Origin: Bdellovibrionales bacterium
Lineage (GTDB): Bacteria; Bdellovibrionota; FAC87; UBA2466
Length of the DNA stretch: 39,911 nt
Reading direction: 5' to 3'
NCBI GenBank assembly: GCA_005776395.1
Contig: SXPJ01000001.1
Coordinates: 1-39,911 of the forward strand
Under the pieces are notes generated by a model. It was not told the origin of the DNA. It did not search any database and saw nothing but the letters and a program-made list of their open reading frames with translations. Of the stretch, positions 1 to 39,911 are shown one piece after another. Each line of letters begins with the position of its first letter. Position 1 is the first letter of the stretch. The position numbers and the translations under genes are program-made.

Positions 1-2
1 AC

Positions 3-62
3 GCATTTCGCTATGAGATGAGTTCTCTTAATAGGCAAGAACAGGTTTCTTTGATATTCTAA
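3..62 (+). CDS. C-terminal end of an unidentified upstream gene (partial)
   Basis: One frame is open from the window edge to a TAA at 60-62 and would encode about 19 residues ending VSLIF. The other two forward frames stop within about 20 bases. The gene downstream starts 33 bases later with its own ribosome binding site, so this may be the tail of the previous gene in the same operon. It is too short to identify and could be chance. Confidence 0.3.
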   Translation, partial: AFRYEMSSLNRQEQVSLIF

Positions 63-95
63 TTAAACCATTTTTGTTAAAAAAGGAGCTATTCC

Positions 96-779
96 ATGAA
101 ATTTTGTGTTCTGAGTTTTCTCTTCGTAACCTCCCTAATACGTGCTGAGGGAATGCCTCAGAATGATCAAGAGTTTATGCGCTACATGCAGGCTAAGGCA
201 GAACAGAATCAGCGAGAAGAGGAGTTTAAAAATCCCAAAAATCCTGAGATGGCAAAAGATCGGGCTATATTAGGGGATCGAAATGCAAAGATTAAGCTTT
301 TTGTTTACTCCGATTTTCAGTGCCCGTATTGCAAGCGGGGTTATGAAACGGTTGAAGAACTAAAAAAGAAATACGGGAAGAAAATAGTTGTTATGTTTAA
401 ACATCTTCCTCTCCCTTTTCACCCAATGGCCCTGCCTGCAGCTAAAAGATTTGAGGCTATTGCTCTTCAGAGTCCTAAAAAAGCCTATGCTTTTCACGAT
501 GAGGTTTTTAAAAACCAAGAGGGCATAGCTGGTGGTGAAGCCTTTTTAGACGGAGTCGTTAAAAAGGTAGGAGCTGATCTTGATCGAGTTAAAAAGGACA
601 TAGAATCTCCTGTAGTTCAAAAGCACATTAAAGCGGATCAAGAAGAGGCTCAAAAATATGGTATTCAGGGGACACCAGGTTTTGTGATAGCTGGAGTTAC
701 CATTAAAGGGGCCTATCCGATTCAAACATTCGAAGAGATCATCGAGAAACGAATGGGAAGTTCAACCTCTAAAAACTGA
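96..779 (+). CDS. Exported DsbA-family thioredoxin-fold protein
   Basis: The 227-residue protein begins with a short hydrophobic signal peptide (about residues 1-17, ending IRA). It then has a charged helical linker and a thioredoxin-fold domain from about residue 60. The active site is C76-P-Y-C79, preceded by VYSDFQ as in DsbA-like proteins, and the cis-proline motif is G192-T-P194. The CPYC pair and embedded helical domain fit the DsbA/BdbD group, which oxidises or isomerises disulfides in periplasmic proteins. An AAGGAG ribosome binding site lies just before the ATG. No DsbB partner is visible. A stand-alone DsbA-like enzyme is the best call; oxidase versus isomerase cannot be told from sequence. 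Confidence 0.88.
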   Translation: MKFCVLSFLFVTSLIRAEGMPQNDQEFMRYMQAKAEQNQREEEFKNPKNPEMAKDRAILGDRNAKIKLFVYSDFQCPYCKRGYETVEELKKKYGKKIVVMFKHLPLPFHPMALPAAKRFEAIALQSPKKAYAFHDEVFKNQEGIAGGEAFLDGVVKKVGADLDRVKKDIESPVVQKHIKADQEEAQKYGIQGTPGFVIAGVTIKGAYPIQTFEEIIEKRMGSSTSKN

Positions 780-791
780 CAAGCTCGAAAC

Positions 792-1024
792 TTAAAGAAG
801 CTCTTTGAAGCGGTCAATTGCAGTTATTACTTCAGTTTCAGTATTATAGATGTGGGGTGAAAAGACCCCGTACCACCCCAAGCTTCCTTAAGCCCTTGAG
901 TTGGATTTTCTTCAAACTGTCGTCGATATTTTTCGATAGCTTCAATAACAGGGTTGGGACAGAGAGAGAGGTTTGCAGAGTTAAAATAAAGAATCTCTCT
1001 GGGGTTTAAAAAGGGGGTTTTCAT
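792..1024 (-). pseudogene. Class V aminotransferase pseudogene with large internal deletion
   Basis: The minus strand starts with ATG at 1024 and reads an N-terminus typical of class V PLP aminotransferases of the isopenicillin-N-epimerase/kynureninase-like type (YFNSANLSLCPNPVIEAIEK, then FEENPTQGLKEAW). After about residue 50 the homology ends. In another frame the sequence continues as FSPHIYNTETEV...IDRFKELL and a TAA at 792-794, which matches the usual C-terminus of the same family (SPHIYNT...). About 300 residues, including the PLP-lysine region, are missing, and the join shifts frame. I infer a deletion pseudogene. The N-terminal ORF alone (827-1024) is not a functional protein. Confidence 0.72.
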
Positions 1025-1190
1025 CTCTTCTCGTTATCTCTCAAAAAGAGCACATTACAATGGGAAAAAAGCATTAAAAAAAGACTTCTGAATGAATATT
1101 GTTAATTGCAAAATTAAAATAAGAGAGTAAAAAGAAAATCATTGATTCGTTGAAATTCAGGCATGATTTTGTTTTAAAGGAGAAGAGCTA
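1025..1190. promoter_or_regulatory. Divergent AT-rich intergenic region upstream of speD
   Basis: This stretch separates the aminotransferase relic from speD and must hold the speD promoter. A TTGAAA with 17-base spacing to TTTAAA occurs at about 1150-1178, but it would leave almost no leader before the AAAGGAG ribosome binding site. An AT-rich block around 1100-1130 is an alternative. No hairpin or riboswitch was recognised. Confidence 0.3.
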
Positions 1191-1643
1191 ATGGATCAAA
1201 ATTACCGAGGCTGGCCCCATCTAATGTGTTCGGGGTTTGATTGTGACAAGAAATCTTTAATGTCCTTTGATGTTGTTTATTCTTTCTTGAAAACCCTTCC
1301 CGATAAGATTGGAATGCAGAGAATGGGATTGCCAATTGTTTATAAGGTCAGACCTGAAGATCATCCAGATATCGGAATTACTGGAACTGCAATTATTGCT
1401 ACCAGTCACATTAGTATCCATACTTTCCCTAAAGGGCAAAAGGACGGGAAACCCAAGCCTCGTGGAATTCAGCGTAGGGTTTTTAAGCCTTTTTTTACCT
1501 TTGATTGTTATAGCTGCAAAGATTTCGATCCCGATTTGCTTTATAACGAGCTAAAGAAAGCTTTTAAGCCAAAAACAATCGAAACTGCTTTAGTTTATCG
1601 ATTAAGGGAAGATGAAGAGCTCATAGAAGTAGAAGACTACTAA
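1191..1643 (+). CDS. speD: S-adenosylmethionine decarboxylase family protein (SpeD-like)
   Basis: The 150-residue protein carries the SpeD self-processing motif around T71-S72-H73-ISIH77-TFP. S72 is expected to become the pyruvoyl cofactor after autocleavage. H77 sits where the processing histidine lies (five residues after the serine), and C109 is the probable equivalent of the catalytic cysteine. SpeD normally makes decarboxylated AdoMet for spermidine synthesis. Two oddities: the residue before the cleavage serine is Thr rather than the usual Glu, and a basic insertion of about 14-16 residues (around K81-F101) follows the motif. No speE lies nearby. Start supported by AAAGGAG. Substrate could differ, because SpeD homologues with arginine or ornithine decarboxylase activity are known. 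Confidence 0.85.
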   Translation: MDQNYRGWPHLMCSGFDCDKKSLMSFDVVYSFLKTLPDKIGMQRMGLPIVYKVRPEDHPDIGITGTAIIATSHISIHTFPKGQKDGKPKPRGIQRRVFKPFFTFDCYSCKDFDPDLLYNELKKAFKPKTIETALVYRLREDEELIEVEDY

Positions 1644-1651
1644 ACGTAGTT

Positions 1652-3808
1652 CTATTTATTAGAATTTAAAGAAGAGGTTATCGCTTCGATAACCTCTTTT
1701 TCATTATTAAGGATCTCCAAAGCCTGTTCTACTACCGAGTCGTCAAAATCATCAATACTCAGATAGACCACATCTTTCATAAGAGCCTTTAGCTCTTGAA
1801 CTGGCTTCAACTGACCTTTTACAAAGCGGTCTAAGAAATAAATTTTAATTGGGGACTCAATTGGAGATAGTACAAGTGCCCTGAGTGCAATCAGAAGAAG
1901 GGTCTGCTGAGTCACAGATTTGCTTTGGACCCAATCACTCATACGAATATATCTCTCAAACTCACCCTTTACACTCGAGGGGCCAGCTCCATAAAACTGA
2001 TCAAATAATAGCCTTCGACTATCAATAGCACCGCTGACAAGCAGTTGACTAATTACTCCGCTGAGAAGAGTCACTCCTCGATAGGTGACCCAGCGTAAAC
2101 CAAATGAAGGGATGAGCATGACGGGTTTAGAGATCCCCCCTACAATAACCGTAGAAGATATTGAATAAAGGAACTGTGAATTCACATGACTTCCCTTTTC
2201 ATCGGTCCATACGCAGGCATCTTTTCCTTCAAGACTCATCTGTCTGTAACCGCAGTCGAATATCAAGGTCATTAGAATATCAGCCCCGTAGTTACTGATA
2301 AGAACCTTAGGATTTTTGTACCAAGACTCTAGCCATTTTTGAGCTAAGAATTGTGGAAGTGCCACCAGCTTACCAGGCAGCTGTATCAGGTAACTTTTAG
2401 TAGCCTGTAGAGATCCTTGCACACCTAATGTCTGAATTGTTTTTCCGGCGGACATTGTGGCACTTAAAAGGCTTTTGGCGGCTACTAGAGCTTCATGGGC
2501 GCTATAGACAGAACTTCCCACAATTACAGGCATAACCGCTGCCAATGGAAATGACTGGTAAGCGGCCCCTACGATATAGTCGAACGTGTCAGCAACGCTA
2601 AACGGAAGATTCTGAGCCTTTCGACTTTTATAATCCAAGTAAGCCGCTCTTGCACCCAGCCCTGAGTAGGTTGAAATAGTAAGTAGGCTGATGGCCGCAG
2701 AGGCATTGGCAGCTGTCGCAAGGCTTCCTCCTACGAAAGTGAAAGATGCAGTTTCAGCGGGTAACGCCAAAAACCAGGTGCTTTTTACTAATAGGGCACC
2801 TCCTGCATACATTCCTACGGGAACTAGAACTGGAGCCCATCTGTATTTGTACATTTTTTCATAGACGCCGATCTCTCTATTTAATACGGCTTTGTCTTTA
2901 TCAAGCATTAGCTGATAAATCTTTAAGTACTCCTTAAGATCAACTCGGAGTTTTCGAGCAAAGGAAATATGGCGTAAAAAAAGATCGAAGAAGCCATCGT
3001 TTTTTACCTCTCGAAGTGATTTTTCATAAGGTGAGCCAAAGTATCGCCACCAAGAGCCACGCCATAAGGAATCTTCCCCGAAGAATAGGCTCGGTTTCCA
3101 TTCCAAATAATCTTTGGCTAATTGGATAGATTTTTCAAAATTAGCTTTAGCAATTTTAGGATAACTCCCCTCAACAAGCAGCTCTTGGTTATCATCCCCT
3201 TTTTTAATGAATCCATTAGAATCAAAAACATAATCATATAAGGTCATGGGTTGGAAGGAATGGCCCAAGAATATAAATCTACCTAAAAATACGGCCTCGT
3301 TTTTTTGCTCAGCTACAGCATTGAGACTAGTTGTGATCTTTTCAATCGCGTTGTCTTTTAATTTGTTGTTTTCTGATAAGGTGGTTATGAAATCGGACGC
3401 TAGACCTAGTTTCTTGAATCTAGATTGGTAAAGATTATTAATACCCTTGATATTGTTTTGAGTCCTGGTGGATTCAGAAGATCTTAGCTCTAAAAAGTAT
3501 TCCAAAGTGGCAAGTTGTTGCATCAGCCCCTGAGTATCAAACATACCTACAGAAAAATAGAATCGGCATTCATTGTCTTCTGCGTAATTCGAGAGAGCCT
3601 TATCTAATCTAGAGACGGTTTCATTTCGATTCCCTAAATCGAAACCTTGATTAATGAGTTCGGCTAGGAATTGATTTCCTTTTTGATAATCAGATTCGCA
3701 AGGGGTTGGAATGGGTATTTTTGAGTAGAGGGTTTCGCTGGCCGAGCTGCTTGTAGAAAGTAAAAAGCTTAGTATTAAACCTACGCCTAGAGCATGAAAT
3801 GAAGCCAT
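1652..3808 (-). CDS. Large exported protein of unknown function
   Basis: The 718-residue protein has a clear signal peptide (about residues 1-23, ending SSASA). Residues 24-320 are polar and mostly helical. A hydrophobic middle region (about 325-480) has several Ala/Gly-rich segments that could be membrane helices, for example around VLVPVGMYAGGALLV and FPLAAVMPVIVGSSVY. A further hydrophobic stretch lies near residues 545-600, and the C-terminus is charged. I recognise no domain or catalytic motif. It is probably an envelope protein restricted to this lineage. The neighbouring genes give no functional clue. It ends 8 bases from convergent speD. Confidence 0.75.
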   Translation of the reverse strand: MASFHALGVGLILSFLLSTSSSASETLYSKIPIPTPCESDYQKGNQFLAELINQGFDLGNRNETVSRLDKALSNYAEDNECRFYFSVGMFDTQGLMQQLATLEYFLELRSSESTRTQNNIKGINNLYQSRFKKLGLASDFITTLSENNKLKDNAIEKITTSLNAVAEQKNEAVFLGRFIFLGHSFQPMTLYDYVFDSNGFIKKGDDNQELLVEGSYPKIAKANFEKSIQLAKDYLEWKPSLFFGEDSLWRGSWWRYFGSPYEKSLREVKNDGFFDLFLRHISFARKLRVDLKEYLKIYQLMLDKDKAVLNREIGVYEKMYKYRWAPVLVPVGMYAGGALLVKSTWFLALPAETASFTFVGGSLATAANASAAISLLTISTYSGLGARAAYLDYKSRKAQNLPFSVADTFDYIVGAAYQSFPLAAVMPVIVGSSVYSAHEALVAAKSLLSATMSAGKTIQTLGVQGSLQATKSYLIQLPGKLVALPQFLAQKWLESWYKNPKVLISNYGADILMTLIFDCGYRQMSLEGKDACVWTDEKGSHVNSQFLYSISSTVIVGGISKPVMLIPSFGLRWVTYRGVTLLSGVISQLLVSGAIDSRRLLFDQFYGAGPSSVKGEFERYIRMSDWVQSKSVTQQTLLLIALRALVLSPIESPIKIYFLDRFVKGQLKPVQELKALMKDVVYLSIDDFDDSVVEQALEILNNEKEVIEAITSSLNSNK
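1672..1702 (+). terminator. Rho-independent terminator of speD, inside the convergent gene
   Basis: A perfect 12-bp stem (AAGAGGTTATCG / CGATAACCTCTT, CTT loop) is followed by a run of T on the plus strand, 28 bases after the speD stop. It lies within the last codons of the convergent minus-strand gene, where it encodes KEVIEAITSS. It is a strong terminator for speD. Confidence 0.8.
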
Positions 3809-4053
3809 TCTACCCCTCCAAAGTTTGGACGGGTTTTAACAAATAGCCGAATTTAATGCAATGCATAAAAATGAGAATGAGGGTAATTTCCGAGGTTGAT
3901 AGAAAATAAATTTGTAAATAATCATTGTAAAAACAACTAGTTGTAATGTTTTTGCTTTTGGTGTTGTCACAACTGTAAAAACCACACCGTCCCCTAATCA
4001 TAGCTTAAAAATGAAGTACTAGATTGTAAGCAGATTCTTATTTAGGGGGGGAG
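3809..4053. promoter_or_regulatory. Divergent promoter region with a 12-bp palindrome
   Basis: The region separates the exported orphan (minus) from the LolA-like/ABC operon (plus). It contains a perfect palindrome ACAACTAGTTGT at 3933-3944. A GTTGTCACAAC mini-hairpin lies about 25 bases further on, and several TTGTAA/TTGTAAA motifs surround both. An AGGGGGGAG ribosome binding site precedes the ATG at 4054. The palindrome has the form of a dimeric repressor site but no regulator gene is adjacent. Confidence 0.4.
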
Positions 4054-4857
4054 ATGCAAAAATTACTAGGGTTATTAGCGCTTGTTTGTCTTCATTCTTT
4101 GAGGGCTCAGGTGGATCCCTCTGTCATAGTTCAAAAAGGTGAAGCTTTAATGAGGGGACGCTCGACTCAAATGGTGATGACGATGAATGTTAACCATGAG
4201 GCTTATCAGCGGGAACTTAAATTGCGATCTTGGACTCAAGGAAAAGACAGATCTTTGGTGGTCATTTTATCTCCAGCTAAAGAGACGGGTGTGTCTTCTC
4301 TTCGCATTGAGAATCAAATGTGGAATTTTTTTCCTAAGACGGAACAGACTATTCGTGTCCCCACCTCAGTTATGCTTCAATCCTGGATGGGGAGCGATTT
4401 TACTAATGATGATTTAATGAAATTAAGTTCTCTTTCTACTGATTACACGCATACCTTTATTCGGAGTGAAAAATCTGGCAAAGACAAACTCAATTTAATT
4501 GAATGTCAGCCGAAACCTAATGCTCCTGTTGTTTGGGGGAAAATAAATTACTGGGCAAGATCTTCGGATAATCTTCCTGTGAAAGAGGAATACTATGACG
4601 AAAAGGGGAAGCTTGTAAGAACCCTTACTTTCTCTAAATTTAAAAAAATGGATGATAGAGTTATTCCCACAGTTTTAAAAATTAAAAATGTGGATTCTTC
4701 TAAAGATGAGACAGTTGTGACCTACGATAAAATTCTATTTGATAGAAAAATTGAATCTCATTGGTTTGAAAAAGAATCGCTAAGAAACTCCTCTCAGGAT
4801 GGTTTGAATTTAGCTGTAGGTGGGTCTCAGGAATCTCTTGATAAAGCTAATCCTTAA
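4054..4857 (+). CDS. LolA-like outer membrane lipoprotein-sorting protein
   Basis: The 267-residue protein has a signal peptide (about 1-18, ending LRA) and resembles the LolA_like family (often annotated outer membrane lipoprotein-sorting protein). The supporting pattern is GEALMRGRSTQM early on, then SLVVILSPAKETGVSSLR, MWNFFPKTEQTIRVP and the MLQSWMGSDFTNDDL block, which is highly characteristic of this family. Such proteins have a LolA/LolB fold that holds an acyl chain or lipid in the periplasm. It is followed 8-11 bases later by an FtsX-type permease and then a LolD-like ATPase, so the three probably form one transport system. Substrate is unknown. Confidence 0.85.
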   Translation: MQKLLGLLALVCLHSLRAQVDPSVIVQKGEALMRGRSTQMVMTMNVNHEAYQRELKLRSWTQGKDRSLVVILSPAKETGVSSLRIENQMWNFFPKTEQTIRVPTSVMLQSWMGSDFTNDDLMKLSSLSTDYTHTFIRSEKSGKDKLNLIECQPKPNAPVVWGKINYWARSSDNLPVKEEYYDEKGKLVRTLTFSKFKKMDDRVIPTVLKIKNVDSSKDETVVTYDKILFDRKIESHWFEKESLRNSSQDGLNLAVGGSQESLDKANP

Positions 4858-4868
4858 AGGGGAGTGTG

Positions 4869-6110
4869 ATGAATATCTATTTTCTTAGGCTTTGTTGGAA
4901 AAATATTTGGCGAAACAAACGTCGAACATTTATTACTGTGAATGCCATTGGACTTGGAGTGATGGCATTAGTTTTCTTGCGGAACTATTACGATTCCTTT
5001 CATGAACAGGTTATTCATAACATTATTAGATATCACAGTGGTCATTTGGCTGTTTCGATGAAAGACTTTGAGAAAAATAATTCAGCTCAATTGTTTATTA
5101 AGAATTCTAATCCACTAACTGAGTGGTTAAAGAATCAAGAAAATATTTTGGCTATGAGTGAGAGGGTTGTTTTTTCTGGATTAGCCTCCTCGGCTAGAGG
5201 TTCAACTAATGTGATGGTTATGGCAGTGGATCCTGAAGCGGAATCTAAAGTTACCGATTTTGCAAATCGAATTACTAGTGGAACTTTTTTTGCTGATCAC
5301 AAAGATAGATCGATTGTTCTAGGATCTAAGGCTGCAGCGACCCTCAACGCAGATCTTGGTTCGAAAATAGTTCTACTCACTCAAGGGGTGGACGGCTCGA
5401 TTGGCAATGAACTTTTTTTAGTGACTGGAATTTTTGAGACTAGTTCGGAGGCAGATAAATCATTAGCCTTCATTCAGTTAAAAGAGGGGAGAAGTATCAT
5501 TAGTTTAGAAGAAAAAAACGCCCATCAATTAGCTGTAGTTCTTAAGAATGAAGATCTTTTGAACGAATTTCGCACTGAGTTTGAGTTGCTTGAAGGAAAA
5601 GAACCCCATGTTCAGATGCTTTCATGGAAAGAGTTACAACGACCGGTGGTCGCTATGATTGAACTGGATCGAGCGGTGAATCGTATGCTGATGTTCTTAA
5701 TTCTTGGGGTGGCCGCCTTGGGTATCGCTAATTCTATATTAATGAGCATTATGGAACGAACCCGAGAATTTGGAGTGATGCTGGCGATAGGAACGGCGAA
5801 AGAGGAGGTGATTAAAATGGTGATTACCGAAACTCTAATGCTCACTGGAGTGGGGGTTGTCTTAGGTAATCTTTTTGGTGTTTTAATTACCGGTTTCTTT
5901 AATCAGGTAGGTTTTGATTTGAAATGGCTAACCTCGAAGGATTTTGTGATTCAGGGGGCTGTCGTTCAGACGGTTAGCTATCCGACAGTTAGATTTTATA
6001 ATAGCTTAGTCGTAACCACAGTTATTATTTTTTTAGCCCTGATCGTTTCCTACTTTCCGGCCAGACAGGCCGGGAGATTAACCCCCATTAAAGCTTTAAG
6101 GAGCCACTAA
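4869..6110 (+). CDS. FtsX/MacB-type ABC transporter permease
   Basis: About 413 residues with the classical topology of LolC/MacB/FtsX permeases. A first membrane helix (about 20-40) is followed by a large periplasmic domain (about 45-265) and three C-terminal helices (around LMFLILGVAALGIANSILMS, LMLTGVGVVLGNLFGVL and VVTTVIIFLALIVSYFPA). The ending PARQAGRLTPIKALRSH matches the family's coupling C-terminus. The frame opens with GTG at 4866 directly before ATG at 4869; I prefer the ATG because it is better spaced from AAAGGGGAG. The stop overlaps the ATPase start (TAATG), indicating translational coupling. Confidence 0.9.
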   Translation: MNIYFLRLCWKNIWRNKRRTFITVNAIGLGVMALVFLRNYYDSFHEQVIHNIIRYHSGHLAVSMKDFEKNNSAQLFIKNSNPLTEWLKNQENILAMSERVVFSGLASSARGSTNVMVMAVDPEAESKVTDFANRITSGTFFADHKDRSIVLGSKAAATLNADLGSKIVLLTQGVDGSIGNELFLVTGIFETSSEADKSLAFIQLKEGRSIISLEEKNAHQLAVVLKNEDLLNEFRTEFELLEGKEPHVQMLSWKELQRPVVAMIELDRAVNRMLMFLILGVAALGIANSILMSIMERTREFGVMLAIGTAKEEVIKMVITETLMLTGVGVVLGNLFGVLITGFFNQVGFDLKWLTSKDFVIQGAVVQTVSYPTVRFYNSLVVTTVIIFLALIVSYFPARQAGRLTPIKALRSH

Positions 6111-6772
6111 TGAATATTCTTGAATTTCGAGAGGTCAGTAAGTTTTACAATCAGGATAGTTTGGGGGTTTGCGATCTAAGTTTTTCAGTTAAAAAGGGGG
6201 AGATTGTGGCTTTAGCGGGCCCCTCAGGATCTGGTAAAACTACGGCCTTAAATATTGCAGCGGGCCTTGATGATTTTACTCAAGGGGATGTTCGGCTTTT
6301 TGATCAATCTTTGCAAAATCTCTTGCCTCATGAGGTCCTAAATCTAAGGCGAAATGATGTGGGCTTTATTTTTCAGGCCTATAATTTATTTCCGGTTCTG
6401 ACAGTTCTAGAGAATGTTGAGTATCCCTTAGCTTTAAAAGGGGTTCGATTTCAGGAACGAATAATCAAGGCAAAAGAGTGCATCAGAGAGGTTGGCCTGG
6501 AGGGTTTAGAGAATAGGTTGCCCAGTGAACTCTCTGGAGGGCAACAACAAAGGGTCGCTGTCGCAAGAGCTTTGGTTAGTGAGCCCAAGATCATTTTTGC
6601 CGATGAACCTACTGCAAACTTAGATACTGCCACAGCCGAAAAGTTGCTTTTATTGTTTCGAGAACTCAATGATAAGAACGGAACTACTTTTATATTTTCA
6701 TCTCACGATCCAAGAGTCTTGAAACTTGCGGATCGAGTTATTGTTTTAGCAGATGGAAGACTGATGAACTAA
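6110..6772 (+). CDS. LolD/MacB-type ABC transporter ATP-binding protein
   Basis: The 220-residue nucleotide-binding subunit has all motifs: Walker A GPSGSGKTT (about residues 37-45), Q-loop FQAYNLFP, signature LSGGQQQRVAVARAL, Walker B IIFADEPTANLD and switch histidine SSHD. Spacing and the TANLD ending of Walker B are typical of the LolD/FtsE/MacB subfamily, which drives mechanotransmission rather than substrate passage. It partners with the permease immediately upstream. The last four bases overlap the end of the convergent methylase gene. Confidence 0.93.
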   Translation: MNILEFREVSKFYNQDSLGVCDLSFSVKKGEIVALAGPSGSGKTTALNIAAGLDDFTQGDVRLFDQSLQNLLPHEVLNLRRNDVGFIFQAYNLFPVLTVLENVEYPLALKGVRFQERIIKAKECIREVGLEGLENRLPSELSGGQQQRVAVARALVSEPKIIFADEPTANLDTATAEKLLLLFRELNDKNGTTFIFSSHDPRVLKLADRVIVLADGRLMN

Positions 6773-7620
6773 TGAGTAGGGGGAGTCGCTAACACCTCGT
6801 GAATAGGTCCACGAAGATGGCTTTTAGAGTTAATACTTCTTCTAGCTTTAATAAAGTGGATTTGCCAATCCTGATAGAGATCCAAAATTAATGGAGCTGA
6901 TGAATTTGAGATGGCTACAATAGCTCCACGATGGGTGGCCTCTTCACATGCATTTTTTAACCTAATCTGTTCTTTATGAGAAAATCCACCTGCAGTATAA
7001 GTATTAAATGAAGCCGTTCGAGAGAGCGGGGAGTAAGGAGGATCACAATAGACAAAATCCCCCTTTTTAGCCATTCTGATTACCTTTTCAAAATCTAAAT
7101 TTTTTATCTGTGTTCTCTTTAATCGTTTAGAAACTCTCTCCAGGTTATTGGCTTCATAAAGTAAGGGGCAATTCTTTCTCTTGCCGAAAGGAACATTAAA
7201 CTCTCCTTTTGAATTAAGCCGATAAAGTCCATTAAAGCCCGTTTTATTCAAAAAGATGAATCTTGCAGCTCGAGAGACCGGAGTTCTTGAACGCGAGGTT
7301 CTAAGTTTGTAGTAAAACTCTTCGCAATATTGCTTCGAGTACCTATCTAACAACTTAGCTAGCTCACGGGGCTGGTCCCTTAGAACACAGTACAACTCAT
7401 AAAGTTCAGGATTGGCATCATTAATAATAGCTGGGCAATTCGGATTCAGGGCAAAATAGATAGCTCCAGCCCCCAAAAAGGGTTCAATATATCGGTTAAA
7501 TTTTTCCGGAAAGCGTGGAATAAGCTGAGTCAGAAGCTGAGATTTTCCTCCTGCCCATTTTAGAATGGGGCGATCTCGATGATCTAAATTAAATAGTTCT
7601 AAACGTTTCGAGTTCGCCAT
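6769..7620 (-). CDS. dam: DNA adenine methylase (Dam, D12 class)
   Basis: The protein of about 283 residues has the alpha-class N6-adenine methyltransferase layout. The AdoMet-binding motif AGGKSQL is near the N-terminus, followed by EPFLGAGAIYFAL, then a target-recognition region, then catalytic DPPY in FVYCDPPYSPLSRTASF. Length and order match Dam, which methylates GATC. A TTG at 7635 would add five residues, but the ATG at 7620 is simpler. No restriction endonuclease is adjacent, so this looks like an orphan methylase with a housekeeping or regulatory role. GATC specificity is inferred from overall resemblance. Confidence 0.88.
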   Translation of the reverse strand: MANSKRLELFNLDHRDRPILKWAGGKSQLLTQLIPRFPEKFNRYIEPFLGAGAIYFALNPNCPAIINDANPELYELYCVLRDQPRELAKLLDRYSKQYCEEFYYKLRTSRSRTPVSRAARFIFLNKTGFNGLYRLNSKGEFNVPFGKRKNCPLLYEANNLERVSKRLKRTQIKNLDFEKVIRMAKKGDFVYCDPPYSPLSRTASFNTYTAGGFSHKEQIRLKNACEEATHRGAIVAISNSSAPLILDLYQDWQIHFIKARRSINSKSHLRGPIHEVLATPPTH

Positions 7621-7788
7621 TTTCAGCCTAGTCAAATTAGAGAGTCCACTTTGTGAAGAGTTATTTAGCTCAGTAAGGGTTTTACCATAGAATATTGAAA
7701 ATCGTCACTCGGTCTTATGTAGATCCTTGGCCTGATAATTCAGTTGCGGAGTCTTGATAGAATACTGGAGTCAGGGTAGGGTGAGGCC

Positions 7789-8619
7789 ATGTTAGATCTA
7801 AAATATAAATTAGAAAAAGAGGGGAAAAGAAATCCTTTCTGGTTAGTGGGCCCTTGCGTGATTGAAGACAGAGATGTCCTAAAAACGATTGCAGAGCAAG
7901 TTAAGATCATATCTGAAAAACATAATATTCCTGTAGTGTTCAAAGCCTCTTTTGATAAGGCTAATCGAACTTCCCATAAAAGTTTTAGGGGGTTAGGTTT
8001 GGAAGAGGGGCTAAAGGAGCTTGCTTGGGTTAAAAAAGAATTTTCTCTTCCGATAGTTACAGATATTCACGAAACCCATCAAGCGGCATCGGTAGCTGAA
8101 GTCGCAGACATTCTTCAAATACCTGCCTTTTTGTGTCGTCAAACCGATCTCTTGGAAGCCGCAAGTAAAACCGGCCGATGTGTTAATGTGAAAAAAGGGC
8201 AATTTTTAAGTCCTTCGAATGTTAAACAGATAGTTAATAAGCTTCAGGAGTTTCAGGCTAAGGGTTTTTGGATTACGGAACGAGGGGTTTCATTTGGCTA
8301 TCAAAGATTGATCGTGGATTTTGCGGGCTTTTATGAGATGGAAAAATCGGGGGCTTCCTTAATTCTTGATATGACTCACGCGGTTCAGCTTCCTGGGGGG
8401 TTGGGGGAATCCACTGCTGGAATGAGAGAGGCTATTCCTTATATTGCCAGGGCTGGAGCGGCCGTTGGGGTGAGTGGTTTTTTTGCTGAAACCCATCCAG
8501 ATCCCTCAAAAGCATTATCCGATGCGGCTAATGCTTGGCCGTTAAAACATTTAGAGTCTTTAATGATTGGATGCCAAAAAATTGCGAGAGCTGGGCAAGA
8601 GGTTGAACATTTTTCTTAA
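7789..8619 (+). CDS. kdsA: 3-deoxy-8-phosphooctulonate synthase (KdsA)
   Basis: The 276-residue enzyme condenses PEP with arabinose 5-phosphate to KDO 8-phosphate for LPS inner core. Diagnostic motifs include GPCVIED (about 21-27), FKASFDKANRTS with the KDO8P-type KANR, TDIHE, FLCRQTDLL, NVKKGQFLSP and DMTHAVQLPGG, then HPDPSKALSDAANAWPL. The cysteine at residue 23 in GPC is the position that binds metal in metal-dependent KDO8P synthases (Asn in the E. coli type). I therefore expect the metal-dependent class. The start is an ATG preceded by a GTGAGG-like site. It is followed 40 bases later by gmhB. Confidence 0.96.
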   Translation: MLDLKYKLEKEGKRNPFWLVGPCVIEDRDVLKTIAEQVKIISEKHNIPVVFKASFDKANRTSHKSFRGLGLEEGLKELAWVKKEFSLPIVTDIHETHQAASVAEVADILQIPAFLCRQTDLLEAASKTGRCVNVKKGQFLSPSNVKQIVNKLQEFQAKGFWITERGVSFGYQRLIVDFAGFYEMEKSGASLILDMTHAVQLPGGLGESTAGMREAIPYIARAGAAVGVSGFFAETHPDPSKALSDAANAWPLKHLESLMIGCQKIARAGQEVEHFS

Positions 8620-8659
8620 TCTCTGTGAATGAATCTCTGAAAAAAGGGGGAATTAATCG

Positions 8660-9214
8660 GTGAATTATGCGGCTGTCTTTTTAGATCGAGATGGAACCCT
8701 TATCGAAGACATGCACTATCCCAAAGATTCCAATCAGGTGATACTTATTCCCAATGCGATTGAAGGAATGAAGTTAATGGGTGAGAAGGGTTATCTTTTA
8801 TTTATCATAAGTAATCAATCTGGAGTTGGACGAGGCATTATCCAAGATAGTGAGTTTAAAAGTGTTCATGAAAAATTTTGTGAGCTTTTAAAGCAGGCTC
8901 AAATAAAAATCGATGGTTTTGCTTACTGCTTTCATCATCCGGATGATAATTGTAGATGTCGAAAACCCCATACGGATTTGATTCCAAAAGTTTTCAATCA
9001 AAAGCCTATTTCATTTAAAGAAAGTTTCACTGTAGGGGATAAACTTTCCGATTTGGAGCTTGCCGATAACTTAGGCGCTAAAGGGTGTTTGGTGCTTAGC
9101 GGTAAAGGGGAGGCAACTCAGGTCGAGTTGAATAATGCAAATCGTCAGTTTCAATATGCCATTTTTCCGGATCTCTTATCTATGGCGAAATCCTTACCAT
9201 GTATTATTAGTTAG
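8660..9214 (+). CDS. gmhB: D-glycero-beta-D-manno-heptose 1,7-bisphosphate 7-phosphatase (GmhB)
   Basis: The 184-residue HAD-IIIA phosphatase removes the 7-phosphate of heptose bisphosphate in ADP-heptose synthesis for LPS core. It shows the nucleophile motif FLDRDGTL, motif II ISNQSGVGRG, the zinc-loop pattern C-x-HH...C-x-CRKPH (in YCFHHPDDNCRCRKPH) and the late VGDKLSDLELA acidic motif. GTG is the start, with AAAAAGGGGG about 9 bases upstream. It probably shares an operon with kdsA, matching their joint role in LPS. A second, zinc-less paralogue lies at about 20 kb. Confidence 0.9.
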   Translation: MNYAAVFLDRDGTLIEDMHYPKDSNQVILIPNAIEGMKLMGEKGYLLFIISNQSGVGRGIIQDSEFKSVHEKFCELLKQAQIKIDGFAYCFHHPDDNCRCRKPHTDLIPKVFNQKPISFKESFTVGDKLSDLELADNLGAKGCLVLSGKGEATQVELNNANRQFQYAIFPDLLSMAKSLPCIIS

Positions 9215-9219
9215 ACGCT

Positions 9220-9248
9220 GTCGCGAAAGCGACGACGACCTATTTTTT
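9220..9248 (+). terminator. Possible terminator between gmhB and fic
   Basis: GTCGC-GAAA-GCGAC hairpin (9220-9233) after the gmhB stop, with a six-T run at 9243-9248. The T run is about nine bases from the stem, so termination efficiency is uncertain. Confidence 0.35.
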
Positions 9249-10287
9249 ATAACTTGTACCAAGTGCCTTTTCCTTTGCCCTGAGGAATAAGATGTCGAGA
9301 TTTTACCAAGTTTTGAAGGTGGCCTTTTATCGTGTTACGATTTTCTTTTGTGATGTTGACGATATCACTGATAGTCGCGCGACCTCGGTCTTTTACGAGC
9401 TTGATAATTTGGGTGGAAAGTTCTGGAAGTTTTTCTAATAGTAATTCCATTTCTAATTTTTTCTCTAGATCTGTTTTTTGCTTTTGCATGCAACGAAGGA
9501 AATACAGCAACCAATCAGATAATTTAGAATCGTCTTTGCGAAGCGTTCCCTGTGCCCTTCTCAGAGCAATATAGTAGTCTTCTTTATTGGCCTCTATCAC
9601 TCGTTCAAAAGAACTATATGGGACGTATTGGTAGCCAGATCTTAAAAGTAACAAAGTGGTTAATATTCTAGAGAGTCTCCCATTCCCGTCTTGAAACGGA
9701 TGAATGGCAAGAAAATGCACAATAAAGACTGCGACCGTTAAGAGCGGGTGAATTTTTTTTTCCTCTAATGAAGTGTGAGTCCACTTAATCAGCTCTTTTA
9801 TTAGTGAGGGGGTATCAAAAGGAGTGGCGGTTTCAAATACGACACCCAAGCTTTTGCCATCGGAGTTAAAAGCTTCGATGTGGTTGGGAAATTTCTTGTA
9901 CTCACCACGATGGCGTTCGTCCTTCGAGCTATATTTAAGAAGAATAGAGTGTAGTTGTTTAACGTGGTTTTCCGTTAATCCAAATTCCGCATAATTGCCG
10001 AAAATGACATCCATTGCTTCGGCGTAGCCAGCCACCTCTTGTTCGTCTCGTGAACGAAAGGAGTAGGCTTTTACTCCTTTGAGAAGAGTTTCAATTTCGG
10101 TATCGGAAAGTTTTGCCCCCTCAATACGAGTCGATGAACCGATAGATTCAATTGTCGCTATTTGGCGAAGCGCTTGAAGTCGTTCGGGGGCCAACAATTG
10201 GGTCGCTATCCACTTCCCTTTAAACTCATCCAGTTCGGCGATGAGTTGTAGCATCTCGTGATCAGGCTTGATTTTAGGCTGCATCAT
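9247..10287 (-). CDS. Class II Fic-domain protein with C-terminal winged helix (putative AMPylase)
   Basis: About 346 residues. The Fic active site IHPFQDGNGRLSR lies at about residues 195-207, and an N-terminal inhibitory helix motif S-T-R-I-E-G at about 52-57 fits the (S/T)xxxE(G/N) rule of self-inhibited class II enzymes. The last 60 residues (ISDIVNITKENRNTIKGHL...) look like a winged helix-turn-helix. Fic enzymes usually transfer AMP from ATP to target hydroxyls. The open frame extends to 10377, but the extra 30 codons run through the operator repeats. I therefore start at the tandem ATG (10287/10284). The DNA-binding tail and adjacent repeats suggest autoregulation. Confidence 0.85.
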   Translation of the reverse strand: MMQPKIKPDHEMLQLIAELDEFKGKWIATQLLAPERLQALRQIATIESIGSSTRIEGAKLSDTEIETLLKGVKAYSFRSRDEQEVAGYAEAMDVIFGNYAEFGLTENHVKQLHSILLKYSSKDERHRGEYKKFPNHIEAFNSDGKSLGVVFETATPFDTPSLIKELIKWTHTSLEEKKIHPLLTVAVFIVHFLAIHPFQDGNGRLSRILTTLLLLRSGYQYVPYSSFERVIEANKEDYYIALRRAQGTLRKDDSKLSDWLLYFLRCMQKQKTDLEKKLEMELLLEKLPELSTQIIKLVKDRGRATISDIVNITKENRNTIKGHLQNLVKSRHLIPQGKGKGTWYKL

Positions 10288-10295
10288 CCAAATAT

Positions 10296-10353
10296 ACACC
10301 CATAAACAGCCGTATTCAGCTAAAATAACAACTTTATGGGTGTTTATGGGTGT
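10296..10353. promoter_or_regulatory. Three-copy operator of the first fic gene
   Basis: The 11-mer TTTATGGGTGT occurs directly repeated at 10333-10343 and 10343-10353 (period 10, one helical turn). Its exact reverse complement ACACCCATAAA is at 10296-10306. The proximal copy ends 9 bases before the fic start. This has the form of a repressor site covering promoter and translation start. Confidence 0.65.
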
Positions 10354-10424
10354 GTGTAGAGGGCGGGGTAAAAACACTTAAATTTATTCATTTAATTGTT
10401 CGATAACTGAATTAGAGATTCCCT

Positions 10425-11201
10425 ATGAGACGATGGCTTTTAATATTACTGCTTTCCAATATTTTAATCGGGGCTGAAGTGTTGAGAGTAGGAAGTGATC
10501 TTAGACTGATTGCTGTGACTCACGATCTTACTCGAAGATGGCAGGTAAATGATCGGGTGTGTGTTGTGCAAGAGAGTAAAGAGCTTGATTGTGGTGTGGT
10601 TATTAAGTCTAAAGAGAAGTTTTCAATCGTTAAATTAAAAGAGGGCAGTTCCCAAATAGCTCGAGGGAATAAAGTTGTTTCAGATGTTAGATCACAAAAA
10701 CCGGTAGCTTTATTGAGCTCGGAACCCGTTCCAACTACCTTATTGGTAGAACCTTTGACCTTTCATTTACTTTCTGTGGGGGGAAGTATAGGGCCTAAGT
10801 TTTTTTATCCTTCATTGCACTTTCAAAGAATTATCGATCCCCAAATTGCCGTAGGAATCATGCCTAGTTATTTAAATATAAATGCATCTACAAAAACACT
10901 TTCATCCATCTCAGTTCTTTTGACTGGAAATTATTACCCAAGTGAGTTTTTTAAAGAGCTTTGGATTCAAGGGGCTATGGGGCTTGCTTTTATGTCTACT
11001 AGTAGTGGAACGATCGAACAACAATCGGCTTCATTTCAGGCTTTGGCAACTGTGGGATATCGACTGAAAACAGAATTGAAAATCGTCTTAGGAATTGCGG
11101 GAGGATTTCAATATTTGAATGACCCGAAGTTTTCAGGTCTAACTTTAAATGGTGTGGGCTTTAAACCGGTTTTGGTTCTAGATGCCGGTGTCAATTTTTA
11201 A
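10425..11201 (+). CDS. Exported protein, probable outer-membrane beta-barrel
   Basis: The 258-residue protein has a signal peptide (about 1-17, ending IGA). Residues 18-90 form a small domain reading like an SH3 or flagellar-type module (VNDRVCVVQESKELDCGVV). Residues 110-258 show alternating hydrophobic/polar strands, aromatic residues and a C-terminal LDAGVNF ending in phenylalanine, the usual signature of outer-membrane barrels. About 8 strands are plausible. Function unknown. Monocistronic by context: fic is divergent and the next gene is about 375 bases away. Confidence 0.7.
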   Translation: MRRWLLILLLSNILIGAEVLRVGSDLRLIAVTHDLTRRWQVNDRVCVVQESKELDCGVVIKSKEKFSIVKLKEGSSQIARGNKVVSDVRSQKPVALLSSEPVPTTLLVEPLTFHLLSVGGSIGPKFFYPSLHFQRIIDPQIAVGIMPSYLNINASTKTLSSISVLLTGNYYPSEFFKELWIQGAMGLAFMSTSSGTIEQQSASFQALATVGYRLKTELKIVLGIAGGFQYLNDPKFSGLTLNGVGFKPVLVLDAGVNF

Positions 11202-11576
11202 GACAAGCATTTCAAATTAGTAGGTATAACCTATCGAAGTTTCAAGGATAGTTTTGATTTTTAAATTCGCTCTCATCTCTGTTTAACCTTTAGACATATA
11301 AAACCCTCTAATTCTAATCAGTTATTAATTTCAGTTATTTCACTGCCTGTTTTTTTAACGTTTTTCATATTTAAATCTTTGTGAAATTTTCTTCATAATT
11401 TCTAGTCGCCTTTAGAGAATTCTATAGGTTCGGATTTGTTAAATAAAAATCGAGGTGCTTATGAGTAAAAGTTTTTCACCTGTTTAAGTTTAAAGCAGTT
11501 GTTGGATTTATTGGCACATTAATTGGAGTCATAAAATGATGGTTACGGAATGTTTTTTAGGGGGGGCGTTAGAGCG
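11202..11576. other. Intergenic region, 375 bases
   Basis: AT-rich with no convincing gene. It holds a small stem TAGGT-ATA-ACCTA shortly after the barrel gene without a T run. At 11461-11487 there is an eight-codon ORF (ATG to TAA, MSKSFSPV) behind CGAGGTG. A neighbouring frame reads a short hydrophobic peptide to 11539 without a start codon. A leader peptide or remnant is possible but unproven. The downstream promoter must lie here. Confidence 0.3.
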
Positions 11577-14198
11577 ATGCTTTCTTTTTTTAAAAAAAGC
11601 GTGATTAGATTTGTGGGGTTGGGGCTCTCTTTGGCCCTGTCTTCTTGTCAGTTTGGTTTCATGTCGGTTGAAAATGAAAAAGGGCCCTCAAAACAGGCTG
11701 TCAATTTCTCTAGTGATCCTGAGTTAATTCCTAGTCGATTGGTTCTCTCTTTAGAGTATTTGAAGTTAAAGAACAAACTCAGACTTACAATATGTGAACC
11801 TGCTGAGTTAATGGTCGCTAATGCAAAATCGATGGAGGTACCGTTAAAGGATCGAATTAAGGTTGAGCTTTCTTCGATTGGAATAGCTGGAAAGTTCTTT
11901 TTTGATAAGGCTTGTCTAACAGAGGTGACCTCTTCGAACCCTTTATATATAGATCAGGGAAAAAGTCATCTCCCCATTTACTATAAAGCCACGAGTTATA
12001 ATTATAGTAATGGTGCCATAAATAGAGCCAGGATTGAAGCCAAGAGTGATCTCTTCACGAGTCAACCTGCAGAGGCGGAGGTCATTCGAGTTGTAACTCA
12101 ATTAGGAATAGATAATCCTCCTCAAAATACAAATGTCGGTATTTGTAGTACTTCTTTTAAGATCACTTCCTTGGATGGATTGGGAAATCCCTACCGAATA
12201 ACTTCGGTTTCTGATAGCAATGTGACGCTGACAAGTGGTTTGATTCAACCTGCTTTTTATGGAAACCCAAACTGTACCGGCACTCCAAGTCTTAAAATAT
12301 CAAAGGGTGAAAGTGCCACTGCGAATTTATATTTTAAAGTGATCAATCCCAGTGTGCTAGCCTCAGGGGATAAGACTATTCTCCAAACCTCTTTTTCTGG
12401 AGACACAGCAGAGGGAAATTTAGTTAAGAGCGTTTCCGTGGATAGTCCTTTAGTGCATAAAGCTACCGAATTGGTTTTTGTAACTGCTCCTCCTAGTAGT
12501 TTAAATGTGGGGGTGTGTAGTAGTGCTTTTACGATCACTTCCCGAGATGGATTGGGAAATGCTTTTAGTGAGAATAACAAAGCAGTTAATTTGAGTTCTG
12601 CTTCTGCCGGCAGTTTTTACAGTAGTCTTGCTAATTGCAATAATAATGTTTCTATTTCCTCAGCCACTCTCACTTCTGCGGCTCCAAGTACTCAGCTCTA
12701 TTTTAAGGTGACTTCAATCAGTATATCTTCTGCAGTATTAACGGGAAGTTTCACTGGAGTGACATCTGCCAGTGCATTAGTGCAAGTCACTCGAACTGCC
12801 ACAGCACTTACTTTTGATGCTTCTCCTAGTAGCTTAAATGTAGGAGTGTGTAGTAGTGCTTTTACAATCACTTCCCGAGATGGATTGGGAAATACTTTTA
12901 GTGAGAATAATAAAGCGGTTAATTTGAGTTCTGCTTCTGCCGGTAGTTTTTACGACAGTTCTGGCTGTACATCTACACCGATTAACTCCATTTTCTTAAG
13001 CGCGAATAATCCCAGCAGTGAACAGTTATTCTTTAAGGTGACCTCTCTTTCGGTGGCATCTGTGAGTCTCACAGCAACTTTTGCTTCTTTAAGTAAAACT
13101 CAAGGTCCTATTAGCGTCTTTAGGCTTCAAAAGGACATTACTTTTGGATCTGATGGCACATTTACTCCAGATATTGAAGGTAATGTTTTAGCCCTAGCTA
13201 GATACCAGGATGGCTATGTTATAGCTGGTTTTTCTATGGATAACTCTTCTCCTCCAGTGCCAAGGGGATATGTAAGAGCTGTGAACAGCAATGGCACCCT
13301 TAGGGGAGCCAATTTTACGGAACTTACGGGTAATTCTTCTAGAATTAATTCAATTTTAGTGGAAGGTACAGATATCTATTTTGTAGGAACGACCGATATT
13401 AGTGGTAATGCTGATTGGCTTTTTGGAAAACTAACGCTTCAAAACGATATTGCCTGGAATATTGAATATATTAGAAACATAGAGGCAGGAAATATGAATG
13501 ACTCGGCCATTGGTATTGAGTCTATTTCTGACTCACAAATCGTTATAGCTGGAGAACGGTTTGAAGTTGCTGTTTGCGAAAAATTAAACGGGAACTGTAA
13601 TGATGGAGTTACTTCTCTTTCGAGTCCTCCAGATGTAATTAAGGCAAAAAAAGTTATAAAAGATAATTCGGGAAATGTTTTGGTTGCTGGATCATCAAAT
13701 TCTCACTTCGCAGTGATGAAATTTAATCCTAGTTTAGCTCCTCTGAATTTGAGTAATCCGATTGAATTTTTTGTGGCAACAGGAGGCATCGCAAACTCAA
13801 TTGCTTTAGATAGGAACGGCAAAATTTTACTCGCAGGAAGCTCTTTGAGCCAATTAGCTATTGTGAGGCTCAATAGTGATCTATCGCTTGATACTACGTT
13901 TGGAAGCCCATCAACCCCAGGTATGGTTAGGGATTCTATTAGCCCCGAAGCTACAGATATTATTATTGAGAGTTCTGGGACTTCAGATAATCTATTGATT
14001 TCGGGATCTAGCTCTAATCAAATGCTCGTCAGAAGGTATCAACCCAATGGCAGCTTTAATAATCCTACTATTAACTCAAAGAATATCTCGTTTAGTCCTG
14101 ATACTTCGGTTGCAAACCGCATTATTTTAGATGGCTTTAAAATTGTGCTTGGCGGCAAAACAGGTAATAAAACTGCAGTGGTAAGAATTCATCCCTAA
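11577..14198 (+). CDS. Large repeat-containing lipoprotein with delta-60-like C-terminus
   Basis: The preferred ATG (11577) gives 873 residues, with AGGGGGGG about 9 bases upstream. The in-frame ATG at 11550 would place extra residues before the signal. The signal ends in lipobox LSSC, so the mature protein is lipid-anchored. Residues about 175-510 contain three divergent copies of an Ig-like/adhesin-type module built on NVG(I/V)CS..F.ITS.DGLGN. Copies two and three are almost identical. Residues about 520-870 read as beta-propeller-like delta-60 repeats (GKILLAGSSLSQLAIVRLN, LDTTFGSP). Likely a surface-exposed protein in adhesion or cell contact; function is inferred from domain type only. 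Confidence 0.75.
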   Translation: MLSFFKKSVIRFVGLGLSLALSSCQFGFMSVENEKGPSKQAVNFSSDPELIPSRLVLSLEYLKLKNKLRLTICEPAELMVANAKSMEVPLKDRIKVELSSIGIAGKFFFDKACLTEVTSSNPLYIDQGKSHLPIYYKATSYNYSNGAINRARIEAKSDLFTSQPAEAEVIRVVTQLGIDNPPQNTNVGICSTSFKITSLDGLGNPYRITSVSDSNVTLTSGLIQPAFYGNPNCTGTPSLKISKGESATANLYFKVINPSVLASGDKTILQTSFSGDTAEGNLVKSVSVDSPLVHKATELVFVTAPPSSLNVGVCSSAFTITSRDGLGNAFSENNKAVNLSSASAGSFYSSLANCNNNVSISSATLTSAAPSTQLYFKVTSISISSAVLTGSFTGVTSASALVQVTRTATALTFDASPSSLNVGVCSSAFTITSRDGLGNTFSENNKAVNLSSASAGSFYDSSGCTSTPINSIFLSANNPSSEQLFFKVTSLSVASVSLTATFASLSKTQGPISVFRLQKDITFGSDGTFTPDIEGNVLALARYQDGYVIAGFSMDNSSPPVPRGYVRAVNSNGTLRGANFTELTGNSSRINSILVEGTDIYFVGTTDISGNADWLFGKLTLQNDIAWNIEYIRNIEAGNMNDSAIGIESISDSQIVIAGERFEVAVCEKLNGNCNDGVTSLSSPPDVIKAKKVIKDNSGNVLVAGSSNSHFAVMKFNPSLAPLNLSNPIEFFVATGGIANSIALDRNGKILLAGSSLSQLAIVRLNSDLSLDTTFGSPSTPGMVRDSISPEATDIIIESSGTSDNLLISGSSSNQMLVRRYQPNGSFNNPTINSKNISFSPDTSVANRIILDGFKIVLGGKTGNKTAVVRIHP
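12492..12620 (+). repeat. Intragenic 129-bp repeat, copy 1
   Basis: Matches 12825-12953 at 121 of 129 positions without gaps. It encodes the SLNVGVCSSAFTITSRDGLG module. Seven of the eight differences are synonymous and one changes Ala to Thr, which points to a recent duplication or gene conversion under purifying selection. Confidence 0.9.
12825..12953 (+). repeat. Intragenic 129-bp repeat, copy 2
   Basis: Second copy of the 12492-12620 repeat, starting 333 bases later in the same frame (111 codons). A third, older protein-level copy lies upstream at about 12130-12280 with no strong DNA identity. Confidence 0.9.
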
Positions 14199-14266
14199 AT
14201 CAGATCTTAGTGCGATCTCTCGGGGCGTCAATTACTTGTGTAAAAATCAACTTAAATAAAATCTCT

Positions 14267-14305
14267 AAATGTAGGATAATTATTAAGTCTACATTTTTCT
14301 TTTCT
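14267..14305 (+). terminator. Probable terminator of the lipoprotein gene
   Basis: Eight-bp stem AAATGTAG / CTACATTT with a 14-base loop, followed by TTCTTTTCTTT. The stem is AT-rich and 70 bases after the stop, so it is only moderately convincing. It also lies just ahead of the exporter operon and could instead be regulatory. Confidence 0.45.
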
Positions 14306-14328
14306 TTGCATAACTCAAATTAACAATC

Positions 14329-15216
14329 ATGCGAGCTTACTTAAAAAAAGTTTATGCTAATCGATTAAATTCAACCACTGTGATTGAAGCTAATCGACAA
14401 TGGTTTCGAATTGACTGGGTTGAGCTTTGGCAATTTCGGGATTTAATAGCCCTGTTTGTTCAAAAAGAGTTTATTTCGAGATATCGCCAAACTATTCTAG
14501 GCCCTTTATGGAATGTTCTTCAACCGCTTATCATGTCGGGAACCCTGACATTAATTTTTGCAAGGTTAGGTGGACTATCTACGGATGGAGTTCCTCATAT
14601 TTTGTTCTACTTAAGCGGTTTAGTGATATGGGGATATTTTTCAAATGTTTTTGTTCAGATTGCGGATGTTTTGATTTCTAGCGCTTATCTTTTTAAAAAG
14701 GTCTACTTTCCAAGACTTGTCATGCCTTTGTCTGTCGTTATCTCAAAGTTGATTGTATTTTTTATTCAGTTCACTGTTTTTGTAATTATCTTGGGTTATT
14801 ATAAATTATTTAGTCCACTGGGTGATTCTATTCACCTGAATTGGCTACAAACTATATTTTTGACACCTGTTTTATTAGGAATCACAGCCCTGTTCAGTTT
14901 AGGGCTGGGCTTGGTCTTTGCTGCAATCACAGTAAAGTATCGGGATTTGAGTCATGTTTTAGGATTTCTAATGCAACTCTGGTTTTATGGAACTCCTATT
15001 GTTTATTCAGTTAGCAAAATCCCTGAAAAATATAGGGCTATAATTTTTTTAAATCCACTTATCGCTGTCATTGATGGATTTCGTTCCTGCTTTTTGGGGA
15101 CTCCGGCTTTAAGTCCTATTTTTTTGTGGGGGGCTTTAGTTGTTTCAGTAGGAACAGTTTTAGTGGGATTATTGTTGTTTATTATGATTGAACGTGAATT
15201 TGTGGATGTTATTTAA
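14329..15216 (+). CDS. wzm: Polysaccharide ABC exporter permease (Wzm-like, ABC-2)
   Basis: The 295-residue inner-membrane protein has a cytoplasmic N-terminus with the family motif LWQFRDLIALFVQKEFISRY and then RQTILGPLWNVLQPL. About six membrane helices follow. The late KYRDLSHVLGFLMQLWFYGTPIVY and LNPLIAVIDGFRSCFLG segments are characteristic of O-antigen/capsule/teichoic exporters. It pairs with the ATPase that starts 3 bases after its stop. Together they would flip lipid-linked glycan made by the surrounding locus. No strong ribosome binding site is visible before the ATG. Confidence 0.92.
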   Translation: MRAYLKKVYANRLNSTTVIEANRQWFRIDWVELWQFRDLIALFVQKEFISRYRQTILGPLWNVLQPLIMSGTLTLIFARLGGLSTDGVPHILFYLSGLVIWGYFSNVFVQIADVLISSAYLFKKVYFPRLVMPLSVVISKLIVFFIQFTVFVIILGYYKLFSPLGDSIHLNWLQTIFLTPVLLGITALFSLGLGLVFAAITVKYRDLSHVLGFLMQLWFYGTPIVYSVSKIPEKYRAIIFLNPLIAVIDGFRSCFLGTPALSPIFLWGALVVSVGTVLVGLLLFIMIEREFVDVI

Positions 15217-15219
15217 CTT

Positions 15220-16017
15220 ATGAAACCCATAATAGAAGTCCAAAATATTTCAAAAAAATACAAGTTAGGAATGGTAGGCACGACCTCTATTCGGGAACTT
15301 TTCAACTCTGTATCTATAAATTTCAAAGAAAAACCCTTTTTTGATCTGTTTAAAAATTCGGTTAAAAATAGAGATCCTAATAATTATATATGGGCCTTAA
15401 AAGATGTTTCATTTTCTGTTCAGCCTGGCGAAATTGTGGGGTTGATTGGAAGAAATGGATGCGGAAAGTCTACTCTTTTAAAAATTCTCTCTCGGATCAC
15501 CTTTCCCACTGAGGGACGAGCAGTGATTAGAGGTAGATCCTCAGCCCTCTTAGAGGTTGGAACCGGATTTCATGCAGAGCTTTCTGGTAGGGAAAATATT
15601 TTTCTAAATGGGGCTATTTTGGGAATGAGACGCCGAGAGATAGAAAAGAAATTTGATGCAATTGTAGATTTTTCTGAAGTTGAAAAGTTTATTGATACAC
15701 CCATTAAGCATTATTCCTCTGGCATGTATGTAAAACTTGCCTTTTCGGTAGCCGCCCATTTGGAGCAACCCATCTTATTTATCGATGAGGTATTAGCTGT
15801 GGGTGATGCTATTTTTCAAGCTAAGTGTATTGATAAGATGAAGTCTATCGTGAGTAATGGAAGAACTATTTTATTTGTGAGTCACGATGAGAGATCCATT
15901 AAAAGTTTATGCAATCGTTGTGTTTATTTAAAAAACGGAAAAATTATAGCTACTGGTACAACCCTAGAGATGTTGTCTGCCTATAATTCTGAGAAATCTT
16001 TTGAAAGGGTGGCTTAA
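15220..16017 (+). CDS. wzt: Polysaccharide ABC exporter ATPase (Wzt-like, short form)
   Basis: The 265-residue ATPase has Walker A GLIGRNGCGKSTL (about 76-88), the exporter-specific stretch SALLEVGTGFHAELSGRENIFLNG, signature HYSSGMYVKLAFSVA, Walker B ILFIDEVLAVGD and VSHD. It ends soon after the nucleotide-binding domain, so it lacks the C-terminal carbohydrate-binding domain found in long Wzt proteins that recognise capped O-antigens. It therefore resembles KpsT/TagH-like or uncapped systems. The N-terminal 40-residue extension before the Walker A motif is usual for this family. It ends 2 bases from convergent glmS. Confidence 0.92.
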   Translation: MKPIIEVQNISKKYKLGMVGTTSIRELFNSVSINFKEKPFFDLFKNSVKNRDPNNYIWALKDVSFSVQPGEIVGLIGRNGCGKSTLLKILSRITFPTEGRAVIRGRSSALLEVGTGFHAELSGRENIFLNGAILGMRRREIEKKFDAIVDFSEVEKFIDTPIKHYSSGMYVKLAFSVAAHLEQPILFIDEVLAVGDAIFQAKCIDKMKSIVSNGRTILFVSHDERSIKSLCNRCVYLKNGKIIATGTTLEMLSAYNSEKSFERVA

Positions 16018-16019
16018 TT

Positions 16020-17891
16020 CTATTCTACGGTTACACTTTTGGCTAAGTTTCTAGGCTTGTCTACGTCAGTGCCTCTTAGAGAAGCTATATGATAGGCTAA
16101 TAATTGCATTGGAATCGTCGATAGAATTGGATTTATGGCCCAGGAAGCTTTCGGAAGTCCAATAAAGTACTTTGATTCTTTAGAAAAAACTGTATCCCCT
16201 TCAGTACCCACAGAGAGTATCTGACCCCCTCGGGCTTTAACCTGCTGAAGATTGCTTAAAATCTTTTCAAGTAGAATATTATCCGATTTACCCGCTTCAT
16301 GAAAAGTTTTGGGTGAGGTGTTTTGAGTTGCTAATACGATAACTGCAGCTTGCCGATCGATAAGCGCAATAGGGCCGTGTTTTAGCTCTCCCGCAGGATA
16401 ACCCTCAGCATGAGCGTAGCTAATTTCTTTGAGCTTAAGGGCACTTTCAAGAGCAATGGGATACTGATTATCTCTTCCCATATAAAAAAAGAATGGATTA
16501 TCCTGGAAGTTAAGAGCGATCTCCTCGATCTGCTTTTCTAATCGCAATGTTTTATCGACTAAGAAAGGCAGATGCATTAGATCGTTTGTAAGTTCTTTGG
16601 CGTATTCAGGTGAAATAACGCCTCTGATCTGTCCCAACTGAACTGCAAACATGTAAAGAAAGGTGAGTTGAGTTGTAAAAGCTTTAGTAGAGGCAACCCC
16701 AATTTCCGGACCGGCATTAGTATACAATACAATATCAGATTCTCTAGCTAGTGAGCTTTCTCTCACATTGCATATGGAAAGAGCAGGAACTTCATGTACT
16801 CGAGATTCTCGTAGTGCGGCTAAGGTATCTGCAGTTTCTCCTGATTGGGAGATAAGCAAAGTTAGAGAGTTTTTTTCAAGAACAGGTTGCCGGTACCTAA
16901 ACTCGGAACCAAAATCAACATCGGTAGACACTCTAGCAAATTTTTCTAAATAATACTTTCCGACTAATCCTGCATGTCGAGCCGTTCCACAGGCGACAAT
17001 AGAAATTCGATTAAGATTTTTTAGTTTGTCTTGGAGTTTTTTAAGCTCTGGAATTTGAATGGTTTCGCTAGTGGGATCGATATTTCCGCTAATGGTATTG
17101 GCAATTGCTTGGGACTGTTCGTGAATCTCTTTCAGCATGTAATGTCTGTAACCTGATTTTTCCATCTGATCGGCAGTCCAATGGAGTGTTTTGATTTCAG
17201 GTTTTAGCAGAGTCCCCTCTGGAGTAAATATTTCGACCTCTCCTTTTTTACAGAGAGCTATTTGCCCATCTTTTAAATAGATAACTTTATTAGTTCTATT
17301 CAAAATAGCTTGAACATCCGAAGCTAGGTAGTTTTCATTTTTTGTTAAACCTACAATTAAAGGGGCTCCATTTGCGACCCCGATCATCTGATCTGGCTGA
17401 TTGTCATTAAGCGCTACAAAAGCATAAGAGCCTTTTAGGGTAGGCAATATTTTTAAACAGGCCTCTTTTAGAGAGAGCCCTAATTTAATGGCCTGATTAA
17501 AAAGATGGGCTAGAATTTCAGTGTCGGTATCACTTTTAAAGACGGCATTAGATTTTTCTAAATGCGATTTGTGCTCGAGGTAGTTTTCAATAATTCCGTT
17601 GTGAACTAAGGTGACAGCTCCTACTTGATGAGGATGAGCATTGTTTTCAGTGGGGGCACCATGAGTGGCCCAACGAGTGTGGCCTATTCCTAAGGAACCA
17701 TTGAATTTTTTTGTAGAAAGCTTGGTTTCTAGTTGGTTGATCTTACCTTCAGATCTGAATACTAGGGTTTTATTGTTTTCCAGAATCGCAATTCCAGCTG
17801 AATCATAACCTCGGTATTCTAATTTTTTAAGACCGTCGAGAAGAATGCCTTTGGGATCTTGAATGCCATTATAGCCAATAATTCCACACAT
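16020..17891 (-). CDS. glmS: Glutamine-fructose-6-phosphate aminotransferase (GlmS)
   Basis: The 623-residue enzyme makes glucosamine 6-phosphate from fructose 6-phosphate and glutamine, the first step to UDP-GlcNAc for peptidoglycan and LPS. The N-terminus MCGIIGYNG exposes Cys as the glutaminase nucleophile after Met removal. GHTRWATHG and HNGIIENY belong to the same domain. The isomerase half has two SIS domains (ACGTARHAG, SQSGETADTLAALRE, KLKEISYAHAEGYPAGELKHGPIALI) and the ending PRNLAKSVTVE is diagnostic. Length is slightly above the usual 609. No glmS ribozyme was seen upstream. Confidence 0.97.
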   Translation of the reverse strand: MCGIIGYNGIQDPKGILLDGLKKLEYRGYDSAGIAILENNKTLVFRSEGKINQLETKLSTKKFNGSLGIGHTRWATHGAPTENNAHPHQVGAVTLVHNGIIENYLEHKSHLEKSNAVFKSDTDTEILAHLFNQAIKLGLSLKEACLKILPTLKGSYAFVALNDNQPDQMIGVANGAPLIVGLTKNENYLASDVQAILNRTNKVIYLKDGQIALCKKGEVEIFTPEGTLLKPEIKTLHWTADQMEKSGYRHYMLKEIHEQSQAIANTISGNIDPTSETIQIPELKKLQDKLKNLNRISIVACGTARHAGLVGKYYLEKFARVSTDVDFGSEFRYRQPVLEKNSLTLLISQSGETADTLAALRESRVHEVPALSICNVRESSLARESDIVLYTNAGPEIGVASTKAFTTQLTFLYMFAVQLGQIRGVISPEYAKELTNDLMHLPFLVDKTLRLEKQIEEIALNFQDNPFFFYMGRDNQYPIALESALKLKEISYAHAEGYPAGELKHGPIALIDRQAAVIVLATQNTSPKTFHEAGKSDNILLEKILSNLQQVKARGGQILSVGTEGDTVFSKESKYFIGLPKASWAINPILSTIPMQLLAYHIASLRGTDVDKPRNLAKSVTVE

Positions 17892-17970
17892 AGATGTAGA
17901 CTCTCCTCTATTTTCTGAGCTCTTACAACTCTCTATCTGTCGGCAAAAGTAAATGGGGAATATTACAAGG

Positions 17971-18942
17971 TCAACCTAATCTGTTTTCAAACTGAAGAGT
18001 TTTAGGAGAGGCGAACACATGGTTTTCAAGGGCCCAGAGGTAAGCACGAGCAATACCCTCTTTCAATGGAGTAGAGGGTTTCCAGCCTAAGCTTAAGATC
18101 TTATCGATGTTTAATACCTTTTTGGGGGTGCCGTCCGGTTTACTCTTATCAAAAACAATATTACCTGTGTACTCCACAACCTCTTTAACCTGATAAGCGA
18201 TTTCAGCAATACTGAGCCCCTCTCCAGTTCCTATATTTATCACGTTACCCGATTGGTATTTGTCCATGAGCAGAATAAGTGCATCAGCTAGATCATCGGA
18301 ATATAGGAGTTCTCGAATGGGATTTCCACTACCCCATACGACAACATTCTTAGCCCCATTCATCTTAGCTTCATGAAACCGTCTGATGAGGGCTGGAAGT
18401 ACATGGCTATTTTGGGGGTGAAAGTTATCAAAAGGTCCATAAAGGTTGGTAGGCATGGCGGCTATAAAATCTTGGCCATACTGAGAACGATAGAACTCAC
18501 ACAGTTTAAGGCCGGCGATTTTAGCAATTGCATAGGCTTCATTTGTGGGCTCTAAGGGGCCTGATAAAAGGTATTCCTCTTTAATGGGTTGAGGACAATT
18601 TTTTGGGTAAATACAGCTGCTTCCTAGATAGACGAGTTTTTTAATTTTATTTTTGTAGGCAGCATGAATGATGTGGGTTGCAATGGTTAGGTTTTCGTAA
18701 ATAAAGTCAGCTGGAAATGAGCTATTGGCAAGGATTCCCCCCACTTTAGCGGCTGCAACAAAAACATAATCGATCTCATTTTCTTCAAAAAAACGATTAA
18801 CGGCGGCTTGGTTGAGTAGATTCAGTTCATTTCGAGTTGCGGTGATTAGATTATTTAGCCCTCGTGATTTCAGTGCTCTTATTAAAGCAGAACCCACTAG
18901 ACCTTGATGACCGGCAATATAGACGCGACTATTTTTATTCAT
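17971..18942 (-). CDS. fcl: GDP-L-fucose synthase-like epimerase/reductase
   Basis: The 323-residue extended SDR matches GDP-4-keto-6-deoxymannose 3,5-epimerase-4-reductase. It has NADP-binding GHQGLVGSAL (11-20), KVGGI, the active-site stretch LGSSCIYPKNCPQPI (S108, C110) and Y137-AIA-K141, and NFHPQNSHVLPALIRR. It would finish GDP-L-fucose from GDP-4-keto-6-deoxymannose. No GDP-mannose dehydratase (Gmd) is visible here. Because a GDP-heptose gene set lies 1 kb away, a GDP-6-deoxy-heptose substrate is a reasonable alternative. It is transcribed in the same direction as glmS, 79 bases apart. Confidence 0.9.
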   Translation of the reverse strand: MNKNSRVYIAGHQGLVGSALIRALKSRGLNNLITATRNELNLLNQAAVNRFFEENEIDYVFVAAAKVGGILANSSFPADFIYENLTIATHIIHAAYKNKIKKLVYLGSSCIYPKNCPQPIKEEYLLSGPLEPTNEAYAIAKIAGLKLCEFYRSQYGQDFIAAMPTNLYGPFDNFHPQNSHVLPALIRRFHEAKMNGAKNVVVWGSGNPIRELLYSDDLADALILLMDKYQSGNVINIGTGEGLSIAEIAYQVKEVVEYTGNIVFDKSKPDGTPKKVLNIDKILSLGWKPSTPLKEGIARAYLWALENHVFASPKTLQFENRLG

Positions 18943-18968
18943 AATTTTCTATTCGTCTTTTAATGATT

Positions 18969-18999
18969 TTGCTTAACCGTAAAGAAGCAGCCCTATAAT
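18969..18999 (+). promoter_or_regulatory. Possible sigma-70 promoter upstream of the MBL-like gene
   Basis: A perfect TATAAT at 18994-18999 with TTGCTT at 18969-18974; the 19-base spacer is longer than ideal. It would leave a 125-base leader before the TTG start at 19132. Nothing else of note was seen in this intergenic stretch. Confidence 0.35.
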
Positions 19000-19131
19000 T
19001 TTAGCATCTTTTTTTATAAGGTTTGAGAGAGAAATATGATGCGTTAAGTTAGGGGGTGTTTTTAAGCTGTTCTTGAAAATCGACTTAGAAACTGCTTAAG
19101 TCCGCAGGGATCAAATAATGCTGGAGGTAAG

Positions 19132-19914
19132 TTGGAGCCTGTTTTAAACATAAATCACAAGAGACAGCAGTTTATTCTCAAGTGGAGTCTTATCGCCATT
19201 TCGTGTGTCCTTTTGTATCTTTTAGCCTTTAATTATCTTATTGATAAGCGACCCTTTGTAGAGTGGACCCTAATCAAAGGCGGTTCAAATGAGGAGGTGC
19301 CTGAATCTCAGTTGATTAAGATGCCAGATGGAAAGGTGTTTTTGATTAACGCAGGTGATGCCTCGGGGAGCCTTCTACCGTATTTAAAGAAACAAAAAAT
19401 AAAAGATGTCGATCTACTTATTTTAACTTCAACTTTGCCTAAAGCAATTTCAGGTATTCATGGACTCATTAATACGGGCGTAAGAATTAAAGAGATCAGA
19501 ACCCATTCATTTTTATCTCAAACGACTGAGTGGGAAAATTTAAAAACCTTGATTCAGAGTAAGTCTATCATTGATAGCCCCTTGGAAAGTGAAGAGATTT
19601 TATATCGAATGGGGGCGACTGAATTTAGATTTATTTCGAAATCGAAGGATTTAGTACTTCTCAAGATGCTTCATGGTACGAACAAGGTTTTATTAATGTT
19701 GGGCGATGCTTCGAGTTTAAATCATGAGATCTCTCAGATGAATTGTGAGGATCTGAAAGTTGATATTTTACTTAATTATTTAAATATAAATCCTTCAATA
19801 AAAAGCAGTATGGAGCAAGCGTGTTCTCATTCTTATATTGATTTAAGTCGGGAGATGGGGACATTTAAAATTCTTTTAAAAGGGGACTCTTTTAAGTGGA
19901 AGCGTGGGCGCTAA
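19132..19914 (+). CDS. Membrane-anchored, degenerate ComEC-like metallo-beta-lactamase protein
   Basis: The 260-residue protein starts at TTG with GGAGG six bases upstream. One membrane helix (about 17-36) anchors a domain that follows the C-terminal ComEC metallo-beta-lactamase pattern: QLIKMPDGKVFLINAGD, LLPYLKKQKIKDVDLLILT. Where an active enzyme would have a HxHxDH-type metal motif (as in LSHPDADHIGG), this protein has LTSTLPKAISG (about 98-108). The ligands are therefore lost and catalysis is unlikely. It may be a structural or binding protein, or a decaying gene. It lies between glycan genes and overlaps the end of the convergent phosphatase by four bases. Confidence 0.6.
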   Translation: MEPVLNINHKRQQFILKWSLIAISCVLLYLLAFNYLIDKRPFVEWTLIKGGSNEEVPESQLIKMPDGKVFLINAGDASGSLLPYLKKQKIKDVDLLILTSTLPKAISGIHGLINTGVRIKEIRTHSFLSQTTEWENLKTLIQSKSIIDSPLESEEILYRMGATEFRFISKSKDLVLLKMLHGTNKVLLMLGDASSLNHEISQMNCEDLKVDILLNYLNINPSIKSSMEQACSHSYIDLSREMGTFKILLKGDSFKWKRGR

Positions 19915-20444
19915 AGCTTTCTTTGAATAAAATTCGACCTCTGCGAAAGAATAGTCATTAATTCTTTTATACTTGTAATTCGAAAATCAGACTGCACATT
20001 CTGATTGTATTCACGAATCCATAGAATACTTGAAATCCCACATTTCTTAGCTGCTAAAGTATCTTTTTCAGTGTCTCCCAAGAGGAAAGAAGTGGATAAG
20101 TCTAGGTCGAGCTCTTTTTGTGCTAAAAGAAATAGGCCTGGATTAGGTTTTTTTAAAGGATGTTCATTTGAGGCGTATGGACAAACATAAATCCGATCTA
20201 GCTGATACTGTTTTTGATAAAAATCATGAAGTTCCTCCACGAACTTTTGAGAAATAATCTTTCTTTCAATATCAGGCTGATTGGTAATCATAATAAGTTT
20301 AAAGCCTAATGATTTAATTTGAGGTAGCCCTGCTAAAGAAAAATGGATCACTTCATCCCAGCTTCTAGGCGAGTGAAAGCTTTTATCTCTAAAGACCAAC
20401 TCATTAAAAATGCCATCTCTGTCTAAAAAAAGAGCGGGGTGAGC
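19911..20444 (-). CDS. HAD-IIIA phosphatase, GmhB/HddB-like, zinc-less paralogue
   Basis: About 178 residues from a GTG start (20447-20445) that directly follows the SDR stop codon (TAA-GTG), so translation is probably coupled. HAD motifs: FLDRDGIFN near the N-terminus, MITNQPDI, KKPNPGLF and LLGDTEKDTLAAKKCG. Unlike the GmhB at 8.7 kb, the zinc-binding loop is reduced to VCPYASNEHPLKKP with a single Cys. Next to an HddA kinase, it most likely removes the 7-phosphate of D-glycero-alpha-D-manno-heptose 1,7-bisphosphate on the way to GDP-heptose. A histidinol-phosphatase-type or other sugar phosphatase role cannot be excluded. Confidence 0.8.
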   Translation of the reverse strand, partial: AHPALFLDRDGIFNELVFRDKSFHSPRSWDEVIHFSLAGLPQIKSLGFKLIMITNQPDIERKIISQKFVEELHDFYQKQYQLDRIYVCPYASNEHPLKKPNPGLFLLAQKELDLDLSTSFLLGDTEKDTLAAKKCGISSILWIREYNQNVQSDFRITSIKELMTILSQRSNFIQRKL

Positions 20445-20447
20445 CAC

Positions 20448-21302
20448 TTAAGAATTTACCTCAATTTCTTTTAAGTTTTTTACTAAAGCCTCATCAACTC
20501 GTCTTAAGGTCCAGAAGGGAAGGGCTGGGTGATTGACAGGGGGATTTAAGTAATTATCCCACTTAGCACTAATAAGTTTTCCATTTAATTCTTTGGGCTC
20601 GGTTTCACAAAGCCAATGGATTAGCTTAGCCGCTTTTCTAGGATCATCGCCCCCGTGTTTCATTCGATGTAGAGCCTCTTCTTGCTCTTTTCCAATCTTA
20701 TCAGTTGAGATCTTAGAAATCCCCTCCATCATCGGAGTTTTCATAGCTCCTGGGGCCACTGAATAAAAATGAAGTTTGGGATATTCCAGAGCTAAAGACT
20801 CGGTGAATCGAACCAAGGCGCATTTACTGGCTCCATAGGCGCCAAAATGAGGTCTGGGGGCTGTGGCTCCCCCTCCGGATAGATTGATCACTGTTCCCGA
20901 ATTTTGTTTTAAAAATAGGGGAAGAATAATTTTAATTAAAAAAACAGGAGCCAAGAAGTTAATCTGAATTGTCTCTTCAAACTCTTGAAAGTCTAGCTTC
21001 TCAAGTTTACCGCAAGGGCCTGTGATGGCAGCGTTATTGATTAGGTGGTCGATTTTTCCTAAACGGTCCAGCGTTTGATTCACCCAGCTCTTACAGTCCT
21101 CCTGATTTTTAATATCTCCTTCGACAAAAAGGACTCCGGGATATTTTATCTTAAGAGATTTTGTTGCCGCAGGATTTCTTACTAAGACCGAAAGTTTGTG
21201 GTGAGTCTCAAGAAAGGTTTCTATGAGGCTCTCAGCAAGTCCCCTGTATCCCGAGATTAGTGTAACTGGACGGTTTAGCCCAGTTTGGGAGTGAGTTATC
21301 AT
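20448..21302 (-). CDS. Classical SDR oxidoreductase in the heptose cluster
   Basis: The 284-residue short-chain dehydrogenase has a cofactor loop SGYRGLAESL (17-26), NNAAITG (89-95), catalytic Ser142 in INLSGGG and the pair Y156-GAS-K160. It ends about 40 residues beyond the usual core. The only usable start (ATG 21302) lies inside the end of hddA, an overlap of 71 bases. Substrate is unknown. Placed between hddA and the phosphatase on the same strand, it probably modifies a heptose or its nucleotide form, but classical SDRs of this length act on many substrates. Confidence 0.85.
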   Translation of the reverse strand: MITHSQTGLNRPVTLISGYRGLAESLIETFLETHHKLSVLVRNPAATKSLKIKYPGVLFVEGDIKNQEDCKSWVNQTLDRLGKIDHLINNAAITGPCGKLEKLDFQEFEETIQINFLAPVFLIKIILPLFLKQNSGTVINLSGGGATAPRPHFGAYGASKCALVRFTESLALEYPKLHFYSVAPGAMKTPMMEGISKISTDKIGKEQEEALHRMKHGGDDPRKAAKLIHWLCETEPKELNGKLISAKWDNYLNPPVNHPALPFWTLRRVDEALVKNLKEIEVNS

Positions 21303-22305
21303 AACGCCCTCGACTGTCAGAGAGATTGACTAGAACTTTACTGCCCTCGGTATCGAATCGATAGCGAAGTTCTCTGAGCCCCTCTTGGTGCATAGCCCTT
21401 CTCAGTTGTTTGTGCCGATTATTGGTGTAGAAAACAAAAAACCCTCCACCTCCAGCCCCAGTGATTTTGCCCCCTAGGGCTCCACTGGCTTTAGCTAGTT
21501 CGTAGATTTTATGAATTCTTGGATCGGCAATTTTTGAGGATAACCGTTTCTTGTTTTTCCAATGTTCATCCATAAGAAGACCAAAGCTATCTAAATTACC
21601 CGATTCAATAGCTTCAATTGTTTCGTAACCGATCTCTTTGATTCGATGAAGGCTATCGGTTACAGTTTTGTCCTCTTTTTTTACAGAGCTATCTTGGTGT
21701 TTTAAAATTTCATCAGCAGAACGGGTCATCCCTGTGTAAAAAATCAAAGTGTTCCTATTGAGTTCATCCATTATGTCGTAAGAGATAGGCACTCTACGGA
21801 TATTTACCTTGCCCGATTTTTCAATTTCCAAAATGGGGAGCCCACCTACAGCTGCTACATATTGGTCCTGTTTGCCTACGGGCTTTTTTAGAACCTCCAT
21901 TTCTAGATAGCAGGCTGTTTCTGCAAGTTGGGGTTGGCTTGGAATATCTCTTTTTAAGGATTGAAGCGCATGAAGTAGCCCCACAACATAACAGCTCGAG
22001 GATCCAAGCCCTGTGCCGGCAGGAATGTCGGCCATGGAGAGAATTTCAATGGCGTTTTCAATCCCTGTAAATTCCAGAGCGGCTTTAGCCAATTCGTGTT
22101 GGAGCTCTTCAACTGACTCTACGCATTCTGATTTAGAGTACTTAACCCGAACTAAATCATCCACAATAGGGCGGTTAACTGAAATAAACATGTACTTATC
22201 AATGGCTGCGCTGAAAACTAAGCCCCCATACTTGCTGTAATAAGAGGGTAGGTCGGTTCCTCCACCCCCTAGGGTGAAGCGAAAAGGAGTTCGAGTGATG
22301 ATCAT
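21232..22305 (-). CDS. hddA: D-glycero-alpha-D-manno-heptose 7-phosphate kinase (HddA-like GHMP kinase)
   Basis: The 357-residue GHMP kinase starts MIITRTPFRFTLGGGGTDLP, the standard HddA opening. The ATP loop IPAGTGLGSSS lies at about 94-104, KKPVGKQDQYVAA at about 135-150, and KITGAGGGGFFVFY is the C-terminal glycine-rich motif. The family normally ends soon after LRYRFDTEGSKVLVNL. Here a further 35 or so residues (DSRGRYDNS...GIQGTC) run into the SDR gene, suggesting the original stop was lost or the overlap is a coupling device. It phosphorylates heptose 7-phosphate at C1 for GDP-heptose synthesis. Confidence 0.9.
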   Translation of the reverse strand: MIITRTPFRFTLGGGGTDLPSYYSKYGGLVFSAAIDKYMFISVNRPIVDDLVRVKYSKSECVESVEELQHELAKAALEFTGIENAIEILSMADIPAGTGLGSSSCYVVGLLHALQSLKRDIPSQPQLAETACYLEMEVLKKPVGKQDQYVAAVGGLPILEIEKSGKVNIRRVPISYDIMDELNRNTLIFYTGMTRSADEILKHQDSSVKKEDKTVTDSLHRIKEIGYETIEAIESGNLDSFGLLMDEHWKNKKRLSSKIADPRIHKIYELAKASGALGGKITGAGGGGFFVFYTNNRHKQLRRAMHQEGLRELRYRFDTEGSKVLVNLSDSRGRYDNSLPNWAKPSSYTNLGIQGTC

Positions 22306-22646
22306 ATGGCTACACTATAGATAGGGATTGTTTTCTGTGTCAAAGGCTAAAAACCTAAGACTCATAGCTGTTCTCAGTGAATAAATTTTGAGGCTAATTG
22401 AGGAGCACTAGAAAAGCCTTTTCGCAAAGTCTCGGTGTGCCATTGGGGTAATTTTATGAGGGTTCATTCAAGAATTTGGATATGAAAGTGGGGCGTACAG
22501 TGACTTTCTTTGGAACTGGTAGCCCCACTTTCATATCCAAATTCTTGAATGACTCCGCTTTTTACCATGTGCTGTGGCTCACCTAGAACTGTTGTAAGAC
22601 TCAAGTCCATGTTGCTCTTTGGAATCTATTCAGATATCAAAATTGG
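22306..22646. other. Divergent intergenic region, 341 bases
   Basis: Lies between hddA (minus) and the glycosyltransferase (plus). Its main content is a long perfect inverted repeat (listed separately). The rest is AT-rich without a recognisable ORF, tRNA or transposase. Promoters for both operons should be here. No strong ribosome binding site precedes the ATG at 22647. Confidence 0.6.
22464..22552. repeat. Perfect 31-bp inverted repeat (long hairpin)
   Basis: The left arm 22464-22494 (starting TCATTCAAGAATTTGG, ending GTGGGGC) is the exact reverse complement of the right arm 22522-22552. The 27-base centre can add a bulged stem, TACAGT against ACTGGTA. No target-site duplication flanks it, and no T run follows either arm. 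It sits between divergent genes, so it is not a simple terminator. Confidence 0.95.
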
Positions 22647-23375
22647 ATGAAATTAAGTCTAATTATTCCCACTTTTAATGAGGCCAAAAAAATCCACCTC
22701 GATTTAGACGCTGCAAATCAATTTTTAAGGGCTCAACCCTTCGATTCTGAGGTTCTGATAGTTAATGATGGGAGCCGGGATGAGACTCAAAAAGTAGCTG
22801 AAGAGCTTTGCGGTAAATATTCAAACGATAAAGTAGCTTTCAGAGTTCTTAGTTATGGAGAAAACCGTGGCAAAGGGTATGCGATCCGCTATGGAGTAAG
22901 TCAAGCTAAGGGGGATTTGATCGCCTTTGCGGATAGCGGTCTTTGTGTTCCCTTTTCCTTTTTAACCTACGGAATAGAAAAAATAGAGAGAGGGGCCGAT
23001 TATGCATTGGCCTCAAGACGTTTAAAGGAAACTAAGATTAAGCGACAGCAGCCGTTGTATAGAAAGCTAGGCTCCAAAGTTTTCTGGTTTGTGGTCAAAG
23101 GGTTTATGGGAGTTCAAGTTTCTGATACTCAATGTGGTTTTAAAATTTATTCAAACAAAGCGGCTAAAACTATTTTTCATCGAGTTCAAACGGATGGGTT
23201 TATGTTTGATATCGAGGCGCTTTTAGTGGCTAAAAAGCTTAAACTGAAACATGCAGAATTTCCTGTGGAGTGGTCCAATGATAGCGATACCCGATATCAC
23301 CCGATTTGGGGGACCTTAAAAAACTTAAGAGAGTTGACTGCCATTCGTTTAAGGAGTTTTTCGACCCATGCGTGA
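22647..23375 (+). CDS. Family 2 glycosyltransferase, dolichyl/polyprenyl-phosphate glucosyltransferase-like
   Basis: The 242-residue GT-A protein opens with LSLIIPTFNEAKKI and has VNDGSRDET (39-47) and NRGKGYAIRYG, plus SDTQCGFKIY, the hallmark of the ALG5/DPM1-like branch that loads sugar onto polyprenyl phosphate. Where the DxD motif is expected (FTDAD in relatives) it reads F-A-D96-S-G98, so the second Asp is missing. No membrane helices follow the catalytic domain. Its stop overlaps the epimerase start by 8 bases, so the two are co-translated. Probably provides a lipid-linked sugar or glycan linkage for the surface polymer. Confidence 0.85.
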   Translation: MKLSLIIPTFNEAKKIHLDLDAANQFLRAQPFDSEVLIVNDGSRDETQKVAEELCGKYSNDKVAFRVLSYGENRGKGYAIRYGVSQAKGDLIAFADSGLCVPFSFLTYGIEKIERGADYALASRRLKETKIKRQQPLYRKLGSKVFWFVVKGFMGVQVSDTQCGFKIYSNKAAKTIFHRVQTDGFMFDIEALLVAKKLKLKHAEFPVEWSNDSDTRYHPIWGTLKNLRELTAIRLRSFSTHA

Positions 23376-24297
23376 GAGAATCGTAGTTACAGGGGCTGCA
23401 GGTTTTATCGGAAGTAACCTATGTAAAATGTTGCTTCAAGAGGGATACTCAGTCGTTGCTATTGATAATTTATTAGCAGGCACGTTAGAGAATTTACCGG
23501 AAGGGGTAGATTTTAAAAAGGTGGATGTCTGTGATTCCGATTTCTCCCGTTATGTCGAAGGGGCGATAGCTGTATTTCATTTAGCGGCTAGAAACTGCCT
23601 AGATGATTGCGCTAAAAACCCTGTGGATACGGCACGGATCAACGTGATGGGGACCGCTAATGTCCTACAGGCTTGTGTTGAATATAAAGTTCCTCATGTG
23701 ATCTACTCAGATACTTCGGCCGAGTATGAGGGAATTAATATGTTTCCCTCAAAAATAGATTCAGTAAAGCCTATGTCTATCTATGCGTGTAGTAAACGTA
23801 GCGGAGCTTTAATGGCTGAAGGGTTTAAGAACTATTACGGACTTAATATTTCAACAGTTCGTTATTTTAATGTCTATGGCCCTGCTCAAGACTGGAGAAG
23901 GGTTATTCCTCCTGTGATGAGTGCATTTACGATTAAGCTTCTTCAAGGTGAATCTCCTTTTATCTATGGAACTGGAGAGAAAAGAAGAGACTTTATTCAC
24001 GTAGATGACATCAATCGATTTCATCTCATGTTAATTAGAGAAAAATTGATTCAGGGTGGAACTTATAATTTAGGTTCTGGAGAAGATTATTCGATTTTAG
24101 AAATCTTTGAGAAGATTGAAAGTGAAATCTGTTCTGGTATTAAACCTATTTTTAAACCTGAGTTATCTGGTGAGGCATTTCGTACACTGGCCGATATCTC
24201 GGAAACCTGTAAAACGGGATGGACTCCTCAGGTGACTTTGGAGGCGGGGATTAAATCTTTTGTGGCCTATACTCGAGAGAGACTGAGACTAGGCTAA
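23368..24297 (+). CDS. NAD-dependent nucleotide-sugar epimerase/dehydratase (GalE-like)
   Basis: The 309-residue extended SDR has TGAAGFIGSNL (8-18), an acidic residue at the end of beta-2 (AIDN) suggesting NAD, HLAARNC, catalytic Thr/Ser in SDTSAEYEG (around 114-122) and Y139-ACS-K143. RRDFIHVDDI and the YNLGSGEDYSI ending fit UDP-glucose 4-epimerase and related enzymes. It would supply a UDP-sugar to the neighbouring glycosyltransferase. The exact substrate (UDP-Glc, UDP-GlcNAc or UDP-GlcA) is not decided by the motifs visible. Confidence 0.88.
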   Translation: MRERIVVTGAAGFIGSNLCKMLLQEGYSVVAIDNLLAGTLENLPEGVDFKKVDVCDSDFSRYVEGAIAVFHLAARNCLDDCAKNPVDTARINVMGTANVLQACVEYKVPHVIYSDTSAEYEGINMFPSKIDSVKPMSIYACSKRSGALMAEGFKNYYGLNISTVRYFNVYGPAQDWRRVIPPVMSAFTIKLLQGESPFIYGTGEKRRDFIHVDDINRFHLMLIREKLIQGGTYNLGSGEDYSILEIFEKIESEICSGIKPIFKPELSGEAFRTLADISETCKTGWTPQVTLEAGIKSFVAYTRERLRLG

Positions 24298-24652
24298 AAA
24301 GATAGAGAGACTCTTTATGATGAATCATGGAAGGCCGGTAGCTCAGAGACATAACCGACAGATTTAGCGTGTGCGTTGAAAAAATACGGTTTTCATAAAA
24401 TTCCGAGCACGCTCTAAGACAGAGCATTCAAGGGAATGTGTAAAAAACATCACAGTTGTTCAAATGGCCAATATGTCGCAAAATGTTAAAGTAATCGTAG
24501 CAACCAATCATTGCTTTTCGAGGTTCTTCTATGCTTCCGACGGTACGTGTGAAAATAAATACATTACCTGCTGCAGCCGTAACTAAAAATAAAGTTTATG
24601 AGCCGTCAGAAAAAAGGAGGAACGAAGCAATACTCAGGTAGCTCTGATGAAG
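24298..24652. other. Intergenic region of 355 bases without a confirmed gene
   Basis: It contains a tRNA-5'-end-like string GGCCGGTAGCTCAG at 24333-24346 with no matching remainder. A bulged stem pairs AGCGTG (24366-24371) with CACGCT (24408-24413). Two overlapping short ORFs of about 36 codons follow (from ATG near 24472 and 24531) with no recognisable product. An AAAAAAGGAGG string near 24612 has no start codon at a useful distance. Best read as degraded sequence or a small RNA locus. Confidence 0.35.
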
Positions 24653-25651
24653 TTAATTCTCTTTTATCTCGCTCTTTAATAACTCGATAGGTTTGAAATA
24701 ATACTGATCGTAAGTTTTGTGATAGCCCGACCAGCGCGACGCATTGTTTTCGGCTGTCATAAAGGTCTGGATGCTATTGATTCTGGAATCCATGTGATCA
24801 AGCTGATGGAGAAGTTCGGCCTCAAGTGTATGAGGTCTTTTAGGCGAGCCGTGTTCGAGCTTTCCGTGGTGAGAGAGAATAAGGTGTTTCAAATGAAGTT
24901 CTAGCTCTTTAGGGAAATTGGAAATCTCCTGAATTTTTCTATCGATCAATACAACACCTATCGCGATATGGCCCACGAGCCGACCTTCATCGGTATAACC
25001 AAATTTTCCTTGGTAGCTTAGTTCAAAAATTTTTCCAAAATCGTGAAAAGCAGCTCCAAAGATCATAAGACTTCGATCGATACCTGCATAGAAGGGCAGA
25101 ACAGCATCGATCAAATCACAAAGTTGTACTGAATGAGTTAATAGTCCTCCAATAAAAGCGTGGTGAATTGTTTTTGCCGCTGGACATACTTTGTAACGAG
25201 TTGCGATTTCGATATCGTACAGAAGTTTAAGACCCAGCTCTTTAACCCAAGGGTTATCTAATGATTCAAAAATTCCAATAAGTTTTTGATAGAGGACTTC
25301 AGTATCAGTGTTGCTTTTGGGTAAATAGTCTTCAATTTTGGTTTCAGTTGCAGGAAGTGAAATCAAATGATCAATCACTAATTGATTTCGATTTTGGAAC
25401 ACATGGAGTTTTCCCCCAACAGCCACGATATCCCCCTCAGAAAATGTGGTGCTTAATTCTTCGGCATTTTCCCAAACCCTTCCCTCAAGATCTCCCGTAC
25501 TGTCTGAGAGTAGGATAGCTAAGTAAGGTTTTCCATTTTTCGCATAAAAAACATTTTTGGATTTAACTAAAAAGGATGTTCTAAGGGTCTCTTTTGGTTT
25601 TAAGTCTTTGATAAATAATGATTTTTGCAATAGGCTTGCTTCAAGTTCCAT
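24653..25651 (-). CDS. yhaM: YhaM-like 3'-5' exoribonuclease (OB fold plus HD domain)
   Basis: The 332-residue protein has an N-terminal OB-fold nucleic-acid-binding domain (about 15-105: FLVKSKNVFYAKNGKPYLAI, DLEGRVWENAEE, GDIVAVGG). The C-terminal HD phosphohydrolase domain shows HHAFIGGLLTHSVQL, the metal-binding HD pair in FGAAFHDFGK, ILSHHGKLEHGSPKRP, and AELLHQLDHMDSR. This is the domain order of Bacillus YhaM, a metal-dependent RNA/DNA 3' exonuclease. It is divergent from gap, with 165 bases between the two coding starts. Confidence 0.9.
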   Translation of the reverse strand: MELEASLLQKSLFIKDLKPKETLRTSFLVKSKNVFYAKNGKPYLAILLSDSTGDLEGRVWENAEELSTTFSEGDIVAVGGKLHVFQNRNQLVIDHLISLPATETKIEDYLPKSNTDTEVLYQKLIGIFESLDNPWVKELGLKLLYDIEIATRYKVCPAAKTIHHAFIGGLLTHSVQLCDLIDAVLPFYAGIDRSLMIFGAAFHDFGKIFELSYQGKFGYTDEGRLVGHIAIGVVLIDRKIQEISNFPKELELHLKHLILSHHGKLEHGSPKRPHTLEAELLHQLDHMDSRINSIQTFMTAENNASRWSGYHKTYDQYYFKPIELLKSEIKEN

Positions 25652-25748
25652 AACTCTTCTATCCTCTTTAACCTTTACCCGTAAGTCTGTTCTAAGTTAA
25701 GAGGGTTTTATCGTATTTTATTGCATAATGTCAATTGCTACTAAATAG

Positions 25749-25775
25749 TTGAAGTCTGAGAGTTTTTACTATAAA
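25749..25775 (+). promoter_or_regulatory. Possible promoter of the gap-pgk-tpiA-secG operon
   Basis: TTGAAG at 25749-25754 and TATAAA at 25770-25775, spaced by 15 bases, which is short. The leader would be about 35 bases and includes AGAAAGGG before the ATG at 25817. Moderately plausible from position only. Confidence 0.3.
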
Positions 25776-25816
25776 CGTACGGTACAAATTTTTTCTTTTT
25801 GAGAAGAAAGGGTTCT

Positions 25817-26839
25817 ATGAAAAAGATACGAGTCGGTATTAACGGGTTTGGCCGCATTGGTCGAGTCACTATGAGGCTCCTCTCGGAGCGCCCTGAGTTT
25901 GAAGTTGTAGCTATCAACGATCTCACACCGACTGAGCAAAATGCTCATCTTTTAAAGTACGACTCGGTCCATGGAGTTTGGGACCACAACGTGTCTTCCA
26001 CTAAAGATACTCTCTGCGTTGATGGAAAAGAGATTCGAGTTTTTAATCGCAAAGATCCAGCTGAAATTCCTTGGGGAGAACTTAACGTTGAGATCGTAAT
26101 TGAATCGACCGGAATCTTCACGGATTTTAACGGAGCTTCTAAACATCTTACAGCGGGAGCTAAAAAAGTTATCGTGTCAGCTCCTTGTAAAGACGAACAC
26201 AAGATTAAAACTTTAGTCTATGGGATTAATCATGAGAGCTACAATCCCGCGAATGATAATATTGTTTCTAACGCATCTTGCACCACTAACTGTTTAGCCC
26301 CTGTGGTTAAAGTTCTTAATGACAACTTTGGTATTGAGCGTGGCCTTATGACTACAGTTCATTCCTATACTAATGATCAAAGAATTTTGGATTTGGGCCA
26401 TTCTGACTATCGTCGAATGAGAGCGGGATCTTTAAATATGATTCCGACCACGACAGGTGCTGCTAAAGCTGTGGGGCTAGTTATTCCTGAACTGAAAGGA
26501 AAACTCACTGGACTTGCTGTGAGAGTTCCGACGCCTAATGTATCCCTAGTTGATTTCGTGGCCGATGTAAAAAAGCCTACGACTGTGGAACAGGTGAATG
26601 CGGCCTTTGAAAATGCGGCTAAAAGCGCCCCTTTGAAAGGTGTCTTGCAGGCCGTGAAAGAACCTTTAGTCTCTTCTGATTTTAACGGAACCTCTTGGTC
26701 TTCTTCGATCGATATGGACTCTACTATGGTTGTTGATGGAACTATGGTGAAAGTGCTTTCTTGGTATGATAACGAGACTGGCTTTTCTACTCGTATGTTA
26801 GATCTTGCAAACTACATGGCCCAAAAATCGAATGGGTAA
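25817..26839 (+). CDS. gap: Glyceraldehyde-3-phosphate dehydrogenase (GapA)
   Basis: The 340-residue type I enzyme converts glyceraldehyde 3-phosphate to 1,3-bisphosphoglycerate with NAD. It has VGINGFGRIGR, Asp35 in AINDL (NAD preference), catalytic Cys155 in SNASCTTNCLAP, HSYTNDQ, and the ending SWYDNETGFSTRM. The frame is open from a TTG at 25799, but the ATG at 25817 sits seven bases after AGAAAGGG and gives the normal N-terminus. It is the first gene of a glycolytic operon with pgk 12 bases downstream. Confidence 0.97.
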   Translation: MKKIRVGINGFGRIGRVTMRLLSERPEFEVVAINDLTPTEQNAHLLKYDSVHGVWDHNVSSTKDTLCVDGKEIRVFNRKDPAEIPWGELNVEIVIESTGIFTDFNGASKHLTAGAKKVIVSAPCKDEHKIKTLVYGINHESYNPANDNIVSNASCTTNCLAPVVKVLNDNFGIERGLMTTVHSYTNDQRILDLGHSDYRRMRAGSLNMIPTTTGAAKAVGLVIPELKGKLTGLAVRVPTPNVSLVDFVADVKKPTTVEQVNAAFENAAKSAPLKGVLQAVKEPLVSSDFNGTSWSSSIDMDSTMVVDGTMVKVLSWYDNETGFSTRMLDLANYMAQKSNG

Positions 26840-26851
26840 TCAAAGTTTTAA

Positions 26852-28063
26852 ATGAAGATCTCCTATCCAAAACTAACTGAGCTCGAATTTAGAAATAAAC
26901 GTGTCTTTATTCGAGTTGATTTTAATGTCCCTTTGAAACAAGTGGGGGCAAATTATGAGGTCTCAGATCCTCGTCGTATTGAAGAGGCTCTACCTACGAT
27001 TCGTTATGTGATTGAGCAAGGGGGAAAAGTTATTTTAGGTTCCCATTTAGGACGCCCCAAAGGTCAACCTAATCCCAAATATAGTTTAGAACCTATAGGA
27101 AGTTACCTGAGCGGAGTTCTTGGTAAAGATGTGCTTTTGACGGAAGATTGTGTGGGCGATGCTCCAAGAGGTCTTTCCCATCAAATGCGCGTGGGTGATG
27201 TGATGCTTCTTGAGAATCTCAGATTTCATCCAGGAGAAGAGGAAAACTCTCCCGAGTTTGTGGCTCGACTTGCTGAACTTTGCGATGTGTATGTAAGTGA
27301 TGCATTTGGAACACTTCATCGTGCCCACGCTTCAACTGAGGGGCTTCCCAAAGTTATTAAACAAAGAGCCATGGGTTTTCTGGTGGAAAAGGAACTTAAG
27401 TTCTTAGCGCCGCTTAAGGAAAACCCCAAACGACCGTTCTTGCTTTTGATGGGGGGGGCTAAAGTTTCCGATAAAATTGGGGTTTTGGAGTGCTTTCTCC
27501 CGAAAGTGGATAGCATTGTTATTGGTGGAGCCATGGCCTATTCCTTCTTGGCGGCTAAAGGTTTTAAAGTAGGAAAGAGTCTCTGCGAGGAGAGGCAGGT
27601 TCAATTGGCTCGAAAAATTTTAAAAGGGGCCGCGGCTAGAAATATCAGAGTGGTTCTTCCTGAAGACCATGTCGTAAGTCTTGCCTTCGGTGACACTCAA
27701 AATGTTTCGATTACTCAAGGGATCGACATTGCTGATGATAAATTAGGTTTAGATATTGGGCCTAAAACGGTAGATAAAATCGGAGCCGCGCTAGAAACCG
27801 CAGAAACAGTTTTTTGGAACGGTCCCATGGGAGTGTTTGAAGAGCCCGTTTTTGCTAAGGGAACCTTTGAGGTGGCAAAACTTATAGCTCAAAGCAAAGC
27901 TGTAAAACTTGTGGGGGGCGGAGACTCGGCGGCCGCTATTGTACAAGCGGGTCTTGAATCCTCTTTTGATTTTATTAGTACCGGTGGCGGAGCCACTCTT
28001 GAATATTTAGAGGGTAAAAATTTGCCCGGACTCAAAGTCTTAGAAATCGTTCAAAAGCCTTAA
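26852..28063 (+). CDS. pgk: Phosphoglycerate kinase
   Basis: The 403-residue enzyme produces ATP from 1,3-bisphosphoglycerate. N-terminal substrate-binding motifs RVDFNVPL and GSHLGRPKG, ENLRFHPGEE, the hinge region, LLMGGAKVSDKIGV and the C-terminal nucleotide motifs FWNGPMGVFE and GGGDSAAAIV plus ISTGGGATLEYLEG are all present. Length is normal. It lies between gap and tpiA (17 bases to the next start), consistent with one transcript. Confidence 0.98.
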   Translation: MKISYPKLTELEFRNKRVFIRVDFNVPLKQVGANYEVSDPRRIEEALPTIRYVIEQGGKVILGSHLGRPKGQPNPKYSLEPIGSYLSGVLGKDVLLTEDCVGDAPRGLSHQMRVGDVMLLENLRFHPGEEENSPEFVARLAELCDVYVSDAFGTLHRAHASTEGLPKVIKQRAMGFLVEKELKFLAPLKENPKRPFLLLMGGAKVSDKIGVLECFLPKVDSIVIGGAMAYSFLAAKGFKVGKSLCEERQVQLARKILKGAAARNIRVVLPEDHVVSLAFGDTQNVSITQGIDIADDKLGLDIGPKTVDKIGAALETAETVFWNGPMGVFEEPVFAKGTFEVAKLIAQSKAVKLVGGGDSAAAIVQAGLESSFDFISTGGGATLEYLEGKNLPGLKVLEIVQKP

Positions 28064-28080
28064 TCTGAAATTGGTAATTT

Positions 28081-28848
28081 ATGGAACAGCGAAAACCTCT
28101 TTTCATTGCTAACTGGAAGATGAATAAACTCTCCAAAGAGGTAGTTGCATTTGTTCCCATCTTCTATGAAGCGATTCAATCGGTGAGTCAAAAATGCGAG
28201 ATAGTGTTAGCTCCAGTGGCTGTTTATCTTTCGAAGCTGATTGAAGCGACTCGTTCCACATCTATTCAAGTGGCAGCTCAAAATTGTGGAGGGGCGAAAT
28301 CGGGAGCATTTACGGGGGAGATTTCCCCGGTCATGTTGAAGGAGCTAGGTGTAAACTGGGTTATTTTGGGCCATTCTGAACGACGTCATGTATTTAAAGA
28401 GGATGAGGCTTTAGTGAGTGCCCGATTAAAAGCTGCCATCGAAGAGGGGCTTCTTCCAGTCTTTTGTGTGGGGGAAAAGCTTGAGGAGCGAAAATCGGGT
28501 CAGACTTTTGCTGTAATAGAACGGCAACTCAAGGGGTTAAAAGAGCTTTCCGAGAATCATCTTAAGGCTCTAACCATTGCTTATGAGCCTGTTTGGGCTA
28601 TTGGAACCGGAGAAAATGCGACCTCAGCCCAGGCCCAAGAGGTCCATGCTTTTATCAGGCAATGGCTTTCTAAAAATATTTCATCACCCTTTGCGAACGG
28701 GACTAGAATTCTGTATGGTGGAAGTGTTAAGGCAGACAACTCTTCTCAGTTAATGGCGATGGAAGATGTGGATGGTCTTTTAGTGGGAGGAGCGAGTTTG
28801 GACCCTCTTTCCTTTGGAGAGATCGTAAAAAAAGGTTTGAATAGTTAA
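28081..28848 (+). CDS. tpiA: Triosephosphate isomerase
   Basis: The 255-residue TIM barrel interconverts DHAP and glyceraldehyde 3-phosphate. It has FIANWKMNK (catalytic Lys13), electrophilic His98 in ILGHSERR, catalytic Glu169 in AYEPVWAIGTG, and the phosphate-binding YGGSVK and GLLVGGASLDP loops. It is intact and of normal length. It is followed 9 bases later by secG, a frequent bacterial arrangement. Confidence 0.98.
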   Translation: MEQRKPLFIANWKMNKLSKEVVAFVPIFYEAIQSVSQKCEIVLAPVAVYLSKLIEATRSTSIQVAAQNCGGAKSGAFTGEISPVMLKELGVNWVILGHSERRHVFKEDEALVSARLKAAIEEGLLPVFCVGEKLEERKSGQTFAVIERQLKGLKELSENHLKALTIAYEPVWAIGTGENATSAQAQEVHAFIRQWLSKNISSPFANGTRILYGGSVKADNSSQLMAMEDVDGLLVGGASLDPLSFGEIVKKGLNS

Positions 28849-28857
28849 GGAGAAACC

Positions 28858-29217
28858 GTGACGTTATTAATAATTCTACATATTGCGATTTGTATATTTT
28901 TGGTTTTTGTCATTTTATTGCAACCTGGAAAGGCTGATGGAGGGGTTGCTTTCGGGGGTAGCTCCAGCCAAAGTATTTTTGGTAGCAAAGGGGCAGGAAA
29001 CTTCTTAACTAAAACCACTTCAATTTGTGCTGTATTATTTCTAGTGACCAGTTTTATTTTAACCCGTTCTCGAAGCTTGAATGTCACTAAGAGTGTGATA
29101 GGTAGTGAACCTGTTTCTGAAGCCCCTCAAACTCCCAAAATTGATGGGACTAAAGAAGGGGCTCCAGTTGAGAATAAGACTCAGCCCAAAACTCCTTCAG
29201 AGCCTTCTAAGAAATAG
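28858..29217 (+). CDS. secG: Protein translocase subunit SecG
   Basis: The 119-residue protein starts at GTG behind AAGGAG. Two membrane helices (about 2-20 and 50-68) flank the conserved cytoplasmic loop LQPGKADGGVAFGGSSSQSIFGSKGAGNFL, the SecG signature. The C-terminal tail of about 45 residues is Pro/Lys-rich and unstructured. SecG assists SecYE in protein export. It closes the glycolytic operon and is followed by tRNA-Leu. Confidence 0.95.
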   Translation: MTLLIILHIAICIFLVFVILLQPGKADGGVAFGGSSSQSIFGSKGAGNFLTKTTSICAVLFLVTSFILTRSRSLNVTKSVIGSEPVSEAPQTPKIDGTKEGAPVENKTQPKTPSEPSKK

Positions 29218-29230
29218 TTTCTTTGAAATT

Positions 29231-29599
29231 TTATGTGCGACGGTGGTGGAATGGCAGACACGCATGTTTGAGGGGCATGTGCCGAAAGGCGTGGGGGTTC
29301 AAGTCCCCCTCGTCGCACCAATTTTCAATTTTGTTTATTTTGGCAAGGACGCCAAAAGTTTTTTTTAAATCAAATTCTATATTTAGGCCGTTTTGTCGCG
29401 GGTTCGAGACCAGCCTTTTTAGTAAATCAGCCCGTTCACTCAGTGATCGCGTTTTATATAGTGTTTTCGCCTTCTTACAAAGTTCGAGTGTGGGTCTTGT
29501 TAATGTGACTATCAATAAACTGGTTACTAACTTCATAAGGTCCCCCAAAGTATTGCTAGTAACTGATTGGAATTGATAAAAAAGGTCAATTTGAACCAA
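29231..29599 (-). pseudogene. C-terminal relic of a serine site-specific recombinase
   Basis: The minus-strand frame (122 residues) contains, at about residues 34-88, LELCKKAKTLYKTRSLSERADLL...NIEFDLKKTFGVLA. This fits the C-terminal segment of large serine recombinases (a pattern like A..LY....EE+..LL..L.SN....G.NI.F..KKPF..L). The resolvase catalytic domain is absent. The final 29 residues are just antisense of tRNA-Leu, so the frame runs into the presumed attachment site. I infer the remains of an integrated element at the tRNA 3' end. The similarity is by eye and moderate. Confidence 0.55.
29237..29320 (+). tRNA. tRNA-Leu (anticodon GAG)
   Basis: An 84-nt gene with encoded CCA. The acceptor stem pairs GCGACGG with TCGTCGC. 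The D arm starts TGGTGGAATGGCAGACACG, anticodon stem CATGT/GCATG closes loop TTGAGGG (GAG at 29270-29272), a long variable arm (class II, as for Leu) follows, and the T arm GGGGGTTCAAGTCCCCC is perfect. A recombinase relic lies immediately downstream, making it a likely integration site. Confidence 0.96.
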
Positions 29600-29901
29600 C
29601 CAAACTCAGCTTAGACTGGAGCCGAACGTCACCTAAAAGTCACCTCCTTGATTACCAAGAAAAACGCTGGCTTAAAATAATTAAATTGAGTACAAATTAT
29701 TGAAATCGAATGGGTATTTCACCTGGCTGTCACCTCAATATGAGGATAGCAACTTAGCTAAATTCGAATAAAAAAGCTAACCCTCGAAAAACTAATAGAG
29801 GAAATTGAGCGCAGAACGGTTGAGACAAATTTTACGGGGGTTGAATTCAAGCGCAACAGGGATCAATCCAGCAGAAACTTTCAAAATGAGTGTTTTGACC
29901 A
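29600..29901. other. Non-coding stretch at the start of the accessory region
   Basis: It has three GTCACCT strings at 29628, 29639 and 29729. A frame open from about 29764 ends at TGA 29903-29905, overlapping the next ATG (ATGA), but it has no ATG, GTG or TTG start. It reads as degraded sequence beside the recombinase relic. Confidence 0.4.
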
Positions 29902-30666
29902 ATGAGTAAAAAGAAACGCGCTAAAACTAAAAAGAAGGTAACAAAGAAGCTCAAAAATACTCATAAATGGCGTTTATGCCCACCCGGCGAACACTGGAGG
30001 AGAACCCATCCTTTAAAAATACCACCGGGTAAAAAGAATCCTGCAGGTGGTGTGATCACTCGTTATGGACATTGTGTTCACAATCCCACGGGTAAAGATC
30101 AGCTCTATCCTGACGAAATTCAGGAAATGGCAAAGCAAAATTTTTCTAAGATAAAAGAAAAACCATGTCCAATTGATTTGAGGTTTAAAAACAAGGGAAA
30201 TCAATACGACGATCTGATTGCTGGCTGGACCCAATATTGGAATGATGTCCTTAAGCCTGACACTCCGCTGGACCCCAATATTGTCAAAGCATTAATCGCC
30301 AGTGAATCGGGATTTGATCCACAAATATTGGCAAATAAGAAAGACCAAAACAGCGCTCGCGGGCTGATGCAAATTACCAATAAAACCAGAAAAATTCTCG
30401 CTGACGAAAAAGGAGAACTAAAAGATCACTATCTGACTTTGACGAGAGAAGATCTTAATGACCCCTCCACTAACATCTGTGCTGGCATTCGGTGGTTGTT
30501 TCGCAAACACGAAATTGCATCAAGCCTTCTTAAAAAAACAGTAACTTGGGAAGAAGCAGTTGCAGAGTTCAAGGGAGCTAGGACAGCAACCAAAGCCAGG
30601 GCCTCAGTACTGATGAAGAGGTTTAATGAGAAGTTAGAGGAATTAAAAAAATGTGGAAAATTATAG
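29902..30666 (+). CDS. Lytic transglycosylase-like protein without signal peptide
   Basis: The 254-residue protein has an SLT-type lysozyme domain at about 105-245: catalytic Glu135 in LIASESGFDP, ARGLMQIT (152-159), the LNDPSTNICAGIRWL helix and a final AVAEFKGA motif. Such enzymes cleave the MurNAc-GlcNAc bond of peptidoglycan. Instead of a signal peptide, the first 22 residues are mostly Lys/Arg. Residues 24-62 form a Cys/His-rich module (WRLCPPGEHWRRTHP... RYGHCVHNP). The missing signal suggests a phage-type, effector-type or mobile-element enzyme. The next gene overlaps it by 16 bases and is exported. Confidence 0.8.
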   Translation: MSKKKRAKTKKKVTKKLKNTHKWRLCPPGEHWRRTHPLKIPPGKKNPAGGVITRYGHCVHNPTGKDQLYPDEIQEMAKQNFSKIKEKPCPIDLRFKNKGNQYDDLIAGWTQYWNDVLKPDTPLDPNIVKALIASESGFDPQILANKKDQNSARGLMQITNKTRKILADEKGELKDHYLTLTREDLNDPSTNICAGIRWLFRKHEIASSLLKKTVTWEEAVAEFKGARTATKARASVLMKRFNEKLEELKKCGKL

Positions 30667-31217
30667 TATTACTTTTTTTTGGTTGCGATTTATCATTGGC
30701 AAATGAGCACCAAACTCAGCTACAAGAACTGAAAAAAGAATTCCCTTACGGTTTGTTGACGGATGATTTCGGTATTCTAAACAAACAAGATTTAAGAACT
30801 AATACTTGCATTGCTCGACCCACACCTTTTTCTGAAGAGAATGAATTTTCCCCCTACCCTCATTGGCAATGTTTCGAAGTTAAGAATTCCAAAATGATTT
30901 GCGAGCGCGGAAAATATGATCTCCATGAAAAAACTCTAATGTCCATGTTAGTGGTGTCCGGCACTCGGGATGGGGCCCTTCATGAATTTATTAGTCGACG
31001 CCCGATCCCTCTCAGATCCTGCCAGCTTTATCAAAGGGATTGGCGAAAGTTTACGAAGAATGAGAAATATATCTGCGTTTCTGGGGCCGAACCATCTAAA
31101 GAAATCAAAGAAAAGAAAACGATGTGGATCTGGATTTTTGGTCGATATAAGACCAGAAAAGGTTGTGATTCCTATTTTAATGGAGAGTGTGAGGGGAAGC
31201 GCACCTGTAATGGGTAG
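30651..31217 (+). CDS. Small exported cysteine-rich protein, partner of the transglycosylase
   Basis: The 188-residue protein starts inside the transglycosylase gene behind GAGG. It has a signal peptide (about 1-17, ending SLA). The mature part has eight cysteines (TNTC, WQC, MIC, RSC, YIC, KGC, GEC, RTC), enough for four disulfides. It is hydrophilic and ends in a Cys-rich tail KGCDSYFNGECEGKRTCNG. I recognise no family. Being exported and translationally coupled to a peptidoglycan-cleaving enzyme, it could be a periplasmic inhibitor (immunity protein) or a cofactor. GC content is low like the host. Confidence 0.7.
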   Translation: MWKIIVLLFFGCDLSLANEHQTQLQELKKEFPYGLLTDDFGILNKQDLRTNTCIARPTPFSEENEFSPYPHWQCFEVKNSKMICERGKYDLHEKTLMSMLVVSGTRDGALHEFISRRPIPLRSCQLYQRDWRKFTKNEKYICVSGAEPSKEIKEKKTMWIWIFGRYKTRKGCDSYFNGECEGKRTCNG

Positions 31218-31230
31218 CCGTAATTATAAA

Positions 31231-31356
31231 TTACACTGCCACGATTCTCCGTCCCTCGGCAACCTGCTTGATAATATCAAGCGCAATCGTCACACGATCA
31301 GGTGCAAGCCGCTCTACCAGATTCCGCAATAGTGACGAACTCAGGTCAGGAGACAA
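31231..31356 (-). CDS. Short ORF or C-terminal gene remnant
   Basis: Forty-one codons from a TTG to TAA at 31231-31233, reading LSPDLSSSLLRNLVERL then DRVTIALDIIKQVAEGRR, with a coding-like helical composition. It has no ATG and an in-frame stop about 30 codons upstream of the homologous-looking part. It contains a stem GCTTGAT/ATCAAGC at 31266-31282. It marks the beginning of the GC-rich block and may be the tail of a truncated gene. Not identified. Confidence 0.3.
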   Translation of the reverse strand: MSPDLSSSLLRNLVERLAPDRVTIALDIIKQVAEGRRIVAV

Positions 31357-31428
31357 AACCTTATGGATTGGCGAGGTTTTCGCAATAGTGGACTATGGCG
31401 AATAAGTGGCGGAAAACCTATTCAGTCT

Positions 31429-31470
31429 TTTATCCGCCATATTGACAGTGGCGGATAAATGGCGGATACT
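31429..31470. promoter_or_regulatory. Three-copy operator of the second fic gene
   Basis: TTTATCCGCCA at 31429-31439 faces TGGCGGATAAA at 31449-31459 (perfect inverted repeat, 9-base loop), followed directly by TGGCGGATACT at 31460-31470 (period 11). A related GTGGCGGAAAA lies at about 31406-31415. The last copy ends 11 bases before the fic ATG, so a bound repressor would block the gene. Confidence 0.65.
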
Positions 31471-31481
31471 AACGAGTAGTT

Positions 31482-32528
31482 ATGGATACCCGCTACCCAA
31501 CACTCCGTCGCCACAAGATCCCGCACGAGGTTGTTCACACGGACACTCTGGTGAGCTGGTTCATGCGCATCGCAGAAACGCGGCCCTTCCTGGATGAATA
31601 CCTAGGGAGCCCACTCGAGGTGAAGCTTCTTCGGAAAGCTAAAGTCCGGGCTATTACCTATTCCAATCAAATCGAAGGAAATATTCTCGGCGAGAGCGAG
31701 GTCACTGCCATCTTGAAAGGGAAACGAGTGGTCGGCCCCTCGAAAGATATCAAGGAGGTTCAGAACTATCATTCAGCATTGGATTATGTCGAGGAATTGG
31801 CTGCGGGGACACGGCCTGTAAGGCTTGCTGATTTGTGCGACATTCAACGGCTGGTAACCAAAGGATTGATTCCGGAACGGCAGTGCGGCCGTATTAGAAC
31901 AGTGCCTGTCTCCATAGTAAATGCTGCAACAGGGGAAAAGATTGACGATTGCCCAGAACCATACGCTTTAAAAGATCTGCTCGACGATCTTTGGAAGTGG
32001 TTGGAAGACACAAAGGATGTAAACCCTTTTGCGCGCGCCTTCGCATTCCACTTCATAGCCGTTTCGATCCATCCCTTTGCAGATGGAAACGGGCGCACGA
32101 TGAGGCTCATGCAGCACTTACTTCTTCTCCAGGGGGGCCAGCGTATTGCCAGATTCGTACCCAGTGAGACAGCTATTATGCGAAGTCGTGACAGGTATTA
32201 CTCGGTTATTCGACAGAGCCGCTCTCTAGTACGGCTCGATCCAATTTTAGAATTTCTTGCCGAGTGTTTTGCTGTTTCAGCAGAGGAAGTGGTTGGAGAG
32301 GGACGCCGTCTCCTTCGCGATAGCGCCGGAAAAACGCCGGAGGCGCGACATCGAAAGATTCTAGCCAACGCTGCTAAGCACGAGCAATTCTCGATGCAGG
32401 ATGTAGTAAGATGGCTGCCGGACATTCCCCGACGTACGCTAGAGCGAGATCTCGCAATACTTGTACGAAAACGCGCGCTAAAGGCCAAAGGCGAGCGAAA
32501 AGCGCGGACCTACCGTTTGGCGAGATGA
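31482..32528 (+). CDS. Second class II Fic-domain protein (putative AMPylase)
   Basis: The 348-residue protein has inhibitory helix S61-NQI-E65-G66 and the active site SIHPFADGNGRTMRLM (H197-R205), so it is a self-inhibited class II Fic enzyme. The C-terminal 70 residues (FSMQDVVRWLPDIPRRTLERDLAILVRKRALKAKGERKARTYRL) are a winged helix. Sequence divergence from the other Fic protein is large and the gene is GC-rich, so it is not a recent copy. It probably represses itself through the operator just upstream. It may AMPylate a host or cellular target; target unknown. Confidence 0.85.
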   Translation: MDTRYPTLRRHKIPHEVVHTDTLVSWFMRIAETRPFLDEYLGSPLEVKLLRKAKVRAITYSNQIEGNILGESEVTAILKGKRVVGPSKDIKEVQNYHSALDYVEELAAGTRPVRLADLCDIQRLVTKGLIPERQCGRIRTVPVSIVNAATGEKIDDCPEPYALKDLLDDLWKWLEDTKDVNPFARAFAFHFIAVSIHPFADGNGRTMRLMQHLLLLQGGQRIARFVPSETAIMRSRDRYYSVIRQSRSLVRLDPILEFLAECFAVSAEEVVGEGRRLLRDSAGKTPEARHRKILANAAKHEQFSMQDVVRWLPDIPRRTLERDLAILVRKRALKAKGERKARTYRLAR

Positions 32529-32582
32529 ATGAGATTCATTATTCGACTCAAAGCCCTCGAGTGACGACTAGTCCTCTAGCCG

Positions 32583-32762
32583 TTATTTAGAAAGAATCTT
32601 GTAGTCGGTGACGCCATATACGATTAGCAACTCCATGAGACGCTCCCCTTCCGGAACGTCCATGCGTCCGCCTTCAATGTGAGCGATGGTCGCGTGATTC
32701 TTGCTAAGCCGTTTGCCAACGTGACGTAAGCTAAGACCCTCCTGACGAATTGCGACTGATTT
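32583..32762 (-). pseudogene. 5'-truncated XRE-family helix-turn-helix gene
   Basis: The minus-strand frame ends at 32583 and reads IRQEGLSLRHVGKRLSKNHATIAHIEGG...LLIVYGV, a complete Cro/C1-type recognition region with C-terminal helix. The start is missing: upstream in frame lies the end of cusA in another frame. The homology begins at about 32760, exactly where the CusA protein leaves its family consensus. I infer that cusA and this gene were joined by a recombination that cut off the regulator's first helix. It is convergent with fic2, and such regulators often accompany toxin genes. Confidence 0.6.
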
Positions 32763-35700
32763 CAACCCTGCTTTTCCAAAGGTAGAAGATCGCCGGGTAC
32801 ACAAGAAGTTCAAGAACAAAACTGGTGACAAGTCCGCCAATCATAGGCGTGGCGATCCGGCGCATAACATCGCTTCCTGCTCCAGAAGACCACATGATAG
32901 GAAGGAGCCCAGTAAACGCTGCCATGACTGTCATCAGCTTGGGACGGATTCTTTTGACTGCACCATGAATGATGGCGTTTACGAGTTCCTCTCTGGTCCG
33001 CATTCTGCCCGCTTTGCGCTCTCCCTCGTAGGCAATATCAAGATAGAGAAGCATGAAAACCCCAGTCTCTGCATCAAGCCCCATAAGGGCAATCATGCCT
33101 ACCCATACCGCTATCGAAATGTTGTAGCCCAGAAGAAAAAGAAGCCAGACACTTCCAATGAGAGAGAACGGAACGGCAAGAAGCACGATCCCGGTTTTCA
33201 CGACAGATTTCGTGTTCATGTAGAGCAGTAACGCGATGAGGAAAAGCGTCAGAGGAATGATAATTTTCAATCGTTCTTTTACCCGAATCATGTTTTCGTA
33301 CTGTCCACTCCAGAGTAGTGAGAATCCGGTAGGTAACTTCACCATTTCAGAAACCTTCCGCTTGGCTTCACTCACATAGCCCCCGACATCACGGTCAACG
33401 ATATCGACGTAAACATATCCCGCAAGAAGTCCGTTTTCGTTTCGGATCATGGCGGGTCCTTTCACCATTTGAATATCCGCCAATTGCACCATCGGAATCT
33501 GCGCGCCACTTGGTGTAGGCACGAGGATTCTATTGAGAGCCTCAATATCGTCACGAAACTCTCTTGAATACCTAACATTGATGGGGTAGCGCTCACGTTC
33601 TTCTATAGTCGTTGATATATTTTCTCCTCCGACAGCGCTTGCAATAACCATTTGCGCGTCCGCAATTGAAATCCCATAACGGGCAAGTTCTTCTCTCTTT
33701 AATTTGAAATCGAGGTAATAACCATCTGCCGTGCGTTCAGCGAACACGTTTCGAGTACCGGGAATACCGCGGACTGTGGCTTCGATCTGTTCACTCAAGT
33801 TTTGAATCACCTTCAAGTCAGAACCCAAAACTTTGATTCCTACCGGGGTACGTATCCCGGTCGAGAGCATGTCGATGCGATTTCGTATTGGCATCGTCCA
33901 GATATTAGGAATTCCCGCAAACTTCAGTTTTTCGTTCATTGCAGTTTGTAATTCTTCAAAAGTTCTAGCCCTTGAGAAGCCCATAAAACCCTTCACAACC
34001 TTTGGCCACTCGTTACGGGACTTAAGCAAAATCATGGTTTCTACCATCGAAAAGGGGGCGGGATCAGTTGACGTGTCAGCGCGGCCAGCCTTTCCGAAGA
34101 CAGTTTCAACTTCCGCAAACTCTTTGATCAGTTTGTCTTGGACCTGCAATATTCTTTGCGCTTCTGCCACCGCCATACCGGGAAAAGCTGTCGGCATATA
34201 GAGCATGGAACCCTCATTGAGGGGTGGCATGAACTCAGAGCCTAGTCGTAGATAAACAGGAATAGTGGAGAGGACCAAAAGCAGAGCAACGATAATGGTT
34301 GCCTTCGAGTGCTTCAAGACAAAATGCACCACGGGCTCGTAAATCCGAAAGAGGATACGGCTGATCGGATGTTTTTCTTCAGGGTAGTAATTGCCAACAA
34401 GTGTGTAGTTTGCGAGCTTATTCAGCCAGCTCGGTCGGAATGAGAAAGGGTCCATGCGGGTAAAGAGCATTCGCATTGCCGGATCAAAAGTGACGGCAAG
34501 AAGAGCGGCCAGCGCCATCGCTAAGGTCTTTGAGATCGCAAGCGGTCGGAACAGCCTTCCCTCCTGATCAATAAGCGTAAAAACCGGAAGAAAGGAGACG
34601 GAAATTACGAGGAGTGAAAAAAATACCGAAGGAGCGACTTCCTTCAAAGCCTCAAGGCGAATGAGGTGAAAGTCCCCTTTTCTTCCGGAAGCATTCCATT
34701 CTTCCAGACGTTTATAGGCATTTTCCACTTCAACAATCGCCCCATCAACTAGCACTCCTATCGAAATTGCGATTCCGGCAAGAGACATGATGTTTGTGGT
34801 GACGCCGAAAAAGTACATTGGAATGAACGCAATGAAAACACTGATCGGAATAGTAAGTATTGGAACAATGGCAGAGGGGATGTGCCAGAGAAAAATCAGG
34901 ATGACTAGGCTTACGATAATAACCTCAACGATAAGCTCGTGCTTCAAGGTATCTATCGCTTTCGAGATAAGATCTGATCGGTCGTATGTCGTGACAAGAC
35001 GAACACCGCTAGGAAGACTTGGCTTCAGTTCTTCAATCCTTTCCTTCACCCTATTGATGACGTTGAGAGCATTCTCCCCTTGCCTCATGATTACGATACC
35101 GCCGACCGCATCGCCCATTCCGTTCAGATCAGTGACCCCACGTCGCATATCCGGACCCAGCTCGACTCGGGCGATCTGTTTTACAAGGATCGGAGTTCCC
35201 GACTTAGCGTCCGTACTAACGACGATATTTTCAATATCGGAGAGGTTCTTGATGTAACCTCTTCCGCGCACCATGTATTCGGTACCAGAAAACTCAAGCA
35301 CCCGCCCACCCGTATCCTGATTTCCCTTACGAACTGCGTCTGCGAGCTGAGTAATAGTGATCCCATAGCCTGCAAGACGGTTTGGATCGACGTTGATCTG
35401 ATACTGCTTTACAAAGCCGCCAACGGAAGCAACTTCCGCGACTCCTGGAATGGATTGCAAATGGTATTTGAGATTCCAGTCTTGAAGGCTTCTAAGTTGC
35501 GCCAAGTTAAGCCCATGAGAGTCATCGACCAAAGCGTACTGGTAAACCCAGCCGATGCTAGTCGCATCTGGCCCAATTTCCGTCTGTACGCCCTGGGGGA
35601 GCCGAGCCATAATTTTACTTAGGTACTCCACGACACGTGATCTTGCCCAATAAAGATCGGTACCATCATCGAAGATCACATAGACGTAAGAGAATCCGAA

Positions 35701-35958
35701 ATCAGAGAGACCGCGAACCGCTTTGATATGGGGAGCGCCTAAAAGAGAAGTGACGATTGGATAAGTTACTTGGTCTTCAATAATATCAGGGCTTCTGTCC
35801 CATTTGGAATAGATGATCACCTGCGTATCCGATAGGTCGGGAATGGCATCAAGCGAGATGTGGCGAAGAGTCCAAAAGGAGAATGCAACAGCAATTCCCG
35901 TAAAGAGAAAAACTAAAAATTTATTTCGTACGCTCCATTCAATGAGTTTTTCGATCAT
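32731..35958 (-). CDS. cusA: Copper/silver RND efflux pump (CusA)
   Basis: The 1075-residue inner-membrane RND transporter has 12 predicted helices and two large periplasmic domains. The copper triad is conserved: Met588 in MLYMPTAFPGM, Met638 in FSMVET and Met697 in RIDMLSTG, which separates CusA from CzcA-type Zn/Co/Cd pumps. Asp405 in GVLVDGAIVEVENAY is the proton-relay acid. N-terminal SLDAIPDLSDTQVIIY is typical. The last 11 residues (VEISRNSSGGS) run past the normal end, into DNA of the XRE relic. It exports Cu(I)/Ag(I) with CusB and CusC, encoded upstream with 4-base overlaps. Confidence 0.93.
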   Translation of the reverse strand: MIEKLIEWSVRNKFLVFLFTGIAVAFSFWTLRHISLDAIPDLSDTQVIIYSKWDRSPDIIEDQVTYPIVTSLLGAPHIKAVRGLSDFGFSYVYVIFDDGTDLYWARSRVVEYLSKIMARLPQGVQTEIGPDATSIGWVYQYALVDDSHGLNLAQLRSLQDWNLKYHLQSIPGVAEVASVGGFVKQYQINVDPNRLAGYGITITQLADAVRKGNQDTGGRVLEFSGTEYMVRGRGYIKNLSDIENIVVSTDAKSGTPILVKQIARVELGPDMRRGVTDLNGMGDAVGGIVIMRQGENALNVINRVKERIEELKPSLPSGVRLVTTYDRSDLISKAIDTLKHELIVEVIIVSLVILIFLWHIPSAIVPILTIPISVFIAFIPMYFFGVTTNIMSLAGIAISIGVLVDGAIVEVENAYKRLEEWNASGRKGDFHLIRLEALKEVAPSVFFSLLVISVSFLPVFTLIDQEGRLFRPLAISKTLAMALAALLAVTFDPAMRMLFTRMDPFSFRPSWLNKLANYTLVGNYYPEEKHPISRILFRIYEPVVHFVLKHSKATIIVALLLVLSTIPVYLRLGSEFMPPLNEGSMLYMPTAFPGMAVAEAQRILQVQDKLIKEFAEVETVFGKAGRADTSTDPAPFSMVETMILLKSRNEWPKVVKGFMGFSRARTFEELQTAMNEKLKFAGIPNIWTMPIRNRIDMLSTGIRTPVGIKVLGSDLKVIQNLSEQIEATVRGIPGTRNVFAERTADGYYLDFKLKREELARYGISIADAQMVIASAVGGENISTTIEERERYPINVRYSREFRDDIEALNRILVPTPSGAQIPMVQLADIQMVKGPAMIRNENGLLAGYVYVDIVDRDVGGYVSEAKRKVSEMVKLPTGFSLLWSGQYENMIRVKERLKIIIPLTLFLIALLLYMNTKSVVKTGIVLLAVPFSLIGSVWLLFLLGYNISIAVWVGMIALMGLDAETGVFMLLYLDIAYEGERKAGRMRTREELVNAIIHGAVKRIRPKLMTVMAAFTGLLPIMWSSGAGSDVMRRIATPMIGGLVTSFVLELLVYPAIFYLWKSRVEISRNSSGGS

Positions 35959-37214
35959 CGGGGACCTCCCGGCTGAAGCTGCGAATTCTTGCCTTTATCC
36001 GAGGGACTGGATTTGGCGTTCTTAAGAACTCCGCGCAGTCTTGATTCGGAGTCGATAAGAAAGTTCGCTGAGGTGACTACCGATTCCTCCGAGGAGACGC
36101 CGGAGAGAATCTCATAATAGTCGTTCACCTTGGTTCCAAGTTCCACTCGCCTTGGTTCAAATCGGCCATCCCCTTGAACCACAAAAACAAAATTCTCATC
36201 TCCCGAATGTAGAACTGCATCAGAAGGAATCGCGAGTTTATTACCCAAAAAAACCTGTATCTTCACGTTAACGAAGGTGTCCGGGCGAAGAACCCCTTCG
36301 GGATCAGGGACCAGAAAGCGCACTCGCGCAGTTCGCGTTTGCGCGTTAAGAACCGGGCTGATACTTGCAACCCTCCCCATGAAAGTTCGACCCGGCAGGG
36401 ATGGCGATGTCACCTCTACGTTTTGGTTCTCTTTAATCTTTGGAAGCTCGTACTCGAAAACTTCCGCATAGATCCAAACGTTACCCTTTGGAAGAAGTAA
36501 ATTCATTGGGGATGCATTCCCTTGCCCTAGCTTTCGTATTTGTTCATTAGACAAGCCCAGAAGCCTCAGCCTCGTCTGGACTGATGAAACCAGTTCTCTT
36601 GCCTGCGTTCGCAAAGATTCGTAAGAACTGTTTTTCATCTGATCTCTAGAAAGGACTGCCTGTCGATATTCTTCGACGGCGGTAAAAAGATCTGGATCAA
36701 AAGCCGCTCGTCCGCTTGCGCGTATCTCAAAGTTTAGGGGAGTTATTTTCGCCTTTGCGGTAGTGACTCCAATAAGCTGCTGACGTTCAGGAGAAAGATT
36801 GAATGCAGCTCGACCCGCAACCGAAATTTCATCGGCTTGAGAATCCTCCTCATAAACGGGAACATAATCCATTCCCATTTCGTCTTTGGAAGGAGTGGTA
36901 GAGGTGATATCAGGTCGCATCGGATGACGGTAAAAAAGGATCTTCTTGTCTTTCCTGTTTGGATGGCTTTCTGGCAGTGCTTCGGCTTCCTCGACTTTCT
37001 GTAAATCCATTTGGCAGATGGGGCACTTTCCGGGTTTGTCCGAAATGATCGATGGATGCATTGAGCAGCTATAAGTTTCTTTTAATTCATGGCTGATGTG
37101 TTTCGGAGCAATTGGGACTGATCTGCGGATCACAAGAAATGCTCCGCCACCTACCAGAAAAAGAATCCCGACGATGGGGATGATCCAGGTTTTCTTCAGT
37201 CGAAAATGTTTCAT
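35955..37214 (-). CDS. cusB: RND periplasmic adaptor with heavy-metal-binding domain (CusB)
   Basis: The 419-residue membrane-fusion protein has an N-terminal anchor (about 10-30). A heavy-metal-binding module with Cys50, Cys64 and Cys67 follows (YSCSMHPSI...GKCPICQMDL). A second motif (YRHPMRP...DEMGMDYVPVYEED, about 93-123) is common in CusB proteins. Then come the barrel-sandwich/hairpin region and a beta-barrel (DTFVNVKIQVFLGNKLAIPSDAV). It links CusA to the outer-membrane channel and presents metal to the pump. Start overlaps cusC end, and its stop overlaps the cusA start (ATGA type), so the three genes are one operon. Confidence 0.92.
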   Translation of the reverse strand: MKHFRLKKTWIIPIVGILFLVGGGAFLVIRRSVPIAPKHISHELKETYSCSMHPSIISDKPGKCPICQMDLQKVEEAEALPESHPNRKDKKILFYRHPMRPDITSTTPSKDEMGMDYVPVYEEDSQADEISVAGRAAFNLSPERQQLIGVTTAKAKITPLNFEIRASGRAAFDPDLFTAVEEYRQAVLSRDQMKNSSYESLRTQARELVSSVQTRLRLLGLSNEQIRKLGQGNASPMNLLLPKGNVWIYAEVFEYELPKIKENQNVEVTSPSLPGRTFMGRVASISPVLNAQTRTARVRFLVPDPEGVLRPDTFVNVKIQVFLGNKLAIPSDAVLHSGDENFVFVVQGDGRFEPRRVELGTKVNDYYEILSGVSSEESVVTSANFLIDSESRLRGVLKNAKSSPSDKGKNSQLQPGGPR

Positions 37215-38527
37215 CGAGCTCCCCCCAGACTGCTGCCAATCATTGCTTCAATCTCCGCTATTTTTGACTCCCGTATGGCAAGCGCCTCCGTTGAAGCGAC
37301 TTCCATTTGAAAACGTTTATTGATTGAAGAAAGAAGCGTTGCATAATCGAGCTTTCCGGTAAGGTATGCTGACCGACCGGCAGCAACTGCTTGGCGGGTT
37401 AAGGGAAGAACTCCGCCCTCGAAAAGATCGACTCGCTTGTTTGCCTCATCAAGCTCCGCAAAAAGAACATGAATCATGTGCGCAATCCTATTTCGTTCTT
37501 CTTGAAGAAGAGCCTCGTTCCTTACCTTATTGGCGGCGGCTCCTCTGTTTTCCTCCGTCTGTTTGCTTCCCGCCCAAAGAGGGATTGAGACTCCAACCAT
37601 AGCGGACGCGAAATCGGTTCCAGGATCACCGGGACTCGGTTTTCGGAACGTGTAGCCGAGTTTGAATTCAAGATCGGGGAGGTAATTCAAATTGCTGTAA
37701 GCAAGACGTTCCTCTGATGCCTTAAGCATAGCAAGGCGCTCCTTTGCCATCGGACCTTGAGAAAACGCCATTTCAAAGAGTTTTTTTTCTAACAAATCGG
37801 AAAATTTGATGGGAGTTTTCTGAATCGATTCGGGTCGTCCGTATAGGTATCCTTGATGATCGGAACGACCAAGGAGATGGTTGATTTCTCCAAACTTGCT
37901 TCTGATAAGTTTTTCTTGGGTTAGTTCTTGATCCAGAAGACTCGCGCTCTCCACCTGGAAATTAAGCACTTCGGCTTGAGAACGCTTTCCCAGAGCATAA
38001 TTGTTTCGTGTCACAACGATCAGTTGATCGAGAAGCGCTCGCTGTTCTTTGAGCGTATCGAATTTTCGGTAAACAGCAAAAAGTTCAAAATAGATCAGTT
38101 TCACCTGTTTTGTGATCTCAAGCCGCTTTTGCCTTAATTCCTCTTTTTGTGCTTCCGACTCAAACCGGATGGCATTTTGCTTCTTCGTAAGTTTTCCAGG
38201 GAAGGGGATTTTTTGGCTCATACTCACCTGGTTTCCCGTCATTCCAAACCGATTATTCGCAAAACTATCGATCGGATAATTCATCATCTCGAAACCGAGC
38301 ACAGGATCGTCATAGCTACCGGAGGGTCCGATCTCGGCATCCTTAATAACGATCGCCTGTTCGGTTGCTTTAAGTTCGGCGTTTTTTTCCAGAGCTTCGG
38401 AAATGAGTGGGGCAAGTCGCAAGGTTTCGACCGATTTTTCATCGGGGATTTCTATATGGTCCGCTATTGCCCCTTGATCTAGAACGAACAAGAGGAAAAT
38501 CAGACCCCAAGGTTTTTCGCGGCCCAT
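37211..38527 (-). CDS. cusC: RND outer membrane channel, TolC family (CusC-like)
   Basis: The 438-residue outer-membrane efflux protein has a signal peptide (about 1-22). Two TolC-type helical hairpin halves follow, with SMSQKIPFPGKLTKKQNAI in the first and FASAMVGVSIPLWAGSKQTEEN in the second. LDYATLLSSINKRFQMEVASTEALA near the end is a usual efflux-protein motif. No lipobox is visible, unlike E. coli CusC. It is the first gene of the cus operon, with a 4-base overlap into cusB. Confidence 0.9.
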   Translation of the reverse strand: MGREKPWGLIFLLFVLDQGAIADHIEIPDEKSVETLRLAPLISEALEKNAELKATEQAIVIKDAEIGPSGSYDDPVLGFEMMNYPIDSFANNRFGMTGNQVSMSQKIPFPGKLTKKQNAIRFESEAQKEELRQKRLEITKQVKLIYFELFAVYRKFDTLKEQRALLDQLIVVTRNNYALGKRSQAEVLNFQVESASLLDQELTQEKLIRSKFGEINHLLGRSDHQGYLYGRPESIQKTPIKFSDLLEKKLFEMAFSQGPMAKERLAMLKASEERLAYSNLNYLPDLEFKLGYTFRKPSPGDPGTDFASAMVGVSIPLWAGSKQTEENRGAAANKVRNEALLQEERNRIAHMIHVLFAELDEANKRVDLFEGGVLPLTRQAVAAGRSAYLTGKLDYATLLSSINKRFQMEVASTEALAIRESKIAEIEAMIGSSLGGAR

Positions 38528-38660
38528 AGATTCACTTCTCCCTTCCTAATCAGGTATACGCCGACCACTTCTTCGCTGTGACAAAAAGGCTAAATCCGCC
38601 AATCCCACTGGTTGTTTTTCATGGCGGTGGCTGGAAAATTAAGAGATAATCAATAGTTAA
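38528..38660. promoter_or_regulatory. Divergent regulatory region of cusCBA and the sigma-factor operon
   Basis: Contains GGTATACGCCG at 38553-38563, inverted again at 38687-38697 inside the sigma gene. It also holds a stem CCGCCA/TGGCGG (38596-38601 and 38622-38627) whose core ATCCGCCA matches the fic2 operator half-site. No clear -35/-10 could be assigned. The short spacing and divergence suggest shared control. Confidence 0.45.
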
Positions 38661-39236
38661 ATGGACCGTCACAATACAAAATCTGCCGGCGTATACCCGT
38701 ATGAGAGACGGGAGGATGAAGAGCTTATGACAGGTTATATCGCAGGCGACGAAGCAGCTTTCTATGAGCTGTACCGACGGTACCGCCCCAGGGCGTATGG
38801 ATTTTTCTCGAAAAGAGTCCGAGAACGCACTGTCGTCGATGAGCTTTTTCAGCTCGCCTTCTTAAAGCTTCATAGGTCGCGTGAGCGGTATCAGCCTGGC
38901 CGACTTTTTTCGGCGTGGTTTTTCACGATTTGCCGAAATGTTGTTATCGACTATTTCAGACAGCAAGGGCGGCTTCCCGAGATAGTGAATACCGAAGCGG
39001 CTATTGAGAACGCTTCTGCTGCTGAATCGATCCGAACTGACTCTGCTTTGCCGACCGAGCTTCTTGAAACTCTCTCTGCAAACCAGAGAGAAGCTGTTCG
39101 TCTACGTTATGAAGAGGAACTCGATTTTGAAGAAATTGCGCATGAGCTTAGAACATCTCAAGAAAATGTGCGGCAGCTCATCAGTCGAGGAATGAAGAAG
39201 ATACGAGGGCTTCTCAAAGGAAATGGCAATGAATAA
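38661..39236 (+). CDS. ECF-type RNA polymerase sigma factor
   Basis: The 191-residue sigma-70 family protein has region 2 at about 33-105 (FYELYRRYRPRAYGFF, VDELFQLAFLKLHRSRERY, SAWFFTICRNVVIDYFRQ). Region 4 lies at about 130-185 (LSANQREAVRLRYEEELDFEEIAHEL...VRQLISRGMKKIRGLL). There is no region 3, so it is an ECF factor. Its stop overlaps the following membrane-protein gene by 14 bases. Divergent from cusCBA, it may direct transcription of the metal-efflux genes and itself. This role is inferred from position. Confidence 0.9.
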   Translation: MDRHNTKSAGVYPYERREDEELMTGYIAGDEAAFYELYRRYRPRAYGFFSKRVRERTVVDELFQLAFLKLHRSRERYQPGRLFSAWFFTICRNVVIDYFRQQGRLPEIVNTEAAIENASAAESIRTDSALPTELLETLSANQREAVRLRYEEELDFEEIAHELRTSQENVRQLISRGMKKIRGLLKGNGNE

Positions 39237-39768
39237 GGAAAACTTAAAAGAGTTCCAGTCGTTTCTGGCTAATGGTCTTGAACCCGCAAGAGAGGTGGAT
39301 AATCGACTCTTAGAACGGATGAAGCAGGAACTTAATCCTTCGCTTCCTAAGAGCGTCGGAAAACTTTTCATCTGTAACGCTCTTGGAAGTTCTCTGACTC
39401 TTTTTCTTTGCCCCCAATACGGGCTTTCGCTGACCAATATGCAGGGGGTTATGCCCTGGTTGATGAATGTTCACCCGGCTCTTTGTTTCTTTGTCTGCGG
39501 ACTTCTGTGGATGATGGGAGGGCAGATTCTCGCGAATCTGTTTCTGAGTTGGGATGAGCGACGCGTGCTCTCCCGTTACTACTGGGGAACGGGATTCAGT
39601 TTCATTCTATTTAGCGTACTGGCATTTGCATGTCTTGGCTCACTGACTTTCGACGGGTGGTTGGTTGCGTGGGGCCTCGGAGCACTTGCCGTCAGCTCCG
39701 CTTTCGCGATTCGAATTCGATTAAGAGTAAACCGCGCTTTATTGGCAGCCAGAGTTGTTGGTATCTAA
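39223..39768 (+). CDS. Four-helix membrane protein, candidate anti-sigma factor
   Basis: The 181-residue protein has a cytoplasmic N-terminus of about 45 residues and four predicted membrane helices (around ICNALGSSLTLFLC, PALCFFVCGLLWMMGG, GTGFSFILFSVLAFACLG, GWLVAWGLGALAVSSAFAI). It lacks the HxxxCxxC zinc anti-sigma motif, but has several membrane cysteines and a methionine-rich segment (LWMMGG) that could sense metal. Translational overlap with the sigma gene suggests it holds the sigma factor at the membrane, in the manner of NrsF-like multi-helix anti-sigma proteins. An ATG at 39229 is an alternative start. No family was recognised with certainty. Confidence 0.7.
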   Translation: MAMNKENLKEFQSFLANGLEPAREVDNRLLERMKQELNPSLPKSVGKLFICNALGSSLTLFLCPQYGLSLTNMQGVMPWLMNVHPALCFFVCGLLWMMGGQILANLFLSWDERRVLSRYYWGTGFSFILFSVLAFACLGSLTFDGWLVAWGLGALAVSSAFAIRIRLRVNRALLAARVVGI

Positions 39769-39911
39769 ACTTAATACCTGGCCCTCTATACTGTGTTTTT
39801 TGAGAGTTTTTTTGGTCTTGTTTGCCTTACAGGCCATTTAAATTCTTGGGATATTTTGGCAAACAAAGCGTCACCTAAACTCAAAACAGTAAATCCCCAT
39901 ACTTTATCGAA
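39769..39911. other. Window end, non-coding
   Basis: AT-rich sequence after the membrane-protein gene. It includes an imperfect inverted pair (ACTGTGTTTTTTGAG at about 39799, CTCAAAACAGT at about 39880) and an 11-mer CGTCACCTAAA at 39869-39879 that also occurs at 29627-29637. No gene is seen. Confidence 0.5.

Follow-up and report, generated by a model that had tools for sequence, protein, structure and literature searches.

The window, i.e., the whole stretch of 39,911 nucleotides analysed here (contig SXPJ01000001.1 of a Bdellovibrionales bacterium), contains two divergent genes, at 21232-22305 on the reverse strand and at 22647-23375 on the forward strand, separated by an intergenic gap of 341 bp. 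This gap carries an inverted repeat whose arms (22464-22494 and 22522-22552) are complementary over 31 of 31 bp and enclose a centre of 27 nt. Both the perfect repeat and its divergent context had been reported in a preliminary description of this DNA, and both were recovered. Ungapped extension of the repeat leads to arms of 38 nt with 92% complementarity. As RNA, the hairpin would fold with an energy of -60.4 kcal/mol (z -12.5), and none of 200 shuffled sequences was equally stable. A terminator reading was rejected, since the stem lacks an immediate T-run and the genes of the locus are divergent. The earlier statement that there is no T-run is correct directly after the stem only, as a GCTTTTT motif is found a few bases downstream.

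The inverted repeat is only the core of a larger non-autonomous transposon, a MITE of 230 bp, whose right end faces the gene at 22647. The locus is organized as follows:

22356-22364, no strand: left target-site duplication of 9 bp, TAAGACTCA, identical to 22595-22603
22365-22594, forward strand: complete 230-bp MITE copy, with boundaries deduced from copies with unrelated flanks
22365-22380, forward strand: left terminal inverted repeat of 16 bp, TAGCTGTTCTCAGTGA, from comparison of the family copies
22464-22494, forward strand: left 31-bp hairpin arm, complementary to the right arm
22495-22521, forward strand: 27-nt centre, flipped relative to its flanks in 4 of the 32 compared copies
22522-22552, forward strand: right 31-bp hairpin arm, complementary to the left arm
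22579-22594, forward strand: right terminal inverted repeat of 16 bp, TCACCTAGAACTGTTG, from comparison of the family copies
22595-22603, no strand: right target-site duplication of 9 bp, identical to 22356-22364
22612-22617, forward strand: putative -35 box TTGCTC, at +18 to +23 from the right end, with TTGC kept in four empty sites
22635-22640, forward strand: putative -10 box TATCAA, at +41 to +46 after a 17-bp spacer, with TATC kept in four empty sites

Searching the genome to which the window belongs (2.76 Mb in 106 contigs) with a 116-bp query centred on the inverted repeat led to the identification of 40 distinct places, fragments included. Many genomic copies were precisely what the preliminary description had proposed as the test of a mobile repeat family. 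The copies remain similar past the hairpin in both directions, and those with unrelated flanks all cease to match at the same points. Both ends were found in 27 of the 40 fetched loci, which delimit elements of 205 to 233 bp, mostly 230 bp. Among these 27 two-ended copies, 23 are bordered by 9-bp duplications with at most one mismatch (12 identical, 11 with one mismatch) and four by sequences with three or more mismatches; the other 13 loci, cut by contig ends or rearranged, were left out of this tally. The absence of a target duplication, as initially claimed, is thus contradicted, including at the window locus, where an exact pair of TAAGACTCA (22356-22364 and 22595-22603) bounds the 230-bp element. 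The 16-bp terminal repeats are imperfect, with CAGCAGTTCTCGGTGA as family consensus; the corresponding pattern has 96 sites in the genome, against a single one when the pattern is reversed as a control. Inside the 230-bp element, no ORF reaches 80 aa. A short length, terminal repeats, the lack of a transposase frame, a target duplication, empty sites and dispersed copies are what is expected from a MITE, and it is almost certain that the feature of the window is one, ordinary in kind.

The downstream gene was matched in five congeners. One of them (G001) was left out because a contig edge falls inside the gene. In all four congeners examined (G002-G005), both neighbouring genes are present and the gap measures 91-103 bp instead of 341 bp, so that the site is empty; these gaps align with the flanks in the window once the element and one duplication are removed. 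The possibility that the repeat is a foldback chimera of sequencing or assembly is unlikely, because 40 genomic places carry it or a fragment of it and because the four congeners show the empty site. A conserved regulatory site was also discarded, as the element is missing from the locus in the four congeners and as its 141-bp core has no match at E ≤0.01 in 28 relatives. With the whole element as query, weak matches were obtained in 2 of 13 other family members; they cover query bases 1-89 and 13-59, which correspond to left-end sequence. No match to the element was detected in plasmids or in viral contigs, the latter being scanned with exact strings of 20 and 30 nt.

Shorter elements sharing the MITE ends are also present in the genome (about 72 to 190 bp, from end coordinates paired by hand). 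Seven of them (L084, L085, L086, L087, L088, L089 and L090; about 72-160 bp) have the same ends and are unmatched by the hairpin query. L084 and L089 are bordered by exact 9-bp duplications although they lack the hairpin, and the latter therefore seems unnecessary for mobility. Partial copies located within about 0.6 kb of other copies, at L032 (G000:C17, about 454-517) and L052 (about 413-452), suggest repeated insertion into the same region. At L053 (G000:C74:1-605), a fragment of the element, in which no right end can be recognised and which is a rearranged remnant, neighbours a reading frame of IS66-like appearance by eye. Moreover, a second multicopy repeat is found at or near many contig ends (39766-39911 in the window; contigs C57, C64, C25, C6, C7, C12, C14 and C62). 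It adjoins the MITE at one point, around element position 93, in C12, C13, C14, C57 and C64; this shared junction suggests a composite transposed as a single unit or, alternatively, a preferred target.

The claim that no transposase is present holds for the window locus but not for the genome, in which a fragment of a transposase gene is found elsewhere behind the same left end. Only incomplete copies of this autonomous partner, an insertion sequence (IS), are present in the assembly. Contigs C34 and C27 break off within an element that starts with the left sequence of the MITE (about 70 bp aligned) followed by a reading frame. What L073 and L074 share with the MITE is the left end, in front of the transposase frame, and the frame of L074 includes a stop codon. 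Relatives of the 67-aa N-terminal part of this transposase were detected at 19 loci in public genomes; none was confirmed in viral contigs. A deltaproteobacterial MAG (L099), a Desulfococcaceae MAG (L105, identical to L198) and a Saccharobesus plasmid (L188) each carry a complete IS whose ends match and which is bordered by exact 9-bp duplications. Others, with more diverged ends but also with exact 9-bp duplications, are carried by plasmids of Anabaena (L192) and Calothrix (L193).

The homologue L097 matches the Pfam family DDE_Tnp_1 above the cut-off (E 2.4e-7), and the matches of L104 and L105 to this family fall below it. Compared with known folds, a structure model of L104 fits the Tn5 transposase best (E 6e-7), the model being poor overall (mean pLDDT 52) and confident only for residues 211-350 approximately. 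A plasmid homologue in Gloeothece, annotated as ISNCY, shares 37% identity with L104 over 91% of the query; this copy has identical 16-bp inverted repeats, without matching duplication and without promoter in register (see below). A search of NCBIfam with five homologues (E ≤10, with filters that drop most matches above 0.1) gave no match to ISLre2, ISKra4 or IS256. The partner transposase is thus probably an ISNCY-like DDE enzyme with a Tn5 fold, the evidence for the DDE domain and the fold coming from homologues rather than from the copy of the window's own genome. It is proposed that this enzyme would act in trans on the 16-bp ends of the MITE, which it would thereby move, and would duplicate 9 bp of the target.

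The sequences flanking the right end reveal where the element inserts. Forty-eight different right flanks were found; one (L158), limited to 16 nt by a contig end, was dropped, and the 47 others, among which no pair exceeds 53% identity over 70 nt, were stacked without gaps at the right end. The stack draws a sigma70 promoter with a -35 box at +18, a 17-bp spacer and a -10 box at +41. Thus, T18 is found in 40 of 47 flanks, T19 in 30 and G20 in 26, and a TATAAT-like box is seen from +41 to +46 (T41 28, A42 30, A43 26, A44 26, A45 25 and T46 25). When the flanks are scored individually, using textbook-like box matrices, the best promoter starts between +17 and +19 in 27 of 47 (exactly +18 in 25) and elsewhere in the 20 others. 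The same positions are occupied in only 2 of 44 left flanks. Shuffled flanks gave on average 2.3 and at most 7 of 47 in 500 trials, and rotation of the 47 flanks 2.3 and at most 8 in 1000. With the upstream regions of other genes taken at the same distances from the start codon, the mean was 2.4 and the maximum 7 in 300, against 19 observed, both out of 32. The mean promoter score peaks at +18 (4.2, to be compared with a mean of -3.2 and an SD of 1.3 over 60 offsets), and TTG occurs at +18 in 19 of 47 flanks and in no more than 4 at any other offset. The register is present with the left module (16 of 32) and without it (11 of 15). It is very probable that this promoter register is real. At some of the adjoining promoters, the -10 box lies only 6-7 nt before the start codon (22635-22649 in the window, and similarly at L144); such promoters would give leaderless or nearly leaderless mRNAs.

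The element also has a preferred orientation towards the neighbouring genes, which were called by an in-house gene finder. Among 29 elements for which both end modules and the two neighbouring genes are available, 17 lie between tandem genes with their right end toward the start of the next gene, 9 between divergent genes, 3 between tandem genes in the other direction and none between convergent genes. When all 60 elements and fragments are considered, these numbers are 25, 10, 6 and 4, respectively, with 15 lacking a neighbour. As background, the gaps of the fetched loci are 58 ++, 48 -+, 37 -- and 20 +-. Under a cruder ORF rule, 14 of 27 copies were tandem and pointed toward the gene, 8 were divergent and 4 undecided, with a single copy inside an ORF and none of the two other kinds; for some copies, such as L046 (identical to L129), this rule and the gene finder gave different results. 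The location of over half of the studied insertions about 17 bases upstream of a promoter, mostly in one orientation, suggests that the transposase seeks promoters.

Sites lacking the element indicate which came first, the promoter or the insertion. At the window locus, the promoter boxes are recognisable in the four empty sites. The genes located downstream of 20 other insertions were sought in G003 and G004; loci were obtained for 30 of 41 matches, giving 29 distinct loci whose orthology rests on the best protein match, not on synteny. None of them harbours an exact end or arm string within 500 bp upstream. The boxes could be aligned in 27 of these loci, derived from 15 sites, and 18 comparisons concern sites with a box score of at least 4 in their own genome. 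In these, the boxes are kept (score of at least 4) in 11 and not kept in 7. Two of the seven failures, both at site 10, look kept in the alignment and were still counted as failures; the alignment therefore adds noise. Since the boxes are often, although not always, kept where the relatives lack the element, the promoters came before the insertion.

The related ISs provide another comparison, based on 27 ends with at most 2 mismatches in loci from other taxa. For ends on the reverse strand, which are right ends wherever the related element is complete, 8 of 13 are in register (rotation mean 0.57, with 0 of 1000 rotations as high); three of these 13 ends come from a single locus with several elements, L108, and two of the three are in register. 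For forward, i.e., left, ends, 3 of 14 are in register (rotation mean 0.63, with 20 of 1000 as high). In L099 and L188, a perfect TTGACA is found at +18. The promoter of the L105 IS is at +13, and a promoter in register is missing at two complete cyanobacterial ISs with exact duplications. The fact that related ISs share the same register argues that it is set by the transposase and not by the interior of the MITE.

Taken as a whole, the proposed explanation is that of a MITE mobilized in trans by an ISNCY-like transposase and inserted upstream of promoters, to which a probability of about 0.75 can be given. The element would insert just upstream of existing sigma70 promoters, its right end being at about -52 from the predicted start, which leaves 17 bp up to the -35 box, and the transposase would probably recognise the promoter together with the bound RNA polymerase. 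We infer that the register is set by the transposase rather than by selection after insertion, with RNA polymerase as guide. That the register reflects targeting is likely; for RNA polymerase as the guide itself, the chances appear evenly balanced.

Selection could nevertheless add to the register pattern. In its strong form, which we consider unlikely, the element would insert widely, but persistence would be restricted to copies with their right end at about -52 relative to a promoter, where it would serve as an activator site or UP-like element. A fixed distance and orientation would also be compatible with a helix-phased activator site, and A/T is enriched at +5 and +6 of the right flanks, where UP elements bind the alpha C-terminal domains. 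However, the register recurs at 8 of 13 right ends of related ISs that differ in their interiors and come from other phyla, and the promoters already exist in relatives with an empty site, at the window locus and in 11 of 18 comparisons elsewhere. Furthermore, neutral intergenic insertions elsewhere should survive, yet none of the 29 elements lies between convergent genes.

The hairpin could itself be the conserved object, as a small RNA or a regulatory leader with base pairing under selection, given its very stable fold and its many complementary double changes. This is very improbable: among 41 stem mismatches, G-U pairs (17) are not favoured over A-C (14), the orientation of the centre varies among copies, the element is missing from the same locus in four congeners and short variants carrying the ends lack the hairpin, being unmatched in the hairpin search. 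Searching Rfam gave eight matches with E ≤1, seven of them to microRNA models, and all far below the gathering score. Neither the small-RNA gene nor the regulatory hairpin envisaged in the preliminary description finds support in the empty congeners, the lack of G-U bias or the Rfam search. A functional invertible switch, in which a recombinase would flip the centre between the arms and thus regulate the downstream promoter, would account for the centre flipped in 4 of 32 copies on separate branches. It can hardly be retained: the 27-nt centre has no reading frame, both orientations are found upstream of genes, no obvious recombinase was noticed by eye among the ORFs listed at 18-27 kb, and arm homogenisation and centre inversion jointly fit template switching. 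As for REPIN or RAYT-type palindromic repeats moved by a TnpA-REP transposase, the MITE resembles them in being extragenic, palindromic and multicopy, but it is flanked by a 9-bp target duplication and ends in terminal inverted repeats, and the match of its left end is to an IS encoding a DDE-type transposase. IS200/605-type transposases are not known to make target duplications. The probability of this kinship is negligible.

The hairpin looks more like a passenger than a regulator. In 32 copies (989 base-pair cells), the two arms changed in a complementary manner in 30 cells; 19 of these double changes are distinct, and 11 occur in one copy only. The 5000 column shuffles gave 3.2 on average and never more than 11. 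The 41 stem mismatches comprise 17 G-T, 14 A-C and 10 others; with such close numbers of G-T and A-C, there is no clear tolerance of G-U on the RNA strand. Four of the 32 copies (L044-L047) have their centre flipped with respect to the flanks, and a truncated copy (L055) also fits this form. On a tree built from the flanks only of 29 copies, three rearranged ones being excluded, centre inversion needs 4 changes, at least 3 of them forced by well-supported branches. The idea of a recombination substrate put forward earlier is thus acceptable in a limited sense, that of an inverted centre in these four copies. Template switching is reported as homogenising inverted-repeat arms and inverting spacers in yeast (PMC8604942) and as creating and maintaining RNA hairpins (PMC8794818). 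Template switching during replication would explain both the identical arms and the occasional inversion of the centre, and is most likely the best account of the perfect arms; the inverted centres may also be of assembly origin. Inheritance of the hairpin from the right end of an IS was considered and rejected, as none of seven right-end regions of related ISs has a comparable inverted repeat: four have none, and three have imperfect pairs of 12 to 18 nt.

The MITE is unusual by its insertion habit, in which it resembles a known and apparently unrelated group, and informative by its hairpin. According to PMC3942029, TnGBS/ISLre2 elements (p-MULT 3) insert in an oriented manner ahead of sigma-A promoters: their right inverted repeat adjoins the promoter and is separated from the -35 box by 15-17 bp (peak 16). 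The authors suggested, as a proposal only, a contact between the transposase and a subunit of the initiation complex. The oriented promoter-upstream insertion is shared with the MITE, whose gap is 17 bp against their 15-17 bp. However, the homologous transposases studied here are not Mutator-like by the tests made, their best fold match being Tn5, and what moves here is a MITE of 230 bp built around a hairpin. In the same paper, 13 ISs of the ISKra4 group (p-MULT 4) are reported to target promoters. The MITE resembles them by its insertion upstream of promoters but, unlike this group, which has promoters on both sides, it shows the signal almost only on the right (27/47 vs 2/44) and would depend on a different transposase family. 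The homologous transposase of the Gloeothece plasmid (37% identity to L104) relates the partner transposase to the ISNCY-annotated DDE transposases. In the open-access literature searched, including PMC11448079 and PMC9208149, no report of promoter targeting by ISNCY elements or by a bacterial MITE was found. According to PMC9208149, ISs in general are often located within 100 bp of genes. Like other bacterial MITEs, for example MITEAba12, the element is short, non-autonomous and multicopy, with terminal repeats and target duplication. It differs from bacterial MITEs in general by its fixed promoter register and biased orientation, and by a long inner hairpin whose arms evolve in concert around an invertible centre.

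It seems rather probable that a Tn5-fold lineage without kinship to the Mutator-like p-MULT enzymes came independently to insert at the same fixed distance upstream of sigma70 promoters and in the same orientation, and that the MITE exploited this guide. If true, this would imply a shared physical guide, most simply the promoter-bound RNA polymerase holoenzyme, through which the MITE planted a hairpin-bearing element at dozens of promoters. Promoter-guided transposition in bacteria is known from a few Mutator-like elements; a second, structurally different transposase with nearly the same register would make the idea of a contact with RNA polymerase directly testable by comparison. It would also provide a natural system that places DNA at a set distance upstream of promoters. 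For the host bacterium, the insertions amount to a partial map of its promoters, and the copies record template switching at a palindrome, with arm homogenisation and repeated centre inversion within one family.
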